Assembly (NCBI RefSeq): GCF_000422685.1
Contig: NZ_AUGN01000001.1
Location: forward strand, 186,001-250,000
DNA length: 64,000 nt
Source of the DNA: Flavobacterium gelidilacus DSM 15343
GTDB taxonomy: Bacteria; Bacteroidota; Bacteroidia; Flavobacteriales; Flavobacteriaceae
Reading direction: 5' to 3'
The notes below the pieces were generated by a model. The model was not told the DNA's origin, ran no database searches, and saw only the letters and a list, made by a program, of their open reading frames with translations. Made by a program: the position numbers and the translations under genes. Below are positions 1-64,000 of this stretch, in pieces. Numbering within the stretch: the first letter of the stretch is position 1; each line of letters opens with the position of its first letter.

Positions 1-285
1 ATTTCTAAATAATACTTGCTGTTGCAATTCCGTTGGCATCGCTTGATTATTGAAAGCTTCTTCATAAGGAATTCCTTCATCAAAATGATGGGAAACGATA
101 TCGCAATAGTTATTTATAAAATCATAAGCAATATCTAAATCGGCAAAATTAAAGTTACCAGGCCAAGGGGTTACACCCATGTAGAAATTTCTAGTTTCTA
201 CTGGAACAATTACATCTTCATCTTTTTCATTACTACAATTTATAAAGAAAAAGATGCAACTGAAATACAATATTATTTTTTTCAT
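1..285 (-). CDS. Lipoprotein, N-terminal part (runs off window)
   Basis: The open frame begins at an ATG ending at base 285 and runs off the left edge, so only the first 95 residues are visible. The N-terminus has two lysines, a hydrophobic stretch (ILYFSCIFFF) and a lipobox-like INC around residue 17, so it is probably exported and lipid-anchored. The next residues are acidic (NEKDEDV), as is usual behind the lipid-modified Cys in Bacteroidota surface lipoproteins. The mature part (FYMGVTPWPGNF, then a stretch rich in acidic and aromatic residues) could be a glycoside-hydrolase-like barrel start, but I cannot assign a family from this fragment. The lipoprotein call is fairly safe; the function is unknown. 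Confidence 0.7.
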   Translation of the reverse strand, partial: MKKIILYFSCIFFFINCSNEKDEDVIVPVETRNFYMGVTPWPGNFNFADLDIAYDFINNYCDIVSHHFDEGIPYEEAFNNQAMPTELQQQVLFRN

Positions 286-365
286 AATTGTTTTTTATTA
301 ATTTTAATAAACCGCTGGCTGAAGCCGAACAGCAATTCAGCAGTAAACTGTCAACTTAACACTGA

Positions 366-899
366 TTACTGAACACTATTTATCAACTGCCACCATTTCC
401 AAATCGCACCATGTTCATCTGGATAATCTTCCATAAAATTAAACCCTACTTTTTGTAAGACATGATTGGATGCTCCATTGTCAAAATGGGTGTAGGCATT
501 CATTTCTTTAATGTTCATTTGGTTAAAACCATAGTCTAACCAAGCTTTTGACGCTTCCGTTGTGTATCCTTTGTTCCAATGTTTTTCGTTTAAACGATAG
601 CCATAATCATAGAAATTAGTTTTTCCGTTTTCTACGTGATCATCTACGTATTTGATGCCTGTCCAACCAATTAACTCGTTTGTTTCTTTAATTATTGTAG
701 CGAAACGTCCAATGTTATTTCTTTCATATTGCTTTCTAACCATTTCAATATACGTATGAATATCATCAATATTTGTATATGGTTTTTGCCATAAATAAGT
801 ATGAACATTTGGATTGGAATCCATAGCAAATAAAGCTTCTGCATCTTCGTGACGCATTTCTCTTAGTAGTAATCTTTCTGTTTCTAGTATTAAATCCAT
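366..899 (-). CDS. GNAT family N-acetyltransferase (RimJ/RimL type)
   Basis: A 177-residue acetyltransferase of the Acetyltransf_3 group, which transfers acetyl from acetyl-CoA to an amine, often a protein N-terminus or small amine. It starts ILETERLLLREMRHEDA, the usual first strand and helix of this group. The middle has FATIIKETNELIGWTGI, and the CoA-binding part reads RLNEKHWNKGYTTEAS, a Q/RxxGxG/A-like loop. The C-terminus has the conserved asparagine-valine segment (NGASNHVLQKVGF). I start at the Met of MDLILETE; the frame is open 27 bases further upstream but those residues (CSKKKYN) do not belong to the domain. The substrate is not predictable. It is followed upstream by a repeat palindrome separating it from the VOC gene. 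Confidence 0.85.
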   Translation of the reverse strand: MDLILETERLLLREMRHEDAEALFAMDSNPNVHTYLWQKPYTNIDDIHTYIEMVRKQYERNNIGRFATIIKETNELIGWTGIKYVDDHVENGKTNFYDYGYRLNEKHWNKGYTTEASKAWLDYGFNQMNIKEMNAYTHFDNGASNHVLQKVGFNFMEDYPDEHGAIWKWWQLINSVQ

Positions 900-917
900 T
901 AGATTATATTTTTTTTT

Positions 918-981
918 GGAACACAAATTAAAAAAATTAGAGAAATCTTTAAAATTATTCTAATTCTTAAATCTGTGTTCC
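918..981. repeat. GGAACACA-type palindromic repeat, copy 1
   Basis: Starts ggaacacaaatt and ends with the inverted form aatctgtgttcc, so the ends pair as a long imperfect hairpin. It belongs to the interspersed family also seen near 3190, 3701, 8600, 34120, 54205 and 58190. It overlaps the 3' end of the VOC gene, whose last residues (GTQI and stop) are encoded by it. Confidence 0.75.
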
Positions 982-1356
982 TTCTATTTTTATATTTGAA
1001 ATTACTATTCTAAAACCATCTGGATCGAAAATCATTTTACCATTTTCATTCCAATAAGGATTTTTTGAAGTAATTATTTCAATAGAATTTTTTAATATAT
1101 TTTCAATCAATTGATTATACTCAATAATAGTATTAGGATAAAAGACTAAAATATCATCTTCATTATAATTAAAATCTACAGTTTCATCTGATTTTGTAAA
1201 TTCTAAATGCCAATCTAAATTGGGTTTGCCTAAAAATAATCCATCATAAGAATCATGATCTTCAAAACTACCTAAGACTTCAAAACCCAAAACAGTTGTG
1301 TAAAATGTTTTAATTTTATCTAAATCATTGGTATGTCTGGCAAATCTGAATTTCAT
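967..1356 (-). CDS. VOC (glyoxalase/bleomycin-resistance fold) protein
   Basis: A 129-residue single-domain vicinal-oxygen-chelate protein. It starts MKFRFARHTNDLDKIKTFYTTVLGFEVLG, which is the standard first beta-alpha unit (arrival His, then FY..vLGF), and ends with FDPDGFRIVIS, the usual last strand (DPDG). It lacks an obvious full set of metal ligands, so resistance or lyase activity cannot be claimed; many such proteins bind small ligands. Its start codon overlaps the stop of the DUF1003 gene (TAATG), so the two are probably translated from one mRNA. The last four residues lie inside a palindromic repeat, suggesting that the repeat insertion supplied the present C-terminus. Confidence 0.8.
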   Translation of the reverse strand: MKFRFARHTNDLDKIKTFYTTVLGFEVLGSFEDHDSYDGLFLGKPNLDWHLEFTKSDETVDFNYNEDDILVFYPNTIIEYNQLIENILKNSIEIITSKNPYWNENGKMIFDPDGFRIVISNIKIEGTQI

Positions 1357-1898
1357 TATTTAGGAATGCTATTTTTTTGTAACTTTTTAAGTATTTCCAT
1401 TTGTTCGGCTTGACTTTTTATTAGCATCTGAATTTGTTCTTCCAATAATAAATCTATTTTTTGATGCAAACTTCTTAATTCCAATTCGGCTTTCAAGTTA
1501 ATTAAATAGTCGTTTTCACTACGTTTTCTATCTTTTTCTTCTTGACGATTTTGACTCATCATGATGATTGGCGCTTGTAAAGCCGCAATACAAGATAAAA
1601 TCAAATTCATTAAAATATAGGGATAGGGATCAAATTTAAAAGTATTTGTTAAGGCTAAGGAATTGAACAAAATCCAAATAAATAAAATAATGGCAAACAG
1701 AATGATAAACTTCCAACTTCCTCCAAAACTAGCTACTTTATCAGAAATCTTTTGACCTCTTGACATAACTTCTTCTGGTTGATTTAATAAGTTTTCAACC
1801 ATTAGTTTTTCTTCATCAATAGTTTGTTGCACTATTTTTTGAAGTTTTAATTGATGTTGTTTGTCTGAGTTTAAAAGGTTTTTAGATGATTTGTCCAT
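1356..1898 (-). CDS. DUF1003 family membrane protein
   Basis: A 180-residue inner-membrane protein of the DUF1003 family, whose function is not established. There are two membrane segments (about residues 62-84, WKFIILFAIILFIWILFNSL, and about 96-117, YILMNLILSCIAALQAPII). They are followed by the family hallmark S/MSQNRQEEKDRKRSENDYLINLKAELELRSLHQKID and a helical, probably coiled-coil tail. The N-terminal 60 residues are charged and cytoplasmic. The gene is the upstream partner of the VOC gene, overlapping by one base (TAATG), so the pair is co-translated. It lies 13 bp downstream of the nucleoside phosphorylase gene and may be in the same transcript. Confidence 0.85.
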   Translation of the reverse strand: MDKSSKNLLNSDKQHQLKLQKIVQQTIDEEKLMVENLLNQPEEVMSRGQKISDKVASFGGSWKFIILFAIILFIWILFNSLALTNTFKFDPYPYILMNLILSCIAALQAPIIMMSQNRQEEKDRKRSENDYLINLKAELELRSLHQKIDLLLEEQIQMLIKSQAEQMEILKKLQKNSIPK

Positions 1899-1911
1899 TG
1901 TGTTCCTAGTT

Positions 1912-2778
1912 TTATTCAGCTAATTTGTCTAATGCATAAGCGATTAATTCATCCACAGCTTTGTATGGGTCTTCGCTAAAGTTACCTGTTGCTCTGTTGG
2001 CTATAATAGCATTTAAGGATAAACATTCGTGACCTAATAATTTTCCTAAACCATAAATAGCACCTGTTTCCATTTCTAGATTGGTCATTTTAATTCCTTT
2101 GTAGTTGAAGCTATCCATTTTTTTGTTCAAGTCATTGTCTTGAATTTCTAGACGTAAGACTCTTCCTTGTGGGCCATAAAATCCTCCAGCTGTTCCAGTG
2201 AAACCTTTGAATATTTTATTGCTTTCTAATTTCTTTTCTAGTTTTTCACTTCCTTTAATTACATACGGACGCCCTTTTCTTAAATCCCAATTCGTATGTT
2301 CTATGAAAGCATCTTCTATTTCAGTAACAGAAATAGCGTCAATTAAATACGAGCGAAGCATGTTGTCTAATCCTAATCCATATTGACTCAATACAAAGCT
2401 ATCACAAGGTATATCTGCTTGCAAAGAACCTGAAGTTCCAATACGAACAATGTTTAAGGATACTAAGTTTTCTTTGGGTTTACGCGTTTTTAAATCAATG
2501 TTCACTAAAGCATCTATTTCGTTCATGACAATATCTATGTTGTCTGGACCAATTCCGGTTGACATGACTGACATTCTTTTGCCTTTGTAGATTCCGGTTT
2601 GGGTTTTGAATTCACGTTTTTGAGTAGAAAACTCAATTGAATCAAAGTGTTTGGTTATTTTCTCTACACGATTTTGATCTCCTACAAAGATAATATTGTG
2701 TGCAATGTTTTCTGGATGTAAATTCAAATGGTAAACGCTACCGTCTGGATTTAAAATTAATTCTGATGATTTTATCAT
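1912..2778 (-). CDS. Nucleoside phosphorylase (uridine phosphorylase-like)
   Basis: A 288-residue phosphorylase of the PNP/UDP superfamily that splits a nucleoside with phosphate into base and ribose-1-phosphate in salvage. It shows FVGDQNRVEKI (the GDPxRV-like phosphate loop near residue 32), STGIGPDNIDIVMNE, and the central IVRIGTSGSLQADIP, which is the xRxGTxG phosphate-binding motif. Near the C-terminus TNLEMETGAIYGLGKLLGH matches the conserved Met-Glu ribose-binding motif. Length is near that of the bacteroidetal members, slightly above E. coli Udp. The specificity (uridine versus purines) is not settled by what I can see. It heads a minus-strand series with DUF1003 and VOC genes downstream. 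Confidence 0.88.
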   Translation of the reverse strand: MIKSSELILNPDGSVYHLNLHPENIAHNIIFVGDQNRVEKITKHFDSIEFSTQKREFKTQTGIYKGKRMSVMSTGIGPDNIDIVMNEIDALVNIDLKTRKPKENLVSLNIVRIGTSGSLQADIPCDSFVLSQYGLGLDNMLRSYLIDAISVTEIEDAFIEHTNWDLRKGRPYVIKGSEKLEKKLESNKIFKGFTGTAGGFYGPQGRVLRLEIQDNDLNKKMDSFNYKGIKMTNLEMETGAIYGLGKLLGHECLSLNAIIANRATGNFSEDPYKAVDELIAYALDKLAE

Positions 2779-2847
2779 TGTTTATGAGTTTATGTGGTTA
2801 AAAGGTTAAAATGGTTTGTGTTTACTTTATTGTTACTGAACACTTTC

Positions 2848-3180
2848 TCAACCTCCAACACGTTTGGTTTTAAATCCTTTTTCTTGAAGGTATTTCATTA
2901 TTTTATCACGGTAGTCTCCTTGTATGATGATTTCTCCTTCTTTGAAGCTTCCACCAACAGCGAATTTGTTTTTTATTTCTTTGGCGAGTAGTTTAAAGTC
3001 TTCGTCTTCTCCTTCATAGCCTGAAATTATGGTGGTGGCTTTTCCTTTTCGTTTTTCGTATTTGCAAATCATTGGTTCTTTTTGAACGAATAATTCGTGT
3101 TCTTTTTCCTCAACGGTTTCTGGTTCGTTAGAAAATTCGTGGTCTGGGAATAGTTTTTTTAGTTGGTCTTCTAGGTTCAT
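2848..3180 (-). CDS. SUI1/YciH family translation factor
   Basis: A 110-residue protein of the SUI1 (eIF1-like, YciH) family, which acts on initiation-complex fidelity at the small ribosomal subunit. After a charged, variable N-terminus (about 40 residues) comes the SUI1 core: KRKGKATTIISGYEGEDEDFKLLAKEIKNKFAVGGSFKEGEIIIQGDYRDKIMKYLQEKGF. The K/R-rich first strand and the GxGGxxK-like VGGSFKEG loop with IIIQGD are the family signature. The protein ends KTKRVGG, as many bacterial members do. Two half-copies of the GGAACACA repeat lie upstream of its start. Confidence 0.9.
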   Translation of the reverse strand: MNLEDQLKKLFPDHEFSNEPETVEEKEHELFVQKEPMICKYEKRKGKATTIISGYEGEDEDFKLLAKEIKNKFAVGGSFKEGEIIIQGDYRDKIMKYLQEKGFKTKRVGG

Positions 3181-3191
3181 TTTTATTTTTT

Positions 3192-3275
3192 TTAGAACAC
3201 AGATTGAAGAAATCTGAGAAATTAATAAAATCTATGTATGATAATTTTTGGAACACAGATTAAAGTAATTTGAGA
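3192..3275. repeat. Two direct GAACACAGATT half-repeats
   Basis: gaacacagattgaagaaatc at 3194 and gaacacagattaaagtaatt at about 3251 are direct copies of the same family arm without the inverted partner. They lie between the SUI1 and GxxExxY genes. Confidence 0.65.
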
Positions 3276-3289
3276 AATCTATATAATTT

Positions 3290-3682
3290 TTATTTGTGTT
3301 TTTTTAAATCGTTTGTGAATATTTTTCTTATGAATTGTGGGTCTTTTCCAAAATTTAGGATTAAACCAACCTCACACTTTGTTGCTTTTAGGTAATTTAG
3401 TAATTGATTTTCATGAGTTTCAATTAGATATTCAACACATTTTAATTCAACTATAACTGATTCATTAATAATTATATCTGGTACATATTCTCCAACAATT
3501 TCATTCTTATAATAAACACTTAACTTTTTTTCAGATTCTATAATATACCCTCTTTTGTTTAACTCAATTAGCATAGATTTATGATAGACTTTTTCAAGAA
3601 AACCATAACCTAGTTCATTGTAAACATCATAATAAATACCAATGATGCTTTTTGTTAATTCTTGATGAGGGAATATTTTCAT
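3290..3682 (-). CDS. GxxExxY family protein
   Basis: A 130-residue member of the GxxExxY family, common in Bacteroidota and thought to have a PD-(D/E)xK nuclease-like fold; its activity is not established. The name motif is visible as GYGFLEKVYHKSM, with the preceding IIGIYYDVYNELG. The nuclease-like core is VGEYVPDIIINESVIVELKCVE, giving D and E-L-K in PD-(D/E)xK order. The C-terminus LNYLKATKCEVGLILNFG is typical. I start at the Met of MKIFPHQELT, because the 14 upstream in-frame residues come from the adjoining repeat sequence. The gene sits between copies of the GGAACACA repeats on both sides. Confidence 0.87.
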   Translation of the reverse strand: MKIFPHQELTKSIIGIYYDVYNELGYGFLEKVYHKSMLIELNKRGYIIESEKKLSVYYKNEIVGEYVPDIIINESVIVELKCVEYLIETHENQLLNYLKATKCEVGLILNFGKDPQFIRKIFTNDLKKHK

Positions 3683-3700
3683 TTCTAATTTAATTAAAAA

Positions 3701-3809
3701 GGAACACAGATTTAAGAAATTCAAGAAATCTAAATAATTTAATTTATAGTGTCTTTTAGCATCGCAAAGAGATTTTTAAAATTTCTCTAATTTCTTCAAT
3801 CTGTGTTCC
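3701..3809. repeat. GGAACACA-type palindromic repeat, full copy
   Basis: Begins ggaacacagatttaagaaat and ends with the inverted arm (aatttcttcaatctgtgttcc), about 109 bp. Between the arms lies agcatcgcaaagagattttt, related to the cgcaaag phrases near 8420. It lies between the convergently read oxygenase stop region and the GxxExxY start. Confidence 0.8.
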
Positions 3810-3894
3810 AAAATCTTTATTAATGATAATTAAAACAAAAAAACCAAACCCCAAAACAATTGGAATTTGGAATTTTCTATAGTAATCTACTAAT

Positions 3895-4848
3895 TTATTT
3901 CTTAATCAATCCTAATTCTACTAATCTTTCGTGTAGGAATTCACCAGCGGTGATGTCTTCGTACTTTTTTGGATTATTAGCATTTATACAATCTGCTAAC
4001 ACATCTAGTTTCATATCGCTTACTGGATGCATGAAGAATGGAATAGAATATCTTGAGTTACCCCAATTTTCTCTTGCTGGATTTACTACTTGATGGATCG
4101 TTGATTTTAATTTGTTGTTGGTATGTCTTGATAACATATCACCTACATTAATCATTAATTCATCTGGTTCGGCCATGGCATCAATCCAATCCCCGTTGTG
4201 GTTTTGAACTTGTAAGCCTTTTCCTTGAGCACCCATTAATAGAGTAATCAAGTTGATGTCACCATGTGCGGCTGCTCTTACTGCTCCGTCTTTTGGTTCA
4301 TCTGTTATTGGTGGGTAATGAATTGGTCTTAATATAGAATTTCCATCTTTGATGTATTTATCAAAATAGAACTCGTCTAAACCAATGTATATAGCTAAGG
4401 CTCTTAGTACATAAATACCCGTTTTCTCTAACATTTGGTAAGCTTCTTTACCCGTAGTATTAAAATTAGGTAATTCAGTTACTTCTACATTGTCTGGATA
4501 TTCACTAGCGTATTTGGAATCTTTTTCCACATACTGCCCAAAGTGCCAAAACTCTTTTAAATCACCAGCAGAACGTCCTTTAGCATGTTCTTTACCGAAA
4601 GAAACGTAACCACGTTGTCCTCCAATACCAGGAATTTCATATTTAGCTTTTGTTTCAAGAGGTAATTGGAAAAAGTTACGAACTTCACCATATAAACCTT
4701 GAACTAATTCGTCATCTAAAAAATGACCTTTTAATGCTACAAATCCAATTTCTTCGTAGGCTTTTCCGATTTCATTTACAAATTTTTGTTTACGTGCCGG
4801 GTCATCCGACAGGAAATCACGTAAGTCAACACTAGGAATTTTTTGCAT
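3895..4848 (-). CDS. 2-oxoglutarate/Fe(II) oxygenase, isopenicillin-N-synthase family
   Basis: A 317-residue non-haem iron oxygenase with the DIOX_N plus 2OG-FeII_Oxy layout. The N-terminal part (IPSVDLRDFLSDD..., residues 4-115) is the DIOX_N domain. The iron triad is visible as AAAHGDINLITLL (His and Asp) and KLKSTIHQVVNP (second His), followed by RYSIPFFMHP, the R-x-S motif that binds the 2-oxoglutarate carboxylate. Substrates of bacterial members vary widely (hydroxylations, desaturations, ethylene formation) and nothing nearby fixes this one. It is divergent from the E1 gene, with the E1 promoter in between, and no operon partner is apparent. Confidence 0.88.
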   Translation of the reverse strand: MQKIPSVDLRDFLSDDPARKQKFVNEIGKAYEEIGFVALKGHFLDDELVQGLYGEVRNFFQLPLETKAKYEIPGIGGQRGYVSFGKEHAKGRSAGDLKEFWHFGQYVEKDSKYASEYPDNVEVTELPNFNTTGKEAYQMLEKTGIYVLRALAIYIGLDEFYFDKYIKDGNSILRPIHYPPITDEPKDGAVRAAAHGDINLITLLMGAQGKGLQVQNHNGDWIDAMAEPDELMINVGDMLSRHTNNKLKSTIHQVVNPARENWGNSRYSIPFFMHPVSDMKLDVLADCINANNPKKYEDITAGEFLHERLVELGLIKK

Positions 4849-4965
4849 TGTATTTCTTTATTGTTACTAACTTACAATAGACTTAAGTATCTATCTAAAA
4901 CAAAAGTAAGAATAATTTTGAACTATTAACAATTGTTAGAATCTTTTCAAATAAAAATATAACAA

Positions 4966-4998
4966 TTTGAATCAAATCTGTTATTTTTATTACTTTTG
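4966..4998 (+). promoter_or_regulatory. Sigma-A promoter of the E1 gene
   Basis: TTTG at 4966-4969, 21 bp, then TACTTTTG at 4991-4998, an exact TAnnTTTG; the ATG follows at 5026. It fits the Bacteroidota consensus. Confidence 0.7.
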
Positions 4999-5025
4999 AT
5001 GTTTTAAAAACAAATACATTTTACA

Positions 5026-7002
5026 ATGAATTTCGATAGAAAAGAGTTATCCAATGCAACATTAGTTAGTTTATACAAAAAGCTACTAAAACCAAGACTT
5101 ATAGAAGAGAAGATGTTGATTCTATTGCGTCAGGGAAAGGTGTCTAAATGGTTTTCTGGAATAGGACAAGAAGCTATTTCTGTGGGAATTACGGCAGCTT
5201 TAGACTCAGATGAATATATATTGCCAATGCACCGAAACTTAGGTGTTTTTACAGGAAGAGATATTCCATTACATAGATTATTCTCACAATGGCAAGGGAA
5301 GAAATCAGGGTTTACGAAAGGAAGAGACCGAAGTTTTCACTTTGGAACACAAGAATTCAAGATTATTGGGATGATATCGCACCTTGGTCCGCAAATGGGT
5401 GTTGCTGATGGAATTGCATTAGCCAATAAACTAAAGAAAAACGGAAAAGTAACCGCAGTATTTACTGGAGAAGGAGCTACTTCTGAAGGAGACTTTCATG
5501 AAGCCTTAAACATTGCTGCTGTATGGGAATTACCTGTACTTTTTGTCATAGAAAACAATGGATACGGTCTTTCGACACCAACAAATGAGCAATATCGTTG
5601 TGAGAACTTAGCTGATAAGGGTGTTGGTTATGGCATGGAAAGTCACATTATTGATGGAAATAATATATTGGAAGTTTATACTAAGATTGCTGAATTAAAA
5701 GCATCTATGGTGGATAATCCAAGACCTGTGTTGTTGGAGTTTAAGACTTTTAGAATGCGTGGTCATGAAGAGGCTAGTGGTACAAAATACGTTCCACAAG
5801 AGTTGATGGATATGTGGGCCGTTAAGGATCCTATTGCTAATTTTAAAGAATACTTGCTTGGTATTTCGGCTATCAATGAAGAAGATGATGCTAATTTTAA
5901 AGCGGATATTAAAGCTGAAATTGATGAACATTGGGCAAAAACTCAAGCTGAACCTGACTTTACAGCCGTGTTAAGTGAAGAGTTAAATGATGTATACAAA
6001 CCGTATGACTTTGAGGAGTTTACGCCAAGTGAAGCAAAAGAGAATATTCGTTTTATTGATGCTATATCTTCTAGTTTGAAGCAATCTATGAAACGTCATC
6101 CTAACTTGGTGATAATGGGACAAGACATTGCTGAGTATGGTGGTGCTTTTAAGATAACAGACGGTTTTGTGGAAGCTTTTGGAAAAGAAAGAGTCCGAAA
6201 TACTCCTATATGTGAAAGTGCTGTAGTTTCGGCTGCTAATGGACTTTCTATTAATGGGCACAAAGCGATTATGGAAATGCAGTTTGCTGATTTTGTATCT
6301 TCAGGCTTTAATCCTATTGTGAATTTATTGGCTAAACAACATTACCGTTGGAATGAAAAAGCCGATGTAGTAGTGCGTATGCCTTGTGGTGGTGGTACTC
6401 AAGCAGGACCTTTTCATTCGCAGACTAATGAAGCATGGTTTACCAAAACACCAGGTTTAAAGGTGGTTTATCCAGCTTTTCCTTATGATGCGAAAGGGTT
6501 ATTGAACACAGCGATTAATGATCCTAATCCTGTATTGTATTTTGAACACAAACAATTATACAGAAGCATTACGCAAGATGTGCCTAAAGATTATTATACG
6601 ATTCCTTTTGGAAAAGCAGCTATGCTTAAAGAAGGAACTGATGTAACCGTTATTTCTTTTGGTGCTGGAGTGCATTGGGCTTTAGCTACTTTAGACAAAC
6701 ACCCTGAAATTAAGGCTGATGTAATTGATTTAAGAAGTTTACAACCTTTAGATACCGAAACTATATTTAAGTCAGTTAGAAAGACAGGCAAGTGTATTAT
6801 TCTGCAAGAAGATACTATGTTTGGTGGAATTGCTAGTGATATTTCTGCTTTACTTATGGAAAACTGTTTTGAATCTTTAGATGCTCCTGTGCAACGTGTA
6901 GCGAGTTTAGATAGTCCTATTCCGTTTGTAAAGGCTATTGAAGATCAGTATTTGCCTAAGGTTAGGTTTGAAAAGCAGCTGTTGGCTTTGATTTCTTATT
7001 AG
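5026..7002 (+). CDS. 2-oxoacid dehydrogenase E1, fused alpha and beta subunits
   Basis: A 658-residue thiamine-diphosphate enzyme that decarboxylates a 2-oxoacid and passes the acyl group to lipoyl-E2. Residues 1-320 are the alpha subunit: [16 protein letters not shown], then the thiamine-diphosphate motif [18 protein letters not shown] ending in VIENN (GDG...NN type). Residues about 340-658 are the beta subunit: [36 protein letters not shown] and [13 protein letters not shown]. Separate genes are usual elsewhere, but this fusion is common in Bacteroidota, where it is mostly annotated as branched-chain or generic E1. No E2 or E3 gene is adjacent, so the substrate (pyruvate versus branched-chain 2-oxoacids) is open. 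It is transcribed alone from the promoter at 4966 and ends at a terminator. Confidence 0.92.
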
Positions 7003-7032
7003 TTATTAGTCTTCAGTGGATTATTATAACAA

Positions 7033-7070
7033 AACAAGAAGTAGAACTTTTCTATTTCTTGTTTTTTTTT
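7033..7070 (+). terminator. Rho-independent terminator after E1
   Basis: aacaagaa (7033-7040) pairs with ttcttgtt (7056-7063), extended by taga/tcta, and is followed by an unbroken run of T to 7070. Confidence 0.85.
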
Positions 7071-7099
7071 GTAACACTTTTTAAAATTATTTCAAAAGA

Positions 7100-7116
7100 G
7101 TCACACTTTCTGTGAC
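7100..7116. other. Short perfect hairpin GTCACA/TGTGAC
   Basis: gtcaca-ctttc-tgtgac, followed by aaactattttttttt. A further gtgtcaca occurs at about 7139. It could be a second terminator or a protein-binding palindrome; I cannot tell which. Confidence 0.4.
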
Positions 7117-7167
7117 AAACTATTTTTTTTTAATAAAAGTGTCACAACATCTATAACTCTATTAAAA

Positions 7168-7217
7168 AACAATCCAAAAACAGGTATTTATACCCGTTTT
7201 TAGGATTGTTTTTTTTA
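7168..7217 (+). terminator. Second long hairpin with T-tract
   Basis: aacaatcc (7168-7175) pairs with ggattgtt (about 7203-7210); inside it aaaaac pairs with gttttt and ggtat with atacc, then a T-run. It has terminator form but no gene directly in front of it, so it may end a small RNA or be the edge of the element at 7218-8322. Confidence 0.65.
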
Positions 7218-7293
7218 TTTACTTTACAGTCAAGTTTAAGTTTAGGTACTACAACCTAGGTTTTAAGTGGGCGTTACTACTATGTAAAGTAAA
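7218..7293. other. Structured element upstream of the unknown gene
   Basis: TTTACTTTACA (7218-7228) and its exact inverse TGTAAAGTAAA (7283-7293) enclose about 55 bases. These contain the self-complementary AACCTAGGTT (7254-7263) and a GC-richer patch (aagtgggcg). No gene is seen; it looks like a folded RNA or a binding region ahead of the gene at 7456. Confidence 0.4.
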
Positions 7294-7455
7294 AGGGAAG
7301 CCCAAGGGATGGTATATGTTTATACTATTTTGGTTTGGTTTTGCGTTTGGTATGTTTAGGCTGGTTTTCATTTTTTAATGACTGGTTTTACTATTGTAAT
7401 ACAGAATAAAAGGCTAAAAAATTGTTAGATAATTAATGTTAATTTGAACTGTAAA

Positions 7456-8169
7456 ATGGCAAGAATAATCTCTTATGAAGGCAAACGACTACCTAAAATA
7501 GAGGGCTTTGTGACTTACCCTTTAGATAATGCTTTAATTATTAGGGCAAAAAGTGGTTTTACGGCTGATGGTTTGCAAAACAACCCTAAGTATGACCTTT
7601 GCAAAAGGAATGCCTCTGAATTTGGAGCGGTTTCTCGTGTGTGCAAGCTAATACGCATGAGATTGCATGAGGTTTTGCCCAAACAAAACATGTTAGATAT
7701 GGTAAATGCTTTTACTAAAAAAATGCACTCGTTGTTGGTTAATGATAAGCTGCATGAAAAAGGAAAACGAACGGTTGCCACAGCTTTAGCTACTAAAGAA
7801 GGCAAAAAGGCATTATTGGGTTATGATTTTAACCCAGACAGTTCTTTTACGTTTAATTATGCTATTGATGAGGAGCAATTGATTGTACAAGTAAAAAAAA
7901 CTACTGCTTGTAACTTGCAATGGATTGGTTTGCGTATGCTGGTACTGGATATTAATTTAGACACTGGTGCTGGAGATTTACATACTAATGATTGGAATTT
8001 TGAGAAGCATAATACTTTAGCTTTGTGTTATGACATACCTGAAGTAAAGGAAACCACAGGAACTTTGTTCTATTTGTTAGAAGTGCAGGCTTTTACATTA
8101 GAAGAAGCGTCTTATGTACCTGCTAAGGATTCTAAAGGATTGTTGCTTTTTGATATAGTGGCTGCATAA
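7456..8169 (+). CDS. Conserved flavobacterial protein of unknown function
   Basis: A 237-residue protein that I do not recognise as a named family. No signal peptide or membrane segment is seen. The N-terminal half is basic and Cys-containing (DLCKRNASEFGAVSRVCKLIRMRL); the C-terminal half alternates hydrophobic residues as in a beta-rich fold (LIVQVKKTTACNLQWIGLRMLVLDINLDTG) and ends SKGLLLFDIVAA. I start at the ATG of MARIISYEG rather than the TTG four codons earlier. The gene is framed by structured noncoding DNA: stem-loops at 7168-7293 upstream and a conserved 75-bp element with a GAAA-capped hairpin downstream at 8248. The same 75-bp element also follows rtcB at 29490. This makes a repeated genomic unit possible. 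Confidence 0.7.
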   Translation: MARIISYEGKRLPKIEGFVTYPLDNALIIRAKSGFTADGLQNNPKYDLCKRNASEFGAVSRVCKLIRMRLHEVLPKQNMLDMVNAFTKKMHSLLVNDKLHEKGKRTVATALATKEGKKALLGYDFNPDSSFTFNYAIDEEQLIVQVKKTTACNLQWIGLRMLVLDINLDTGAGDLHTNDWNFEKHNTLALCYDIPEVKETTGTLFYLLEVQAFTLEEASYVPAKDSKGLLLFDIVAA

Positions 8170-8214
8170 GTACATTATGTAACCATCAATAAGATATAAT
8201 ATCTTAAGATTACA

Positions 8215-8253
8215 AAAACAATCATAAAAAAAGGGTGTTTTAATTGTTTTTTG
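8215..8253 (+). terminator. Probable terminator after the unknown gene
   Basis: aaaacaat (8215-8222) pairs with attgtttt (8243-8250) across a 20-base loop, followed by T-rich sequence. The loop is long, so confidence is moderate. Confidence 0.5.
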
Positions 8254-8322
8254 TGGTTTTTTTTTGGTTAAGTTTGGTTTGTTGAAAATTATTTTTGCCG
8301 ATTACGGGAAACCGTAAGGATG
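8248..8322 (+). repeat. 75-bp conserved element with GAAA-tetraloop hairpin, copy 1
   Basis: Shares ttttgtggttttt...ttggttngttgaaaattattt and then gccgattacgggaaaccg...taaggatg with 29490-29564. The core is a perfect hairpin: ttacgg (8302-8307), gaaa, ccgtaa (8312-8317), i.e. a 6-bp stem with a GNRA-type loop. Confidence 0.75.
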
Positions 8323-8852
8323 GTGTGGGAATGTTTTTTATGTTTAAACGGAATTAAATTTATAAATTTACTACCTAGAAATTTTGTAAATACTATTGTT
8401 AATACATATCTGAAAGTTTAACCGCAAAGAGGCAAAGTTTTTCGCAAAGTTCGCAAAGAAACTAGTTTGTGTGGTTGGAACGCGGATGACACGGATTGAC
8501 TTCGTCAGACGCTGATTTGAAAGGATTTTTTTATGTTTACGGTTGGTTGAAAAGGTTGCTTCACTTTGTTCGCAAGGACTTGTTTTTATTGGAACACTGA
8601 TCTGTAGAAATTAGAGAAATCTTTATAAATTTTTTATATTTACACAAAGGTTCACGAAGGCTCACAGCGTTTTTTACCACAATTTTGAGATTCTAACTAG
8701 AGGAAGGAATTCATACCATACTGATAAATCTTTATAATTTTAAAATTAATCTGTGAAAATTAATTAAATATGTGTCATTTGCGTTCCTATATTTATTTTG
8801 AATTTTATTGAATTTTTAGCTATTAAAAAGCCATAATCTATTTTACTTCTTC
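8323..8852. other. Gene-free stretch with repeat remnants
   Basis: No coding frame is supported. It contains fragments of dispersed flavobacterial repeats: accgcaaagaggcaaag and cgcaaagttcgcaaag (8420-8460), ggaacgcggatgacacgg (8477-8495), a diverged GGAACACTGAT arm (8590-8625) and cacaaaggttcacgaagg (8642-8662). It looks like a graveyard of short palindromic repeats. Confidence 0.55.
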
Positions 8853-8883
8853 TTTGCAAATACCGTTTTTATTTGTATTTTTG
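8853..8883 (+). promoter_or_regulatory. Sigma-A promoter of the 8-PAS kinase operon
   Basis: TTTG at 8853-8856, exactly 19 bp, then TATTTTTG at 8876-8883 (TAnnTTTG). The coding start is at 8970, leaving an untranslated leader of about 80 bases. Confidence 0.65.
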
Positions 8884-8969
8884 GTTTATCCGAAAGCACT
8901 TATTTTCAAGTCATTATAATTGGAGGGATTTATTTAAAACTACTAATTGCCATAATATATATTTCAAGT

Positions 8970-11900
8970 ATGCAACAACGACTATCACAAGTAAAAGAAG
9001 ATGTTATTAATAAAATAACTGTGTTGTCTGCTGTTTTTTTTGTAATTCCTTATATGCTTTCCTTATCTAGATGGTTCGATATGGGATGGAAAAATATTTA
9101 TATTTTTCATACGATAGTTTATATAGCAGTACTAGGATTAGCAGTTTATCGAAAGCAATTTAATTATTCTCAAAAAACTATTGCCGTTACCATATTGTAT
9201 CTTTTAATCTCTTTTGTTGGGCTCTACAAATTTGGATTAAATGGAGGTCATTATTTGGCTATTGTAGCCATGGCTATTATTTCTACGCTTACCAAACGTA
9301 GTTTTGCTATTTATGCTAGTTTAGTAATACTTTCCGTTTTTAGTCTTATAGCAATAGGTTATTCTACTTATAGTATTGATCCTGCAGTTGATTTAAATAT
9401 ATTAGTACGTTCACCTTTTCACTGGCTTTTAACTATTGTTACTATTTTTTCAGTTATACTTATTTTCATATATGGTTTTGGTGATTTTTATAAAAAGCTT
9501 CTGGCTACAGTAGTTGAAAATGAAAAAGTAACTAATGAACTATTGCTTCAGAACGAATTGTTAGAAAAAAGCGATAAAAAATATCAAATGCTTTTTGACA
9601 ATGCTAATGATGCGATATTTATATTAAATGGCGACTGTTTTATAGATTGTAATGAAAAAGCATCTGAATATTTTAAACTTAGCAAAGAGGAGTTAGTTGG
9701 AAAAAAAGTAGCGTTTTTTAGTCCCACCTTACAATATGACGGTCAAGAATCTGTAAAAAGAATCGAAGAAATTATAAGTAATGTTTTAAATAATAATCCG
9801 CAACGTTTTGAATGGTTGCATAAAAAGTTTACGGGAGAACTTTTTGATAGTATAGTCTCTTTAAATAAAATCACTATTCAAGGAACTGATTATATACAAG
9901 GTATTTTATTAGACATAACTGAAGATAAAAGAACGGAAGAAATACTAAAGAAAAGTGAAAACAAGTATAAAAGTTTGTTCGAAAATTCGGCTGATGGTAT
10001 TTTGGTATTGAATGAAAAAAGCGAAATCTTAGAGCTTAACAATAAGATTTGTGAGATATTGGGCTACAGCCATGATGAATTGATACTGTTAAAAGGCTAT
10101 GAATTTATTCATAGTGATGATTTGGCAGGTAAAGATCATGAAGGCGCCTTAGCACAACTTCTAAACGGAGATACTTTGATTACTCAGTATCGCCTCCAAA
10201 AGAAAGATGGGAGTTATATTCCAACAGAATTAAGTACTAAAATGATAGCTGAAGGACAATTCTTAAATATTGTTAGAGACATCACTGAGCGTAAATTAGC
10301 CGAAAGAATTATTCAAGATAGCGAAACAAAATACCGTTCTTTTTTTGAAAATAGTATGGATGCTATTCTATTAACCAGCTTAGATGGCAACATACATTCA
10401 GCTAATCCAGCGGCATGTGCTATGTTTGGCTATTCAGAAGAAGAAATTATTAAGTTAGGAAGAGAAGGATTAACAGACTTTACAGATCCTCGCGTGGCAA
10501 TTTTAATGTCCGAAAGGGAAAATCATGGAAAAGTAAAAGGAGAGATCACTTTATTACGAAAAGGTCGCATTCCTTTTGAAGCAGAAATTTCATCAGCCGT
10601 TTTTGATAATGTTTCTAATAATACCGATGAAGTAAAGTTTTCTAACATGATTATTCGGGATATTACAGAACGTAAACAAGCTGAAAAATCTATACAAAAA
10701 AATGAAAAAATACTTTCTTTTATATTTAACAATCATTCTGATATGCAAATATTGGTTAGTACCGATGATGAAGACGAATTTCGAGTGATCGCCATTAATA
10801 AACCCTATTTAGCAACCACAGAACTTTTAGGTATTGATCTTGATGTGAATGATGTAATAGGGAAACCCGTTCGTGTATTAAATGAAGCAATTGGATTAAG
10901 TGATGAATATTATGAGGCTACCATTGCTAAATATAAAGAAGTAGTTAACACAGGTAAACCCATTAACTTTTTGGAGAGTTTAGATATTTCAGGGCAAATT
11001 TTTACGCTTGAAATAACCTTAAGTCCGGTAATGAATGAGAATGGTGAATGCCAATACTTGTTATATAATTCACATAATATTACGGAGCAGACTAATGCAA
11101 ATATGGCCTTAAAAGAAAGTGAGGAAAAGTTTAAAAAAATATTTTTAACAAGTCCTGACTTTGTAACTATTTCCAATATTGAAGATAAAAAATATATAGA
11201 TGTTAATGAAAATTTCTTAGAAAAATCTGGTTATACTCGAGAAGAAATTATTGGAAAAACTTCCATGGAAATAAATATATGGCATAATACTGAAGATAGA
11301 GAACGTATGCTTTCTATTCTAGATCAAAATGGATATGTTGAAAATATGGAAGCTAAGTTTAACCTAAAAAATGGAACTGTTATTAATGGACTCTTATCTG
11401 CAGCCCTTTTTAAAATCGATAATAAAGCCCATATTTTAACTATTACCCGAGATATCTCTGAGTTGAAACAAACCGAAAGGGCTTTTAAAGAAACAGCTTC
11501 TAATTTAAGATCGATAATAGATAATCGAGAGGATTTAATTTGGTCTATTGATTGTGATTTTAATTATATCATTTTTAATAATGCCTATAAAAAAATTGTA
11601 AATAACGAATACAATATTGTACTCAAAAAAGGCATGAGTTCAACTGAGAACCTCGCAGAAGAAGAAGCTGATTATTGGATACCATTATTTGAATCTGTTT
11701 TTGAAGGAGAAAGTGTTACATTTGAACATCAGTATACATTTAACAATGAAGTTTATCATTTTCAAACATCGCTGCACCCTATTATTGAAGACAATATAGT
11801 AACAGGTGCTTCAGGTTTGAGTATTGATATAACTCAGCGAAAACTTTTGGATGAAGCGCTTCAATTATCGGAAGAAAAGTTTAAGAAAACGTTTAGATTA

Positions 11901-13328
11901 AGTCCTTATATGGTTTCGTTAAGTACTATGGAAGGACAAATTGTAGAAGTAAATGATCGTGTTTTTTCAACACTTGGTTATACCAAAAAAGAACTTATAA
12001 CAAATCCTACTGTTGAATTTCCAATTTGGGTTGATGGAAATGAACGTGAGAAATTTACAAATTTTCTAAAATCAGATGATTCTTTACGAGAAATGGAAGT
12101 TCAATTTCGAAAAAAAACTGGAGAAATATGTGATTATTTATTATCTGCTTGTATCATTGAAATAAATGGACGCGAATTATTTCTTAGTATAACACAGGAT
12201 ATTACTGATCGTAAAAAAGCAGAAATAGCTTTAGTGAATGAAAAAAACATATTAAGTGCCATTATCGAAAATATTCCTGTTATGCTAACTCGTTATGACC
12301 CAGGAACAAATATACTGTACTTGAATAAAGAGTTTGAAGAAAAAATAGGTTGGAAAACAGAAGACCTGCAAACTATTAATTTGATGGAGATGGTATATCC
12401 AGATTCAAATTACAGAGAAGAAGTATTGGCTTATATGCAGGCTTATACTGCCGATTGGAAAGAGTTTGTAGTTCATTCTAAAACGGGAGCATTAATTGAT
12501 TCTGAATGGTGTAATCTTCGCTTAGCTGATGGAACCCAAATTGGTATTGGAATTGATATTACCGAAGAGAAAAAAAATAAAGCTGAAATTATAAACCTTA
12601 ATTTAGTACTTGAAGATAAAGTGAAGCAGCGTACTGCTCAACTCGAGACTATTAATAAAGAATTAGAAACTTTTTCCTATTCCGTTTCACATGATTTAAA
12701 AGCTCCATTAAGAGGAATCGATGGATATAGTAAATTATTATTCGATTTTCATAAAACAGATTTAGCAGAAGAGGCACAGCTATTTATAGAAAAAATAAGA
12801 AGTTCTACTCATCAAATGAACCGAATAATTGATGATCTTTTAGATTATTCTAGATTAGAAAGAAGTCAGTTGCAGATTGGAAAAATTAAAATCAAGGATT
12901 TTATTGAATCAATACTTTCTATTTACTCTGAAGAGTTAAAAGCAGGTTACTTTAAATTAGATACCAAAATAGAGGATATTAAAATTATTGCAGATACAAA
13001 AGGTTTATCAATAGCTTTTCGAAATCTGATTGAAAATGCTATTAAATTTACTAAAGCCAAAACCAATCCAACTATTAAAATAGAAATTGAAGAAACAGAC
13101 TCGTCTTGGATTATTAGCGTTAAAGACAACGGAATTGGTTTTGATATGCAATATCATCATAAAATTTTTAATATCTTTCAACGATTGCAAAGAGCAGAAG
13201 ATTTTCCTGGAACCGGAATTGGATTAGCTTTAGTAAGCAAGGCGATGCAAAGAATGCACGGAAAAACATGGGCAGAAAGCATCCCAAATGTAGGTTCAAC
13301 TTTTTATTTAGAAATTCCCAAAACTTAA
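8970..13328 (+). CDS. Membrane sensor histidine kinase with eight PAS domains
   Basis: A 1452-residue sensor kinase. The first 180 residues hold about six membrane segments (for example IYIFHTIVYIAVLGLAVY and FHWLLTIVTIFSVILIFIYGF). Then come eight tandem PAS units, recognisable by openings such as KYQMLFDNANDAIF, KYKSLFENSADGIL, KYRSFFENSMDAIL, EKFKKIFLTSPDFV and EKFKKTFRLSPYMV, mostly ending in a D-I-T-E/D-R-K PAC motif. The transmitter has the H-box SYSVSHDLKAPLRGID (His about 1241), the N-box NLIENAIKFT, DNGIGFD and GTGIGLAL. The H-box type is that of phytochrome-like kinases such as Cph1. The gene is followed 5 bp later by an Rcp1-like receiver, its likely phosphoacceptor. The signal is unknown; with no haem- or flavin-specific residues evident, I make no ligand call. 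Confidence 0.9.
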   Translation: MQQRLSQVKEDVINKITVLSAVFFVIPYMLSLSRWFDMGWKNIYIFHTIVYIAVLGLAVYRKQFNYSQKTIAVTILYLLISFVGLYKFGLNGGHYLAIVAMAIISTLTKRSFAIYASLVILSVFSLIAIGYSTYSIDPAVDLNILVRSPFHWLLTIVTIFSVILIFIYGFGDFYKKLLATVVENEKVTNELLLQNELLEKSDKKYQMLFDNANDAIFILNGDCFIDCNEKASEYFKLSKEELVGKKVAFFSPTLQYDGQESVKRIEEIISNVLNNNPQRFEWLHKKFTGELFDSIVSLNKITIQGTDYIQGILLDITEDKRTEEILKKSENKYKSLFENSADGILVLNEKSEILELNNKICEILGYSHDELILLKGYEFIHSDDLAGKDHEGALAQLLNGDTLITQYRLQKKDGSYIPTELSTKMIAEGQFLNIVRDITERKLAERIIQDSETKYRSFFENSMDAILLTSLDGNIHSANPAACAMFGYSEEEIIKLGREGLTDFTDPRVAILMSERENHGKVKGEITLLRKGRIPFEAEISSAVFDNVSNNTDEVKFSNMIIRDITERKQAEKSIQKNEKILSFIFNNHSDMQILVSTDDEDEFRVIAINKPYLATTELLGIDLDVNDVIGKPVRVLNEAIGLSDEYYEATIAKYKEVVNTGKPINFLESLDISGQIFTLEITLSPVMNENGECQYLLYNSHNITEQTNANMALKESEEKFKKIFLTSPDFVTISNIEDKKYIDVNENFLEKSGYTREEIIGKTSMEINIWHNTEDRERMLSILDQNGYVENMEAKFNLKNGTVINGLLSAALFKIDNKAHILTITRDISELKQTERAFKETASNLRSIIDNREDLIWSIDCDFNYIIFNNAYKKIVNNEYNIVLKKGMSSTENLAEEEADYWIPLFESVFEGESVTFEHQYTFNNEVYHFQTSLHPIIEDNIVTGASGLSIDITQRKLLDEALQLSEEKFKKTFRLSPYMVSLSTMEGQIVEVNDRVFSTLGYTKKELITNPTVEFPIWVDGNEREKFTNFLKSDDSLREMEVQFRKKTGEICDYLLSACIIEINGRELFLSITQDITDRKKAEIALVNEKNILSAIIENIPVMLTRYDPGTNILYLNKEFEEKIGWKTEDLQTINLMEMVYPDSNYREEVLAYMQAYTADWKEFVVHSKTGALIDSEWCNLRLADGTQIGIGIDITEEKKNKAEIINLNLVLEDKVKQRTAQLETINKELETFSYSVSHDLKAPLRGIDGYSKLLFDFHKTDLAEEAQLFIEKIRSSTHQMNRIIDDLLDYSRLERSQLQIGKIKIKDFIESILSIYSEELKAGYFKLDTKIEDIKIIADTKGLSIAFRNLIENAIKFTKAKTNPTIKIEIEETDSSWIISVKDNGIGFDMQYHHKIFNIFQRLQRAEDFPGTGIGLALVSKAMQRMHGKTWAESIPNVGSTFYLEIPKT

Positions 13329-13333
13329 TAATT

Positions 13334-13762
13334 ATGACTTTTAATACCATTGAAAAATCGATTTTACTAGTAGAAGATAATCCTATTGATTTAGATTTAA
13401 CTTTAAGAGCCTTTACAGCTAAAAATATTTCAAATCCTATTCAAATTGCAAGAGATGGTGAAGAGGCGATGCAGTATTTGGAACGATGGGAAAATGGAGA
13501 ACCCACACCAATTGTAATATTACTTGATCTAAATATGCCTAAAATTAACGGATTAGAAGTACTTGAAAAATTAAAGTCACATCCCGAATTTAAAGCCATT
13601 CCAGTTGTAATTTTGACTACTTCATCAGAATCTTCTGATTTACAAAAAGCTTATAAATTGGGAGTTAATTCGTATATTGTAAAACCCGTAAGTTTTGAAA
13701 ATTTTCTTGATGTTGTTGGTCATATAGATTTATATTGGAGATTAATAAACAAATCTTCTTAA
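13334..13762 (+). CDS. Single-domain response regulator, Rcp1-like
   Basis: A 142-residue stand-alone receiver with no output domain. The acidic pair is in ILLVEDNPIDLDL, the phosphoacceptor Asp in VILLDLNMPKINGLEVLEKLK, the Thr in VVILTTSSESSDL and the Lys in NSYIVKPVSFENFL. The extra insertions (DGEEAMQYLERWENGEP and the HIDLYWRLIN tail) are those of the cyanobacterial Rcp1 group that pairs with phytochrome-type kinases. The start chosen is the ATG at 13334, only 5 bp after the kinase stop; the open frame further upstream overlaps the kinase. It probably shuttles phosphate from the kinase upstream to a later partner, possibly the hybrid kinase that follows. Confidence 0.92.
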   Translation: MTFNTIEKSILLVEDNPIDLDLTLRAFTAKNISNPIQIARDGEEAMQYLERWENGEPTPIVILLDLNMPKINGLEVLEKLKSHPEFKAIPVVILTTSSESSDLQKAYKLGVNSYIVKPVSFENFLDVVGHIDLYWRLINKSS

Positions 13763-13802
13763 AGTCCTTGCAAGAAAAAAAAATATTTAAACCAAAAGTT
13801 TT

Positions 13803-16517
13803 ATGAAAATATTACTCCTTGAAGATAATTCTTCTGATGCAGATTTAGCAAAAATAGGACTTTATGGATTTATTCCAGACCTTGTTATTGAACATGCTTC
13901 AACAGTAGAACAAGCGAGAGTCCTTTTACAATCAAATGCTCTGTTTGACATTGCTCTTTTAGATATGAATTTACCTGACGGAAATGGAATTGAATTTCTT
14001 ATAGAAATTAGAAAACTTCAGATGGAATTCCCGATAATAATGGTCACGGGTTCTGGAGATGAAGAAGCTGCGGTTACGGCTTTAAAAATGGGAGCAGAAG
14101 ACTATGTTGTAAAACGAACAAACTATATTAGTACACTGCCTAACCTTATAAAACAAGCCATTCAAAATTTTAAAGAAAATGCCTCAAATAAATCAGATGT
14201 AATTGAAATTTTATACATAGAGCATAACGTGGCAGATATAGATTTTACAATTCGTCATTTTTCGCAATATGCCCCTTTTATTCACATAGATTCTGTATCC
14301 ACAGCCAATGAAGCTTTATCCAGATTAAAATCAACCGAAAAATATAAGGTTATTTTAATGGATTATAGGTTACCTGGTATGGATGCTTTAGAATTAATAA
14401 AGACCATTAGACAAACACTAAATCTAGATATTCCTTTAATCCTAGTCACCGGGCAAGGAAGTGAAGAACTAGCTGTACAAGCTCTTAAACTTGGAGCTAA
14501 TGATTACCTTACAAAAAGTGAAAATTATTTAATTAGACTTCCAAGTCTTATCCTTAACTCTTTTCAACATTGGGAATTAAAAAGAAAACATGATGCTCAT
14601 CTAGAAAGTGAAGCTAAATATCGCTTATTAGCAGATAATTCTGCGGATACTATTTTTGCTCTAGATATGGACCTTAACTATACTTATGTAAGTCCTGCAG
14701 TGAAAACTATGCGAGGGTTTGAGCCTGAAGAAGCTATGAAGCAACAAATAAGTGATGTATTAACACCTTCATCTTATCAGAGAGCAATAAAACTATTATC
14801 AGAATTACTTGCAGATACAACATACATTCAAAACAACGAAGTAGTTCAAAAATCCATTGAGTTAGAAATGTTTCGAAAGGACAAAACAACTATTTGGACT
14901 GAAGTTAAAGCTTCACTGATTTTAGACGATAAGAAAAACCCAGTTGGTGTTTTGGGTGTATCTAGGGATATTTCTGATCGTAAATTAATTTCGGATAAAT
15001 TACTACAACTTTCTCTTGCTGTAGATCAAAGTCCAACGCTTATCGTTATAACTGATACTAAAGGAAATATAGAATATGTTAACCCAAAGTTTACGTCAAT
15101 AACAGGCTATTCTTTAGAGGAGGTAATTGGAAAAAATCCCCGTATTTTAAAATCTGGACATACTTCTGCCTCAGAATATAAAAAACTATGGAAAACAATT
15201 GCTTCTGGCAAAGAATGGAGAGGTGAATTTCATAATAAACGAAAAGACGGAAGCTTATATTGGGAAGAAGCGTCTATTTCCTCCATAAAAAATTCAGAAG
15301 GTGAAATAACACATTATTTAGCTGTAAAAACGGATATCACTGAAAAGAAAAAAATAATTAATGAATTTATTCTTGCTAAAGAAAAAGCAGAAGAAAGCGA
15401 CCGCCTAAAATCAGCTTTTTTAGCTAACATAAGCCACGAAATTCGAACTCCGATGAACGGTATTTTGGGCTTTTCAGAATTGCTTAAAGAACCTAATCTT
15501 AGTGGTGATGAGCAAAGAAAATATCTCGAAATTATTGATAAAAGTGGTAATCGAATGCTTAATATTATTAATAATATTGTAGATATTTCAAAAATAGAAG
15601 CAGGTTTAGTAGAATTGACAGTATCTGAAACAAATATAAATGCTCAAATAGAATATGCCTATACTTTCTTTAAGCTAGAAGCCGAAAAAAAAGGGATTCA
15701 ACTTATTCAGAATTCTTCCTTAATAAAACAAGATGCCATATTAAATTTAGACCGCGAAAAATTATATTCTATTCTTTTAAATCTAATTAAAAACGCCATT
15801 AAATATACCGATGATGGAGTAATCGAAATAGGGTATAAACTAATAAACTCTGAAAAGAATTCCTTTATAGAATTTTATATTTCTGATACAGGTATTGGGA
15901 TTACTACCGATCAACAGGAAGTCATTTTTAAACGATTCATTCAAGCTGATATTTTAGATAGAAATGTAAGACATGGAGCAGGTTTAGGTCTTTCTATTTC
16001 AAAAGCATTTGTAGAACTTATGGGAGGTACCATTCGTGTTGAAAGTAAAGTAGGTGTTGGGTCGACTTTTTATTTTACACTGCCTTATTCTCCTGCAAAA
16101 GGTATAGTAAAACAAGAAAAAGAGACTATTATATCTACTGATTATGGAATTCCGAATAATCTAAAAATTCTTATTGCAGAGGATGACGAAATCTCAAAAA
16201 CACTCCTAACTTTTCTACTAAAACCGATAGCTAGTGAATTATTGATTGCTCGAAATGGTCAAGAGGCTGTCGAATTATATAAAATCAACCCTGATATTGA
16301 CATTATTTTAATGGACATACAAATGCCAATAATGGATGGTTTTGAAGCAACACGACAAATTCGTCTTATAAACAGTAATGTAAAAATTATTGCACAAACT
16401 GCTTTTGCCTTATCTGGAGATGAGGGAAAAATTAAAAATTCAGGTTGCAACAGTTATATCAACAAACCTATTAAAAAAGAAGCTCTATATTTAGCTATTA
16501 AAGAAAATCTGCAATAA
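13803..16517 (+). CDS. Hybrid kinase: REC-REC-PAS-PAS-HisKA-HATPase-REC
   Basis: A 904-residue cytosolic hybrid kinase without membrane segments. Two receivers come first: residues 1-120 (LLLEDNSSDAD, ALLDMNLPDGNG, MVTGSGDEE) and about 138-260 (VILMDYRLPGMDAL, LVTGQGSEE). Then come two PAS domains (about 275-395 and 400-520), the H-box [19 protein letters not shown] (His 545), the N-box NLIKNAIKYT, DTGIGIT and [11 protein letters not shown]-terminal receiver (about 780-904) has IILMDIQMPIMDGFEATRQIR. In the second N-terminal receiver the usual double-acidic pocket is replaced (YIEHNVAD), so it may be a weaker receiver. It lies 40 bp behind the Rcp1-like gene, giving a three-gene phosphorelay. 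Confidence 0.9.
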   Translation: MKILLLEDNSSDADLAKIGLYGFIPDLVIEHASTVEQARVLLQSNALFDIALLDMNLPDGNGIEFLIEIRKLQMEFPIIMVTGSGDEEAAVTALKMGAEDYVVKRTNYISTLPNLIKQAIQNFKENASNKSDVIEILYIEHNVADIDFTIRHFSQYAPFIHIDSVSTANEALSRLKSTEKYKVILMDYRLPGMDALELIKTIRQTLNLDIPLILVTGQGSEELAVQALKLGANDYLTKSENYLIRLPSLILNSFQHWELKRKHDAHLESEAKYRLLADNSADTIFALDMDLNYTYVSPAVKTMRGFEPEEAMKQQISDVLTPSSYQRAIKLLSELLADTTYIQNNEVVQKSIELEMFRKDKTTIWTEVKASLILDDKKNPVGVLGVSRDISDRKLISDKLLQLSLAVDQSPTLIVITDTKGNIEYVNPKFTSITGYSLEEVIGKNPRILKSGHTSASEYKKLWKTIASGKEWRGEFHNKRKDGSLYWEEASISSIKNSEGEITHYLAVKTDITEKKKIINEFILAKEKAEESDRLKSAFLANISHEIRTPMNGILGFSELLKEPNLSGDEQRKYLEIIDKSGNRMLNIINNIVDISKIEAGLVELTVSETNINAQIEYAYTFFKLEAEKKGIQLIQNSSLIKQDAILNLDREKLYSILLNLIKNAIKYTDDGVIEIGYKLINSEKNSFIEFYISDTGIGITTDQQEVIFKRFIQADILDRNVRHGAGLGLSISKAFVELMGGTIRVESKVGVGSTFYFTLPYSPAKGIVKQEKETIISTDYGIPNNLKILIAEDDEISKTLLTFLLKPIASELLIARNGQEAVELYKINPDIDIILMDIQMPIMDGFEATRQIRLINSNVKIIAQTAFALSGDEGKIKNSGCNSYINKPIKKEALYLAIKENLQ

Positions 16518-16579
16518 GCTCTATATTCCTTCTGAAGTTTCTCCAACATACGAATCACTTTACTAAATTATTTAAAACA

Positions 16580-19084
16580 ATGCCTGAAACGAATTACAAC
16601 ATAAAAGGCTTAAGCAATGAACAAGTAATTTCTGCAAGAGAACTCCATGGTCAAAACAAATTAAATTATAAACAAGAGAATACGGTTTTAGATGCTATAA
16701 AAAATTTAGCTAAAGAACCCATGATTCTTTTATTATTGGTGGCATCAATCATCTATTTTGTAAGTGGTAATATTGGTGATGGGATTTTTCTTGCTTCAGC
16801 TATAATAATTGTTTCAGTAATTGCATTGTTTCAAGATTCGAGAAGTCGCAATGCCTTGCAAAAATTAAAAAATCTATCACAACCTCATTGCAAAGTCATT
16901 AGAAATGGAGAGACTATTGAAATTCCGAGTGAAGAATTAGTGGTTGGAGATAGTTTAATTGTAGAAGAAGGTACTTCAATTTCTGCTGATGGTAGAATAG
17001 TCCATTCCAATGATTTTTCGGTCAACGAATCCATATTAACTGGAGAATCAATGGTTATTTTTAAAGACAAGGATGAAGCAGAACCCTTTGTTTTCAATGG
17101 AACAACTGTTGCAAGTGGATTAGCCATTATAACCATTACACATATTGGAAACGAAACCCAATTAGGAAAGATTGGTAAGAGTTTAGAAAGCATAGAAGAA
17201 GAAAAAACACCTTTAGAATTACAAATTAACAATTTTGTAAAAAAATTAGTTTTTGTTGGTGCTATTGTTTTTGTAATAGTTTGGGCTATCAATTATTTTC
17301 ATTCGTATGATATATTAGACAGTTTATTAAAGGCACTGACTTTGGCTATGAGTATTTTACCTGAAGAAATTCCGATGGCATTTACAACTTTTATGGCTAT
17401 TGGTGCTTGGCGATTGATGCAAAAAGGTATAGTTGTCAAACAAATGAAAACAGTGGAAACATTAGGTTCAGCTACTGTTATTTGTACCGATAAAACTGGA
17501 ACTATTACCGAAAACCGTATGAGTTTGGCTAAAGTATTTTCTCTGACTTCAAATAGAATAGTTGCTCCAAAAAAAGCAAATGTTTCAGAAAAAGACCTTA
17601 TAACCCTTGCTATGTGGGCTAGTGAACCTATTCCGTTTGATCCGATGGAAGTTGCCTTGCACAAAGCTTATAGCGATTTTACATCAGAAGATGAGCGACC
17701 TCATTTTAAGCTAGTTCACGAATATCCATTAGGAGGGAAACCTCCAATGATGACACATGTTTTTCAGAATGAATCAGGAAAACGATTCATTGCAGCCAAA
17801 GGAGCACCTGAAGCCTTAATAGCTATTTCTACATTATCTAAAGATGAAAAGGAACGCATTAATAATGCCATAGAAACAATTACTCAAGAAGGTTATCGTG
17901 TTTTAGGCGTAGCAGAAAGTGCCTTTGAAGGGACTAATTTTCCAGCAACACAACAAGAGTTTCAGTTTCAATTTAAAGGTATTGTCGCTTTTTACGATCC
18001 ACCTAAAAAGAACATTACTAAAGTATTAGAGGATTTTTATCAAGCCGGAATTGCTGTAAAAATAATAACAGGTGACAATGCTGCAACTACCATGGCCATT
18101 GCAAAACAGATCGGATTCAAAGGCTACGAACATAGCTTAAGGGGTGATGAATTAATGCAGTTATCAGATGCTGAATTGCAAGAAAAAGTAATGCAAACTA
18201 CAATTTTTACCCGAATGTTTCCTGAAGCTAAATTAAGAATTATTACGGCTTTAAAAGCACAAAATCAGATTGTAGCTATGACAGGTGACGGGGTTAATGA
18301 TGGTCCAGCATTAAAAGCGGCACATATTGGTATTGCAATGGGAAAAAAAGGAACAGAGATTGCCAAACAAGCTGCTTCCTTAATTTTATTGGAGGATGAT
18401 TTATCTAAAATGGTAGATGCTGTAGCCATGGGTAGAAAAATATATGTAAATCTTAAAAAAGCGATTCAGTATATTATATCCATTCACATTCCAATAATTC
18501 TGACCGTTTTTATTCCTTTGGCATTAGGTTGGATTTATCCGAATATCTTTTCACCAGTACATATTATTTTTTTAGAATTAATTATGGGTCCTACATGTTC
18601 TATTGTTTTTGAAAATGAACCTATGGAGAAAAACACCATGTTTAATAAGCCTAGACCTTTTACGAGTACCTTTTTTAACTGGAAAGAGTTAACAACTAGT
18701 ATTATTCAGGGATTGGTAATTACTGCAGGAACACTTTTTACCTATCAATATTCTATTTCCTTAGGATTTAATGAAGCACACACAAGAACAATGGTTTTTA
18801 CTGTTTTAATAGCCGCAAATATCTTTTTAACTTTAATAAATCGTTCTTTTTATTATTCTATATTTACTACATTGAAGTACAAAAATAAAATGGTTTTATT
18901 AATCATTAGTATCACTACGATGATTACAGGACTTATGCTTTATGTTCGACCGTTAACTTCTTTCTTTGGATTCGAGAACTTAACTCTTACAGAATTGATT
19001 ACTTGTATTGGAATCGGTTTTGTATCTGTCATTTGGTATGAATTAGTAAAAATAAGAACTAGGAGTCAAAACAAACCTAATTAA
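16580..19084 (+). CDS. Cation-translocating P-type ATPase (P2-like)
   Basis: An 834-residue ion pump. It has the cation-ATPase N domain (LSNEQVISARELHGQNKLN), the actuator motif ILTGES, the phosphorylated Asp in CTDKTGTITENRMS (Asp 304), GDNAATTMAIAKQIG and the hinge MTGDGVNDGPALKAAHIGIAMG. The fourth membrane helix reads SILPEEIPMAFTTFMAIGAW, i.e. PEEIP rather than the PEGLP of SERCA-type calcium pumps. No heavy-metal CPC or N-terminal metal-binding domain is present. Calcium is the usual annotation, but the ion cannot be settled from sequence. It starts 62 bp after the hybrid kinase and precedes a set of stress-associated small genes. Confidence 0.9.
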   Translation: MPETNYNIKGLSNEQVISARELHGQNKLNYKQENTVLDAIKNLAKEPMILLLLVASIIYFVSGNIGDGIFLASAIIIVSVIALFQDSRSRNALQKLKNLSQPHCKVIRNGETIEIPSEELVVGDSLIVEEGTSISADGRIVHSNDFSVNESILTGESMVIFKDKDEAEPFVFNGTTVASGLAIITITHIGNETQLGKIGKSLESIEEEKTPLELQINNFVKKLVFVGAIVFVIVWAINYFHSYDILDSLLKALTLAMSILPEEIPMAFTTFMAIGAWRLMQKGIVVKQMKTVETLGSATVICTDKTGTITENRMSLAKVFSLTSNRIVAPKKANVSEKDLITLAMWASEPIPFDPMEVALHKAYSDFTSEDERPHFKLVHEYPLGGKPPMMTHVFQNESGKRFIAAKGAPEALIAISTLSKDEKERINNAIETITQEGYRVLGVAESAFEGTNFPATQQEFQFQFKGIVAFYDPPKKNITKVLEDFYQAGIAVKIITGDNAATTMAIAKQIGFKGYEHSLRGDELMQLSDAELQEKVMQTTIFTRMFPEAKLRIITALKAQNQIVAMTGDGVNDGPALKAAHIGIAMGKKGTEIAKQAASLILLEDDLSKMVDAVAMGRKIYVNLKKAIQYIISIHIPIILTVFIPLALGWIYPNIFSPVHIIFLELIMGPTCSIVFENEPMEKNTMFNKPRPFTSTFFNWKELTTSIIQGLVITAGTLFTYQYSISLGFNEAHTRTMVFTVLIAANIFLTLINRSFYYSIFTTLKYKNKMVLLIISITTMITGLMLYVRPLTSFFGFENLTLTELITCIGIGFVSVIWYELVKIRTRSQNKPN

Positions 19085-19547
19085 GTAAGTAGTTTATATT
19101 AGTAAATTAATAAGATTACTCTTTCTATATTTTTTTTTAAAATTATTTTATTGAGTATAAGTTATTTAACAATTGTTTAGGTTAAGAGTTATATTGTTGT
19201 AACTTTATAAATAAGAGGTTTTTTAACCTAATTAGTATTTTATTTTTGACCATTTTAAATTCATTCAACTCACTTTTATCTAAAATTCATTTATAATTTA
19301 TTCCCTTTAAAAAGCGAAGAAATAAATTTAAATTTCTCTTAAAAAAAAGGCTTTTTTATCTAATAATTATACAATTTAAATTAAAAATTGTGTAACATCT
19401 TTTGTTAATGAATTTGTAACTTTAGAATAGTTAAATATTCTATGTTAAGAATAATTTCAGCGGATTAGCCAAAGTTTACGCTTATTAAATATGCATTAAA
19501 GTGTATCACAATTTTAGTAAAATATATTAATCAAATAAATAAACATA
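19085..19547. other. AT-rich intergenic stretch
   Basis: 463 bases without a credible coding frame. It is very AT-rich, with several TTTG/TAACTTT-like fragments near 19400-19430 that could be promoter parts, but spacing does not match the consensus well. Nothing else is recognised. Confidence 0.4.
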
Positions 19548-20066
19548 ATGAAAACTAAAGCCGAATTAGAACAAAGTATCATTAAGATTACAACAACCAT
19601 TCAACAAGATTATCCAGAATTAACAAAATTTATTAGTGAAATGCCAGATAATAATTCAGAAGATGAACAAGTAAACCTTAAAAGTCTAGAAAATTATAAT
19701 AATTCTCTAAAAGATATTTTGGATAAATATGCAAATACTCACAATGAAGCAGAAAGTAAACAGACTCAAAAAACAAAAGAATATGCAGACTTTCAGATTT
19801 ATCCTGCATCAGATGATATTTATGTAAAATCTAAGGAAGAAAAAGATATAAATCCTGAAGATATTTCCAAAAAGAAAATACCAAACGAAAAAGAGACTGG
19901 TTGGAATGAAAAAGACTTTAGAGATTTAAAAACGGGTGCTGATTTAGATGTGCCAGGTTCAGAATTAGATAATCAACAAGAAAATATTGGTAGTGAAGAT
20001 GAAGAAAATAACTATTACAGCATAGGTGGAGACAATCACAACAATTTAGATGAAGACAAAGGATAA
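19548..20066 (+). CDS. Acidic hydrophilic protein of the stress block, unknown function
   Basis: A 172-residue, strongly charged protein with no signal or membrane segment. The N-terminus (residues 1-65) is helical: ELEQSIIKITTTIQQDYPELTKFISEMPD, then KSLENYNNSLKDILDKYANTH. The middle is low-complexity and Lys/Glu-rich. The tail (LKTGADLDVPGSELDNQQENIGSEDEENNYYSIGGD, shown here in part by its order) is the best conserved-looking part and recalls Bacteroidota proteins found next to HPF and OsmC genes. Its neighbours are a P-type ATPase upstream and an HPF-like gene 36 bp downstream, so a role in stress or stationary phase is inferred only from context. Confidence 0.75.
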   Translation: MKTKAELEQSIIKITTTIQQDYPELTKFISEMPDNNSEDEQVNLKSLENYNNSLKDILDKYANTHNEAESKQTQKTKEYADFQIYPASDDIYVKSKEEKDINPEDISKKKIPNEKETGWNEKDFRDLKTGADLDVPGSELDNQQENIGSEDEENNYYSIGGDNHNNLDEDKG

Positions 20067-20102
20067 TAAATTTTAATAACTATAAAGCAACATATATATA
20101 TT

Positions 20103-20417
20103 ATGAAAATTCTATTTAATACAGACAAAACAATATCAGGAGATGAAAATCAAGAAGACTATTTTACTTCTTTAATAGCTGAAAAATTAGAACGGTTTGA
20201 ATCTCAATTAACGCGTATAGAAGTCCATTTAAAGGATGAAAATGGAAAAAAAGAAGGGCAAAATGATATTCATTGTGTTCTTGAAGCCAGAATTGAAGGA
20301 AGAGAGCCAATGGCTGTTAGCTGTGAAGCTGATACGGCTAAAAATGCCGTTTCGGGTGCTATAGAAAAACTAAAAACAGCTTTAGATACTGTTCTTGGGC
20401 GATTGAAAAATCATTAA
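20103..20417 (+). CDS. HPF/RaiA-like ribosome-associated protein
   Basis: A 104-residue member of the ribosome hibernation factor fold (S30AE). It has the beta-alpha-beta-beta-beta-alpha pattern: ILFNTDKTISGDENQEDYFTSLIAEKLERFESQLTRIEVHLKDENG, then DIHCVLEARIEGREPMAVSCEADTAKNAVSGAIEKLKTALDTVLGR. The core RIEVHL, CxLEARIEG and A(x)DxxxAVxxAIEKL segments are the family marks. It is short, lacking the C-terminal dimerisation domain of long HPF, and is the divergent form found in Bacteroidota stress clusters. Its position between the acidic protein and OsmC fits a stress-response role. Confidence 0.85.
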   Translation: MKILFNTDKTISGDENQEDYFTSLIAEKLERFESQLTRIEVHLKDENGKKEGQNDIHCVLEARIEGREPMAVSCEADTAKNAVSGAIEKLKTALDTVLGRLKNH

Positions 20418-20504
20418 AAAAAACCTTTATTTGGAACACACTTTACAAATTATAAAAAAGTTTGGTTTTCGATTCTCAGAGTAACAATTTAAAATAATAA
20501 TATC

Positions 20505-20555
20505 ATGATGCACTATAACAGTTATTATCACTATTGGGTAATGCACTTTGTGTGA
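20505..20555 (+). CDS. Possible 16-residue His/Tyr-rich peptide
   Basis: ATG-ATG then CAC TAT AAC AGT TAT TAT CAC TAT TGG..., giving MMHYNSYYHYWVMHFV and a TGA stop. Nine of sixteen residues are His, Tyr, Trp or Phe. Forty bases later lies an inverted repeat (ttctttcc at 20586, ggaaagaa at 20606) without a T-run. It could be a leader or a tiny expressed peptide, or chance. No amino-acid biosynthesis gene follows (the next gene is OsmC), which argues against ordinary attenuation. The rest of 20418-20725 shows nothing else. Confidence 0.25.
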   Translation: MMHYNSYYHYWVMHFV

Positions 20556-20725
20556 GGGGCTTTATTAATTTACGTTACAAACAAATTCTTTCCAGCAATT
20601 TTTAAGGAAAGAACATTCATTAATTAAAATTAGATAAAAAAATAAGGTTTCCGCTGATCATATCATTAGATTGGTTATACTATTTTTTTGAACACTTTCT
20701 TTAATCACTAAAACAAATTAAAATT

Positions 20726-21193
20726 ATGGATTCACACTATTACAATGTTGATATCAACTGGGAAAACACTCGAAAAGGTATTCTTTGTTCTCCTGAATTG
20801 AATAAGAAGAATGGTATTTGTATTGAAGTAGCCACACCACCTGAATTTTCTAAGGGAATTGAAGGTATTTGGACGCCAGAGCATTTATTTGTAGCTGCTG
20901 TAAGTAGTTGTCTAATGACAACTTTTTTAGCCATTGCTGAACATTCGACTCTAGAGTTTGTTAGTTTTAAATGTGAAGCTAAAGGAACGCTAGAAGAAGT
21001 AGATGGCAAGTTAGTCATGAGCGAAATACATCTAAAACCAACTGTAGTAATTCATGAAGAGCTACATAAAAATAAAGCTATTCGAATTATAAAAAAAGCA
21101 GAAGATGCATGTTTAATTTCTCGTTCCATTAAATCGAAAGTAACCACAGAAATAGAAGTTTTAGTAGAGCCTCTTTTATTAGATAGCAAATAA
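20726..21193 (+). CDS. OsmC family peroxide-detoxifying protein
   Basis: A 155-residue OsmC/Ohr-superfamily thiol peroxidase. The two redox cysteines are in AVSSCLMTTFLAIAEH and KAEDACLISRSI, spaced as in OsmC-like proteins. The N-terminal strand region (YYNVDINWENTRKGILCSPEL...IEVATPPEFSKGIEGIWTPEHLFVAAVSSCL) includes the conserved PEHL-F-x-A-A segment. Unlike the Ohr at 42403, it sits in a stress block with HPF and the P-type ATPase and has no OhrR neighbour. The likely substrate is hydrogen or organic hydroperoxide; the exact preference is unknown. Confidence 0.88.
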   Translation: MDSHYYNVDINWENTRKGILCSPELNKKNGICIEVATPPEFSKGIEGIWTPEHLFVAAVSSCLMTTFLAIAEHSTLEFVSFKCEAKGTLEEVDGKLVMSEIHLKPTVVIHEELHKNKAIRIIKKAEDACLISRSIKSKVTTEIEVLVEPLLLDSK

Positions 21194-21242
21194 AAAACTA
21201 ATAATTAAAACAATAAAAAATATAATTAAAAAAAACAATACA

Positions 21243-21620
21243 ATGAAAGCACAAAAAAACTTAGGCATATGGATGGATCATGCCACTGCTCAACTGATAG
21301 ATTTAAATGCTGATAAAGAAACTAAAGTTATAACTTCAGACTTTACTTTTGAAACTAAAGAAGAAGCTTTAAGTAAAAGTGAAAAAAGCATGCACAATAA
21401 GAGACAACAAATGCATGAAGCTTATTATAAAGAAATTGGGAATTCAATTTTAAATTATGATCATGTCCTATTATTTGGCCCTACAAATGCTAAAACAGAA
21501 TTGCATAATTATTTGAATGGAGACTCACACTTTAAAAGCATAAAAATTGATGTTGAAGCAGCAGATAAAATGACCGATAATGAAAAAGATGCTTTTGTAA
21601 AAAATCATTTTGGGAATTAG
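21243..21620 (+). CDS. eRF1-domain-3-like stress protein, unknown function
   Basis: A 125-residue cytosolic protein. The layout LGIWMDHATAQLIDL at the start (strand with IWxDH) and ILNYDHVLLFGPTNAKTELHNYLNGDSHFKSIKIDVEAADKMTDNEKDAFVKNHF at the end recalls the small eRF1-domain-3-like or host-attachment-like proteins of Bacteroidota, where a FGP(T/A)xAKxEL loop is typical. The central part is helical and charged. It follows the OsmC gene by about 50 bp and closes the stress block; a terminator lies 44 bp behind its stop. Function is not known; any translation-related role is inference from fold resemblance. Confidence 0.7.
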   Translation: MKAQKNLGIWMDHATAQLIDLNADKETKVITSDFTFETKEEALSKSEKSMHNKRQQMHEAYYKEIGNSILNYDHVLLFGPTNAKTELHNYLNGDSHFKSIKIDVEAADKMTDNEKDAFVKNHFGN

Positions 21621-21663
21621 TATACTACTTTTAGAGCTTACACTTTATTTAGATTAAAATAAG

Positions 21664-21710
21664 CAATCATAAAAGGAAGGTAAAAGTCTTTTTTTTATGG
21701 TTGTTTTTTT
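21664..21710 (+). terminator. Terminator closing the stress block
   Basis: caatcataaaa (21664-21674) pairs with ttttatggttg (21693-21703) with one G-T wobble, followed by seven T. Confidence 0.7.
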
Positions 21711-21946
21711 AGGTTAAATCTAGCATTATAAATCTATTTTTGATCTTTTATTGAAATTAATAAATAACTATATAAATTTGTTGAATATTATCAGAAAATA
21801 GTTATTCCTAATACTAAAAATTGAATATGATTTATCTTTAATTAAAAGAGGAACATCATTAAGTTTTTCAATTCATAAATGATAAAGGAGTATCTAATTT
21901 TGTATATTGTAATTCTTTAATCAATTTGACTTTAAAAATATTTAAA

Positions 21947-22114
21947 ATGGACAAAAATAAAGTTTTAACGACAACAAGCCTTTTATTAATTATTTTGGGT
22001 ATACTAATGATTTATATTGGTGGTTTTTATGGGCCAAAACTAATTTTGCCACCTATAATTACCGGAATAGGATTTTTTTTAATTGCCTGGGCTCTTCATG
22101 CCTTAAAAAATTAA
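21947..22114 (+). CDS. Small two-helix membrane protein
   Basis: A 55-residue protein from MDKNKVL to ALHALKN with two membrane segments (LLLIILGILMIYIGGFY, residues about 11-27, and LILPPIITGIGFFLIAWALH, about 31-50). It has no cysteines and only short charged ends. I start at ATG 21947; the frame is open seven codons further upstream with a less typical start. No family or partner is recognised. It lies between the stress block and a phosphotransferase. Confidence 0.6.
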   Translation: MDKNKVLTTTSLLLIILGILMIYIGGFYGPKLILPPIITGIGFFLIAWALHALKN

Positions 22115-22169
22115 AGTATAAAGATAAAATTTATTTTTCCCATTTCTACTTTTAATCAAAACACTATAA

Positions 22170-23147
22170 ATGAGCACTTTTCCTGTTACGACTTCAACTT
22201 TAGCTGCAGATGCTTTAGGGATTTTTTTAAAAAAGAATTATTTATTAGGAGACCAGTTTGAATGTAAATTGTTTAGAACAGGTGTAAACCATACTTATTT
22301 TTTGGACGATACTTCTTCTAAATATGTTGTCAGAGTTTATTGCCACAAATGGAGAACCAAAGAAGAGATAGAAGCAGAGTTAAGTCTTTTGCTTTTGTTG
22401 AAACAAAATAATCTTTCGATTTCTTTTCCTATTGCCGATAAAAATGAGAAATTAATTCAAGAAATTAATGCTCCAGAAGGAATTCGTTATGTCGTTCTTT
22501 TTTCATTTGCTAAAGGTGAGAAAGTACGATTTATGACCGAAGAGACTTGTTCTACTATTGGTTCACTTATGGCTAAAATTCATCAAGTTACAGAAAGAAA
22601 AAAAATAGATCGAGTCACTTATAATCTTGATGTTTTACTAACTAAATCCTATCAAAATTTAAAACCTTTTTTTAGAGAAGATTTGAAATCCATGCAATTG
22701 ATTCAACAAATGAGTTCTTCTATTTCTAAAACTTTTCAAACCACAACATTTTCAGCGGAACAAAAAGGAATCGTACATTTAGATATTTGGTATGATAATT
22801 TGAGTGTTACTAAGGCTAATGAAATTACTATTTTTGATTTTGATAATTGTGGTAATGGACCTTTAATTTTAGATGTAGGTTATTTTTGCAAACAATTGTT
22901 TTTTATAGAAACTGACAAAGAGCTATATGAATCAAAAGTAGCAAGTTTCTTAAAAGGTTACCAAAAAGAAAGACCTTTATCTGATGCTGAAATTCAATTA
23001 ATTCCAGAAGCTGGAGCTTCTATTTTTATCTATTATCTTGGCGTCCAAGCCCAACGTTTTGATTGGTCCAATATATTCTTGACAGAAAATTATCTTACCA
23101 TGTTTGTGGGAAGAATAAAAGCATGGCTTGATTATTACAAAAAATAG
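22170..23147 (+). CDS. Aminoglycoside-phosphotransferase-fold kinase
   Basis: A 325-residue APH/ChoK-fold small-molecule kinase. The catalytic loop is IVHLDIWYDNLSV (HxDxxxxN form with Leu at the second place), and the metal-binding DFD follows in EITIFDFDNCGNGPLILDVGYF. The N-lobe has LFRTGVNHTYFLDDTSSKYVVRVY, with the ATP-binding Lys replaced by Arg in VVRVY, as in several members. The length and the DVGYF segment resemble the homoserine-kinase/YihE-like subgroup more than antibiotic-resistance enzymes. No resistance role should be inferred. It appears to be a single-gene unit downstream of a small membrane protein. Confidence 0.8.
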   Translation: MSTFPVTTSTLAADALGIFLKKNYLLGDQFECKLFRTGVNHTYFLDDTSSKYVVRVYCHKWRTKEEIEAELSLLLLLKQNNLSISFPIADKNEKLIQEINAPEGIRYVVLFSFAKGEKVRFMTEETCSTIGSLMAKIHQVTERKKIDRVTYNLDVLLTKSYQNLKPFFREDLKSMQLIQQMSSSISKTFQTTTFSAEQKGIVHLDIWYDNLSVTKANEITIFDFDNCGNGPLILDVGYFCKQLFFIETDKELYESKVASFLKGYQKERPLSDAEIQLIPEAGASIFIYYLGVQAQRFDWSNIFLTENYLTMFVGRIKAWLDYYKK

Positions 23148-23307
23148 CACAAAAAAAATAGAAAAAATTATCACTATTTGGTGCTTATATGTTTTTTTAA
23201 AGCAAAACATTGAACTTTCTAAATTTTTACTATATATTTGTTTTAATACTAGTACTATTAAATAACAAATTAGAAACATACTACAGCCAAAAATCAAACC
23301 AATTACC

Positions 23308-23817
23308 ATGAAAAAACTTTCTATACTTTTAACCCTAATCTGTTTAACAATCGGACAATTTTCATTTGCATGTGACTGCAACAGTCAAGATGAATTTAAA
23401 AATGCAGCTCCAGAAGCAGAATTTGTAGCCTTGGTAAAAGTGACCAAATATTTGACTTATAAAAACATTTATGGTGTTGAAACACCAATTTCAATGGAAC
23501 TTGAGGTTATTGAAACTTACAAAGGAAAAGAAAAGAAAAGAAAAATTACAGTTTGGGGTGGAGATGTAAATATTTGTAGACCTTTTTTAAACAAATTCAA
23601 AAAAGACCAATACTATGTAATGGCTTTAGACAAAGTAGTTGAGAATTCTACTGAAATATCTCATCCAGGAGAAAAGAGTTCTGATTACTTTATTGCTCAA
23701 TGCGGTGAACGTTATTTAAATGCAGATATCAAACAAGGAACCACTACAAATTGGATGACGGAAGAAGTTAAAACAGTTAGCCTTAAAGAAATAAAAGCCC
23801 TTTTTACAAAAGAATAA
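23308..23817 (+). CDS. Secreted Cys-rich protein, possibly NTR/TIMP-like
   Basis: A 169-residue exported protein. The signal peptide is MKKLSILLTLICLTIGQFSFA, cut before CDCNSQDE, so the mature protein begins C-D-C. The following AEFVALVKVTKYLTYKNI... MELEVIETYKGKEKKRKITVWGGDVNICRPFLNKFKKDQYYVMALDK alternates beta strands. A mature N-terminal Cys motif plus V-G/A-x-V and a later Cys is reminiscent of netrin/TIMP-like domains seen in many bacterial secreted proteins. That is a resemblance, not a proven match. A strong terminator follows. Confidence 0.75.
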   Translation: MKKLSILLTLICLTIGQFSFACDCNSQDEFKNAAPEAEFVALVKVTKYLTYKNIYGVETPISMELEVIETYKGKEKKRKITVWGGDVNICRPFLNKFKKDQYYVMALDKVVENSTEISHPGEKSSDYFIAQCGERYLNADIKQGTTTNWMTEEVKTVSLKEIKALFTKE

Positions 23818-23856
23818 TTTTAGTTTAAATGCTAAATAATTTTCTAATAAATTAAA

Positions 23857-23899
23857 AAAACTTCTCAAATTTTATAATAAATTTGAGAAGTTTTTTTTT
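23857..23899 (+). terminator. Strong terminator
   Basis: aacttctcaaattt (23859-23872) and its exact inverse aaatttgagaagtt (23879-23892) with a 6-base loop, then T-run. Confidence 0.9.
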
Positions 23900-23925
23900 G
23901 AAATCAATTCAATAATTTAGATCTG

Positions 23926-24690
23926 ATGCAAAGCCAAAACCTTTCCCTTTCCAAAATAGCAATTAAAAGAATAGATAATTATCCAGGTAAACCAACTATA
24001 ATATTTCTACATGATTCCTTAGGTAGTATTGCGTTGTGGAGAGATTTTCCGGCAAAATTGGGAGAAATGACGCAATGTAATGTACTAATCTACGACCGAC
24101 AAGGGTATGGAAAGTCTTGCGGCTTTTCTTATGAGCATCGCGAGAATACTTATATGGAAGACGAAGCGGATATTTTAAATGATTTATTAGACTATTGGAA
24201 GTTAGACCAAGTTATCTTATTTGGACATAGCGACGGTGGTTCTATTGCTTTATTGATGGCTGCCAAATATCCCGAAAGAGTTATGGGAATCATTACAGAA
24301 GGAGCTCATGTTTTCGTGGAAGATGTTACGATAAAAGGAATTAAAGAAGCGATACAACTTTACGAAACATCTGATTTAAAAGTCAAATTAGAAAAATACC
24401 ATGGTGCTAATACAGAGCCTATGTTTTGGGCTTGGGCAGCTACTTGGAACAAACCCGACTTTATTTCGTGGAACATAGAACCCTTTTTGCGCGCAATTAA
24501 ATGTCCTTCTTTAATTATTCAAGGAGAGAACGATGAGTATGGTTCCCTAAAACAAGTAGAAAGTATTATAGAACAGGTGAGTGGTAGGACTCAAAAGTAT
24601 ATACTTCCAGCAATTGGACATACACCCCATAAAGAAGCTCCAGCAAAAGTTTTATTGGAAACCACTATTTTTATTAAAACATTGCTTTAA
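23926..24690 (+). CDS. Alpha/beta hydrolase
   Basis: A 254-residue alpha/beta-fold hydrolase. The oxyanion region is IIFLHDSLGSIALW, the nucleophile elbow LFGHSDGGSIALL (Ser in G-H-S-D-G), the acid probably Asp in IIQGENDEYG and the base His in ILPAIGHTPHKEAP. There is no signal peptide or membrane segment. The layout matches small esterase/C-C hydrolase-like members; the substrate is unknown. The patatin gene follows after 40 bp, so the two may form an operon of lipid or ester-active enzymes. Confidence 0.88.
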   Translation: MQSQNLSLSKIAIKRIDNYPGKPTIIFLHDSLGSIALWRDFPAKLGEMTQCNVLIYDRQGYGKSCGFSYEHRENTYMEDEADILNDLLDYWKLDQVILFGHSDGGSIALLMAAKYPERVMGIITEGAHVFVEDVTIKGIKEAIQLYETSDLKVKLEKYHGANTEPMFWAWAATWNKPDFISWNIEPFLRAIKCPSLIIQGENDEYGSLKQVESIIEQVSGRTQKYILPAIGHTPHKEAPAKVLLETTIFIKTLL

Positions 24691-24730
24691 TTTTGAATAC
24701 ACTAAGAACTGATTTAAAGAAAGTAACACT

Positions 24731-25504
24731 ATGAAATACGATTACGGAATAGTATTATCTGGAGGAGGAGCAAGAGGCATCGCTCATTTGGGAATCCTAA
24801 AAGCCTTAGAAGAATTAGGTATACGACCTTCTATTATTTCGGGTACAAGTGCTGGAGCTATTGTTGGAGCTTTTTATGCCAAAGGTTTAGGTATAGATGA
24901 AATAATTTCCATCATAAAAAACGGTCATTTTTTTAATTTCTCAAACTTGAACATTGTAAAACAAGGTTTGTTTTCTATGAAAGGTTTTGAAGATATCTAT
25001 AAAACCTATTTTAAAAACAATTCCTTTGAAGATCTTAAAATTCCTCTTTTTATTGCAGCAACAGATATCTTAAAAGGAGAAATTAATTATTTTTCAGAAG
25101 GTGAATTATCTACTTCTTTATTAGCTTCAAGTTGTATTCCAGTGTTGTTTCAACCCATACATTATAGAGGAACTCATTATGTTGATGGTAGCGTGTTAAA
25201 TAATTTTCCTATTGAACCTTTGCTGGATAAATGCCATAAAATTATCGGAATTAATGTAAACTCTATAAGTAAAGCAAAACAAGAAATACCCACTAAAAAC
25301 ATATTGGATAGAAGCTTTCATTTAGCCTTAAACAGTGCTAATAGCCACAAATTTACGCTATGTGATTTATATATAGAACCACCCAAAATGAGTCAGTTTG
25401 GCTTGTTGGATTTGGATAAAATTGATTTGATTTATAATTATGGTTATCAACATGGATTATCTCTTGAAAAAGAAATAAAAGAGTTGATGAATACTATTAA
25501 ATAA
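24731..25504 (+). CDS. Patatin-like phospholipase
   Basis: A 257-residue patatin-family serine lipid hydrolase. The oxyanion loop is LSGGGARGIAHLG (residues 9-21), the nucleophile is in GTSAGAIVGAFYAKGL, and the Asp of the dyad is in YVDGSVLNNFPIEPL. There is no signal peptide, so it is probably cytosolic and acts on membrane phospholipid or acyl substrates. Its end overlaps the end of the convergent WYL gene by 8 bp, so the two share no room for a normal terminator. It is probably co-transcribed with the alpha/beta hydrolase upstream. Confidence 0.92.
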   Translation: MKYDYGIVLSGGGARGIAHLGILKALEELGIRPSIISGTSAGAIVGAFYAKGLGIDEIISIIKNGHFFNFSNLNIVKQGLFSMKGFEDIYKTYFKNNSFEDLKIPLFIAATDILKGEINYFSEGELSTSLLASSCIPVLFQPIHYRGTHYVDGSVLNNFPIEPLLDKCHKIIGINVNSISKAKQEIPTKNILDRSFHLALNSANSHKFTLCDLYIEPPKMSQFGLLDLDKIDLIYNYGYQHGLSLEKEIKELMNTIK

Positions 25505-26522
25505 TAGTATCTTTTTGATACAAATGCACACTTTGTTCTAAAATAGTTTTCATTCTATTTCTAAGCCTTTCAGGTTTTAAAACTTCTAAACCAGCACCAA
25601 AACCCAACAACAAGCGTTCAAACTCAAAATTTTCTTTTAGGTATAAACTTATGATGATGCTTCCGTCTTCGTTTTGTTGAAGAATGCGTTGTGTACTGTG
25701 TAAAGGTTTTGTAATAGCATAAGGAGCATTCGTTTTATCTAACCAAAGTTGAATAATTCTAGGTTGTAATCCTTTGTTTACCGTAACACCAACCACATAT
25801 TTATAAAATTCATCTACATCAAAATCTTCTTCCAAATAGGTTTGATTGAATTCATAATCAATAGCTATAATTCGGTCTAAAGCTAAATTTACAATGGGAT
25901 TAGTGCTGTTTCGTTTCCCAATTAAAAACCATCTGTTATTAAATTCTTTCAAAGCAAAGGGATGAAAGATAAACGTATTCGATTCTCGAGCTTTAAACGA
26001 TTGATATTCTAACTTTAAAACAACTTTCTTTATAATTGCTTGATACAATTCGTCCAAAAAATGCAACCCTTTTAAACTCTCGTTTTTGTCCAAATGAATT
26101 ACGGGTTTGTTATTCGATTTTTCTGCATAAATCTTGTCCTCTAAACGTTGTAAAATGTCGGCTACATCATTAAATAAAGAGAAATCTTTAAACTGTTTTA
26201 ACATAGAAACCGTTTCTGTTAGGACATTCATATCGGTTTCTGTAAGCGGAATATCCGTTATCGAAAAACCTTCTTCCGCATATTGATAGTACTTTTTATC
26301 ATAGACTTCAATAGGAGCATTATATCCCAATTTTTCACTGCGCATCAACTGAATATCTAACTGAATCGTACGTTTACTAACTTTATTTTCCTTGCCTTCA
26401 TATTCGAATAAAGCATCCGAACAAGCTTCAATTAAATCCTCTAAAGTCCATTGACGGTAGTTGTTTTGCAAGCATTTGTCTATAGTTTTGTAGCGGATTA
26501 GTGCGTTTTTGTTTTGGGCCAT
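25497..26522 (-). CDS. WYL-domain transcriptional regulator
   Basis: A 341-residue regulator. The N-terminus has a winged-helix-like domain (ALIRYKTIDKCLQNNYRQWTLEDLIEACSDAL, then VSKRTIQLDIQLMRS, the recognition helix). The centre carries the WYL domain (about residues 140-300), with FNNRWFLIGKRNSTNPIVNLALDRIIAIDYE. WYL domains are known as ligand sensors in regulators of defence and nucleic-acid repair systems; what this one binds is not visible. It lies upstream of the HD gene in reading order reversed (HD gene is 5' of it on the minus strand, 33 bp apart) and close to rtcB. It is therefore my preferred candidate for the factor that binds the palindromes at 27897 and 34945, but this is inference. 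Confidence 0.88.
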   Translation of the reverse strand: MAQNKNALIRYKTIDKCLQNNYRQWTLEDLIEACSDALFEYEGKENKVSKRTIQLDIQLMRSEKLGYNAPIEVYDKKYYQYAEEGFSITDIPLTETDMNVLTETVSMLKQFKDFSLFNDVADILQRLEDKIYAEKSNNKPVIHLDKNESLKGLHFLDELYQAIIKKVVLKLEYQSFKARESNTFIFHPFALKEFNNRWFLIGKRNSTNPIVNLALDRIIAIDYEFNQTYLEEDFDVDEFYKYVVGVTVNKGLQPRIIQLWLDKTNAPYAITKPLHSTQRILQQNEDGSIIISLYLKENFEFERLLLGFGAGLEVLKPERLRNRMKTILEQSVHLYQKDTII

Positions 26523-26555
26523 TTTTTTTCAGTGTTCAGTAGTTAGTGTTCAGCG

Positions 26556-27167
26556 TTATAAAGTCTTAATTTCTTTTTGGATGTTGGTTCTGGCTTGGGT
26601 TTCGTGTTTTTCTCTAAAAGTTTTGGTTTGATAGATGAAATCATTTTCTAGGAAATGAAGTAATGCTTTTTTTCTTCCAGGTTTGTAGAGTAAATCAGGA
26701 TAAATTTTATATTCTTTTCTTATTTGTTGGGTATAATTTTCATAGCTTGAATAATCAGATGATAATATTTTTAAATCAAAGTCAATTAGCCAGTTGATGT
26801 CGTTTATCTCACTCTTTTGATGAAGCTTTGTAGCGCAAATCATTTTATATACTAACGCACTACTTAGAGTAGTTTTTTTAGGAAGAATTTGTAAAGCAAA
26901 AGCAGCACTTTTTTCTTCATTGTCTTTTCGCGTGGCTTTGTAAATTATATCGTGATAAAATATGCTATATAGGACTTCGTTGGGAAATTCCAATTCATTT
27001 TTATACTGTTCAAAAGAGGAAATCATAGCTTCTATATGGGTCAGCTTATGATAGTATCTCGATTTTGAAGCATATGCTTTTTCTAAATCTTCCCAATTTT
27101 TAGGAATACTAGTGGGAGTAAAGTTTGTACGCTTAAGTAATTCTGTATAAGTTTGATATAATTGCAT
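26556..27167 (-). CDS. HD-superfamily predicted metal-dependent phosphohydrolase
   Basis: A 203-residue protein of the group often annotated as predicted HD-superfamily hydrolase. The ligands are visible as SRYYHKLTHIEAM (H...H), then LYSIFYHDIIYKATRKDNEEKSAA (HD) and later INWLIDFDLKILSSD, in the correct order for an HD fold. The substrate is unknown; relatives are predicted to act on nucleotides or phosphate esters. It is read in the same direction as the WYL gene, 33 bp in front of it, so the two are probably one transcript. A long palindromic repeat lies directly upstream of its start. Confidence 0.82.
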   Translation of the reverse strand: MQLYQTYTELLKRTNFTPTSIPKNWEDLEKAYASKSRYYHKLTHIEAMISSFEQYKNELEFPNEVLYSIFYHDIIYKATRKDNEEKSAAFALQILPKKTTLSSALVYKMICATKLHQKSEINDINWLIDFDLKILSSDYSSYENYTQQIRKEYKIYPDLLYKPGRKKALLHFLENDFIYQTKTFREKHETQARTNIQKEIKTL

Positions 27168-27177
27168 GCTTTTGTTA

Positions 27178-27360
27178 TTTTTTAATCACGACTTCTAGAT
27201 ACTATTTTATTAATCAAAAACTATCGTTTTTGATTAATAAAATCACTCGAAGTGACGGTTTCAATGTAAACTTGTTATAAAAACGACTCATCATATTTTA
27301 CGTCAGTTCGAGTGTTTTTGTAAAATGCGATTAGCAATTTTATAAAAATGTATCGAGAAC
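27178..27360. repeat. Long palindromic (MITE-like) repeat, copy A
   Basis: About 183 bp, roughly 80% identical by eye to 27672-27854 in direct orientation. The ends are inverted: cttctAgatactatttta at the left and taaaaatgtatcgagaac at the right. Inside, cactcgaagtgacg pairs with cgtcagttcgagtg, so the whole unit can fold as one hairpin. Confidence 0.8.
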
Positions 27361-27366
27361 ACGTTA

Positions 27367-27657
27367 TTATAAAAACTTCTTCTTAGCTAAATTTGGTAAA
27401 TCATCATAATCTTCATTTATGAGGGCTTCTTTTTTAGCTCTTGACCATTTTTTAATCTGTTTTTCCTTTTCTATAGCTAAATTAATATCTGTAAACTCAC
27501 AATAAAAAACCAATTCAACAGGTCTTCTCTTGTAAGTATAACAATCTGGATAGAATCCACTTTGGTGTTGAAAAAATCTTTGTGACAAATTACTCGTAAC
27601 ACCTGTATAATAGGATTGGTCACTGCATTTTAATATGTATACAAACGATTGTTGCAT
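27367..27657 (-). CDS. GIY-YIG endonuclease-domain protein (URI/YhbQ type)
   Basis: A 96-residue single GIY-YIG domain. The first strand reads VYILKCSDQSYYTGVTSNLSQRFFQHQSG: here YIL...YTG stands for GIY...YIG, with the Arg in LSQRFFQH. The Glu is in AIEKEKQIKKWSRAKKEALI. The length is typical of the UvrC-like stand-alone family, which is abundant in Bacteroidota and of uncertain function. Its stop codon is 6 bp from the end of one MITE-like repeat and its start 14 bp from the other. Gene and flanking repeats thus make a compact unit inserted between the HD gene and rtcB. Confidence 0.88.
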   Translation of the reverse strand: MQQSFVYILKCSDQSYYTGVTSNLSQRFFQHQSGFYPDCYTYKRRPVELVFYCEFTDINLAIEKEKQIKKWSRAKKEALINEDYDDLPNLAKKKFL

Positions 27658-27671
27658 ATTTTCTAATTATA

Positions 27672-27854
27672 TTTTTTAATCACGACTTCTCGATACTATT
27701 TTAACAATCCAAAAATATCGTTCTAGATTAATAAAATCACTCGAAGTGACGGTTTTGTTTGTAAACTTTTTTTTTAAACGAAATATGTTTTTTATACGTC
27801 AGTTCGAGTGTTTTAATAAAATGCGATTAACAATTTTATTAAAATGTATCGAGA
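27672..27854. repeat. Long palindromic (MITE-like) repeat, copy B
   Basis: Direct copy of 27178-27360, with the ends cttctcgatactatttta and taaaatgtatcgagaac as inverted repeats. A remnant of the left end (ttctcgatacaattttact) recurs at 38801. Confidence 0.8.
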
Positions 27855-27896
27855 ACTTTTGTTCAAAACTTAACGTAAAAATACAATTCTTTCTAC

Positions 27897-27934
27897 ACTA
27901 CGCAAAATAATTGCGTACTTAAGTAAAACCTTTG
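27897..27934 (+). promoter_or_regulatory. Palindromic operator and promoter of rtcB
   Basis: ACTACGCAA (27897-27905), 5 bp, TTGCGTACT (27911-27919): 7 central pairs are perfect. AACCTTTG (27927-27934) is a TAnnTTTG-like -7 box. The same arrangement recurs at 34945-34983 before the tRNA mimic and slipin unit (22 of 24 bases equal in the palindrome). Confidence 0.65.
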
Positions 27935-28015
27935 CTTCATCAAATAGAAAGTAGGGATGATGTTTCCATAAAAACCATCAGACTTGAGAAATTAAAAAGT
28001 ACTAAATTTACAATT

Positions 28016-29437
28016 ATGAACACACCCATCAACGGAAACGATTTAAAAGACTTAGGATATGCAGAAGGAAGTTTAATTGGTATTGCCTTAAAATGCAACA
28101 GAAAACGCACTGGTTTGACCAAAGAACAAATGCTAGAAAAGTATAAAGATGCGTTAGCTAACCCAGAAAGTTATTTAGAAGAGGCTTTGTTTGGCACTTT
28201 AGCCCAAGCCGTTATTGACAAAGCCAATGAAAAACCAGAAGACTTTATAGCTTTAAACCAAAATCCACCTGCTTATGCTTTGTATGGGGAAAATCATATT
28301 GAAGAAGGAGCCAGAAAACAAATGGATATCGCGATGCAATTACCCGTTACGGTGGCAGGTGCTTTAATGCCTGACGCTCATCAAGGCTATGGATTGCCAA
28401 TTGGTGGTGTTTTAGCCACTAAAAATGCCATAATTCCTTATGGTGTTGGTGTGGATATTGGTTGTCGAATGGCTTTGTCAGTGTATGATATTCCAGAATT
28501 GTTTTATTATGAAAACGAAGATAAGTTCAAACGCGAATTGTTAGCGCATTCTAAATTTGGTGCCGGACACGGTTTTCATGGTCAATATAAAACAGATCAT
28601 GCGGTTTTGGAACGAAAAGAGTTTAACAACCATTCGTTCATTAAAAATTTGAAAGACAAAGCTTGGTCGCAATTGGGTTCTTCAGGTGGTGGAAATCACT
28701 TTGTGGAATTCGGAATCCTTGAATTTGCGCAAGATGATAAAGTATTAAACATTCCCAAAGGAAAATACGTTGCCTTGTTAACGCATTCGGGTTCTAGAGG
28801 TTTTGGAGCTACTGTAGCCGGACATTATACAAAAATGGCTAAAGAAGTATGTAATTTACCAGAAATTGCCAGAAACTTAGCTTATTTGGATTTAGAAAGC
28901 GAATTAGGACAAGAATATTGGATTGCCATGAACTTAGCCGGAGATTACGCGTCTGCTTGTCACGAAGTGATTCACGATAAAATGGAAAAAGCCTTAGGAG
29001 CAACCGTTTTAGCTAAAGTAGAAAACCACCATAACTTTGCTTGGAAAGAGCACTATAATGGGGAAGAAGTAATTGTGCACAGAAAAGGAGCTACACCAGC
29101 CGGAAAAGGAGTCATGGGAATCATACCAGGAAGTATGACCGCACCTGGATTTTTAGTCCGTGGAAAAGGAGAGGAGCAAGCCATAAACTCAGCTTCACAC
29201 GGAGCAGGACGACAAATGAGTAGAACCAAAGCCATTAAAAACATTAGTAAAAACGAGATGAAAAGCATCTTAAAAGACCATAACGTGACCTTAATTGGTG
29301 CCGGTTTAGATGAAGCTCCTATGGCTTACAAAGATATTCACCAAGTAATGGCTGCTCAAACCGATTTGGTGGATGTTGTAGCCAAATTTACACCCAAAAT
29401 GGTACGAATGGCTGATGATGGAAGTAGAGAGGATTAA
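28016..29437 (+). CDS. rtcB: RtcB RNA-splicing ligase
   Basis: A 473-residue RtcB, the GTP- and Mn-dependent ligase that joins RNA 2',3'-cyclic-phosphate or 3'-phosphate ends to 5'-OH ends, in tRNA repair or splicing. Signature segments are MPDAHQGYGLPIGGVLATKNA, GVGVDIGCRMAL (metal Asp and Cys), GSSGGGNHFVEFG, LLTHSGSRGFG, VENHHNFAWKE, RKGATPAGKG, GSMTAPGFLVRG and INSASHGAGRQMSR, whose His is the one guanylylated in characterised RtcB. I start at ATG 28016 because the open frame upstream runs through the promoter -7 box. No archease or RtcA gene is adjacent. The shared operator links it to the tRNA-mimic/slipin unit 7 kb downstream. Confidence 0.93.
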   Translation: MNTPINGNDLKDLGYAEGSLIGIALKCNRKRTGLTKEQMLEKYKDALANPESYLEEALFGTLAQAVIDKANEKPEDFIALNQNPPAYALYGENHIEEGARKQMDIAMQLPVTVAGALMPDAHQGYGLPIGGVLATKNAIIPYGVGVDIGCRMALSVYDIPELFYYENEDKFKRELLAHSKFGAGHGFHGQYKTDHAVLERKEFNNHSFIKNLKDKAWSQLGSSGGGNHFVEFGILEFAQDDKVLNIPKGKYVALLTHSGSRGFGATVAGHYTKMAKEVCNLPEIARNLAYLDLESELGQEYWIAMNLAGDYASACHEVIHDKMEKALGATVLAKVENHHNFAWKEHYNGEEVIVHRKGATPAGKGVMGIIPGSMTAPGFLVRGKGEEQAINSASHGAGRQMSRTKAIKNISKNEMKSILKDHNVTLIGAGLDEAPMAYKDIHQVMAAQTDLVDVVAKFTPKMVRMADDGSRED

Positions 29438-29489
29438 GTTTTGTAAGAAAATGTTAATAACTAAACCATAAATTGAATCTAATGATCTC

Positions 29490-29564
29490 TTTTTGTGGTT
29501 TTTAATTTTTTAAATTTGGTTGGTTGAAAATTATTTTTGCCGATTACGGGAAACCGTAAGGATG
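29490..29564 (+). repeat. 75-bp conserved element with GAAA-tetraloop hairpin, copy 2
   Basis: Same element as 8248-8322: ttttgtggttttt, ttggttggttgaaaattatt, then the hairpin ttacgg (29544-29549), gaaa, ccgtaa (29554-29559) and ggatg. It lies between rtcB and hamA. Confidence 0.75.
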
Positions 29565-29678
29565 ATTGCAAAATCTAACGCATATTTGTTGAAATGGATA
29601 TTTTCTTTAGAGGTGTATTATTGAAATAAATTATGCTAGTGTTTTTTAGAGAAAATATAAAATTATAATTTATAGATT

Positions 29679-30683
29679 ATGGCTATTGATTTTAGTAGTT
29701 TAATTACAATTAATAAAAAATGGGTTGATAAAGAGTTTAATCATCACTATACTGAGAAAGTGAATGATAAACTTAAAGTTAGATTATTCTCAATTAAGCC
29801 ATCAGGAACTACGATAAATTCTATTTCGTTGGCAAAATCTTTATTGGATATATTACCATATTATTTTAAGTCAAAATCTGAAATTGATAGACTAGTAAGA
29901 AGAGAGGTTTCTAGAACTATTAACGATTATACTTCTGCAACTGAAATTGACCAAAAAGAGGAAGTTGCTAAAATAGTCTATAATAGAACTTACAGAGATG
30001 CAAAAAGTTTTTTTAAAAAAAAGAGTTCTGATTCCAAAAGTGGGAAATACGGTGAGTTACTTCTATTCGGACTTGTAGAATCAGTTTTCGATTGTAAAAT
30101 GATTGCTCATAAAATAACTAATCTTACTAATTATCACGATGAAATCAAAGGAGGTGATGGGATTTTTATGGGAAATTATAAATTGCCAAATGGAAATATT
30201 GAAATTGCTTATCTAATTGGAGAATCAAAAGTTTGGAAAGATTATTCCGGAGCTAAAAAAGATGCTTTGGAATCTATAAATAGATTTTACGATTCAAAAA
30301 TTCAAGCTGATTTTAAAACATTAGAATTTTTTATTGCTCAGAAAGATATTGAAAAAGTGGTTGATAATGAAACCGATATTGATGAATTATACGATAGACT
30401 TGATCAAAAATCCGAATTATTCAAAAGCCAAATAGCGGTTCATCCAATATTGATTATGTACGAAACAAAGAATTACAATAGGTTGATGAAAAAGGCTCTA
30501 AATAATACTGAATTAACTAATTTAATTGATAAAAATATCAAATCAAAGTTGGATAAAACATTAGAAAGTATTGCTTTAAAAGTAAAAGAATTTCCTGAAC
30601 TAGAAAAAGTGTTTTTAGATTTTATTTTAATTCCAACAAATAGTGTAGCTGATTTTAATGACACAATGGATAATTTGATATGA
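29679..30683 (+). CDS. hamA: Hachiman defence protein HamA (DUF1837)
   Basis: A 334-residue protein of the DUF1837/HamA group, the nuclease effector of the Hachiman anti-phage system. The core SGKYGELLLFGLVESVFDC (Glu 126), DEIKGGDGIFMG (Asp 160) and AYLIGESKVWKDYSGAKKDALESI (Glu 182, Lys 184 as E-x-K) gives the E...D...E-x-K order of a PD-(D/E)xK nuclease. The N-terminal 110 residues are helical and would hold the nuclease to its helicase partner. The stop overlaps the start of the helicase gene (ATGA, 4 bp), as expected for a stoichiometric pair. The base composition is more AT-rich than rtcB upstream, in keeping with gain by transfer. Family identity is good; activity here is inferred. Confidence 0.85.
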   Translation: MAIDFSSLITINKKWVDKEFNHHYTEKVNDKLKVRLFSIKPSGTTINSISLAKSLLDILPYYFKSKSEIDRLVRREVSRTINDYTSATEIDQKEEVAKIVYNRTYRDAKSFFKKKSSDSKSGKYGELLLFGLVESVFDCKMIAHKITNLTNYHDEIKGGDGIFMGNYKLPNGNIEIAYLIGESKVWKDYSGAKKDALESINRFYDSKIQADFKTLEFFIAQKDIEKVVDNETDIDELYDRLDQKSELFKSQIAVHPILIMYETKNYNRLMKKALNNTELTNLIDKNIKSKLDKTLESIALKVKEFPELEKVFLDFILIPTNSVADFNDTMDNLI

Positions 30684-33346
30684 TTGAAGATAATTACACA
30701 CTTTCCTTTCAGGCTTTCGAGCATAAGATATTAAATAAAGTAATTTTTGATTATACTTTAAATTTAATGTCTAATGTTTTTGATGCTATTAATTCAATAA
30801 AAATTGAAGAAGATGAATTAAAAAAAGCTATTTGGTTAGTTTCTGTTTTATGTAATAGTAATGATCAAAGTCACAAAAGAAAGGCTCAATTATTTGCTTC
30901 TTTACTTTATTTGAATAATAAAGATAATATCGAAATTCTTAAAATATGTTATATATTATTTTCTAGATTAGGTAACCTTACAGCAACTAAATTTTTAGAG
31001 AAATTATATGTAACAAAAGAAGATAATCCTGTAAAATTAAAAACTAAATATGATTTTGGAGAGTTATTGAGTCATGAATTATTGTTTGAAAGAGAAAAAA
31101 AAATCATCTCATCATTTAATAATTCATTTTTAATTACTGACTTTCAAAAAGAGTTATGGCAAGGTTTGAATAATATTTCAGAAATCGCAATTTCAGCTCC
31201 AACTTCTTCTGGAAAATCATTTATAATAAAACAATATTTAATTAATGAATTTTCAATTAAGAAAAATTTTAAAGTTTTATATATAGTCCCATCTAGAGCT
31301 CTGATTAATCAAGTTAGTGAAGATTTTAAAACTGAATTAGATTTTAATGTACATATAAAAACCTCTTTCGTTAAAGAAAATGAAATTTTCGAAAAAGAAA
31401 TATACATATTAACACCAGAAAGGTGTATTAAGCTACTGAACAGTAAGATAAAAATCGAATTTGTTTTTATTGACGAGATACAAGGAATAGAAGATGTTTA
31501 TGGAAGGGGCCTAACCTTTGAATACGTATTTAATGAAATATCCTTAAAATTCCCATTATCTAAATTTGTGTCAGCTGGTCCTAATATAGATAATCCAGAA
31601 AAAACATTTAAAGATATTTTTGAAAGAGATTGTTCCACAATTCAAACAAAATTATCTCCTGTATTTCAATTAAAAGTAACTTTAAAAAATAATGAAAAAA
31701 GTAGATTTGATATAGAGTTCCAAACAGAAAAAGGTAAATATCAAAAATTTGTTCAAGATTTTAATTATAATTTCAGTAAAAATCAAAATAAAGGAGATAC
31801 AATTGCTCAATTAGTAAATTATATTGCTCCTAATGATTTCAATATAGTTTTTGTTCATAATGGATATTATGCACAAAAATGGGCTATTAAATATGCTAAT
31901 TTAAAAGAGGATGATATTGAAATTGATGATGAAATAAAGGAATTAATTGATTTTTTAAAAGAAGATATCCATAAAAAATATTATTTAATTGAATGTTTAA
32001 AAAAGAAAATTGCTTATCATCATGGAACACTACCTGATATAGTAAGAAAAGAAATAGAAGAATTGTATATTAATGAAAAGTTATCAACTGTTTATTGCAC
32101 TTCAACATTATTAGAGGGTGTAAATTTACCTGCTAATAATCTTTTTACTTTTGAACCCAAAAAAAGAGATACACCATTAACAAAATTTGAATTTGGTAAC
32201 TTGATAGGAAGAGCAGGTAGATTAAAATCTTCACTTTATGGAACAGTTTATTATATTGAGGACTATAAAGACAAGCAAAAAGCAAGTGATTATTATGATG
32301 CTGAATATGATAAAGAAATTGAGGTTTTCTCATCTAACGCTTTGAATTCTTTAAATATAAATGATTTAAATATATCTATTAAATCTATTGAAAAAGGAGA
32401 TAAAACAGAAACCTTAAAAGCACAACAAATATCTGTTTTTTTAAGACATAAGTTTTTAAAAGGAGAAATATATGCTTTGAAATATTTGAAAAGCAAAAAT
32501 TTTACTGATAATGAAATAAATCTTGCAATTGGTTATTTAAGGAATAACTTAAATGAAATTGTAATTCCAAAAAAAGTATTAATGAATAATCCATCTATTG
32601 ATCCAATTTTACAAAATGAATTATATAAATCAATTAAAGGTAATGATATTAGAGATTGGGTAATAAATAAAAATAGTAATTTTAATAAATTTTTGAGTTT
32701 TGAAAAAATAGAATCTATTCCTGTTTATGATAGACCATTTTATTGGCAATTAGTAAATTTAGTAACAAGACTAAATGAAATATTTAATATTTTTGAAGAA
32801 GGTTTTAAAAAACATAATCAAAAATGGTTAACCTCAAATTCAATTAGTTTGCAGGCAAAAAAGTGGCTAGGTGGTGCACCTATAGGTCAAATTATAAGAC
32901 AAAATATAAATTATTTATCTGGATTAGATGGTATTTATAAAATAGACTCGGAAAACCTAGAAGATATAAATATGGTTATTAATAATACAATAAGATATAA
33001 TTCTTCTATAACAACTCACTTGTTACCTAAATACATAAAAGTTTTAACTGATATACTTGAAGAAATTTTATCAGATCAGCAAAAAGAAGACTACAAGCTT
33101 ACAATTAGTTTACCAACAATGTTAGAGTTAGGAACTCAAGAACCAGTAATTATACAATTGATTTCTTCAGGGATAACTAGAAGTGTTGCGATTCAATTAT
33201 TTGATATATATGTAAATAGCACATCCAAAGATTATAGAGAAAAAAATGATGTTTTAAAATGGCTATCAAATCAAAACGAATTAAAAGGATTAAAACCTAT
33301 TTACAATAGATATTTAAGACGAATTAAAGTCTTGAAAAGTATTTAA
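30680..33346 (+). CDS. hamB: Hachiman defence helicase HamB
   Basis: An 888-residue superfamily-2 helicase. Walker A is ISAPTSSGKS (Lys 179), motif Ia LYIVPSRALINQV, Walker B FVFIDEIQGI (residues 263-270), and the C-terminal RecA half has VYCTSTLLEGVNLPANNLF (about 470-490) and FGNLIGRAGR (about 505-515), the Ski2-like motif VI. The N-terminal 150 residues are helical; the C-terminal 370 residues are of unknown fold. In characterised Hachiman systems HamB translocates on damaged or unusual DNA and releases HamA. It is translated by coupling to hamA (ATGA). A lipoprotein gene follows after 9 bp. Confidence 0.85.
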   Translation: MIEDNYTLSFQAFEHKILNKVIFDYTLNLMSNVFDAINSIKIEEDELKKAIWLVSVLCNSNDQSHKRKAQLFASLLYLNNKDNIEILKICYILFSRLGNLTATKFLEKLYVTKEDNPVKLKTKYDFGELLSHELLFEREKKIISSFNNSFLITDFQKELWQGLNNISEIAISAPTSSGKSFIIKQYLINEFSIKKNFKVLYIVPSRALINQVSEDFKTELDFNVHIKTSFVKENEIFEKEIYILTPERCIKLLNSKIKIEFVFIDEIQGIEDVYGRGLTFEYVFNEISLKFPLSKFVSAGPNIDNPEKTFKDIFERDCSTIQTKLSPVFQLKVTLKNNEKSRFDIEFQTEKGKYQKFVQDFNYNFSKNQNKGDTIAQLVNYIAPNDFNIVFVHNGYYAQKWAIKYANLKEDDIEIDDEIKELIDFLKEDIHKKYYLIECLKKKIAYHHGTLPDIVRKEIEELYINEKLSTVYCTSTLLEGVNLPANNLFTFEPKKRDTPLTKFEFGNLIGRAGRLKSSLYGTVYYIEDYKDKQKASDYYDAEYDKEIEVFSSNALNSLNINDLNISIKSIEKGDKTETLKAQQISVFLRHKFLKGEIYALKYLKSKNFTDNEINLAIGYLRNNLNEIVIPKKVLMNNPSIDPILQNELYKSIKGNDIRDWVINKNSNFNKFLSFEKIESIPVYDRPFYWQLVNLVTRLNEIFNIFEEGFKKHNQKWLTSNSISLQAKKWLGGAPIGQIIRQNINYLSGLDGIYKIDSENLEDINMVINNTIRYNSSITTHLLPKYIKVLTDILEEILSDQQKEDYKLTISLPTMLELGTQEPVIIQLISSGITRSVAIQLFDIYVNSTSKDYREKNDVLKWLSNQNELKGLKPIYNRYLRRIKVLKSI

Positions 33347-33355
33347 TAATATAAA

Positions 33356-34009
33356 ATGACTATTCAACGCTTAAAATTCCAGAACCTTCTAATATTCGAA
33401 ATCTTTTCGGTTTATAAATCTTTTTGCTATAAAATCGGAAAACTAATTCTATTCGTCATATTAATCACATCAATCTCTTGCAACCAAAAAATAAAAAAAG
33501 AGACAAATAGTAGCCCATCCAAAACTCCGGATGATAGCATTGTTGTTGTAAAAAATGAAGAGGATAAAATAGTATGTGTGTATAGGTTTTCAAAAGGAGA
33601 TTCAAAAAAACTAAACGAAAAAATCACTTTTTTAGCTAGTGGAGAAATAGATTACACTAATAGTATTTTTCTTCAAATAATAGGGAATGATTTATATCTT
33701 CGATCACCTTATGATATTCATTATCCAATACTTAAAAAAAGGTTTGCCGAATTTATTGGTTTCAAAATTAGTAATGATTCCTTAAATAATGCGCAGATTA
33801 TTAAATCAGACACAACATTCTTTGGAGAAGATTCAAAAATTAAAAATTACATTAAGAAACTACCTCTAAAAGGAAAAGTTATAGAGACAATATTTTTAGA
33901 CACATTAATTAAAACTAAAGGTAAGGAAAATCAAACTATAATTAGAACTTTAGAATATGAAGTTGACTTAAGAGATCTTTTATTTGATAGGATTAATGAA
34001 TTTAAATAA
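33356..34009 (+). CDS. Lipoprotein behind the Hachiman pair, unknown function
   Basis: A 217-residue protein starting 9 bp after hamB. A lipoprotein signal is visible, but unusually far from the start: GKLILFVILITSISC places the lipobox Cys near residue 42 behind a 27-residue charged extension. No later Met is available in frame, so a non-ATG start may be used. The mature part (KETNSSPSKTPDD, then a mixed alpha/beta body with EYEVDLRDLLFDRINEFK at the end) matches no family I know. Close spacing suggests co-transcription with hamAB, but it may be unrelated cargo. Confidence 0.6.
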   Translation: MTIQRLKFQNLLIFEIFSVYKSFCYKIGKLILFVILITSISCNQKIKKETNSSPSKTPDDSIVVVKNEEDKIVCVYRFSKGDSKKLNEKITFLASGEIDYTNSIFLQIIGNDLYLRSPYDIHYPILKKRFAEFIGFKISNDSLNNAQIIKSDTTFFGEDSKIKNYIKKLPLKGKVIETIFLDTLIKTKGKENQTIIRTLEYEVDLRDLLFDRINEFK

Positions 34010-34049
34010 AAATTGTAGCTAAGCGAAAGACTTTAAATTTATCATTTTG

Positions 34050-34150
34050 AACCATTAAGGCTCATACTAAATTTTTCTAAATGTCTAAATGGTTTAATTT
34101 TTAAAAAAATCCGTGCAAATCCGTTTAATCTGTGTTCCATTTTTTTAGCA
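34050..34150. repeat. AACCATT hairpin and GGAACACA remnant
   Basis: aaccattaagg (34050) pairs with aaatggtt (34087-34094), the same repeat type as 41799-41863. It is followed by aatctgtgttcca (34127-34140), an arm of the GGAACACA family. No gene lies in 34010-34304. Confidence 0.5.
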
Positions 34151-34200
34151 AAGTTTAAAAACAAATAGAATTGTGATTATAATTCCCAAAACCTTAAAAC

Positions 34201-34270
34201 AATCACAATAATGTGATTAGAAAAACGTTTTCATAAATAAAATCACAACTTTGTGCTTAAAATAATTTTG
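34201..34270 (+). promoter_or_regulatory. Twin palindromic operators and -7 box of the XRE gene
   Basis: AATCACA-ATAA-TGTGATT at 34201-34218 is a perfect 7-bp-arm palindrome. AATCACA-ACTT-TGTGCTT at 34241-34258 repeats it with one mismatch, 40 bp later. TAATTTTG (34263-34270) is an exact TAnnTTTG -7 box. The second palindrome lies just upstream of it, so binding there would block transcription. Half-sites also occur at 34169 and 34281. Confidence 0.65.
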
Positions 34271-34304
34271 TAGATAAAAAAATCACACTAGTCACTATTT
34301 AAAA

Positions 34305-34835
34305 ATGGAACAAAGAATTAAATTTAGAGAAGCACTCGGACTAACGCAAGAAGAAGCGGCACAGTTTCTAAAAATTCCTAAAAGCTTGTTAGGTATGTTC
34401 GAAATCGGTCAACGCGATTTATCAACTCCTGTTAAACTTCAATTAGTTACGCTTTATAATTTAGTACAAAAACAAGAATCTAAAACTTCAAATTCAGACA
34501 AAAAAGAAAAAGATTTTCAAGAACTGACATTAGAACTCAAAAAAGAACTTTTGGAAATGCAATACAAACAACAAGTTTTAGCACGAAAACTAGCGCTTTT
34601 TCAATCCAAATACCAAAAAAGTGAAAAGCTACTTCAATTCGTTCACTTGTTAGAAACCGAAGTCAAAAAAGAAGAAAGACCTTCACAAGATTATATAGAG
34701 GTTCTAAAAATAAAAGCAGAAAAAGAGGTCGCTAAATACGGCACACTCGCACAAACCAAACTAGAATTAAAGTTAAGAAGCATTAAATCTTATCAAAAAG
34801 AGATAAAAGTAGAAGTGAAGCGATACCAGAAATAA
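34305..34835 (+). CDS. XRE-family regulator with coiled-coil tail
   Basis: A 176-residue protein. Residues 1-45 form an HTH of the XRE type: IKFREALGLTQEEAAQFLKIPKSLLGMFEIGQRDLSTP. The rest (about 58-176) is charged and helical with heptad character (ELKKELLEMQYKQQVLARKLALFQSKYQKSEKLLQ), probably a dimerising coiled coil. There is no sensor domain or receiver. The promoter carries two palindromes that fit autorepression. It is terminated at 34859, immediately upstream of the tRNA-mimic locus, so it is a separate transcript. It may serve the repair unit or the Hachiman genes; I cannot decide which. Confidence 0.82.
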   Translation: MEQRIKFREALGLTQEEAAQFLKIPKSLLGMFEIGQRDLSTPVKLQLVTLYNLVQKQESKTSNSDKKEKDFQELTLELKKELLEMQYKQQVLARKLALFQSKYQKSEKLLQFVHLLETEVKKEERPSQDYIEVLKIKAEKEVAKYGTLAQTKLELKLRSIKSYQKEIKVEVKRYQK

Positions 34836-34858
34836 AGAGTTTTTTATAAAATATAGTC

Positions 34859-34890
34859 AAAACGTCCTTTTATTAAGGGCGTTTTTTTTT
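34859..34890 (+). terminator. Terminator of the XRE gene
   Basis: aacgtcctt pairs with aagggcgtt across ttatt (one G-T pair), followed by nine T. Confidence 0.85.
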
Positions 34891-34944
34891 GTTTAAAAGA
34901 CTATGCTATAAGTGTTTTCCACACAAATAAAAAAATAAAAAAGT

Positions 34945-34983
34945 ACTACGTAAAATAGTTGCGTAGTTGCTTTTGAATATTTG
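34945..34983 (+). promoter_or_regulatory. Palindromic operator and promoter of the tRNA-mimic/slipin unit
   Basis: ACTACGTAA (34945-34953), 5 bp, TTGCGTAGT (34959-34967): 8 of 9 arm pairs. AATATTTG (34976-34983) is a TAnnTTTG-like -7 box at nearly the same distance as in the rtcB copy (27897). The two sites are presumably bound by one regulator. Confidence 0.65.
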
Positions 34984-35183
34984 TAAAGCGAAAGCAACTA
35001 AGTTCTTTAAGTAATTAAAAACCTCATTTTGTTGTAAAGACAATTTTGAGTAAAAAATATCAAGCAAGTCTTGTTGGGTGTTTCTGTATAGCACTATTGT
35101 AGTATTCGTTTCGCATTGCGTATGATGTTTTTACTATGCAACTTGATTTGAAGGTTTCGGTAGTTTTCCATAAAACGGCCCTA

Positions 35184-35252
35184 TCTATTTGTCGTGGGTT
35201 CGAGTCCCACTTCTGACTTTGTCAGAATAGCTCAGTCTGGTAGAGCAATAGA
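35184..35252 (+). ncRNA. Circularly permuted tRNA mimic, module 1 (Y-RNA-like)
   Basis: A 69-base cloverleaf in permuted order. The root helix is TCTATT (35184-35189) with AATAGA (35247-35252), the anticodon-stem position. Then come TGTC, a T-arm (GTGGG TTCGAGT CCCAC, 35194-35210), the acceptor 3' strand TTCTGAC (35211-35217), a loop of TTT, the acceptor 5' strand GTCAGAA (35221-35227, perfect 7 bp), TA, and a D-arm (GCTC AGTCTGGTA GAGC, 35230-35246) with the elbow GG. All four helices are perfect. No anticodon and no CCA end exist, so it cannot be an ordinary tRNA. This is the topology described for bacterial YrlA Y RNAs, which mimic tRNA. Start and end of the real transcript are not known. 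Confidence 0.75.
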
Positions 35253-35333
35253 AAATCGTAGGTTCGAATCCTACACACGTTTCGTTAATGTGTTTGACAG
35301 TGGTTGTCTCCAACAGACTAAAAATCTGTTTTC
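35253..35333 (+). ncRNA. tRNA-mimic module 2 and anticodon-arm-like hairpin
   Basis: A second permuted unit directly behind the first. It has a T-arm (GTAGG TTCGAAT CCTAC, 35258-35274), an acceptor-like hairpin (ACACGTT at 35275-35281 with AATGTGT at 35287-35293; 7 bp with one G-T), then TT and a D-arm-like hairpin (GACA GTGGT TGTC, 35296-35308). After it comes a 5-bp stem with 7-base loop (ACAGA CTAAAAA TCTGT, 35313-35329) shaped like an anticodon arm. A root helix GAAAA/TTTTC is possible but would compete with module 1 for two bases. It is less regular than module 1. Confidence 0.55.
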
Positions 35334-35383
35334 AGAGTAGCGTTCGCTCTTTAAATTTAATGTACCATGGAAAAAGACTATTT

Positions 35384-35439
35384 GTCTTGATCGGCAATAC
35401 AAATTTAATAGTGTTCTCGTATTGCACTCACGACAAGAC
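35384..35439 (+). ncRNA. Extended stem-loop in the same leader
   Basis: GTCTTG (35384) pairs with CAAGAC (35434-35439) and GCAATAC (35394-35400) with GTATTGC (35419-35425), separated by internal loops, with an 18-base apical loop. It is probably part of the same RNA as the tRNA mimics. From 35440 to 35655 I see only short weak stems and no coding frame. Confidence 0.45.
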
Positions 35440-35655
35440 CTAAAAATCGGCTCTGTTTTTTAAACCGTTGGTTGCCTTTAGGGTTTGCTTGTTTTTAAAC
35501 TTAGGTTTTGTACAAAAAATAACTATAAACGCTTTCATCGCTTTGCTAAACTGGCTTTTTTCCGTCCTTGAAGGAGGATTGAGACGAATAGGCTTTTTTA
35601 TTTAAAAAGAAATACTAACTAACGCTGCAAAGTTCAGCTATAATACCTAGAAATA

Positions 35656-36753
35656 ATGATTAAAAGAATTACAATTAAGGCCTACCAAGTAGGTTTGGTG
35701 TTTGAAAACAGAAAATTGGTAACTGTTTTAGAAGAAGGAAAATTTTGGATTTTGGGAAACAAAGAAGTCATGATTTATGAAATGAAGTCCTCTTTTGTAG
35801 CTCCAATAGAATTAAACATTTTATTGCAAAATGAAAAGTTAGCTTCTTTGTTGGAAGTTGTTGAAATTGCCGATAATGAAATTGCATTATACTACGTAAA
35901 TGGTATTTTTAAAGAGGTTTTAACCACAGGAAGATTTGCTTTTTGGAAAGGTTATGTGGAAAATACGTTCATTAAAGCAGATACAAGTAAGGTTGCTATT
36001 ACGGAAGAAATTGCAGTAAATATGTTGGAAAACCAAAATGTTAGAGCTTATATTAGAAAATTTTCTGTAGCGAATTTTGAAAAAGGTTTGTTGTTTGTAA
36101 ATGGTGCTTTTGTAAAAGAATTAGAAGCGGGTATTTACTACTTTTGGAACAACACTATTGCTGTGGAAGTTAAAAATGCTGATACAAGAAAACAACAAAT
36201 GGAAATTTCTGGTCAAGAATTATTGACTAAAGACAAAGCTGCTTTGCGAATTAACTTCTTTGCCAGTTACAAAGTTATCGATGTAGCGAAAGCTTTGGTA
36301 AGCAATAAGGATTTTGAAAAACAATTGTATGTAACGATGCAGTTGGCCTTGAGAGCTTTTGTGAGTACTTTTACTTTAGACGAATTATTGTCTAAAAAAG
36401 ATACTATTGCCGAAGTAATTTTGGAAGAAACTAAAAGCAAAATGGTTGATTTAGGTTTGGAAGTATTTGCGGTGGGAATTAGAGATATTATCTTGCCAGG
36501 AGATATGAAAGAAATCATGAATCAGGTTTTGGTAGCTGAGAAAAAAGCTCAAGCGAATAGTATCATGAGAAGAGAAGAAACGGCTGCGACCAGAAGTTTA
36601 TTGAACACAGCCAAATTGATGGAAGAAAACGAAATGTTGTGGAAATTGAAAGAAATGGAATATGTGGAAAAAATTGCCGATAAAATTGGTGAAATCACCA
36701 TTTCTGGAAGCGGTAACATCATCAGTCAATTGAAAGAAATTTTCGTTAAATAA
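35656..36753 (+). CDS. SPFH/slipin-like protein
   Basis: A 365-residue slipin-family (Band-7/SPFH) protein. The SPFH core is about residues 165-300 (VEVKNADTRKQQMEISGQELLTKDKAALRINFFASYKV... ALRAFVSTFTLDELLSKKDTIAEVILEETKSKMVDLGLEVFAVGIRDIILP), followed by the helical tail with repeated Ala/Glu (AEKKAQANSIMRREETAATRSLLNTAKLMEENE). Unlike typical slipins it has no N-terminal membrane helix. Instead three repeats of about 20 residues occur at 13-31, 77-97 and 144-164 (G/A-L-x-F/Y-x-N-G... L-x-x-G-x-F/Y-x-x-W). It lies behind the tRNA-mimic RNA, and the shared operator ties it to rtcB. A scaffold role in RNA repair is inference. Confidence 0.85.
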   Translation: MIKRITIKAYQVGLVFENRKLVTVLEEGKFWILGNKEVMIYEMKSSFVAPIELNILLQNEKLASLLEVVEIADNEIALYYVNGIFKEVLTTGRFAFWKGYVENTFIKADTSKVAITEEIAVNMLENQNVRAYIRKFSVANFEKGLLFVNGAFVKELEAGIYYFWNNTIAVEVKNADTRKQQMEISGQELLTKDKAALRINFFASYKVIDVAKALVSNKDFEKQLYVTMQLALRAFVSTFTLDELLSKKDTIAEVILEETKSKMVDLGLEVFAVGIRDIILPGDMKEIMNQVLVAEKKAQANSIMRREETAATRSLLNTAKLMEENEMLWKLKEMEYVEKIADKIGEITISGSGNIISQLKEIFVK

Positions 36754-36757
36754 GTAG

Positions 36758-36788
36758 AACCTCGGAATTTATTTTTCGGGGTTTTTTG
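36758..36788 (+). terminator. Terminator of the slipin gene
   Basis: aacctcg pairs with cggggtt (one G-T) followed by tttttt. Confidence 0.75.
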
Positions 36789-36846
36789 TTATATTTGAAA
36801 TGAATTACAGGCTTCCTTTTTTTAACGAATAAATTAAATTAATACC

Positions 36847-37338
36847 TTGAATATATTTTTGATTATTTTCTTTATTTCAATTTATTGTTTGATAATGTAT
36901 TATCAAATTCAATTTATATACCAAAGATATTTTAAAAGTTATAAAAACGAAATTATAGCATTCCTTCAAAATAAAGATCTAGAATTATTAGAGATAGCTT
37001 ATCCAACTGAAAATGATTGGAAGAATAGTCCATTTGAAAAAAATAAAGGACTATTTAAATTCTATCAAATAGAAATAGGAAATTTTCCATTTGTTGTTTC
37101 TAAAGACTTTCTAATTGTTATTGCTTTTAAGGGTACTAGTAAAAAAAAATTTTGGCTTGAAATACGAGCAAGTCCTTTTCAAAAACCTAAGTTTCTATTT
37201 AAGGAAAACGGTTTTGTTGATACTTTAAAAATTAGTTTTAAAAATAACTATATAGAAGTTTTAGACAAGTGCCCAGCTTGTGGGTTTAAATTAAAAACTT
37301 CAGATTTATTTTGTCCTGATTGTGAATTGAAATTTTAA
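36847..37338 (+). CDS. Membrane-anchored protein with C-terminal zinc ribbon
   Basis: A 163-residue protein with one N-terminal membrane helix (IFLIIFFISIYCLIMYYQIQFIY), a cytoplasmic alpha/beta middle, and a C-terminal ribbon CPACGFKL...LFCPDCELKF with four cysteines spaced as in zinc ribbons. The start is uncertain: TTG at 36847 keeps the membrane helix, while the first ATG (at about 36895) would lose most of it. No family is recognised. It is read in the same direction as slipin but behind its terminator. Confidence 0.55.
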   Translation: MNIFLIIFFISIYCLIMYYQIQFIYQRYFKSYKNEIIAFLQNKDLELLEIAYPTENDWKNSPFEKNKGLFKFYQIEIGNFPFVVSKDFLIVIAFKGTSKKKFWLEIRASPFQKPKFLFKENGFVDTLKISFKNNYIEVLDKCPACGFKLKTSDLFCPDCELKF

Positions 37339-37643
37339 TTCTATGAAAATAATATATCTAATTTTATTTCACGATTTATGAAGTCTCCTGAACTCGCAAT
37401 GTAGAGAAGCTATTTTACTAATCTTTTTTTAAAATAGGTTAAAATAATTTGGTCATAAACTAATTTCCATAGTTTAGCTGTCTAATTGTGTTTTGTGAAT
37501 TATGCTACACTTATTAAAATCCGTGAAACATATAACTTATACCTATTATTTTATAATACTTGCTACAGTTTATTGTCTCAAATTTGTTCTATAAATACAT
37601 TTTCACTTTTACCCCAATAATGGGAATTTTAAACAAAACAAAA
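37339..37643. other. Intergenic stretch, nothing recognised
   Basis: 305 bases with no supported gene, no clear hairpin with T-run and no copies of the repeat families. It may hold the promoter of the small lipoprotein gene, but no box matches well. Confidence 0.4.
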
Positions 37644-37835
37644 ATGAAACAATTACTACTAATTTTTGCTGTAGTTTTATTAACAGCATGTGGACAATCT
37701 ACTGAGAAAGTAGATGATGAAAATTTAGAAGTGACTTCTGAAACAACTAAAACCATTGAAGAAGCGCAAGATTTAAATACTGAATTAGAAGAAATAGATG
37801 GAGAGCTAGACTCATTATTAAACAAAATTAAATAA
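37644..37835 (+). CDS. Small acidic lipoprotein
   Basis: A 63-residue precursor: MKQLLLIFAVVLLTACGQS with lipobox L-T-A-C at residues 13-16. A 47-residue acidic, helical mature part follows (STEKVDDENLEVTSETTKTIEEAQDLNTELEEIDGELDSLLNKIK in outline). I start at ATG 37644, since the upstream in-frame residues would place charges and aromatics before the signal. The stop is 3 bp from the next gene's start, so the two are co-translated. Function is unknown; small entericidin-like or coiled-coil lipoproteins look similar. Confidence 0.75.
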   Translation: MKQLLLIFAVVLLTACGQSTEKVDDENLEVTSETTKTIEEAQDLNTELEEIDGELDSLLNKIK

Positions 37836-37838
37836 ACG

Positions 37839-38537
37839 ATGTATAAAGTAACACTTACAATTTTATTGGCCGTTGGAATAATGGCTTTTAAACAACCAAA
37901 CGCAACTAGTGAAAACCTTAGTACTTTCAAAACGAATTCTCTTTTAGAAGGTGCTACTATATTAGACATTAATGCAAATGAAAATGGCCTAACAAATAGT
38001 TTAGCTTTTGATCAAAAAAATCAAGGAGAAAAAGGGAACAAACGAAACCAGGGAAACAAAGGAGATAAAGGGAATAAATCTCAAAAACAGAATAATCATA
38101 ATTCTGAAAAAAAAGAGAAAGGAAATCACAATGTTTTTAAACAAGTTAATAAAAAACATAACAATGGTAGCAAAAGCCACAAAGACAATAAGCACTATGA
38201 AAAAGGACATCCTAATTTTGACTACGTTTTTGTAAATAAACATGGTTATTTTTCAGATAAAAATTATGGACAATGGCGTTCAAGACAAGCCAAAATGAAA
38301 CATAAAAAATACCACCCAGTTTACGAATACCAAGCTATTGAAGGATTTAGATTAATTCAGACCCGAAATGTTTTTTTGTATGATGAAACCGATTATAAAA
38401 TCAATCTTTTAAACACGCGTCTTATTCAAAGAAGAAAAGCAAACGAAATTACAGTTGTTGAATATGATAACTACACAACTCGTATTGCACAACTTCAAGA
38501 TAGAAGAGCTGCTTTGAATATAAATATAAGTTTATAA
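37839..38537 (+). CDS. Exported Lys/Asn/Gly/His-rich protein, unknown function
   Basis: A 232-residue exported protein. The signal peptide is MYKVTLTILLAVGIMAF. Residues about 60-125 are low-complexity and very basic, rich in K, N, G, H and Q (for example KNQGEKGNKRNQGNKGDK). The C-terminal 100 residues look folded (HPVYEYQAIEGFRLIQTRNVF, KINLLNTRLIQRRKANEITVVEYDNY) and helical. It starts 3 bp behind the small lipoprotein gene. The basic tract could bind nucleic acid, polysaccharide or metal, but no function can be assigned. A terminator follows at 38576. Confidence 0.7.
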   Translation: MYKVTLTILLAVGIMAFKQPNATSENLSTFKTNSLLEGATILDINANENGLTNSLAFDQKNQGEKGNKRNQGNKGDKGNKSQKQNNHNSEKKEKGNHNVFKQVNKKHNNGSKSHKDNKHYEKGHPNFDYVFVNKHGYFSDKNYGQWRSRQAKMKHKKYHPVYEYQAIEGFRLIQTRNVFLYDETDYKINLLNTRLIQRRKANEITVVEYDNYTTRIAQLQDRRAALNINISL

Positions 38538-38575
38538 TACAAACGTTATTCTTTTTTAAGAAATTAGAATTTAAA

Positions 38576-38618
38576 TAAAACTAGTAGGTAAAATGTTACC
38601 TGCTAGTTTTTTGTTTTT
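38576..38618 (+). terminator. Terminator
   Basis: aaactag and aggtaa pair with ttacct and ctagttt around aatg, with one T-G mismatch between them, then T-run. Confidence 0.8.
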
Positions 38619-38642
38619 AATGGCTAGGGCAGGTCTAAAAAT

Positions 38643-38675
38643 ACGCTTATTGCCATAAGTGTCTTTTTATTCAAG
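38643..38675 (+). terminator. Small hairpin with T-run
   Basis: acgcttat-tgcc-ataagtgt (8 bp with one G-T) followed by cttttt. It resembles a terminator or attenuator, but no coding sequence precedes it closely. Confidence 0.4.
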
Positions 38676-38800
38676 TGTTATTTAGCACCCTTTGGTTAAA
38701 ATATTTTACTTGATTGGCTTTGGAAACAACTTACCAAAAATTAAAAAAATAATATTAAAAAATAAAAGTTACTTCATAGTTAGGATTTTCATAATAAACT

Positions 38801-38830
38801 TTCTCGATACAATTTTACTCCAATCGTTAA
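38801..38830. repeat. Remnant of the MITE-like repeat
   Basis: ttctcgatacaattttactc, then caatcgttaaaa, matches the left end of the repeats at 27178 and 27672. It lies in a gene-free stretch (38680-38925). Confidence 0.5.
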
Positions 38831-38925
38831 AAAAAGATAGCTATACAAAACCTCAAAAAATAACTTGTCTGAGTAATAATGGTTTGAAATCTTGTCTGTT
38901 TTCTTTTGCGGTTTTATAAAACATA

Positions 38926-38958
38926 AAAAAGAGGTGCTCTATTAGGAGCACCTCTTTT
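38926..38958. terminator. Strong bidirectional terminator
   Basis: gaggtgctc (38931-38939) and gagcacctc (38946-38954) with A- and T-tracts on both sides; it ends the minus-strand ice-binding gene. Confidence 0.9.
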
Positions 38959-38982
38959 CAGTATAATTTTATATTAACTATT

Positions 38983-40056
38983 TTATTGTGGTTGTACAAC
39001 AGTATTCCCATCAAGAATAACAGCCGTTTGGGCTAAGGCTCTACCATTAAAAGTAGCACCAGATTGAAAAGTAATACCTGTCATTGACATAATAACACCT
39101 TCAAAATGTGATGTAGTTCCAAAGGTAGCTTCACCTGCTACTTGCCAGAAAATATTAGATGCTTTTGCGCCACCTTGTAACGTTACATTAACTGCAGCAC
39201 TCATGTTCAAATCACCTGCAATTTGAAAAATCCACACATCATCTGCTGTTCCAGAAAGGGTTATATTTGAAGGTATTGTTACAGTACTTGTCCATTTATA
39301 AAGACCTGCATCTAATGTAGTACCACCAATATTTCCTGCACCCAATTCAAGATAATCTGGAGTAGGACGTCCGGCTGCATTATTGTATGCTGTAATCATA
39401 TTTTCAACCGCTGTAGTCAAATTTGTAGAGGTTGGGGAAACCATATCAGCAGCATATACCTTTCCGGTAATTTGTGCAGATGTTGCATATCCTGTAAAAT
39501 CTGTTAAAGAAAACCCAGTTATATACGATGTCGCTGCAGGGCTTAATCCAAGATTTCCTGTAATAGTAGAAGTTGGAACGTTGTTGATTGCTGTTTTAGC
39601 TAAAATCACATAATTTCCTGCTGCTCCTAGACCAACTGCTGATAAACCAGCTGCGTTTGCACTAGTAGTAAAATTCCATTGCATATCAGCCGCAAGTGCT
39701 TGTCCCGCTGAATCTTTTACTCCCGTAGTTAATTTGACTGTGTACTGTGTTTGTGCAGCAAGAGCATTTAGTGGAATAAACGTTGCCGTAGTTCCTGAAT
39801 AAGAAATAGCTCCTAGTATGGAAACACTTCCTTGTTTTACTGTAAACGTTGTAGCATTAATAGTTGATGCTTCCATTGATTTGCTAAAGTTTACTGTAAT
39901 TGCTTTGTTTCTTGCAACATTACTTTCACTGGTTGAAGGACTCGTTAAAACCACAGTTGGGGCAGGACTTGTCTGCGTTTCGTCATCACTTGAACAGGCA
40001 GTGAACAAAACAACTAATGCAATAGCAAAAGTTGGAAATAAATTTTTAATTCTCAT
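38983..40056 (-). CDS. DUF3494 ice-binding family lipoprotein with Ig-like domain
   Basis: A 357-residue surface lipoprotein. The signal is MRIKNLFPTFAIALVVLFTAC with lipobox F-T-A-C, then a short acidic linker (SSDDETQTSPAP). Residues about 35-130 are an Ig-like Big_5 domain (TSPSTSESNVARNKAITVNFSKSMEAST...YTVKLTTGVKDSAGQALA). Residues about 140-357 are the DUF3494 ice-binding beta-helix (TGNLGLSPAATSYITGF, DLGAGNIGGTTLDAGLYKWTSTVTIPSNITLSG, DDVWIFQIAGDLNMS). I start at ATG 40056, because a TAnnTTTG -7 box (minus strand, 40096-40103) lies upstream and the longer frame would start before it. Many members bind ice; others are adhesins, so cold adaptation is only suggested. Confidence 0.88.
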   Translation of the reverse strand: MRIKNLFPTFAIALVVLFTACSSDDETQTSPAPTVVLTSPSTSESNVARNKAITVNFSKSMEASTINATTFTVKQGSVSILGAISYSGTTATFIPLNALAAQTQYTVKLTTGVKDSAGQALAADMQWNFTTSANAAGLSAVGLGAAGNYVILAKTAINNVPTSTITGNLGLSPAATSYITGFSLTDFTGYATSAQITGKVYAADMVSPTSTNLTTAVENMITAYNNAAGRPTPDYLELGAGNIGGTTLDAGLYKWTSTVTIPSNITLSGTADDVWIFQIAGDLNMSAAVNVTLQGGAKASNIFWQVAGEATFGTTSHFEGVIMSMTGITFQSGATFNGRALAQTAVILDGNTVVQPQ

Positions 40057-40455
40057 AATTGTAGGATTTTGTGAAATTTCGTAATCATCACATGACAAAT
40101 GTAGGCTGGTATGCACCCTTTAATGTTATAGAACAATGGTATTAACTTATAGCATTCGTATACTTTATGCACTAGTAAATAAATTTTAAAGTGCGTTAAG
40201 TACTTTATATAACTTTAAATTATTGAATTACTTTGAATGTAATAAGTAGAAACTAGTTACAGTCTATGACAACATTGAGAACAAAATTGCATACTTTTAT
40301 AAACTTATTAATAAAAAAACATAACATTTAGAAAATCATCATTTTGACTAGTAAACAACTTTGCGCTTTAGCTTGAGTTTAGTTTTTTGAAGTCACTCAA
40401 TTTTCAAAACAATACCTTTATTACAAATTACTATAAGCTAGCACAAAAAATATAT
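40057..40455. other. Divergent intergenic region
   Basis: Between the ice-binding gene (minus) and a kinase gene (plus). The minus-strand TACATTTG box at 40096-40103 is a likely promoter for the former. No repeat or further gene is seen. Confidence 0.45.
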
Positions 40456-41499
40456 ATGAAACTTTATTCAAATCTCTCTAAAATTAAACTTCTTAAAAAG
40501 TATTCCACTAAGTTTTTAGCCATTGCTTTTTTAGGAATTCATATTCCTTTAATAGGCTTAATTATATTTCTTACCTTTAATGAAGGTGTTTTATCTCCAA
40601 CTTTAATATTGATCTTTACTTTAATTTTTACGTTAGGAGCAACTGCAATTACTTTGTTTATACTTAATAAATTACTAGAACCTATAAAACTGGCAAGAAA
40701 CACACTCAAAGCATATTTAGAAAGTCAAGAACTACCCACTTTACCCATAAACTTTACTGATGAGATAGGAGAACTTTTAAAAGACTTACAATTTTCGATT
40801 GAAGTATTCGATAACCTTATTGACTCTAAACAACAAACCATTGCTATTTTATCTCATGACCTAAGAAATCCATGTTCGGGAATTATCATGTTAATAGACT
40901 TACTAAAACAAGAAGAAATTGCTAGCGAAAGAGAAATTTTAATGGCTAATATTAAATCTTTGGCTGAACAACAACTTGCATTAATGGAAAGCACACTGTC
41001 TAACTTAAGAAACGAATCAAAAACTCAAGGGAAATTAGAAAAAGTAGATTTAAATCTAAAGAAAATTATAATTGATATAATTGCAAATCAAAAAGTTGTT
41101 TTAGATAATAAGAATATTGATTTATTCTTTGATTGCTCTACAGACCTAGTTATAAGAGGAAATGAAACTGCATTCAGACAAATATTTATTAATTTAATAA
41201 ACAATGCCATTAAGTTTTCAGAAACTAACGGAAAAATTTGGATCAATGCCACAAAATCTAAGACAGAAATAAACATAGATATTATTGATGAAGGTTTAGG
41301 GTTTAAGGAAGAAGAAAAAGAGGCTCTTTTTAAACCTTTTACAGAGTATTCTCGTTTAGGAACCAAAGGAGAGTCAAGCCAAGGAATGGGTTTATTTATA
41401 AGTAGAAGATTTGTAAATAAACATTCTGGAAGATTAATTGCTAAAAGTGGAGGACTAAACAAAGGAGCTACTTTTTCAATTCAGTTACCACTAATATAG
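40456..41499 (+). CDS. Small membrane sensor histidine kinase
   Basis: A 347-residue kinase from MKLYSNLS. Two membrane helices (KFLAIAFLGIHIPLIGLIIFL and LILIFTLIFTLGATAITLFIL) with almost no periplasmic part are followed by a HAMP-like linker. The H-box is IAILSHDLRNPCSGIIMLID; the ATPase has NLINNAIKFS, DEGLGFKE and GMGLFISRRFVN. The kinase has no receiver partner next to it and no PAS or periplasmic sensor domain, so it may sense membrane state. I prefer ATG 40456 to a TTG 23 codons upstream, which would add an atypical N-terminus. Confidence 0.85.
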   Translation: MKLYSNLSKIKLLKKYSTKFLAIAFLGIHIPLIGLIIFLTFNEGVLSPTLILIFTLIFTLGATAITLFILNKLLEPIKLARNTLKAYLESQELPTLPINFTDEIGELLKDLQFSIEVFDNLIDSKQQTIAILSHDLRNPCSGIIMLIDLLKQEEIASEREILMANIKSLAEQQLALMESTLSNLRNESKTQGKLEKVDLNLKKIIIDIIANQKVVLDNKNIDLFFDCSTDLVIRGNETAFRQIFINLINNAIKFSETNGKIWINATKSKTEINIDIIDEGLGFKEEEKEALFKPFTEYSRLGTKGESSQGMGLFISRRFVNKHSGRLIAKSGGLNKGATFSIQLPLI

Positions 41500-41591
41500 G
41501 CCCCACAAAATAATATGATAGCTTTACTACCTATTGGTCAAATGTTTTAATGGCTAATGATGTTCCTTAAAGCATGAGTTGAGTATAAGAA

Positions 41592-41770
41592 ATGGAGTAC
41601 CGCTTCAAAATATCACTAAATGTAGCGAGTACTGAAGAAGCCAATAAGTTATTTAATGTATATCTTATGGTTTATGGTTGATCTGTTGAAGTACCTAATA
41701 AAGCCCTTGCGGTTCATATTTCGGCATGTTTAGAGCTTAATAGGGTATTGATTGGTGGCGAATTTTGATT
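41592..41770 (+). pseudogene. Possible remnant of a broken gene
   Basis: Two in-frame pieces, 29 and 28 codons long and separated by one TGA at 41679, read like ordinary protein (STEEANKLFNVYLMVYG, then SVEVPNKALAVHISACLELN). No homologue can be named, and the DNA could also be noncoding. The region 41500-41923 otherwise contains only a repeat hairpin. Confidence 0.2.
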
Positions 41771-41798
41771 CAAAGTAGCATGAAAAGGTTTAGATTTT

Positions 41799-41863
41799 AA
41801 ACCATTAAGGAATTTAGATAAATTTAGTTTTGTACTAAATCTTCTGAATTTCTTAATGGTTTT
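41799..41863. repeat. AACCATTAAG hairpin repeat
   Basis: aaaccattaaggaattt pairs with gaatttcttaatggttt, and inside atttag pairs with ctaaat. Same type as 34050-34094. The T-rich end could also serve as a terminator. Confidence 0.6.
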
Positions 41864-41923
41864 TCCTTATTATAATTGTTTTTCAATTTTATATTCTATT
41901 GTTAAAGTATTATTAATCTTTCG

Positions 41924-41962
41924 AAATTAAATTGTACACAATTTAATTTAAATTTACATTTG
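41924..41962 (+). promoter_or_regulatory. OhrR operator overlapping the ohrR-ohr promoter
   Basis: A 26-bp palindrome (41924-41949): arms AAATTAAATTGT and ACAATTTAATTT are exact inverses around AC. It resembles the characterised Bacillus OhrR box (TACAATT/AATTGTA type). The promoter is ATTG at 41931-41934, 20 bp, then TACATTTG at 41955-41962, so the operator covers the -33 region. The ATG follows at 41981. Confidence 0.8.
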
Positions 41963-41980
41963 TACTATCAAATTGATACT

Positions 41981-42400
41981 ATGAAAGATTCCTTACATCT
42001 TAGCGAACAAGTTTGTTTTCCAGTTTACGTTTTAGCTAAGGAAATTATTAATCAATATCGTCCTTTATTGGAGGAACTTGAGCTTACCTATCCACAATAT
42101 TTGGTGATGCTTGTTTTGTGGGAACACGAAGAACAAACAGTAAATCAACTAGGAGAAAAATTAAAACTTGATAGTGGAACATTAACTCCGTTATTAAAAC
42201 GAATGGAAGTAAAAGAGTTTGTAACCCGAAATAGAAGTAAGATTGATGAACGATTAGTCCATATAGCTTTAACCCAAAAAGGAAAAGCTTTAAAAGAAAA
42301 AGCAACTTGTATTCCAACTCAATTAATGGAATCTATGAATCTTTCAAGCGATGATTTGTTAAATTTAAAAAATATAATTACTAAAATTTTAAAAAAATAA
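41981..42400 (+). CDS. ohrR: OhrR, peroxide-sensing MarR-family repressor
   Basis: A 139-residue MarR-type repressor. The N-terminal motif SEQVCFPVYVLAKEI carries the single reactive Cys (residue 12) in the same place as the sensing Cys of OhrR. The winged helix reads EEQTVNQLGEKLKLDSGTLTPLLKRMEVKEFVTRNRSKIDERLVHIALTQKG, matching the OhrR consensus (LDSGTLTPLLKR..R.D.R). I start at the ATG at 41981 because the open frame upstream overlaps the -7 box. Its stop is 2 bp before ohr, and a perfect palindromic operator lies in front, so it is expected to repress its own operon until oxidised by organic hydroperoxide. Confidence 0.92.
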   Translation: MKDSLHLSEQVCFPVYVLAKEIINQYRPLLEELELTYPQYLVMLVLWEHEEQTVNQLGEKLKLDSGTLTPLLKRMEVKEFVTRNRSKIDERLVHIALTQKGKALKEKATCIPTQLMESMNLSSDDLLNLKNIITKILKK

Positions 42401-42402
42401 CT

Positions 42403-42825
42403 ATGAAAACATTGTATACAACAAAAGCTACTGCAACTGGTGGTAGAAACGGACATGTAAAAAGCGAAAACGGAATTGTTGATTTTGAAGTAAGACATCC
42501 AAAAGGTTTGGGTGGCGCTAATGACGATTATGCTAATCCAGAAATGCTTTTTGCTGCTGGTTATTCAGCTTGTTTTGATAGTGCCTTAAACTTAGTCATA
42601 AAAAAAGAAGGTATTACAACCGGTACAACAAAAGTTACTGCTAACGTTAGCATTGGTTCAAATGACGCTGGAGGTTTTGGTTTAGAAGCTGAATTGCATG
42701 CCAATATTCCAGGTGTAACTATAGAAGTAGCACAAGATTTGATAGAAAAAGCACACCAAGTTTGTCCTTATTCTAACGCAACAAGAGGAAATATGCCTGT
42801 GAAATTGACGGTTACAAACGAATAA
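42403..42825 (+). CDS. ohr: Organic hydroperoxide resistance protein Ohr
   Basis: A 140-residue Ohr peroxidase that reduces organic hydroperoxides, usually with lipoylated partners. The peroxidatic Cys is in FAAGYSACFDSALNLV and the resolving Cys in KAHQVCPYSNATRGNM, both in canonical positions; ATATGGRNGHVKSENG and LGGANDDYANPEMLFAAG are also hallmark segments. It is co-transcribed with ohrR, spaced 2 bp. It is a true Ohr, distinct from the OsmC-like protein at 20726. Confidence 0.95.
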   Translation: MKTLYTTKATATGGRNGHVKSENGIVDFEVRHPKGLGGANDDYANPEMLFAAGYSACFDSALNLVIKKEGITTGTTKVTANVSIGSNDAGGFGLEAELHANIPGVTIEVAQDLIEKAHQVCPYSNATRGNMPVKLTVTNE

Positions 42826-42861
42826 TTAAATAATTTACAATACATAAATAAACAAATAAAA

Positions 42862-43497
42862 ATGGCTTTAATAGAAGATTTAAATTGGAGACATGCAGTA
42901 AAAGCGTATGATGCCACCAAAAAAGTAAGCAAAGAAGATATAGATAAAATTGTAGAAGCGGCACGTTTAGCGCCTAGTTCTTCTGGATTACAACCTTTTA
43001 ATGTACTTGTTGTTGAAAATCAAGATTTAAAAGAAAAATTAGCAAATGGTTCATTGAATCCAGAATGCATGAGAGATTGTTCTCATGTGATAATTTTTGC
43101 AGGTTGGGATCGTTACACAGCAGAACGAATAGATAAAGTATACAATTATACTACTGATGAACGAGGTTTAGAAAGAGGGCGTTTTGGAAGTTATACTGAT
43201 AAACTAAAAGAAATTTATTTAGCACAGCCTGCTGAAGAAAACTTCGCACATATTGCAAGACAGACTTATATTTCTTTAGGATTGGCTTTAGGTCAAGCTG
43301 CAGAATTAAAAGTAGATAGTACTCCCGTAGAGGGTTTTGACAATAGTGTAGTGGATGAAATCTTAGCATTAAACAAATTAGGATTAAAAAGTGTTTCTTT
43401 AATGTATGTAGGTTATGCAGATACACCAAAAGATTGGATTGCTCCAATGAAAAAAGTAAGAACTCCAAAAGAGGAATTTGTAATTGAATTCAAATAA
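42862..43497 (+). CDS. NAD(P)H-dependent nitroreductase-family oxidoreductase (1)
   Basis: A 211-residue FMN-binding oxidoreductase of the NfsB/nitroreductase family. It starts LIEDLNWRHAVKAYDATKKVSKEDIDKIVEAARLAPSSSGLQPFNVLVVENQDLKEKL, the usual RxxxR-like and SSGLQPF flavin-phosphate segments. The centre has ARQTYISLGLALGQAAELKVDSTPVEGFD, and the end MKKVRTPKEEF. It lies 36 bp behind ohr and may be part of the OhrR-controlled operon, giving it a role in redox stress. It is a paralogue of 45908-46540. Physiological substrates (quinones, nitro compounds) are not predictable. Confidence 0.87.
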   Translation: MALIEDLNWRHAVKAYDATKKVSKEDIDKIVEAARLAPSSSGLQPFNVLVVENQDLKEKLANGSLNPECMRDCSHVIIFAGWDRYTAERIDKVYNYTTDERGLERGRFGSYTDKLKEIYLAQPAEENFAHIARQTYISLGLALGQAAELKVDSTPVEGFDNSVVDEILALNKLGLKSVSLMYVGYADTPKDWIAPMKKVRTPKEEFVIEFK

Positions 43498-43545
43498 AAA
43501 ATAAAATAAAGCTTTTTGGTTAGTACAAAGCTGCATTTTATTTAG

Positions 43546-43590
43546 AAAATCCTGAATCGAAACTTTGTTTTGGTTCAGGATTTTTATTTT
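43546..43590. terminator. Bidirectional terminator
   Basis: aatcctgaa (43548-43556) pairs with ttcaggatt (43574-43582), with A-tract before and T-tract after; it separates the convergent nitroreductase and hxlR-like genes. Confidence 0.8.
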
Positions 43591-43604
43591 GAAATTAAAG
43601 AATC

Positions 43605-43931
43605 TTATTTTTTTGAAGCATAAAGTTTTCTATCGTCTAAACCCCATTGATCTAAGTTTCTTAGAATAGGTTCTAAAGATTTTCCTCTTTCACTTAGTTT
43701 ATATTCTACTTTTGGAGGTACAACAGGAAATATTTTACGTTCCACCAAATCATCTTTTTCAAGTTCTCTTATGGTTTGCGTAAACATTTTATTAGAAATT
43801 CCAACGACACTCTTTTGCAGCTCACCAGAACGCAATGCACCTTCTAATAAATGAAATAATAAAAGAGGTTTCCATTTGTTTCCAATCAAAAGCATGGTGT
43901 GATTTAGAGGACAATCAATATTTTTAAGCAT
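43605..43931 (-). CDS. HxlR-family transcriptional regulator
   Basis: A 108-residue winged-helix regulator of the HxlR group. The opening CPLNHTMLLIGNKWKPLLLFHLLEGALRSGELQKSVVGISNKMFTQTIRELEKDDLVERKIFPVVPPKVEYKLSERGKSL contains the family marks: Cys-Pro near the N-terminus, IGxKWxxLILxxL, F-x-E/Q-L, ISxKMLTQxLRELExDGLV, and VEYxLTxxG. The N-terminal Cys may sense electrophiles or oxidants, as in some HxlR proteins. It is divergent from the VOC gene at 44062, whose promoter lies in the shared 130-bp gap, so that gene is its likely target. Confidence 0.9.
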   Translation of the reverse strand: MLKNIDCPLNHTMLLIGNKWKPLLLFHLLEGALRSGELQKSVVGISNKMFTQTIRELEKDDLVERKIFPVVPPKVEYKLSERGKSLEPILRNLDQWGLDDRKLYASKK

Positions 43932-44004
43932 TATTCTTATGTTTAATTAGCTATAAATCAACAAATAACCCCTTTAGGTAACTATAATACTTTTCAGTAA
44001 GTTA

Positions 44005-44035
44005 TTGTCAAAGTAGCAAATATAGTTTAATTTTG
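44005..44035 (+). promoter_or_regulatory. Sigma-A promoter of the VOC/lipoprotein operon
   Basis: TTG at 44005-44007, 20 bp, TAATTTTG at 44028-44035. It lies in the gap between hxlR-like (minus) and VOC (plus). Confidence 0.65.
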
Positions 44036-44061
44036 CCTTATTAAAATAAAAAATAAAAATT

Positions 44062-44568
44062 ATGAAAGATCAATATCCAAAATCGTTTTCTCATGTTGGA
44101 ATAACAGTTCCCAATATTAAAGAAGCTGTTAAATTTTATTCTGAAGTTATGGGTTGGTACGTTATTATGGAACCGTCAACCGTTAAAAAAGAAGCCGAAA
44201 CTGCTATAGGTCAAATGTGTATAGATGTTTTTGGTGATGATTGGGAAACCTTTGAAATCGCTCATTTATCAACTTCAGATGGAATAGGGATAGAATTGTT
44301 TTCTTTTCCTCATGGTTTAAAAGAAGCACCTGCATTTAATCCGTTTAACACAGGGTTATTTCATTTTTGTATACAAGATCCTAACATAAAGGCTTTGGTT
44401 GATAAAATTGTTGCTTATGGAGGAAAACAACGTATGCCAATCCGTTCTTATTATCCAAATGATAAACCTTATCAAATGTGTTATGTAGAAGATCCTTTTG
44501 GAATTGTATTTGAAGTGTATTCGCACAGTTATGAACTTACGTATTCTTCGGGTGCCTATGCTAAATAA
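44062..44568 (+). CDS. VOC/glyoxalase-family protein (2)
   Basis: A 168-residue VOC protein. SFSHVGITVPNIKEAVKFYSEVMGWYVIMEPS is the classical metal-binding first module (HVGITVPD-like with the His ligand), and IGIELFSFP and LFHFCIQDPNI supply further Glu and His ligands. YVEDPFGIVFEVYSHSYELTYSSG ends the second module with Glu. A full ligand set (H...E...H...E) appears present, so an active metal centre is plausible. It is longer than the VOC protein at 967. It is the first gene behind the promoter opposite the HxlR regulator, followed 36 bp later by the yellow/MRJP-like lipoprotein, suggesting a small HxlR-controlled detoxification operon. Confidence 0.85.
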   Translation: MKDQYPKSFSHVGITVPNIKEAVKFYSEVMGWYVIMEPSTVKKEAETAIGQMCIDVFGDDWETFEIAHLSTSDGIGIELFSFPHGLKEAPAFNPFNTGLFHFCIQDPNIKALVDKIVAYGGKQRMPIRSYYPNDKPYQMCYVEDPFGIVFEVYSHSYELTYSSGAYAK

Positions 44569-44604
44569 GCTAACTTTGTACTCCAATAAAATTAAATAAA
44601 AACC

Positions 44605-45696
44605 ATGAAAAAAGCTGTTTATATAGTTCTGTTATTGCTATTAGTTATCTCTTGTAACGATAAAGTTATAGATAAGATAAAAACAGATAATAAGTTTGAA
44701 AAAGAAATAGTTACAAATAATTCCATTCAAGTTGCAACTTTTATAGGTCAGCAAGTTACTGGTGTATCAGTTGCTGATGATGGTCGCATATTTGTAAACT
44801 TCCCTAGATGGAGAGAAGGCGTTATTCGATCGGTTGCTGTATTAGATTCCTTAAATCAAGCGGTAAGTTATCCAAATGCATCATGGAATTCATGGGAAAT
44901 TGGACAAAAGGTTGAGGCTAACAAATTTGTGGGCGTACAATCTGTGGTTGTTTTTGAACAAAATTTATACGTTTTAGACACCAGAAATCCTATTTTTAAA
45001 GGTGTAATTGATGCTCCTAGAGTTTTTGTGTTTGATTTAAAAACTAATGCATTGGTTCATACTTACGTATTTGATAAAGCAAGTTATCATAAAGATTCTT
45101 ACATTAACGACTTACGTGTAGATAAGAAGAAAAATGTTGTTTATTTCACTGATTCTGGTAATTCAGGGTTAGTGATTTTGGATTTAAAAAGTGGTAAGAC
45201 AAAGCGTGTTTTAGACGATCATAAATCTACAGAAGCCGAAGTTAATTTCTTGACTTTTGAAGGTAAAAAATGGGAACGCACAGTTCATTCTGACGGAATT
45301 GCTTTAGATACAGTTCATAACAAATTGTATTTTCATGCCCTTACAGGTTATCAATTGTATGCTATAGATACAGAAGTTTTGGTTACTGGTGATAAAAAGG
45401 CTATTGAAAATAATGTTAAAGCTATCGCTAAAACAAGTGCTCCTGATGGAATGCTTTTTGATAGCAAAGGGAATTTGTATTTTGCGGATTTAGAGCAGCA
45501 TAAAATTATTTACAGAAAGGAAGATGGAAGTATTCACATCTTGTTAGAAGGAAAAGATGTTAAATGGGCCGATACTTTTAGTATTTATGATGGTTATTTG
45601 TATTATACCAATTCTAGAATTAATGAGGCTGAAGGTGATATATCTGATATGGTGTTTTCTTTAAATAAGGTTTTGTTGCCCGTGGATGAAGAGTGA
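44605..45696 (+). CDS. Yellow/major-royal-jelly-like beta-propeller lipoprotein
   Basis: A 363-residue lipoprotein. The signal MKKAVYIVLLLLLVISC has lipobox V-I-S-C at residues 14-17. The body matches the bacterial MRJP/yellow family: VTGVSVADDGRIFVNFPRWREG, ASWNSWEIGQK, GVQSVVVFEQNLYVLDTRNP, LRVDKKKNVVYFTDSGNSGLVILDLKSGK, HSDGIALDTVHNKLYFHALTGYQLYAI, TSAPDGMLFDSKGNLYFADLEQHKI. It probably folds as a six-bladed propeller. Bacterial members are of unknown activity (some are called dopachrome-converting-like). It is in an operon with the VOC gene. Confidence 0.85.
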   Translation: MKKAVYIVLLLLLVISCNDKVIDKIKTDNKFEKEIVTNNSIQVATFIGQQVTGVSVADDGRIFVNFPRWREGVIRSVAVLDSLNQAVSYPNASWNSWEIGQKVEANKFVGVQSVVVFEQNLYVLDTRNPIFKGVIDAPRVFVFDLKTNALVHTYVFDKASYHKDSYINDLRVDKKKNVVYFTDSGNSGLVILDLKSGKTKRVLDDHKSTEAEVNFLTFEGKKWERTVHSDGIALDTVHNKLYFHALTGYQLYAIDTEVLVTGDKKAIENNVKAIAKTSAPDGMLFDSKGNLYFADLEQHKIIYRKEDGSIHILLEGKDVKWADTFSIYDGYLYYTNSRINEAEGDISDMVFSLNKVLLPVDEE

Positions 45697-45843
45697 GACT
45701 TAAAGAATTCAAAACACACAATTTTTTATATCAAAACAAAATTACTATTAGCTAGTGACCGTTGTGAATTAAAAATAAAATAAAAGAACCTTAAAGTTCG
45801 AAGGAAGTAACTCACTAGTTGCAGGCTCTAAACTGCTTAAATA

Positions 45844-45880
45844 TTAAAACTTTGCTCAATGAAACAAGCAAAGTTTTATT
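45844..45880. terminator. Bidirectional terminator
   Basis: aaaactttgct (45846-45856) and agcaaagtttt (45867-45877), loop of 10, A- and T-tracts; it separates convergent genes. Confidence 0.9.
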
Positions 45881-45907
45881 ATTTAACAAAACTCATTTAA
45901 AGGAAAC

Positions 45908-46540
45908 TTAATCAATCTTAGTAAAGAATTCATCTTCAGGAGTTCTTACTTTTTTCATATCGACTAACCAATCATTTTCAGCATCTCTGTAACCTAGTGT
46001 TAAAACAACAGTACTTTTCAATCCTAGTTCTTTTAACCCTAATATTTCGTCTACTTTAGGCGGTTCAAAACCTTCCATTGGTGTTGCATCTACTTTTAGT
46101 TCTGCAGCTGCTGCTAATGCCATTCCTAATGAAATGTATGATTGTTTAGCTGCATGATTAAAATGCCATTCTTTACTTAGTGGCTCATACATGCTCCAAA
46201 GGTTCTTTTTATAATCATCCATAGTTTCCATTGGCAAGCCTCTTTCTTTCATTGTATGGTCGAAAACCTTTTCAATACGTTCTAAAGTATAACAATCCCA
46301 TGCTGCAAAAATCAATACATGAGAAGCATCAGTAATTTGACTTTGGTTAGAAGCTACTGTTCTAATTTTTTCTTTTAATTCTTGGTTTGAAATTACGAAA
46401 ATTTGGAAAGGTTGCAATCCAGATGAAGAAGGAGCTAAGTGAGCAGCCTCCAATATATAGTTTATTTTTTCTTGTGCTACTTCTTGTCCATTCATTTTTT
46501 TAGTAGCATAACGCCACTTTAAATCTTCTAATAAGCTCAT
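45908..46540 (-). CDS. NAD(P)H-dependent nitroreductase-family oxidoreductase (2)
   Basis: A 210-residue paralogue of the enzyme at 42862: LLEDLKWRYATKKMNGQEVAQEKINYILEAAHLAPSSSGLQPFQIFVISNQELKEKI, AAKQSYISLGMALAAAAELKVDATPMEGFEPPK and MKKVRTPEDEF align along the whole length without gaps of note. Flavin-phosphate and nicotinamide contacts appear kept. It is a single gene in opposite orientation, ended by a terminator shared with the yellow-like gene. The two copies 2.4 kb apart flank the HxlR/VOC operon. Whether they differ in substrate is unknown. Confidence 0.87.
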   Translation of the reverse strand: MSLLEDLKWRYATKKMNGQEVAQEKINYILEAAHLAPSSSGLQPFQIFVISNQELKEKIRTVASNQSQITDASHVLIFAAWDCYTLERIEKVFDHTMKERGLPMETMDDYKKNLWSMYEPLSKEWHFNHAAKQSYISLGMALAAAAELKVDATPMEGFEPPKVDEILGLKELGLKSTVVLTLGYRDAENDWLVDMKKVRTPEDEFFTKID

Positions 46541-46844
46541 TTTTTTTTGTTTTTTAATTTATACATACAATTTACAATTTATATGCTAATTTCTCTCTTT
46601 ACAACTCTTAAAGTTATCTAAAATCGCTTATCAGTCCAGTTTTACCATTTTATAGTGTTTTCTGTTTCTACTTCAAATTTTTTCTAGTTTGATTTGCTAT
46701 TGAATATTACTTTATTGTCTTAAGTTCTTTTATTTAAAGGTTTTATATATAGCATTTTATTAAAAATTGCTTTTGTGTTAGTTAGCTTACATATCATTTA
46801 TTTTCAAAAAAGTAGTTTTGATTTTAAACTTAAATACTACTGCT
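46541..46844. other. Divergent intergenic region with -7 box
   Basis: TAGTTTTG at 46813-46820 is an exact TAnnTTTG -7 box for the DM13 gene. No matching TTTG at the normal distance is seen. Nothing else is recognised. Confidence 0.4.
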
Positions 46845-47270
46845 ATGGTTAAGAAAGGAATTTATTTATTAGTCGCACTCATGTTTTTTTCTTGTGAAAA
46901 AGAAGGGGAATTTACTAGACAAGAAGCCCAACAACAAAACATTATCATTAATTCCAATGAAGATTTAGTTGAATTATATGCTGGAACCTTTGTCCCAACT
47001 GCTGGAATTTCAGTCACAGGTAAAGCTAAGATATATCAACAAGGAACAACTCGATTTGTTTCTTTAGAAAACTTTACTATTTCAAATGCACCAGATTTAA
47101 AAGTATATCTTTCTACAACAGCTGCTCCTGATACGTTTGTCAATTTAGGAAACTTGACTGCAGCAACAACTTATACTATTCCAACCCAAGTGGATTTAAC
47201 GGTTTTTACCTATGTTTTAATCCATTGTCAACAGTACAATCATTTGTATGCTATTGCTAATTTAAATTAA
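46845..47270 (+). CDS. DM13-domain lipoprotein
   Basis: A 141-residue lipoprotein. MVKKGIYLLVALMFFSC carries the lipobox F-F-S-C at residues 14-17, followed by a charged spacer (EKEGEFTRQEAQ). The mature part is a DM13 domain: ELYAGTFVPTAGISVTGKAKIYQQGTTRFVSLENFTISNAPDLKVYLSTTAAPDTFVNLGNLTAATTYTIPTQVDLTVFTYVLIHCQQYNHLYAIANL in outline, with the single Cys of the predicted redox site (HCQQYN). The -7 box at 46813-46820 overlaps the in-frame TTG at 46818, so the ATG at 46845 is the start. It is followed 7 bp later by an outer-membrane barrel gene. DM13 is predicted to act in electron transfer; this is not proven. Confidence 0.87.
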   Translation: MVKKGIYLLVALMFFSCEKEGEFTRQEAQQQNIIINSNEDLVELYAGTFVPTAGISVTGKAKIYQQGTTRFVSLENFTISNAPDLKVYLSTTAAPDTFVNLGNLTAATTYTIPTQVDLTVFTYVLIHCQQYNHLYAIANLN

Positions 47271-47277
47271 TGTTTAT

Positions 47278-48171
47278 ATGAAACAGACTATATATATTTT
47301 AAGTATTTTGGGAAGTTTATCAATGTATTCCCAAGGTTGTAGTGATGCTGGTTTTTGCTCAGTAGGAAATACTTTTACGGATGAACTAAATACTTCTAAA
47401 AACCAACTTGATTTTGGAGGTATAATCGGTGGAGGAGAAGCAGATATTTTTTATATTTCACCCTATGTTACTTACACTCGTAATTTTTCTGAATCGTTTA
47501 CCATGAGTGCAAAAGTTACTTATTCACAAGCTAGTGGCGATTTTGGCACAAGAGGTCAATTTGGAGATGCATTCTTAACGGGTAATTATACTTTTAAAGA
47601 AAAAAAAGATAAAACTTGGAGTACACTTTTGGGTTTTAAATTTCCGTTTACGTCTTCCAATGCTAAAATTAATGGTGTTTCATTACCTTTAGATTATCAA
47701 GCCAGTCTGGGAACTTTTGATTTGATAGCTGGTGTAGGTTTTAAGTATAAAAAGTGGTTTTTTAATACAGCTTTGCAATTGCCAGTATTCAATAATAATA
47801 AGAATTCATATTTTGATGAGTATTCTGCTTCCAATGATTTTTCCTCAACCAATCTATTTGAAAGAAAACCGGATGTTTTGTTTAGAACGACTTATACTAT
47901 TCAAAACAATACTAAATTCACGTTTAAACCCAACTTACTATTTATTTATCGTTTGGGTGAAGATACGTACGAAAACCTTGCAGGTAATAGAACCTCAATT
48001 GATGGTTCAGACGGTTTGACTATAAACGCAAATTTAATTACTAGTTATGCGATAGCAAAAAACAAAATTTTGGAAGCATCATTGGCCTTTCCATTTGTAG
48101 TTAAAGAAGAAAGACCAGACGGCTTAACGCGTTCTTTTACAGCTGGGCTAATTTATAAGTATGCTTTCTAA
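47278..48171 (+). CDS. Outer-membrane beta-barrel protein, DM13 partner
   Basis: A 297-residue exported protein with signal MKQTIYILSILGSLSMYSQG and a mature N-terminus with two Cys (CSDAGFCSVGN). The rest alternates amphipathic strands (YISPYVTYTRNFSESFTMSAKVTYSQ, STLLGFKFPFTSS, FKYKKWFFNTALQLPVFNNN, KFTFKPNLLFIYRLG, LEASLAFPFVVKEERPDGLTRSFTAGLIYKYAF) and ends in an aromatic residue, the outer-membrane insertion signal. It looks like a 12- to 14-strand barrel of the transporter/phenol-MetA-like type. Co-transcription with DM13 (7 bp apart) suggests a surface redox or uptake unit; this is inference. Confidence 0.8.
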   Translation: MKQTIYILSILGSLSMYSQGCSDAGFCSVGNTFTDELNTSKNQLDFGGIIGGGEADIFYISPYVTYTRNFSESFTMSAKVTYSQASGDFGTRGQFGDAFLTGNYTFKEKKDKTWSTLLGFKFPFTSSNAKINGVSLPLDYQASLGTFDLIAGVGFKYKKWFFNTALQLPVFNNNKNSYFDEYSASNDFSSTNLFERKPDVLFRTTYTIQNNTKFTFKPNLLFIYRLGEDTYENLAGNRTSIDGSDGLTINANLITSYAIAKNKILEASLAFPFVVKEERPDGLTRSFTAGLIYKYAF

Positions 48172-48206
48172 AATTAATTTTATTCTTGATATATAAGATT
48201 CAACAC

Positions 48207-48246
48207 AAAAAAAGGAGTTAGATATAACATCGAACTCCTTTTTTTT
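48207..48246. terminator. Bidirectional terminator
   Basis: aaggagtt (48212-48219) and aactcctt (48233-48240) with A- and T-tracts; it separates the barrel gene and phhA. Confidence 0.85.
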
Positions 48247-48249
48247 ATA

Positions 48250-48978
48250 TTAATTTGAAACTAATTTTATCTCTTTCCATTCTTTTTCTAGACTAACTAT
48301 AGCTTCAAATAGTTGTTCATAGGAATCAATTTGAAAATACAAGTTTTGCACATGATCAGTTTCAAAAGACTGATTTAATATGATTTTTAAATCAAACGGA
48401 GCTACTTCAACTGTTTTTCCTAACGATAAATTTGTTTCGCCAAACGAAGAAGCTATTCCAGCTCCATAAATTTTTGTGGAAACTTCGTTAATTAATCCAA
48501 ACTCAATGGTAAACCAGTACAATCTTTGTAATTGTATTACACGTTCTGCATCATCTTTCATAGCTACACCTAATTTACCAAAGGCTTCCATAAAATCTGA
48601 AAAAATTGGATTACAAAGTAAAGGGACATGTCCAAAAATATCATGAAACATATCAGGTTCTTCTAAATAATCTAAATTTTCCATGGAACGTAACCATGTA
48701 GAAGAACAAAATCTTTTTTTAGCTAATAATTCAAAAAAATCTTCTACAGGAATTAATCCTGGAACACATTCAATTTGCCAACCTGTTTCCTTTTGAAACC
48801 ATTTATTGATTTTATCAAAGTTTGGAATTTCATAAGCGTTTAAAACAGGTTTCATTTGTTCTAAGGCATCTAAATAGGATTGAGAAGCTTTGTTTTGTAA
48901 ATTTTCTTCTTGACGTCTAAATAACAGGTTCCATATTTTTAAATCCTCTTCGGTGTACTTTTCATAACGTTGTTGCAT
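48250..48978 (-). CDS. phhA: Phenylalanine 4-monooxygenase
   Basis: A 242-residue aromatic amino acid hydroxylase that makes tyrosine from phenylalanine with tetrahydrobiopterin, O2 and Fe(II). The iron ligands are visible in PDMFHDIFGHVPLL (His, His) and RLYWFTIEFGLI (Glu). FCSSTWLRSMENLDYLEEPD is the pterin-side segment. It has no ACT regulatory domain, as in other bacterial enzymes. I start at MQQRYEKY (48978), since the longer frame runs into the leader terminator. Upstream lie a terminator hairpin and a leader peptide with five Tyr codons in a row, so expression is probably raised when charged tRNA-Tyr is short. The product Tyr fits this logic. Confidence 0.93.
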   Translation of the reverse strand: MQQRYEKYTEEDLKIWNLLFRRQEENLQNKASQSYLDALEQMKPVLNAYEIPNFDKINKWFQKETGWQIECVPGLIPVEDFFELLAKKRFCSSTWLRSMENLDYLEEPDMFHDIFGHVPLLCNPIFSDFMEAFGKLGVAMKDDAERVIQLQRLYWFTIEFGLINEVSTKIYGAGIASSFGETNLSLGKTVEVAPFDLKIILNQSFETDHVQNLYFQIDSYEQLFEAIVSLEKEWKEIKLVSN

Positions 48979-49003
48979 TTTCTTTCTTTTAAATTTTTGA
49001 CAT

Positions 49004-49035
49004 AAAAAAAGCTCAATTCGGTTGAACTGAGCTTT
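49004..49035 (-). terminator. Leader terminator (attenuator) of phhA
   Basis: In the minus reading, AAAGCTCA pairs with TGAGCTTT (+ coordinates 49028-49035 and 49008-49015), with an inner GTTC/GAAT part, and is followed by a T-run (49004-49010). It lies between the leader peptide and the phhA start. Confidence 0.75.
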
Positions 49036-49064
49036 GTAAAATATTTTAAAAATATACAATAATA

Positions 49065-49118
49065 CTACAGTCCCGTTTTCGGAATATAGTAATAATAGTA
49101 TTTTTTGTTATTCATCAT
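49065..49118 (-). CDS. phhA leader peptide with five tandem Tyr codons
   Basis: Seventeen codons plus stop, ATG ATG AAT AAC AAA AAA TAC TAT TAT TAC TAT ATT CCG AAA ACG GGA CTG TAG, giving MMNNKKYYYYYIPKTGL. A run of five codons for the product of the downstream enzyme, followed by a T-tailed hairpin, is the classic layout of ribosome-mediated attenuation. The Tyr-codon segment (AATACTA) can pair with TAGTATT at the stop codon, which could act as the ribosome-sensitive stem; I could not find an unambiguous antiterminator. A promoter with TTTA, 20 bp, TATTTTTA lies just upstream (about 49126-49160), which would make the message almost leaderless. Confidence 0.65.
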   Translation of the reverse strand: MMNNKKYYYYYIPKTGL

Positions 49119-49182
49119 AAGGCTGTAAAAATAGAAAAAAACCTGAATATAACTAAATTTTCATCCTTTTTTATAAGATTTT

Positions 49183-49473
49183 TTATTCGTATAAATTAAT
49201 ACGCTCTTTTAAAGTCTTAATTTGATATTCAAGGTGGTTGTTTTTTTCTAGCAAGTCTAAGATGATTTCAATGCCTTCTTTGTTAATGTTTAAATCATTG
49301 TGCATACGAATGATTTTTTCGATAGAAGCCAAATGGTTTTTATCCAAATATTTTTGTTTCTCATGCTCAATGGTTTCAATTAATCCAAAGGCTTCTAAAT
49401 CTTGGATAAAGTTAATTTCTACTTCGTATTCTTGACAAAATACTTCTACTATTATTAATTCTTGCGTTTCCAT
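49183..49473 (-). CDS. cbpM: CbpM-like chaperone modulator
   Basis: A 96-residue protein of the CbpM/MerR-like HTH group. ELIIVEVFCQEYEVEINFIQDLEAFGLIETIEHEKQKYLDKNHLASIEKIIRMHNDLNINKEGIEIILDLLEKNNHLEYQIKTLKERI: after a short strand segment comes a MerR-like helical part, with the LxxIExIIRMHxDLxINxEGIExILxLL pattern seen in CbpM homologues of Bacteroidota. It would bind CbpA/DnaJ and tune its co-chaperone activity. It follows the DnaJ-type gene by 4 bp on the minus strand, as expected. Confidence 0.83.
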   Translation of the reverse strand: METQELIIVEVFCQEYEVEINFIQDLEAFGLIETIEHEKQKYLDKNHLASIEKIIRMHNDLNINKEGIEIILDLLEKNNHLEYQIKTLKERINLYE

Positions 49474-49477
49474 ATTT

Positions 49478-50386
49478 TTAGTTTTTGGCAGATTTAGCTA
49501 AATCCTTGAATAATTCTGTTTCTTTTTCTGAAAGATTGGTTGGAATGACAATGTTATAAGTTACATATAAATCTCCAAATTGATTGTCTTTTTTATAAAT
49601 TGGAAAACCTTTTCCTTTCAAACGCACTTTTGTTCCATTTTGAATTCCAGCAGCTACTTTTAGTTTCAATTTAGCTTGATTGAAGTCAGAAATCGTAATT
49701 TCTCCTCCTAAAACTGCTGTATATAAATCTAAATCTTGCGTGTAAAATAAATCATTACCTACACGTTTAAAAGCAGTTGTATTTAGAATAGAAAAAGTAA
49801 TGTATAAGTCACCGTTTGGTCCTTTATTAGTTCCTGCTCCGCCATAACCACTAATTTTAATGGTTTGTTGGTCTTCAATTCCTGCAGGAACGGTAATTCT
49901 AATGCTTTTCCCGTTTACCGTAAATTCTTTTTTGTGTGTTGTGTAAGCTTCTTTTATATCAATTTGTAATGACGCTTGAATATCTTGTCCACGATATTTT
50001 GGTTGACTTCTGCGTCCACCACCACCTTGATTTCCAAACATTGAAGAAAAATAATCTGAAAAATCTTCGCCACTAAAATCTCCACCTGAATATGATTGTT
50101 GTTGACCAGCATTTGAATATTGTCGTTCTTGTTGCTGTTTGTATTTTTCGTATTCTTCTCCTTTCTCCCAATCTTTACCATACTTATCGTATTTCTTTCT
50201 TTTTTCGGGATTACTCAAGACTTCATTAGCTTCATTTAGTTGTTGAAACTTTGTTTGTGCCTCTTTATCATTGGGGTTAATGTCTGGGTGTAATTTCCTC
50301 GCCAATTTACGATAGGCTTTTTTAATTTCATCACTAGTGGCACTTTTAGTAATGCCAAGGACTTTGTAGTAATCAATAAATTCCAT
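49478..50386 (-). CDS. cbpA: DnaJ-family co-chaperone CbpA-like
   Basis: A 302-residue type-II J-protein. The J domain (residues 3-70) has [40 protein letters not shown] with the HPD motif intact. The Gly-rich linker includes [34 protein letters not shown]. There is no CxxCxGxG zinc domain, and the C-terminal substrate-binding part reads [51 protein letters not shown]. It is thus CbpA-like, not a full DnaJ, and acts with DnaK. Its partner CbpM lies directly downstream. Confidence 0.9.
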
Positions 50387-50834
50387 AAAATAGTAGATTA
50401 AACAATTTAATAAGCTTAAAATGCTTAGGTAAATTTACGAAATTCTATGAGATTTTGTATTGAAAATTCAAGATTTGTTTTAATATTAGATATTTGATTT
50501 ATACTATTTAATTTACAAATACATAATTTTAAAAAAATTAAAAACAATAGTTTTATATTTGAAATAAAAACTAAAAATACTAGCTTACTAGTTTTATAAC
50601 TATGGTGATTTTTCTTATTGAATAGATCAAAAAGTATGTTGATATAAAGACTAATAAATTAAAAAATAATAAATTAATTTAATTGTTTTTTTTGTAAGTT
50701 TGTTTTATGTTATTATATTAAATAAACTAATATTCTTAAAATAATATAGTTGATATAGATTTATTGAGCCATTTTTTTAAAAAATCATAACTTTTTTCTT
50801 AATTTTAGTATCTTGTATAACGCATAAAAAAAGT
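50387..50834. other. AT-rich divergent intergenic region
   Basis: 448 bases with very high AT content between cbpA (minus) and a hybrid kinase (plus). TAATTTTA near 50800 is a one-mismatch -7 box for the kinase; a small inverted repeat (actag/ctagt) lies near 50578-50591. No gene is supported. Confidence 0.4.
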
Positions 50835-53234
50835 ATGAAAGACAATAAGCTTCTTGACACTAAGGATTCTGAATCTTCCATTAATCAGATAAACCAAGCA
50901 ACTATTTTAAAACATCAAGTTGAACTTGAAGCATTAAAACTTGAAATCAAATTAAAAAAAAAAGAGTTAAGTTTTGTAACTTCTAAAAGCAACTTTAAAG
51001 CAAATATTTATTCTAATTTTTATGATTTCGCTCCAATTGGTTATTTTAAACTTAATAATCATGGAGATATCAAAGATGTTAATAAATATGGAGCAAAAAT
51101 ACTTGGAAAGACAAGTAACGCTATTCTTGAAAAGAACTTTAATGAATATATAGCTTCTGAAAGTAAATCAAAATTTAAAACTTTCTTTACAAAACAAGTA
51201 AAAGAAAACAAAAATAAGTCTTGTGAAGTTCGGCTTTTAATAAATAAAAAATCATCAAAATTTGTTCATATTTCATCGGTATATAGGGAAAAAGAAGATG
51301 AGTTTTTTTTCTATATAATAGATATTACTAAACATAAACAAGTTGAAGAAAATTTACAAACTTTAGAAAATGAAAATAGTGTTATACTTAATGCCTTTCA
51401 ACATATTGTTTTCAGAATAAATAAAGAAGGTGTAATTCTAAATTATCGAGCTGCTAAAAAAGAATTGCTATTTACTAGCCCCAAAAATTTTATTAATAAA
51501 AATTTATCTAATGTTTTACCCGAAGATATTTCGGATTTATTTAATCAATCTATAAAAAGTACAATTTCAGAACAAAAAATAGTTTTAGTTGAGTATGCTT
51601 TAATGTTAAATGCGGTTGAACATTATTTTGAAGCACATTTTATACCGGTTGAGTCTAATGAGGTTTTAGCTTTTGTAAATGAAATTTCAACCCGAAAAAA
51701 TGTTGAATTAGAACTTACATTAGCTAAAAAAGAAGCACAAGAAAACGAAATACGTTTTAAAGCATTGCATAATGCATCTTTTGGTGGAATCACAATTCAC
51801 GATAAGGGAATAATTTTAGAATGCAACCAAGGCTTGTCTGATATGACAGGATATTCGTATGAAGAATTAATAGGAATGGATGGTTTAAAATTAATTGCTG
51901 AAAAGTCAAGAAATAAAGTAATGCAAAAAATTCAGAGTGGTTATGAAAAACCTTATGAAGAATATGGTGTTAAAAAGAATGGTGAAGAATTTCCGGTTAG
52001 ATTAGAGGCCAGAAATATTCCTTATAAAGGAAAAATGGTTAGATCTGTAGAATTTAGGGATATTACTTATCAAAAATTAACTGAAATAGAATTACTAGCA
52101 GCTAAAGAGAGAGCAGAAGAATCTGATCGTTTAAAGTCGTCTTTTCTAGCTAATATGAGTCACGAAATTAGAACTCCAATGAATGGTATATTAGGATTTG
52201 CTGAACTTTTAAGAGAACCAAATCTATCAGGTTCAAAACAGCAAGAATATATCAACCTAATAGAAGAAAGCGGTGAGCGATTGCTTAATATTATAAATGA
52301 TATTATAAGCATTTCTAAAATTGAATCTGGAGTTATGGAAATGTACAAACAACTTTCTAATATTAATGAGCAAATTGAATATGTTTATAATTTCTTTCTT
52401 CCTGAAGTAGAAAGTAAAGGAATCAAATTATCCTTTGCTAATGCTTTTTCGAATGAAGATGCTATTATTACTACTGATCGTGAAAAAGTATTTTCCATAC
52501 TAACTAATCTTGTTAAAAACGCCATAAAACATACCGAAGAAGGATTTATTAAATTTGGATACATTAAAAAAGATAATTTTCTTCAGTTTTTTGTAGAAGA
52601 CACTGGTATTGGAATTCCTAAGAATCGTGTTGAAGCTATTTTTAAAAGATTTATTCAAGCAGATATTTCAAATAAAATGGCTCTACAAGGTGCAGGTTTA
52701 GGTCTGTCTATTTCAAAAGCCTATGTAGAGATGCTTGGTGGACAACTTTGGGTAGAATCTAAGGAAGGAGCAGGAAGTACTTTTTACTTTACACTTCCTT
52801 ATTTTAAAGAACATTCGGATGCAAATCATAAAAAAAAGATCAAACAAAATTCAGAATTTGAACCTTTATCTAATAAGTTAAAAATTTTAATTGCTGAAGA
52901 TGATAAGATCTCTGAATTGCTTATTTCTATAACCCTAAAAGATATAGCTCACCAAATTATTTATGCACAAAATGGAGAAGAAGCGGTACAAGCTTGTCTA
53001 AATAATCCTGATATCGATTTAGTGTTGATGGATATGCAAATGCCAATAATGAATGGGAATGATGCTACAAAAGAAATTAGAAAGATTAATAAAGACGTAT
53101 TAATCATTGCTCAAACAGCAAATGTACTTTCAAATGAAAATGAAATAATGTTACAAGCTGGTTGTAATGAAATCATTACAAAACCAATTGAAGTAAATGA
53201 ATTAAAACAACTAATTGGTAAGTATTTTACTTAA
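50835..53234 (+). CDS. Hybrid histidine kinase: three PAS, HisKA, HATPase, REC
   Basis: A 799-residue cytosolic hybrid kinase. An N-terminal coiled coil ([21 protein letters not shown]) leads into PAS 1 (about 55-170, [14 protein letters not shown]), PAS 2 (about 180-290, weakly conserved) and PAS 3 (about 300-425, [20 protein letters not shown]). The H-box is [23 protein letters not shown] (His about 443); the ATPase has [17 protein letters not shown] and GAGLGLSIS. The receiver (about 675-799) has IAEDDKISE and [13 protein letters not shown]. The kinase core resembles that of the hybrid at 13803 ([31 protein letters not shown]-like stretch), so the two are probably duplicates with different sensory front ends. 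It is a single-gene unit. Confidence 0.9.
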
Positions 53235-53315
53235 CAAAATTATAGTTGACTTAAGAAAATAATTTTTAGTTTTAAAAAGTCAACTATAATTTAGCTTTAG
53301 ACTTATGCCTAATTT

Positions 53316-53447
53316 TTATAACAAGTATGTAAAAAAAATTATAATAGGAATACAAATGACAAAGTAAATTCCAAAAAGGTGAAGTAAAATAACTCCAATA
53401 ATAAAGAAAGAAACAAATGCTATTTTGTATTTAATTTTATTAATCAA
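53316..53447 (-). CDS. Small hydrophobic protein coupled to maleate isomerase
   Basis: A 43-residue frame that starts at TTG overlapping the upstream stop (TTGA): INKIKYKIAFVSFFIIGVI, then LLHLFGIYFVICIPIIIFFTYLL. It is one long or two short membrane segments with a basic front end. The TTGA overlap is a translational-coupling arrangement, and the coding-like composition continues to a proper TAA. It could be a real small membrane protein of the catabolic cluster or a chance frame; there is no homologue I can name. Confidence 0.4.
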   Translation of the reverse strand: MINKIKYKIAFVSFFIIGVILLHLFGIYFVICIPIIIFFTYLL

Positions 53448-54190
53448 TATTTCCCATTCAACAATTCTCCGCCAATTCCAGATTTTGCTTCAATTCCGAT
53501 TTTCTTCATCATTTCATAAGTCGTACAAATGGCTGCAGAAGTAACAGGTATTCCACATTCAGCCTGAATTAAATCAATAGCTTCTAAAGAAGGCATTTGA
53601 ACACAAGCAGAAGCTACTAAAACGTCAACATCTGTCAAATCTAATTGTTTGTAGATTTCCAATAAATTCAAAGGATTTTGAGCAGCGACTTCCAAATTAT
53701 CTGGAATTTCTAAAGCAATACTTTGTTTGACTTTTATGCCTTGATTTTCGATATAATCTACCACCATATCAGTCAAAGGTCTCATGTAAGGAGTAATTAT
53801 CGAAATTTGTTTTGCACCTAAAATTTTCAAACCATTAATCAAAGCACCAGCAGAAGTTACAATAGGAGTAGGGAAGTCATTCGCAACCGTTTCTTGGTGT
53901 AAATTCACTTCAGAAACACAATGATATCCTCTTCCCATGCTCATAATGGCAACCAAACAAGCATAACCCATAACATCCACATGAGCGTCAGATAATTCTT
54001 GAGCACATTTTAAACTCATGGCATCCATTGCTTCGAGTTCTTCTTTGGTTACTTTTTTCATACGCATTCTACTACTATGAAACGTAAATCGTTCAGGAAG
54101 AATCGTTTCTCTTGAACGAAAGATTGCTGGTATTTCGGTTTCCATCGTTACGTTTGATGATGGTACTATTTGGCCTATTCTGTATTTCAT
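53444..54190 (-). CDS. Maleate cis-trans isomerase family protein
   Basis: A 248-residue member of the maleate isomerase/Asp-Glu racemase superfamily. The opening IGQIVPSSNVTMETEIPAIF is the substrate-carboxylate loop (PSSNxTxExE). The two catalytic cysteines are in VMGYACLVAIMSMG and VLVASACVQMPSL, as in maleate isomerase (MaiA/NicE). It would turn maleate into fumarate. I start at MKYRIGQ (54190) rather than seven codons upstream. It is the last enzyme gene of the gentisate-type cluster, and its presence argues that maleylpyruvate is hydrolysed to maleate rather than isomerised first. A GGAACACA palindrome separates it from the FAH gene. Confidence 0.85.
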   Translation of the reverse strand: MKYRIGQIVPSSNVTMETEIPAIFRSRETILPERFTFHSSRMRMKKVTKEELEAMDAMSLKCAQELSDAHVDVMGYACLVAIMSMGRGYHCVSEVNLHQETVANDFPTPIVTSAGALINGLKILGAKQISIITPYMRPLTDMVVDYIENQGIKVKQSIALEIPDNLEVAAQNPLNLLEIYKQLDLTDVDVLVASACVQMPSLEAIDLIQAECGIPVTSAAICTTYEMMKKIGIEAKSGIGGELLNGKY

Positions 54191-54204
54191 ATTTTTTAAT
54201 TTTT

Positions 54205-54269
54205 GGAACACAGATTTAAGGAATTAGAGAAATTTTAAAAATTATTTTAATTTCTTAAATCTGTGTTCC
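54205..54269. repeat. GGAACACA-type palindromic repeat, best copy
   Basis: ggaacacagatttaaggaat (54205) and the inverse atttcttaaatctgtgttcc (ending 54269) form a hairpin of about 20 bp with one mismatch. It lies between the maleate isomerase and FAH genes and would lie in their shared mRNA. Confidence 0.85.
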
Positions 54270-54276
54270 TTATATT

Positions 54277-55185
54277 TTATATTTCTTTAACGGTATTCAC
54301 AATTGATCCAATACCTTCAACGGTACATTTTACCACATCACCATCTTTTAACCATTCTTGTGGTGTTCTTCCTGCGCCAACTCCAGCTGGTGTTCCTGTT
54401 GCGATTATGTCTCCAGCTTCAATAGTGAAAACGGTACTTAAATCTTCAATCAAAGCATTGATATTAAACAACATGAATTTTGTATTTGAATTCTGTTTTT
54501 CAATTCCGTTAACGGTTAAAGATAAATTTAAGTTGTGTGGATTTTCTACTTCATCTTTGGTTACTAATATTGGTCCCATTGGAGCAAAAGTATCTTGCCC
54601 TTTTGAAACAATCCATTGGCCAGAACGACGACAATCTCTTGCAGATATATCATTGATAACAGTGTATCCAAAAACATAATCCATTGCTTCAGCTTTAGGG
54701 ACGTATTTTCCTTTCTTTGAGATGATTATAGCTAATTCAACTTCCCAGTCTAATTGATTGGTTAGCTTTCTATTTAGTAGAATTTCAGTATTAGTTGCTG
54801 TAACACAAGTTGGTGGTTTAGAAAAGATAACGGGTTGTTGTGGTAAGTCATTTGAAGTGTCTAATGTTCTTGCACTTTCGGCAACATGTTCTGTATAATT
54901 TAAACCAATTCCGATAATATTTTTTCTAGGTTTTGTAATAGGAGCAAGGAACGTAACTTCGTCCATTTTATACGAGATTTCTTCAAAATCAACTTCACGT
55001 GTATCATCAATTAAATCTTGAATTTCTGAAATGATTTCATAGCCTAAGTCAATTAAATCCAACATATCATCAGGAAGTGGAAAGTTGCAAATATTTCCAA
55101 AGTCTTCCATATCGATTACTAGATTGTTATGAATAAATCCTAATCTTGGTTCTGTATCTGCTGTTTTGTAAGTAAGTAGTTTCAT
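54277..55185 (-). CDS. FAH-family hydrolase (probable maleylpyruvate hydrolase)
   Basis: A 302-residue fumarylacetoacetase-family enzyme. The metal-binding and catalytic core is LDWEVELAIIISKKGKYVPKAEAMDYVFGYTVINDISARDCRRSGQWIVSKGQDTFAPMGPILVTKDEV: E-x-E and the downstream Asp and Lys of the family. GDIIATGTPAGVGAGRTPQEWLKDGDVV is the C-terminal signature. IIGIGLNYTEHVAESA opens the catalytic part. In a cluster with gentisate dioxygenase and maleate isomerase, cleavage of maleylpyruvate to maleate and pyruvate is the natural assignment; acylpyruvase activity on fumarylpyruvate is the alternative. Confidence 0.83.
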   Translation of the reverse strand: MKLLTYKTADTEPRLGFIHNNLVIDMEDFGNICNFPLPDDMLDLIDLGYEIISEIQDLIDDTREVDFEEISYKMDEVTFLAPITKPRKNIIGIGLNYTEHVAESARTLDTSNDLPQQPVIFSKPPTCVTATNTEILLNRKLTNQLDWEVELAIIISKKGKYVPKAEAMDYVFGYTVINDISARDCRRSGQWIVSKGQDTFAPMGPILVTKDEVENPHNLNLSLTVNGIEKQNSNTKFMLFNINALIEDLSTVFTIEAGDIIATGTPAGVGAGRTPQEWLKDGDVVKCTVEGIGSIVNTVKEI

Positions 55186-55277
55186 TTTATGCTGAATTTA
55201 TTTCAGTATCTTTTTATTTTGCTTCAAAGGCACAAAGACACTATGTTTTTATTGATTTTTGAATTTTATTTTTGTTA

Positions 55278-56384
55278 TTAAACTTGTTGGTGTCCGTTGT
55301 TTTCTGTGTATTCTTTCTCTTGATATAAGCCTAGTTTTTCCATTACAGGTAAATCGTTGAAAGAGAATAAGCAAGCGTCTTCTGTTTCGGATAAATTATG
55401 ATGTTCGTGCCAAGCCCATGAAGGAACGCAGAAAATATCGCGTTCTTTCCAATTGTAGCGCTTTCCATCTATAATTGAATAGCCTTTTCCTTTTGCACAT
55501 TGATACACGAATGAACCTGTATGTTTATGTGCTTTTCCTTTAAAATTAGCTGGCAATAGTTGAATACTTGCTCCCATAGTTTGCATCACATGTCCACCAG
55601 TCATTGGATTGGAATAGTGCATGAAAACTCCGTCAACAGGATTTATTTCATTGCTTTTTGAAGCTTCAACCAAAGCTGGATATACTTTTGACCAAGAAAA
55701 CTTAAATAAAGGAGAATATGGTTTATCCCAAACTTTATCTGCAGGAATAATGCCAGCCGTTCCATAATTGATTGGTGAATTGTTTAAAGGAACTTCCAAA
55801 GGTTGTTTTCCATCATAAACTGCATAATCATTTGCTTCTAAAGCATTTATTAGCGGAATATCTAAACCATCTTGCCAAATGCAGGTTTTTCCGTTGGCAT
55901 CAACTCCGTGTTCGTGCCAAGTTGAATTTGGTGTGATAACGAAATCATTGACTTCAAATGTGATTTTATTTCCATCTACAACTGTATAACCACCTTCTCC
56001 TTCCATAATGAATCGTAGGGCAGAAGCTTTGTGTTTGTGAGCCGAAGTACTTTCTCCTGGACGTGTGACTTGAATTCCAGTATATAACCAACCTACAGCT
56101 GCTGAAACGTCTTTTCGTTTATCATTAACTAAATACACAACTCGTCTTCCGGCTTGTTCAGGTGTGACTAGTTCTGATGATTTTAAAACTAATTCTCTTA
56201 AATCATCGTATTTCCATAGCATTGGAACTGAATTTGATTTAGGTTCCCAAGGTTCTATGTCATTGGCAACGGTCCATAAAGCACCAGCACCAAGGTTTTC
56301 TAAGTCTTTGTAGTAAGCTTTCAGTTCCGGTGAATCTTGAACTCGAGCTCTTCCGTATTGATCGTCTGAATGGTTTTCGTTCAT
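55278..56384 (-). CDS. Gentisate 1,2-dioxygenase-type cupin
   Basis: A 368-residue bicupin ring-cleavage dioxygenase. LKAYYKDLENLGAGALWTVANDIEPWEPKSNSVPMLWKYDDLRELVLKS is the family N-terminus. The iron ligands sit in TSAHKHKASALRF and NSTWHEHGVDANG (N-terminal cupin); the second cupin has GKAHKHTGSFVYQ and SWAWHEHHNLS. It would open gentisate to maleylpyruvate; related enzymes cleave 1-hydroxy-2-naphthoate or 5-substituted analogues such as 5-hydroxyanthranilate-type rings. Neighbouring FAH and maleate isomerase fit the gentisate route. It lies upstream of the FAH gene on the same strand and probably in one operon, with the RAYT unit inserted behind it. Confidence 0.9.
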   Translation of the reverse strand: MNENHSDDQYGRARVQDSPELKAYYKDLENLGAGALWTVANDIEPWEPKSNSVPMLWKYDDLRELVLKSSELVTPEQAGRRVVYLVNDKRKDVSAAVGWLYTGIQVTRPGESTSAHKHKASALRFIMEGEGGYTVVDGNKITFEVNDFVITPNSTWHEHGVDANGKTCIWQDGLDIPLINALEANDYAVYDGKQPLEVPLNNSPINYGTAGIIPADKVWDKPYSPLFKFSWSKVYPALVEASKSNEINPVDGVFMHYSNPMTGGHVMQTMGASIQLLPANFKGKAHKHTGSFVYQCAKGKGYSIIDGKRYNWKERDIFCVPSWAWHEHHNLSETEDACLFSFNDLPVMEKLGLYQEKEYTENNGHQQV

Positions 56385-56400
56385 AGTTTGTTTTTTAAAT

Positions 56401-56447
56401 TAACTTTAACCCTTCTAGGGTTTAAAACCCTAGAAGGGTTAAAGTTA
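56401..56447. repeat. REP-like palindrome, copy 1
   Basis: 47 bp: 23-base arms (taactttaacccttctaggg, then ttt) that are exact inverses around one A. The stop codon of the transposase overlaps its right end. Confidence 0.9.
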
Positions 56448-57059
56448 TTCAATTATAAATGTATTAATTTCTTGTAAATTTTGTTCTGAATTATGATATT
56501 TAATAAAGGTTTCTTTATTCTGATAAAACTCAATAACATTATCTCTTTTTAATTTAGTTGGTTTATCAGAAATTATAGTTTCGTAAGATGACCATGGATA
56601 AAGATTGATATTTTTTGTGAAACCATGATGTACAGGGTTATTGTGTATATAGAAAATAACTTTCTGTAAATAAGCGTCAGAAGTTATTTTTTTTCTTTCA
56701 AAAGTTGATTCAAATAAACTACCTGTCCTATTGTGTCTTTTATTTATTCCTTGAGTGTATGCATTAAAAAAATGTGAGAATTGTCTTGAAGCTGAAATAA
56801 TTTTTGGTTTTTCAACAGTAGAAAATTCTAATTTTTCTGGATTTATTTCATGGTTAAGTTTAATGTATACTAAAATATGAAAATGATTTTTTAATAAACA
56901 CCAAGCAAGAGTGTCAGCTACAGGTGTTATATATTTATCATATAGTCTTAAAAAATAATGGTAACTATCCTCGTCAAAAAAAACATCACAACGATTGTTA
57001 CCACGATTATATATGTGGTAATAACTTCCTTGTTCAATTGAGTCTTTTATTTCAGACAT
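56445..57059 (-). CDS. REP-associated Y1 transposase (RAYT)
   Basis: A 204-residue Y1-type (IS200/REP-associated tyrosine) transposase. GSYYHIYNRGNNRCDVFFDEDSYHYFLRLYDKY is the family opening. The HxH metal site is in WCLLKNHFHILVYIK, and the catalytic Tyr in LQKVIFYIHNNPVHHGFTKNINLYPWSSYE. It is full-length for the bacteroidetal group. It is flanked by two almost identical palindromes (56401-56447 and 57082-57118), the arrangement of a transposase with its REP targets. It sits between the dioxygenase and nitrilase genes inside the catabolic cluster without breaking either. Confidence 0.9.
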   Translation of the reverse strand: MSEIKDSIEQGSYYHIYNRGNNRCDVFFDEDSYHYFLRLYDKYITPVADTLAWCLLKNHFHILVYIKLNHEINPEKLEFSTVEKPKIISASRQFSHFFNAYTQGINKRHNRTGSLFESTFERKKITSDAYLQKVIFYIHNNPVHHGFTKNINLYPWSSYETIISDKPTKLKRDNVIEFYQNKETFIKYHNSEQNLQEINTFIIE

Positions 57060-57081
57060 TTTCTTAATTATTATTTAAATT

Positions 57082-57118
57082 TTAACCCTTCTAGGGTTCC
57101 AAACCCTAGAAGGGTTAA
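57082..57118. repeat. REP-like palindrome, copy 2
   Basis: 17-base arms (ttaacccttctagggtt and aaccctagaagggttaa) around cca. The arm core is identical to copy 1. Confidence 0.9.
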
Positions 57119-57123
57119 TTTTG

Positions 57124-58104
57124 TTACTTCTTATTAAACTCCTCATGACTATCGATAAATGTAATCTTTCTTGTTGGAGCAATATTTACTCGCAAATCAA
57201 AGATATCGAATCTATTGTAATGTCCCAAAATATCGTGCATTTGTTTGGGTTGGATGCATTTTTCTAAATCAATTTCAGCGTACACAATGCCTTCATCATC
57301 AATTAAAGGTTCTCCAATTGTGGCTCCATTTGGACCAATAAATCCAGAGAAAGCTGAATTTTTACGAGTCAATACTTCATCTACATTAGGAACATCTTTG
57401 CGCAAAGCATCTTTGATTTCTTGTGAAATTGTAGAACACGAAACAATTGTAAATAATTTTCCTTCAAAAGAATGAGCTGCAGCGCGAATTTTTATAGCTT
57501 CTGCCATATTATAATCAGCTGGTGCAACAGGTAATGAAATGTAATTGGCTATGTGCACTAATTCTCCTTGAGAAAGTAATGTAAAACGAGCTAATGTATT
57601 TGTGTTTTCACCACAAGCTAAGGTACCGATTGGTCCAACTTCTGTATCATAAACCTTTAAGGAAGAACCATCGCCACTAGACCAAGTTAATTTTTCAGCC
57701 CAAGTTGGTACTAGTTTTCTGTGTTTTCCAATTAGTTTTCCGTTGTTATCAATAATTAGATTGGTGTTGTAAATTTCACCATAGGAATCACCGCGTTCAT
57801 TAATTCCAATCACAATATGCATATTGAAATCTTTTGCCGCTTGAAACAAGGGTTTCATGGATTCATCTTCTGTTTTTACGGAACATTTGTATAGTTTTTC
57901 ATACCATTTACTGCCTTGAACAGGTGTCATAATCCAATTCCAGTAAGGATAACCAGCTACAAATACTTCCGGAAAAGCAATTAATGTTGCTCCGTTTTGA
58001 CTGGCTTCTTTAATGAAAGTAATAGCTTTTTCAATAGTTTTTTCTACATCAAGAAAAACTGGTGAAGTTTGTACGGTTGCTGCTTTGAATTTTTTGAAGT
58101 CCAT
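57124..58104 (-). CDS. Nitrilase
   Basis: A 326-residue carbon-nitrogen hydrolase of the true nitrilase branch. The triad is Glu in LIAFPEVFVAGYPYWNWI, Lys in GKHRKLVPTWAEKLTWSSGDG and Cys in IGTLACGENTNTLARF. The CGEN(T/L) block around the Cys and the HRK-PT-E pattern are those of nitrilases rather than amidases. Length is within the usual range (300-370). It turns a nitrile into acid and ammonia. Inside a cluster that breaks down an aryl acid, it may supply the acid from an aryl nitrile, but that link is inference. It lies directly behind REP copy 2. Confidence 0.9.
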   Translation of the reverse strand: MDFKKFKAATVQTSPVFLDVEKTIEKAITFIKEASQNGATLIAFPEVFVAGYPYWNWIMTPVQGSKWYEKLYKCSVKTEDESMKPLFQAAKDFNMHIVIGINERGDSYGEIYNTNLIIDNNGKLIGKHRKLVPTWAEKLTWSSGDGSSLKVYDTEVGPIGTLACGENTNTLARFTLLSQGELVHIANYISLPVAPADYNMAEAIKIRAAAHSFEGKLFTIVSCSTISQEIKDALRKDVPNVDEVLTRKNSAFSGFIGPNGATIGEPLIDDEGIVYAEIDLEKCIQPKQMHDILGHYNRFDIFDLRVNIAPTRKITFIDSHEEFNKK

Positions 58105-58227
58105 TTTTTTGGTTTGTTACACAAAGTATCACAAAGGAAACACAGAGTTTCTCAAAGTTTTAATTTGTTTATGTTTGTTAACTATTTTTTGGAACACAGA
58201 TATAAAAATTATAGAAATTGATAAAAT
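58105..58227. repeat. Repeat remnants between nitrilase and thioesterase
   Basis: acacaaagtatcacaaagga and tggaacacagatataaaaat (58189 on) are diverged pieces of the same families as at 8420 and 54205. No gene. Confidence 0.5.
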
Positions 58228-58662
58228 TTAATCAGTGTTGCTAACTATATATTTTGAAATTTTTTCTTTCATTTCTTCTGAAAAACCTTCAGCTTTAATA
58301 TTGTTTCTGTTTTCTGTGAAAGCTACGTTTACTAAAGTCACTTCACCTTCTAAGCAGGTTTTTTTTTCTTCGTCTTCAAATTTAAATCCACATAAAATAG
58401 AAGCACCACCTAAGTTTTTAACCCAGAGTTTTTTAGTCAATATTTCTCCTAAACGAGCTGCTTTTTTGAATTGTACTTTTAAATCTACGGTCGGAATTCC
58501 GTTAGTTTCGTGCATTTTAGAGAAAGGTCGGTCTAAGGCTTCTTCAAACCAATCTTCTACTAAATCGTTTAGCATTTCTAAAAACCTTGGGTAGAAGACT
58601 ATTCCAGCATAATCTACATGCTTGAATTTTATTTTTTCTTGTTTTATGAAGTAGTTACTCAT
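58228..58662 (-). CDS. Hotdog acyl-CoA thioesterase (4HBT type)
   Basis: A 144-residue hotdog thioesterase. IKFKHVDYAGIVFYPRFLEMLNDLVEDWFEEAL is the 4-hydroxybenzoyl-CoA thioesterase/YbgC signature, with the catalytic Asp in HVDYAG. It hydrolyses acyl- or aryl-CoA to free acid. In this cluster, which has an aryl-CoA ligase and an aryl-CoA hydroxylase fragment, release of gentisate from gentisyl-CoA (or the amino analogue) is the likely step. It lies 9 bp behind the FMN glutamate-synthase-like gene, so it belongs to the same operon. Confidence 0.87.
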   Translation of the reverse strand: MSNYFIKQEKIKFKHVDYAGIVFYPRFLEMLNDLVEDWFEEALDRPFSKMHETNGIPTVDLKVQFKKAARLGEILTKKLWVKNLGGASILCGFKFEDEEKKTCLEGEVTLVNVAFTENRNNIKAEGFSEEMKEKISKYIVSNTD

Positions 58663-58671
58663 CCTGTTTTT

Positions 58672-60252
58672 TTAAAATTGGTTTGCATTTGCTTTTTTCC
58701 AGAATATTGAAAATTCTTTAGGAATGGTGTTTTCGTTTAGAAGGCAACCTTTATCTAATTCGGGATATATTTCGTAAAATGTTTTAACATGTGAAGCATC
58801 GATACGAGTACTAACCACTGTTCTGTCAACTTTGTCAGGATGATCTAATCCTGCCGAAGCCATTAAATCTACAGCGCTTTTTACGGTTTCATGTTGAAAA
58901 CGTGCTACACGTATGCTTTTTTCCTCTGGCACTAAGCCTTTGGTTAATTTTGGATTTTGTGTAGCTACTCCAGTTGGACAAGTGTTTGAGTGGCATTCTA
59001 AAGCTTGAATGCATCCTAAAGCGAACATCATTCCACGTGCTGAATTACATAAATCGGCTCCAATTGATAAATTTCTAATGATATCAAATCCTGAAATTAC
59101 CTTACCAGAAGCGATAATTTTAATTTGATCTTTGATTCCGAAACCGTTTAAACAGTCATATACAAAGGCTAAAGCATCACGCAAAGGCATTCCTACATGA
59201 TCAGAATATTCAGGAGGCGCAGCACCTGTTCCACCTTCACCACCATCAACAGTAATGAAATCTAAATAAGTTTTGGTTTCCACCATAGCTTTACAAATGC
59301 CTATAAATTCAGATTTATTTCCAATACAAATTTTAATTCCGATTGGTTTTCCACCTGATTTTCTTCTTAGTAACTTTATAAAATCCATTAATTCTAGTGG
59401 TGTAGTAAATGCAGAGTGGGTTGGTGGAGAAATGATATCATGTCCTTTATTCACTAAACGAATGGCAGCAATTTCGTCGGTTACTTTTTCTTTGGGTAAA
59501 ATTCCACCATGTCCGGGTTTTGCTCCTTGTGAGAATTTAATTTCTATCATTTTTACATTCTCTAATATGGCTCTTTTTTCAAATTCATCAGGGTTGAATG
59601 TTCCATCAAAATTACGACAACTGAAATACCCAGTACCTATATTCCAAACAACATCACCACCTTGTAAATGATAAGGAGAAAGACCACCTTCACCCGTATT
59701 GTGAAAGAAGCCTCCTTTTTTAGCTCCTTCATTTAAAGCTATGATGGCATTTTTACTTAAAGAACCATAACTCATGGCACTAATATTAAACATGCTGGCT
59801 TCATAAGGTTTGGTACATTGTGAAGAACCAATTTTAACTAATGGTTTTGTATTTACGGTTTGAAATGAAATGGCTCTAACACTATGATTTATCCATTCGT
59901 AACCTGCTTTGTAAGTATTTAATTGTGTTCCAAAAGGCTCCATGTCAGTTTCCTTTTTACTACGTGCATAAACCATGCTTCGTTGTAGTCTGTTGAATGG
60001 TTTTCCTTCTGTATCAGTTTCAATAAAATATTGTCGCATTTCTGGTCCCATGCTCTCTAAAAGATACCTCATTCTACCCAGTAAAGGAAAATTCCTTTTA
60101 ATAGTATGTTTGGATTGATACATATCATATAATCCCATTAAAATTAAAGGAATAAAGATTAGTAATAGAAAACTGAACTTCCAATTTATATAGATCAGTA
60201 TTGCAGTTATTGATAATATTGTTATGCTGAATACTAGAAAAGCTTTTCTCAT
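58672..60252 (-). CDS. FMN-binding glutamate-synthase-family protein, membrane-anchored
   Basis: A 526-residue protein with two N-terminal membrane helices (AFLVFSITILSITAILIYI and FSFLLLIFIPLILMGLY). A Glu_synthase-type FMN/FeS domain follows: FNISAMSYGSLSKNAIIALNEGAKKGGFFHNTGEGGLSPYHL, MIEIKFSQGAKPGHGGILP, DFITVDGGEGGTGAAPPEYSDHVG, GADLCNSARGMMFALGCIQALECHSNTCPTGVATQNP (3Fe-4S cysteines). The amidotransferase domain of real GltB is missing, so it does not use glutamine by itself; the actual reaction of such stand-alone proteins is unsettled. Its stop/start overlaps the upstream membrane protein by 4 bp (ATGA). Its presence in the aryl cluster is unexplained. Confidence 0.85.
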   Translation of the reverse strand: MRKAFLVFSITILSITAILIYINWKFSFLLLIFIPLILMGLYDMYQSKHTIKRNFPLLGRMRYLLESMGPEMRQYFIETDTEGKPFNRLQRSMVYARSKKETDMEPFGTQLNTYKAGYEWINHSVRAISFQTVNTKPLVKIGSSQCTKPYEASMFNISAMSYGSLSKNAIIALNEGAKKGGFFHNTGEGGLSPYHLQGGDVVWNIGTGYFSCRNFDGTFNPDEFEKRAILENVKMIEIKFSQGAKPGHGGILPKEKVTDEIAAIRLVNKGHDIISPPTHSAFTTPLELMDFIKLLRRKSGGKPIGIKICIGNKSEFIGICKAMVETKTYLDFITVDGGEGGTGAAPPEYSDHVGMPLRDALAFVYDCLNGFGIKDQIKIIASGKVISGFDIIRNLSIGADLCNSARGMMFALGCIQALECHSNTCPTGVATQNPKLTKGLVPEEKSIRVARFQHETVKSAVDLMASAGLDHPDKVDRTVVSTRIDASHVKTFYEIYPELDKGCLLNENTIPKEFSIFWKKANANQF

Positions 60253-61430
60253 TGTTTGTTATTTTTTAATTTATTAAACATTAAAAATAATAAAGTTATT
60301 AATAATGTTAGTGTTATTGTAACTATAAAAAAGATACCTCGAATTGATGGATGTAAATATTTAGGTTCATAAAATAATTCATCTAAAGTATTAAACCTAG
60401 CTTCTAATGCAGGTCTATCTATATAATTATCTAAGCTTATGTAGCCAATGTTATAGCCACTTTTTTCTGCATTGATAATATTTTTTGCCAATTGTTTACT
60501 ATTAATTTTAGCATCAATTTTGTATTTATTTAAAATAACTTGTAATTGGTCTAGTTTAGCATTTAATGAATCTATTTTATAAGTAAACAATAAGTTATAA
60601 CGTTCTTTTGCAGCTTCAAATCTTTGTTCAAAAATGGGTTGATTTCTGATTCTATTAAAAAGTTTACTGTTCATCATAAAAGTAGACAAATCATAATTTG
60701 GATTAACTTCTCTTCCTTTGTATATGATTTCTATGGAATCATTGATTTTTTTTGTACTGATTACATTTTTTTTAAAATCAATTTCAGAAACTCCAAAATC
60801 ATTTAAAATTGAATATGTTGTATCTGCTAGCTTACTTAAATTTTCATATGTTTTCTCTTCTAGAACTAAAGTATCAATGCTGAAATAATTTTCTTCTTCA
60901 TAAAATGATCCATCCATACTTTCAATTGTATCTATAGATTTTATTACAGGATAAGGTTCTGGATATAAAGCATTTTCTACATCGAAAGAATTATATACTT
61001 TTTCTGTTATATTATTATACAAAAACACATTTAAAGTGTTAAGTAGTTTTTTGTCTTCATTAAATTTTTCTTCCGTTAATAAAGTATGAATTTTTGTTCT
61101 TTGCCCTAAACTAAAACTAATAAAAAAAGTACAACTTAATAGAGTAGAAAGAAATATTCCAAAAAATAGCAGACCTAATTGATTAAGAGAATAGGGGACT
61201 TTTCTATAATTTTTAATTAAAATTACAGTGCTAAAAAAAAGAAAAAAAGAAGTAATAAAAAAATGAGAAATAGAAACATCATCATAAAATTTAAACCTAT
61301 AAAACGTGAAATAAATGTCAGCATCATTAAATGATTTAAAATGATTAAATCCATAAATAAAGTACCCAACATGTATAACTAAGAGAATTATAATAAGAAT
61401 TATAAAGTATTTTTTTATCGACAGTTTCAT
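60249..61430 (-). CDS. Four-helix membrane protein, unknown function
   Basis: A 393-residue protein with three N-terminal membrane helices (about 9-27, 57-74 and 84-106) and one at the C-terminus (about 364-386). The long periplasmic or cytoplasmic middle (110-360) is rich in charged residues and predicted helices (KSIDTIESMDGSFYEEENYF, RFEAAKERYNLLFTYKIDSLNAKLDQLQ). No family is recognised. It overlaps the downstream FMN gene by 4 bp and follows the CoA ligase by 3 bp. It is therefore translated as part of the catabolic operon, but nothing shows its role. Confidence 0.7.
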   Translation of the reverse strand: MKLSIKKYFIILIIILLVIHVGYFIYGFNHFKSFNDADIYFTFYRFKFYDDVSISHFFITSFFLFFSTVILIKNYRKVPYSLNQLGLLFFGIFLSTLLSCTFFISFSLGQRTKIHTLLTEEKFNEDKKLLNTLNVFLYNNITEKVYNSFDVENALYPEPYPVIKSIDTIESMDGSFYEEENYFSIDTLVLEEKTYENLSKLADTTYSILNDFGVSEIDFKKNVISTKKINDSIEIIYKGREVNPNYDLSTFMMNSKLFNRIRNQPIFEQRFEAAKERYNLLFTYKIDSLNAKLDQLQVILNKYKIDAKINSKQLAKNIINAEKSGYNIGYISLDNYIDRPALEARFNTLDELFYEPKYLHPSIRGIFFIVTITLTLLITLLFLMFNKLKNNKQ

Positions 61431-61433
61431 TTT

Positions 61434-63020
61434 TTATTTTAACTTAAAGCGTTGTATTTTTCCTGTTTCTGTTTTGGGTAAATTATCTGTAAATTTGATA
61501 ATTCTTGGGTATTTATATGGCGCAGCTACTTCTTTGAACCAGTGTTGAATATGTTTTTCTAACGCTACTGAAGCTTTATCTTTTTCTTTTAATACAATAT
61601 GAGCGCAAACTAACATTCCACGTTCTTTATCTGGAATTCCAATCACTGCACATTCAAATATGTCTTCATGAGTTAAAAGTACGGATTCAACTTCAATAGC
61701 AGCGATATTATATCCTGAAGAAATAATCATATCATCACCTCTAGCTATGAACCAAAAGTACCCTTTTTCGTCTTTTTTAAAGATATCACCCGTTAAATTC
61801 CAACCATTTTGAACATAAGCTTCTTGTTTGTCTTCTCGGTTTAAATATTTGCAACCTGTAATTCCTCTAACGGCTAATTTTCCTATTTCATTTATCGGAA
61901 GTTCCTTTCCATTATCGTCAACAATTTTAGCTTCGTAGCCTAAAATAGGTAAGCCAGTTGTTCCAGGAATCATGTTTTCTTCGTTAGATGAAATGAAAAT
62001 ATGAAGCATTTCGGTTGCTCCAATTCCGTCAATGATTTTTAACCCAGTAGCATCGTACCAATCTTGCCAAACTTGTAAAGGCAAAGTTTCACCAGCAGAA
62101 ACGCATTTTCTCAAACTAGAAACGTCGAATTCATTTAGTTTTGTTGTTAGCACTCTCCAAGCAGTTGGTGCTGTCAAACAAATAGTGATTTTATACTCTT
62201 GAATAGCTTTTAAAAGTAAATCTGGACTTGGTTTTTCTAGTAAAAAAGTAGAAGCTCCAAAATACATGGGAAACAATACCAAACCTCCTAAACCAAAAGT
62301 AAAAGCTAATGGTGGACTTCCTATGAAAATATCTTCTTTTGTGGGTTGCAAAGAATAGATTGGAAATGCTTCACAAATATTTAAAATATCTTTGTGATAA
62401 TGAGCAGTCATTTTGGGTAAACCTGTTGTTCCAGAGGTGAAACCAATTAAACATACACTATCTGCTTTTGAATGATAATTGTAGAATGTTTTGGGTTTTG
62501 ATTGCATTAATTGCTCCAAATGACCATTTCTGTAAAAGCTTTTTTGTTTTAAGAATTTAGATTCGACTTGATTCATGTCTTCAGCCAAATCACTATCTGA
62601 AATAGCTATTGAAATTTCTGCACAATCAATAATAGTAGTTAATTCTTTTGAACGAAGCAGAGGCATAGTAGCTACGACAATTCCACCAGCTTTTAAAATT
62701 GCAAACCAACAAGCTACCATCATTGGATTATTTGCAGAACGCAACAAAACACGATTTCCTGAAACTAAGCCTAAATCATCTACTAAAACATGTGCAATTT
62801 GATTGGCTTTTTCATATAAATCCTTGTAAGTCCAAGTTTCTTTGAATGTACGAATACAAACTGCTTCACCATTTCCATTTTTGATGTGATTATCAAGCAA
62901 ACGTTCAACACAATTAAGCATTTCAGGATGTTGAAATTGAGGTAAATCACACAAATAATCAGGTTGCAAGTCTTGACTTGGTAGATTATCTTGGGCGAAA
63001 TTGTCTGTATAATGTTTCAT
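61434..63020 (-). CDS. Aryl-acid CoA ligase (benzoate-CoA-ligase family)
   Basis: A 528-residue acyl-adenylate enzyme. Core motifs are VCLIGFTSGTTGLPKMTAHYHKD (P-loop), SAGETLPLQVWQDWYDATGLKIIDGIGATEMLHIF, GWNLTGDIFKKDEKGYFWFIARGDDMIISSGYNIAAIEVESVL and KTETGKIQRFKLK with the catalytic Lys. The RSANNPMMVACWFAILKAGGIVVATMPLLRSKEL segment is that of benzoate- and 2-aminobenzoate-CoA ligases. I start at MKHYTDNF (63020), as the twelve upstream residues come from a repeat region. Likely substrates are salicylate or anthranilate; the sequence alone does not choose. A repeat palindrome (63041-63079) lies upstream of it. Confidence 0.88.
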   Translation of the reverse strand: MKHYTDNFAQDNLPSQDLQPDYLCDLPQFQHPEMLNCVERLLDNHIKNGNGEAVCIRTFKETWTYKDLYEKANQIAHVLVDDLGLVSGNRVLLRSANNPMMVACWFAILKAGGIVVATMPLLRSKELTTIIDCAEISIAISDSDLAEDMNQVESKFLKQKSFYRNGHLEQLMQSKPKTFYNYHSKADSVCLIGFTSGTTGLPKMTAHYHKDILNICEAFPIYSLQPTKEDIFIGSPPLAFTFGLGGLVLFPMYFGASTFLLEKPSPDLLLKAIQEYKITICLTAPTAWRVLTTKLNEFDVSSLRKCVSAGETLPLQVWQDWYDATGLKIIDGIGATEMLHIFISSNEENMIPGTTGLPILGYEAKIVDDNGKELPINEIGKLAVRGITGCKYLNREDKQEAYVQNGWNLTGDIFKKDEKGYFWFIARGDDMIISSGYNIAAIEVESVLLTHEDIFECAVIGIPDKERGMLVCAHIVLKEKDKASVALEKHIQHWFKEVAAPYKYPRIIKFTDNLPKTETGKIQRFKLK

Positions 63021-63040
63021 ATTTGAAATTCCAATATTAA

Positions 63041-63079
63041 AAATTCCAAATCCCAATAAAAACGCAATATTTGGAATTT
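63041..63079. repeat. Short inverted repeat
   Basis: aaattccaaa (63041) and tttggaattt (63070-63079), with neighbouring gggatttgaattttg. Similar phrases (ggaatttggaattttc) occur at 3862-3878. Confidence 0.55.
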
Positions 63080-63098
63080 GGGATTTGAATTTTGTGAT

Positions 63099-64000
63099 TT
63101 ACATTTTGTTGCTCTTCGGTTTCAAAGCCTTTTTCATTCCTTCATTTTGTTTTTTTTCCGATGTTTTTAAAGGATATAAATGAGAAATTCCCATTTTGTA
63201 TTGATTTGGAATGTCGTTTGGTTGATAACCTTCGTAGGCTTGAGCGTTTCTAACGAAATTTGGGTCTAATAATAAAGGTCTTCCTAAAGCCACTAAATCA
63301 GCTCTTCCGTTAAGGATTATAGTATTTATTTGGTCAATATCTTGAATGTATCCAGCTGTTATAGTTGGAACATTTACTGTGTTTCTAATAGCATCTGAAA
63401 AAGGAGTTTGCCACATTCTACCTGATAGCGGTTTTTGATTAGCAACGGTATTTCCTGTCGAAACGTTTATAATATCAGCTCCAGCTTCTTTAAAAGCAGT
63501 TACAATCGTAATTACATCTTCTTCTGAAATTCCGTTTTCTGCCCAATCTGTTGCTGAAATTCTGACTGACATTGGTTTCTCTTTCGGAAAGATATTTCTC
63601 ATTTCATTAAATACTCTTAGAGGAAATTTTAATCGGTTTTCGATATTTCCTCCAAATTCATCTGCTCTAGTATTTGTTAAAGGTGAAAGAAAAGAAGCTA
63701 ATAGAAATCCGTGATGTGCTTGTAATTCAATCATATCAAAATCAGCTTTAGTAGCATTTATTGTAGCTTGAACAAATTGTGAACAAACAAAATCCATATC
63801 TTCCAAAGTTATTTCTTTTGGAGTTGAAAAATTTTCATTAAATGGAATAGCAGAAGCGGAAAGCAATTCCCATTTATCATTTAAATCTTCTGTTTCCCAA
63901 GGTCTTTTTGTGGCTCCTTTTCGACCAGAATGACCTAACTGAATTCCGATTTTTGTCTGTGTGTTATTGTGAATGAAATCATTAATTCTTTTCCATTCAA
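63099..64000 (-). CDS. Old Yellow Enzyme-type domain, C-terminal part of a longer gene (runs off window)
   Basis: The frame is open to the right edge, so about 300 C-terminal residues are visible. They form an OYE/NADH:flavin oxidoreductase barrel: IGIQLGHSGRKGATKRPWE, DFDMIELQAHHGFLLASFLSPLTNTRADEFGGNIENRLKFPLRVF (strictly conserved HGYL..FLSP...RxDxYGGxxxNR), MSVRISATDWAENG, ADIINVSTG, VPTITAGYI, LVALGRPLLLDPNF. In salicylyl-CoA 5-hydroxylase (SdgC) and 2-aminobenzoyl-CoA monooxygenase/reductase such an OYE half follows an FAD monooxygenase half. The CoA ligase and thioesterase next door suggest the same bifunctional protein here. A free-standing OYE is the alternative. Confidence 0.8.
   Translation of the reverse strand, partial: EWKRINDFIHNNTQTKIGIQLGHSGRKGATKRPWETEDLNDKWELLSASAIPFNENFSTPKEITLEDMDFVCSQFVQATINATKADFDMIELQAHHGFLLASFLSPLTNTRADEFGGNIENRLKFPLRVFNEMRNIFPKEKPMSVRISATDWAENGISEEDVITIVTAFKEAGADIINVSTGNTVANQKPLSGRMWQTPFSDAIRNTVNVPTITAGYIQDIDQINTIILNGRADLVALGRPLLLDPNFVRNAQAYEGYQPNDIPNQYKMGISHLYPLKTSEKKQNEGMKKALKPKSNKM

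Follow-up and report, generated by a model that had tools for sequence, protein, structure and literature searches.

What is encoded between the XRE gene and the slipin gene of Flavobacterium gelidilacus DSM 15343? The question arose from a stretch of 64,000 nt (NZ_AUGN01000001.1, 186,001 to 250,000, forward strand), referred to here as the window, in which the original prediction placed a circularly permuted tRNA mimic resembling a Y RNA at 35184-35333. Comparison with relatives indicates that this stretch is only the middle part of a much longer feature (Table 1), as judged by conservation and by the start of a match to R2, a model of the 5′ domain without any tRNA part. Conservation spans from a start resembling ATCAA(A/G)CAAGTC, about 125 nt before the first mimic, to a U-run before slipin, and in 27 sequences whose end was called by pattern the RNA measures 519-565 nt. 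Judged from sequence comparison, an RNA of about 541 nt with a permuted structure is almost certainly real.

The first of its two tRNA mimics, unit 1, is closed by a root helix (TCTAT 35184-35188 with ATAGA 35248-35252). Inside it lie a T-arm (GTGGG-TTCGAGT-CCCAC, 35194-35210), an acceptor hairpin (TTCTGAC 35211-35217 with GTCAGAA 35221-35227, loop TTT) and a D-arm at 35230-35246 (GCTC 35230-35233 with GAGC 35243-35246) with GG in its loop. All four predicted helices are present and covary. In most Flavobacterium, unit 1 is opened at the anticodon stem and the two strands of that stem make up the root helix, an arrangement shared with YrlA. Unit 2 comprises a T-arm (35258-35274), an acceptor (35275-35281 with 35287-35293) and a short D-arm (35296-35308, pairing 35296-35298 with 35306-35308). 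Its own anticodon arm is reduced in the window, and most of the genus shows both this arm and the D part in reduced form. This second unit, predicted as a looser one of the same order, does exist and covaries, but it is not merely a looser copy, since it opens at the variable loop, unlike unit 1. The proposed shape of an anticodon-nicked tRNA likewise fits unit 1, but neither unit 2 nor unit 1 in those species where the latter has an anticodon arm of its own. The extra hairpin that follows has the loop CTAAAAA in the window and often CTCAAAA in relatives, and may be an anticodon arm or a T-loop-like arm. As a single sequence the fold only weakly beats shuffles (z -1.95, with 8 of 200 shuffles equally good); the fold alone therefore proves little and covariation decides. 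ARAGORN called no tRNA within the window.

TABLE 1. Features of the RNA and its island, in window positions.
Feature	Position	Strand	Basis or remark
RtcB RNA ligase gene	27932..29437	+	PF01139, E 2.1e-82; upstream part of island
HamA (PF08878) and DEAD-box helicase genes, Hachiman-like defence pair	29679-33346		between RtcB and the RNA
Whole structured RNA, about 541 nt	35059..35599	+	ends estimated from conservation and U-run 35594-35599; start also by model R2
5′ domain, conserved, with hairpin H0; no tRNA-like part	35059..35180	+	model R2, own genome 122.6 bits
Unit 1, permuted tRNA mimic, opening at anticodon stem	35184..35252	+	sequence, Rfam, covariation
Unit 2, permuted tRNA mimic, opening at variable loop	35258..35308	+	sequence, covariation, unit matcher
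Extra hairpin, 5-bp stem, 7-nt loop	35313..35329	+	
Candidate H-type pseudoknot	35334..35362	+	whole-RNA alignment helices 15 and 16
3′ domain; A-rich strand pairs long-range with terminal U-run, closing the domain	35366..35599	+	helices 17-28
Slipin (SPFH/Band 7) gene, constant downstream partner	35656..36753	+	PF01145, E 8.7e-25

The core of the RNA was aligned in 36 relatives (alignment A1), from 37 cores found by pattern in 43 loci; the pattern missed L052, L056-L059 and L063, and L062 was omitted for an extra hairpin. Across 39 pairs 96.0% of cells were paired, and 25 of the pairs were changed on both sides. Doubly changed cells numbered 175, against 49.1 (sd 7.0) after shuffling, with none of 500 shuffles as high and at most 24 when partners were slid. 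Compensatory changes, whose absence the original prediction took as counting against it, are thus present. Each acceptor stem had all six of its pairs changed on both sides, with 90.7% and 86.6% of cells paired. In an ordinary tandem of tRNAs the acceptor 5′ strand of unit 1 would instead pair with the acceptor 3′ strand of unit 2. This pairing reached 45.4%; shuffles averaged 44.8%, and 206 of the 500 equalled or exceeded the observed value. The covariation score of this pairing, 0.182 against 0.148, was reached by 38 of 500. With ordinary acceptor pairing at chance while the permuted acceptors covary at every pair, the ordinary tandem reading was rejected. The predicted order of T-arm, acceptor 3′, acceptor 5′ and D-arm holds, and degraded ordinary tRNA genes fail as an alternative. 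In the RNA region 142 of 180 T-arms lay inside permuted units; in the remainder of these loci the count was 28 of 449. On reading, most of those 28 looked like chance pairs of neighbouring tRNAs or chance matches outside tRNAs, but two, downstream in L170, appear genuine.

Covariation was found to extend over the whole RNA. In an alignment of 29 relatives (A3), 126 pairs were selected beforehand as RNAalifold pairs at least 80% paired in at least 20 rows, with H0 and the pseudoknot set by hand; the figure of 95.5% of cells paired is therefore favoured by selection. Changes on both sides were found in 65 of the 126 pairs. Doubly changed cells amounted to 388, against 124 (sd 9) after shuffling and at most 90 in slid versions. 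Among these preselected pairs, helices 17-28 of the 3′ domain had 86-97% of their cells paired. The candidate pseudoknot would join AGAG 35334-35337 with CTCT 35347-35350 and CGTT 35341-35344 with AATG 35359-35362. Its helices 15 and 16 were paired in 82.8% and 93.1% of cells across the 29 relatives, and two pairs of the first helix form in only 20 and 18 of the rows. L022, with runs of N, was left out of the whole-RNA alignments and the ends of L011 and L012 were trimmed by eye, while alignment A4 holds 26 of the 29 sequences, the near-duplicates L009, L012 and L021 being omitted.

The link to slipin that had been proposed from the window proved to be the most constant feature of the RNA's surroundings. 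By BLASTN, 46 of 299 genomes of the genus matched, own genome counted, and all of the 30 loci of 3 kb that were read had two T-arm motifs and a same-strand downstream slipin gene. R1, a model of the core, scored at least 75 bits in 53 of the 299 genomes, every time beside a same-strand slipin gene. Conversely, a slipin profile found the protein in 75 of the 299, and the RNA adjoins it in 73. These comprise 53 strong matches, 15 weaker adjacent R1 matches credited by position only, and five loci credited on reading; among the loci read, L193 has only the 5′ motif and a T-arm, with no unit by the matcher. Of the other two genomes, G023 is split by a contig end, and in G038 slipin is only a fragment. 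Elsewhere in the family, slipin accompanied every one of the 25 R1 matches of at least 64.7 bits that were fetched from other genera, but none of the four lower-scoring ones fetched.

An independent test chose loci in named genomes by the slipin protein alone and took the best 80 of 326, from Flavobacterium, Chryseobacterium, Epilithonimonas, Cruoricaptor, Ferruginibacter, Chitinophagales, Chryseolinea and others. R1 matched just upstream of slipin in 79 of these 80, and the remaining locus, L124, has 67 nt of upstream DNA. F. soli DSM 19725 and F. hibernum DSM 12611 are among the carriers. Nine of the 79 matches were weak, at 43.9-63.5 bits (L130, L152, L160, L167, L174, L175, L183, L187 and L190), and R2 confirmed all of them except L187 and L190. 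R2 itself was found in 75 of the best 80 of 326 loci, with a single match in each and no other in the 984 kb; it missed L124, which is without upstream DNA, and L181, L187, L188 and L190.

Across a sample of the phylum R2 matched 13 of 345 genomes. All fetched loci from the phylum searches had slipin, for R1 (10 of 10, L101-L110) as for R2 (13 of 13, L200-L212), and the layout was kept in L107 and L108, two loci read from another family of the class. The RNA thus occurs in several families of Bacteroidia. Not every R1 match could be taken as a member. Weak matches include ordinary tandem tRNA pairs, as read in four loci (L097-L100), so that the R1 tallies of 266/299, 223/299 and 194/345 are inflated, and membership was therefore judged by score, by slipin adjacency or by the tRNA-free R2. 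A phage origin was also considered and set aside, since a search of viral contigs found neither slipin nor the 5′ motif.

Some individual loci stand apart. Two RNA-slipin pairs occur in one genome (G046, contigs C204 and C244). L175, a contig labelled Limnohabitans, bears a Flavobacterium-like locus and is probably a misbinned metagenome contig. Paired R1 matches of the unit 1 type (model about 4-67) in other Bacteroidota, at G809:C1 886980-887521 and G749:C1 381725-382117, are possibly ordinary Y RNAs. In Chryseobacterium luquanense (L170, 10838-12322), three single-unit R1 matches lie about 5 kb downstream of slipin; two have clean sealed permuted units, and they are perhaps independent Y-RNA-like RNAs.

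Among relatives the units vary in how much of a tRNA they retain. Of 188 units, 154 were examined for anticodon arms, and 58 of these have a hairpin of 5 bp with a 7-nt loop, its letters left free, directly after the D-arm; 96 have none. U33 is present in 56 of the 58 hairpins and a purine at 37 in 55, while one hairpin (first unit of L178) looks like a chance match. The anticodons vary, UUU being the commonest and UAG, GUU, AGG and GUC also frequent. A full D-arm with such an anticodon arm was found in unit 2 of L061, L062, Flavobacterium cheniae and the like, and other genera (L073, L074 and others), and the matcher assigned both arms to unit 1 in L116, L120, L128, L130, L136, L160, L162, L167 and L175. 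L087 and L092 have a longer-looking tRNA-like part, possibly with a third unit.

Acceptor stems of 5, 6 and 7 bp were found in 65, 63 and 60 of the 188 units, respectively. With a matcher that tries the shortest loop first, and that found no unit in L124, L129 and L181, acceptor loops were of at most 4 nt in 94 units and at most 7 nt in 177; 37 are GNRA loops and four contain CCA. From their sequence the units look like end-sealed mimics that are unlikely to be charged, as an RNA with no free acceptor end should not be aminoacylated.

The genes around the RNA often include tRNA arrays and RNA-repair genes. Neighbour families were defined by clustering, with one Pfam-checked representative each, and tRNA counts were taken from the 74 loci with at least 4 kb of upstream sequence among the best 80 of 326 slipin loci. 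At least two tRNA genes lie upstream in 48 of these 74. All 263 upstream tRNAs are on the strand of the RNA, and only two tRNAs lie downstream. In regions of 20 kb, at least two tRNAs were found in 13 of 20. The arrays are dominated by Asp, Asn, Pro(tgg), Leu(tag), His, Phe, Arg(acg), Tyr, Lys and Gln, and no Gly or Val tRNA occurs among the tRNAs of the 74 loci. Colicin E5 targets the tRNAs for Asp, Asn, His and Tyr, colicin D those for Arg, and PrrC that for Lys. Besides RtcB, the recurrent neighbours by Pfam are an RLIG1-type ligase, a T4 Rnl2-type ligase, RlaP, cREC, an RNase_T exonuclease, a metallophosphatase and WYL. In the best 80 of 326 loci, at least one of RtcB, RLIG1, Rnl2, RlaP and cREC is present in 47, which bears out the suggested tie to RtcB as far as an RNA-repair neighbourhood is concerned; RtcB itself, however, is in the flank of only 11 of the 80 by clustering, or 13 by BLASTP to the RtcB of the window. 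Neither a tRNA array nor any of the five repair genes was found in the flank of 12 of the 74 loci. The island of the window is reduced to RtcB, HamA with a DEAD-box helicase (Hachiman-like), a small protein, the XRE gene, the RNA and slipin. The XRE gene, which had been thought part of the arrangement, is a local neighbour: upstream genes are not conserved among relatives, and XRE adjacency was dropped as a feature of the RNA. Directly after slipin, a gene at 36847-37338 encodes a zinc-ribbon protein (Pfam match below threshold).

In the window the likeness to YrlA lies in one module. At Rfam gathering scores nothing in the window matched. A permissive scan gave YrlA (RF02553) at 35186-35252 with 48.7 bits (E 7.8e-10, model 23-87 of 114), together with a weak tRNA match at 35228-35274 (26.8 bits, gathering 29) and one further chance match. 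Model positions 23-87 are the tRNA-like part of YrlA, and the alignment of unit 1 keeps all its pairs; unit 1 is accordingly a YrlA-like permuted tRNA mimic, as foreseen. The rest of the model is unmatched in the window and in eight of ten loci scanned. In every locus scanned the score stayed below the gathering score of 69, the best of ten loci reaching 49.0. The slipin-linked RNA of L002, L003 and L196 does match the full model (1-114) below threshold, so that the Ro-binding part, unmatched in the window, may be kept in some relatives. As predicted, a search for TROVE found no Ro60 in the genome of F. gelidilacus, which is one of 41 genomes without a match among 50 that bear the RNA. The other nine carry Ro60 on the same strand at a distance of 3-32 kb; it precedes the RNA in eight of them and follows it in one. 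L197 and L198 have separate full-length YrlA-like matches near the Ro60 gene, while their slipin-linked RNA matches 23-89 only. Flavo-1 RNA (RF01705) was found at or above its gathering score in L196 (3749-3819) and L198 (3095-3181), and both islands carry Ro60. Given its length of about 541 nt, its scores below gathering and the lack of Ro60 in 41 of 50 genomes, the RNA is not classed as a Y RNA, the original prediction of a Y-RNA-like RNA being supported in part.

No family of Rfam 15 covers the RNA in the scans made of the window and the relatives' loci, and open-access literature searches found no description of it, although it may have been mentioned elsewhere. Since it departs in tested features from YrlA, from GOLLD/ROOL, and from permuted and ordinary tRNA genes, it appears, on these comparisons, to be a large RNA of a new class, one that contains a YrlA-like module. 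As for its function, it can tentatively be proposed, with rather less than even confidence, that the RNA serves an RNA-repair system as a tRNA decoy, sensor or scaffold and acts with slipin. It would expose the tRNA elbow, joined in many species by what appear to be intact anticodon arms with varied anticodons; anticodon-loop nucleases or repair enzymes would bind it instead of damaged tRNA, or as a signal of such damage. The tRNA array would replace lost tRNAs, ligases would mend cut ones, and the RNA would work with slipin or control it, partly in cis. Confidence in this function is slightly lowered by the full-length YrlA matches in three relatives and by the 96 of 154 units without an anticodon arm. 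It is also conceivable, though rather doubtful, that the tandem acceptor-sealed permuted tRNAs are nuclease bait: cutting, with mending by RtcB or other ligases, would report an attack and switch on slipin and the repair island, and the bait anticodons would follow the nucleases of each lineage. As the anticodon arm of unit 2 is reduced in the window, a bait role there would rest on the elbow or the extra hairpin.

Several other explanations were weighed. The folded RNA might be a cis-acting leader of slipin that controls read-through and senses the state of tRNA by its tRNA-like parts, with no role in trans. This is doubtful but deserves notice, as slipin is the constant neighbour. In 11 of 29 loci no more than 57 nt separate the U-run from the slipin start, a space hardly sufficient for a promoter. 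In the other 18, however, the two are 106-379 nt apart; the RNA also greatly exceeds ordinary leaders in size and has a terminal U-run of its own. A leader role and a decoy or sensor role are not mutually exclusive. Membership among self-assembling ornate RNAs such as GOLLD or ROOL, with the mimics as docking modules by which tRNAs or other cargo are held, is unlikely: the RNA shares size, complexity and closeness to tRNA islands with those described in the sections of PMC12286853 drawn on here, but it has no Rfam match to either and is linked to slipin, and the viral contigs searched yielded neither slipin nor the 5′ motif. A Y RNA of the Ro60 type, a scaffold tethering a Ro-like protein to a nuclease, would account for the YrlA match of unit 1, the three full-model matches and the nearby Ro60 of nine genomes; it is quite improbable in view of the length, of the 41 genomes without TROVE and of the two loci with other full-length YrlA-like RNAs by Ro60.

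The arm order also recalls the permuted tRNA genes of some algae and one archaeon, whose transcripts mature into functional tRNAs. Units that in some species are nearly complete and have an anticodon arm, RtcB in some islands and the precedent of Thermofilum, in which a permuted tRNA has a 1-nt spacer (PMC3978253, in the part consulted), are in keeping with such genes. Stems of 5-7 bp, loops of at most 4 nt in half of the units and CCA in only four make this explanation very unlikely, as do the lack of an anticodon loop in unit 1 of Flavobacterium and the position of the units inside a larger covarying RNA. A seven-pair acceptor with a removable spacer giving a chargeable 3′ end is not what was found, and only a few units could qualify. 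Remains of an ordinary tandem tRNA array would explain why tRNA arrays lie just upstream in many relatives, why ARAGORN calls parts of the RNA tRNA in L120, L128, L136, L151, L160, L167 and L169, and why the Rfam tRNA model exceeds its gathering score in L005, L073, L074, L087, L092, L107 and L108. The chance-level ordinary pairing, the covarying permuted acceptors, the concentration of permuted units in the RNA region and a conserved 5′ domain without any tRNA part leave this last explanation with next to no credibility.

If the reading as a tRNA decoy, sensor or scaffold acting with slipin is correct, poorly understood bacterial slipins would be tied to tRNA damage, and mimic, spare tRNAs and ligases together would offer a testable system for how bacteria survive tRNA-cutting enzymes. 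The RNA itself would add a class to the few large structured RNAs known in bacteria and would show a Y-RNA-like tRNA mimic working mostly without Ro60.

Among known systems, YrlA shares with the slipin-linked RNA a T-arm, acceptor hairpin and D-arm in permuted order, closed by a stem; the latter differs in its length, its two units, the adjoining slipin and the usual lack of Ro60. A role as competitive inhibitor towards an anticodon nuclease has been proposed for the tRNA-like domain of YrlA, while Salmonella YrlA itself was uncut by the nuclease studied (PMC7790460, in the sections drawn on here). GOLLD and ROOL are likewise large, elaborate and near tRNA islands (PMC12286853, same sections), whereas the present RNA contains tRNA mimics, adjoins slipin and was not found in viral contigs; neither family matched in the Rfam scans of the window and the relatives' loci. 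Circularly permuted tRNA genes were known from algae and one archaeon only, according to the part of a 2014 review consulted (PMC3978253). In those of algae and Thermofilum the 3′ half also precedes the 5′ half and the acceptor strands are paired, but the slipin-linked RNA has short sealed acceptor loops, stems of variable length and a larger host RNA. A further parallel is found in Anabaena, where a single repressor, TrcR, acts on a tRNA operon, rtcB and a slipin gene, and translational stress lifts the repression (PMC10272220, in the sections available). That regulon brings tRNA array, RtcB and slipin together as the islands of Bacteroidia do; its genes, however, are dispersed and cyanobacterial, and those sections do not mention an RNA with permuted tRNAs.
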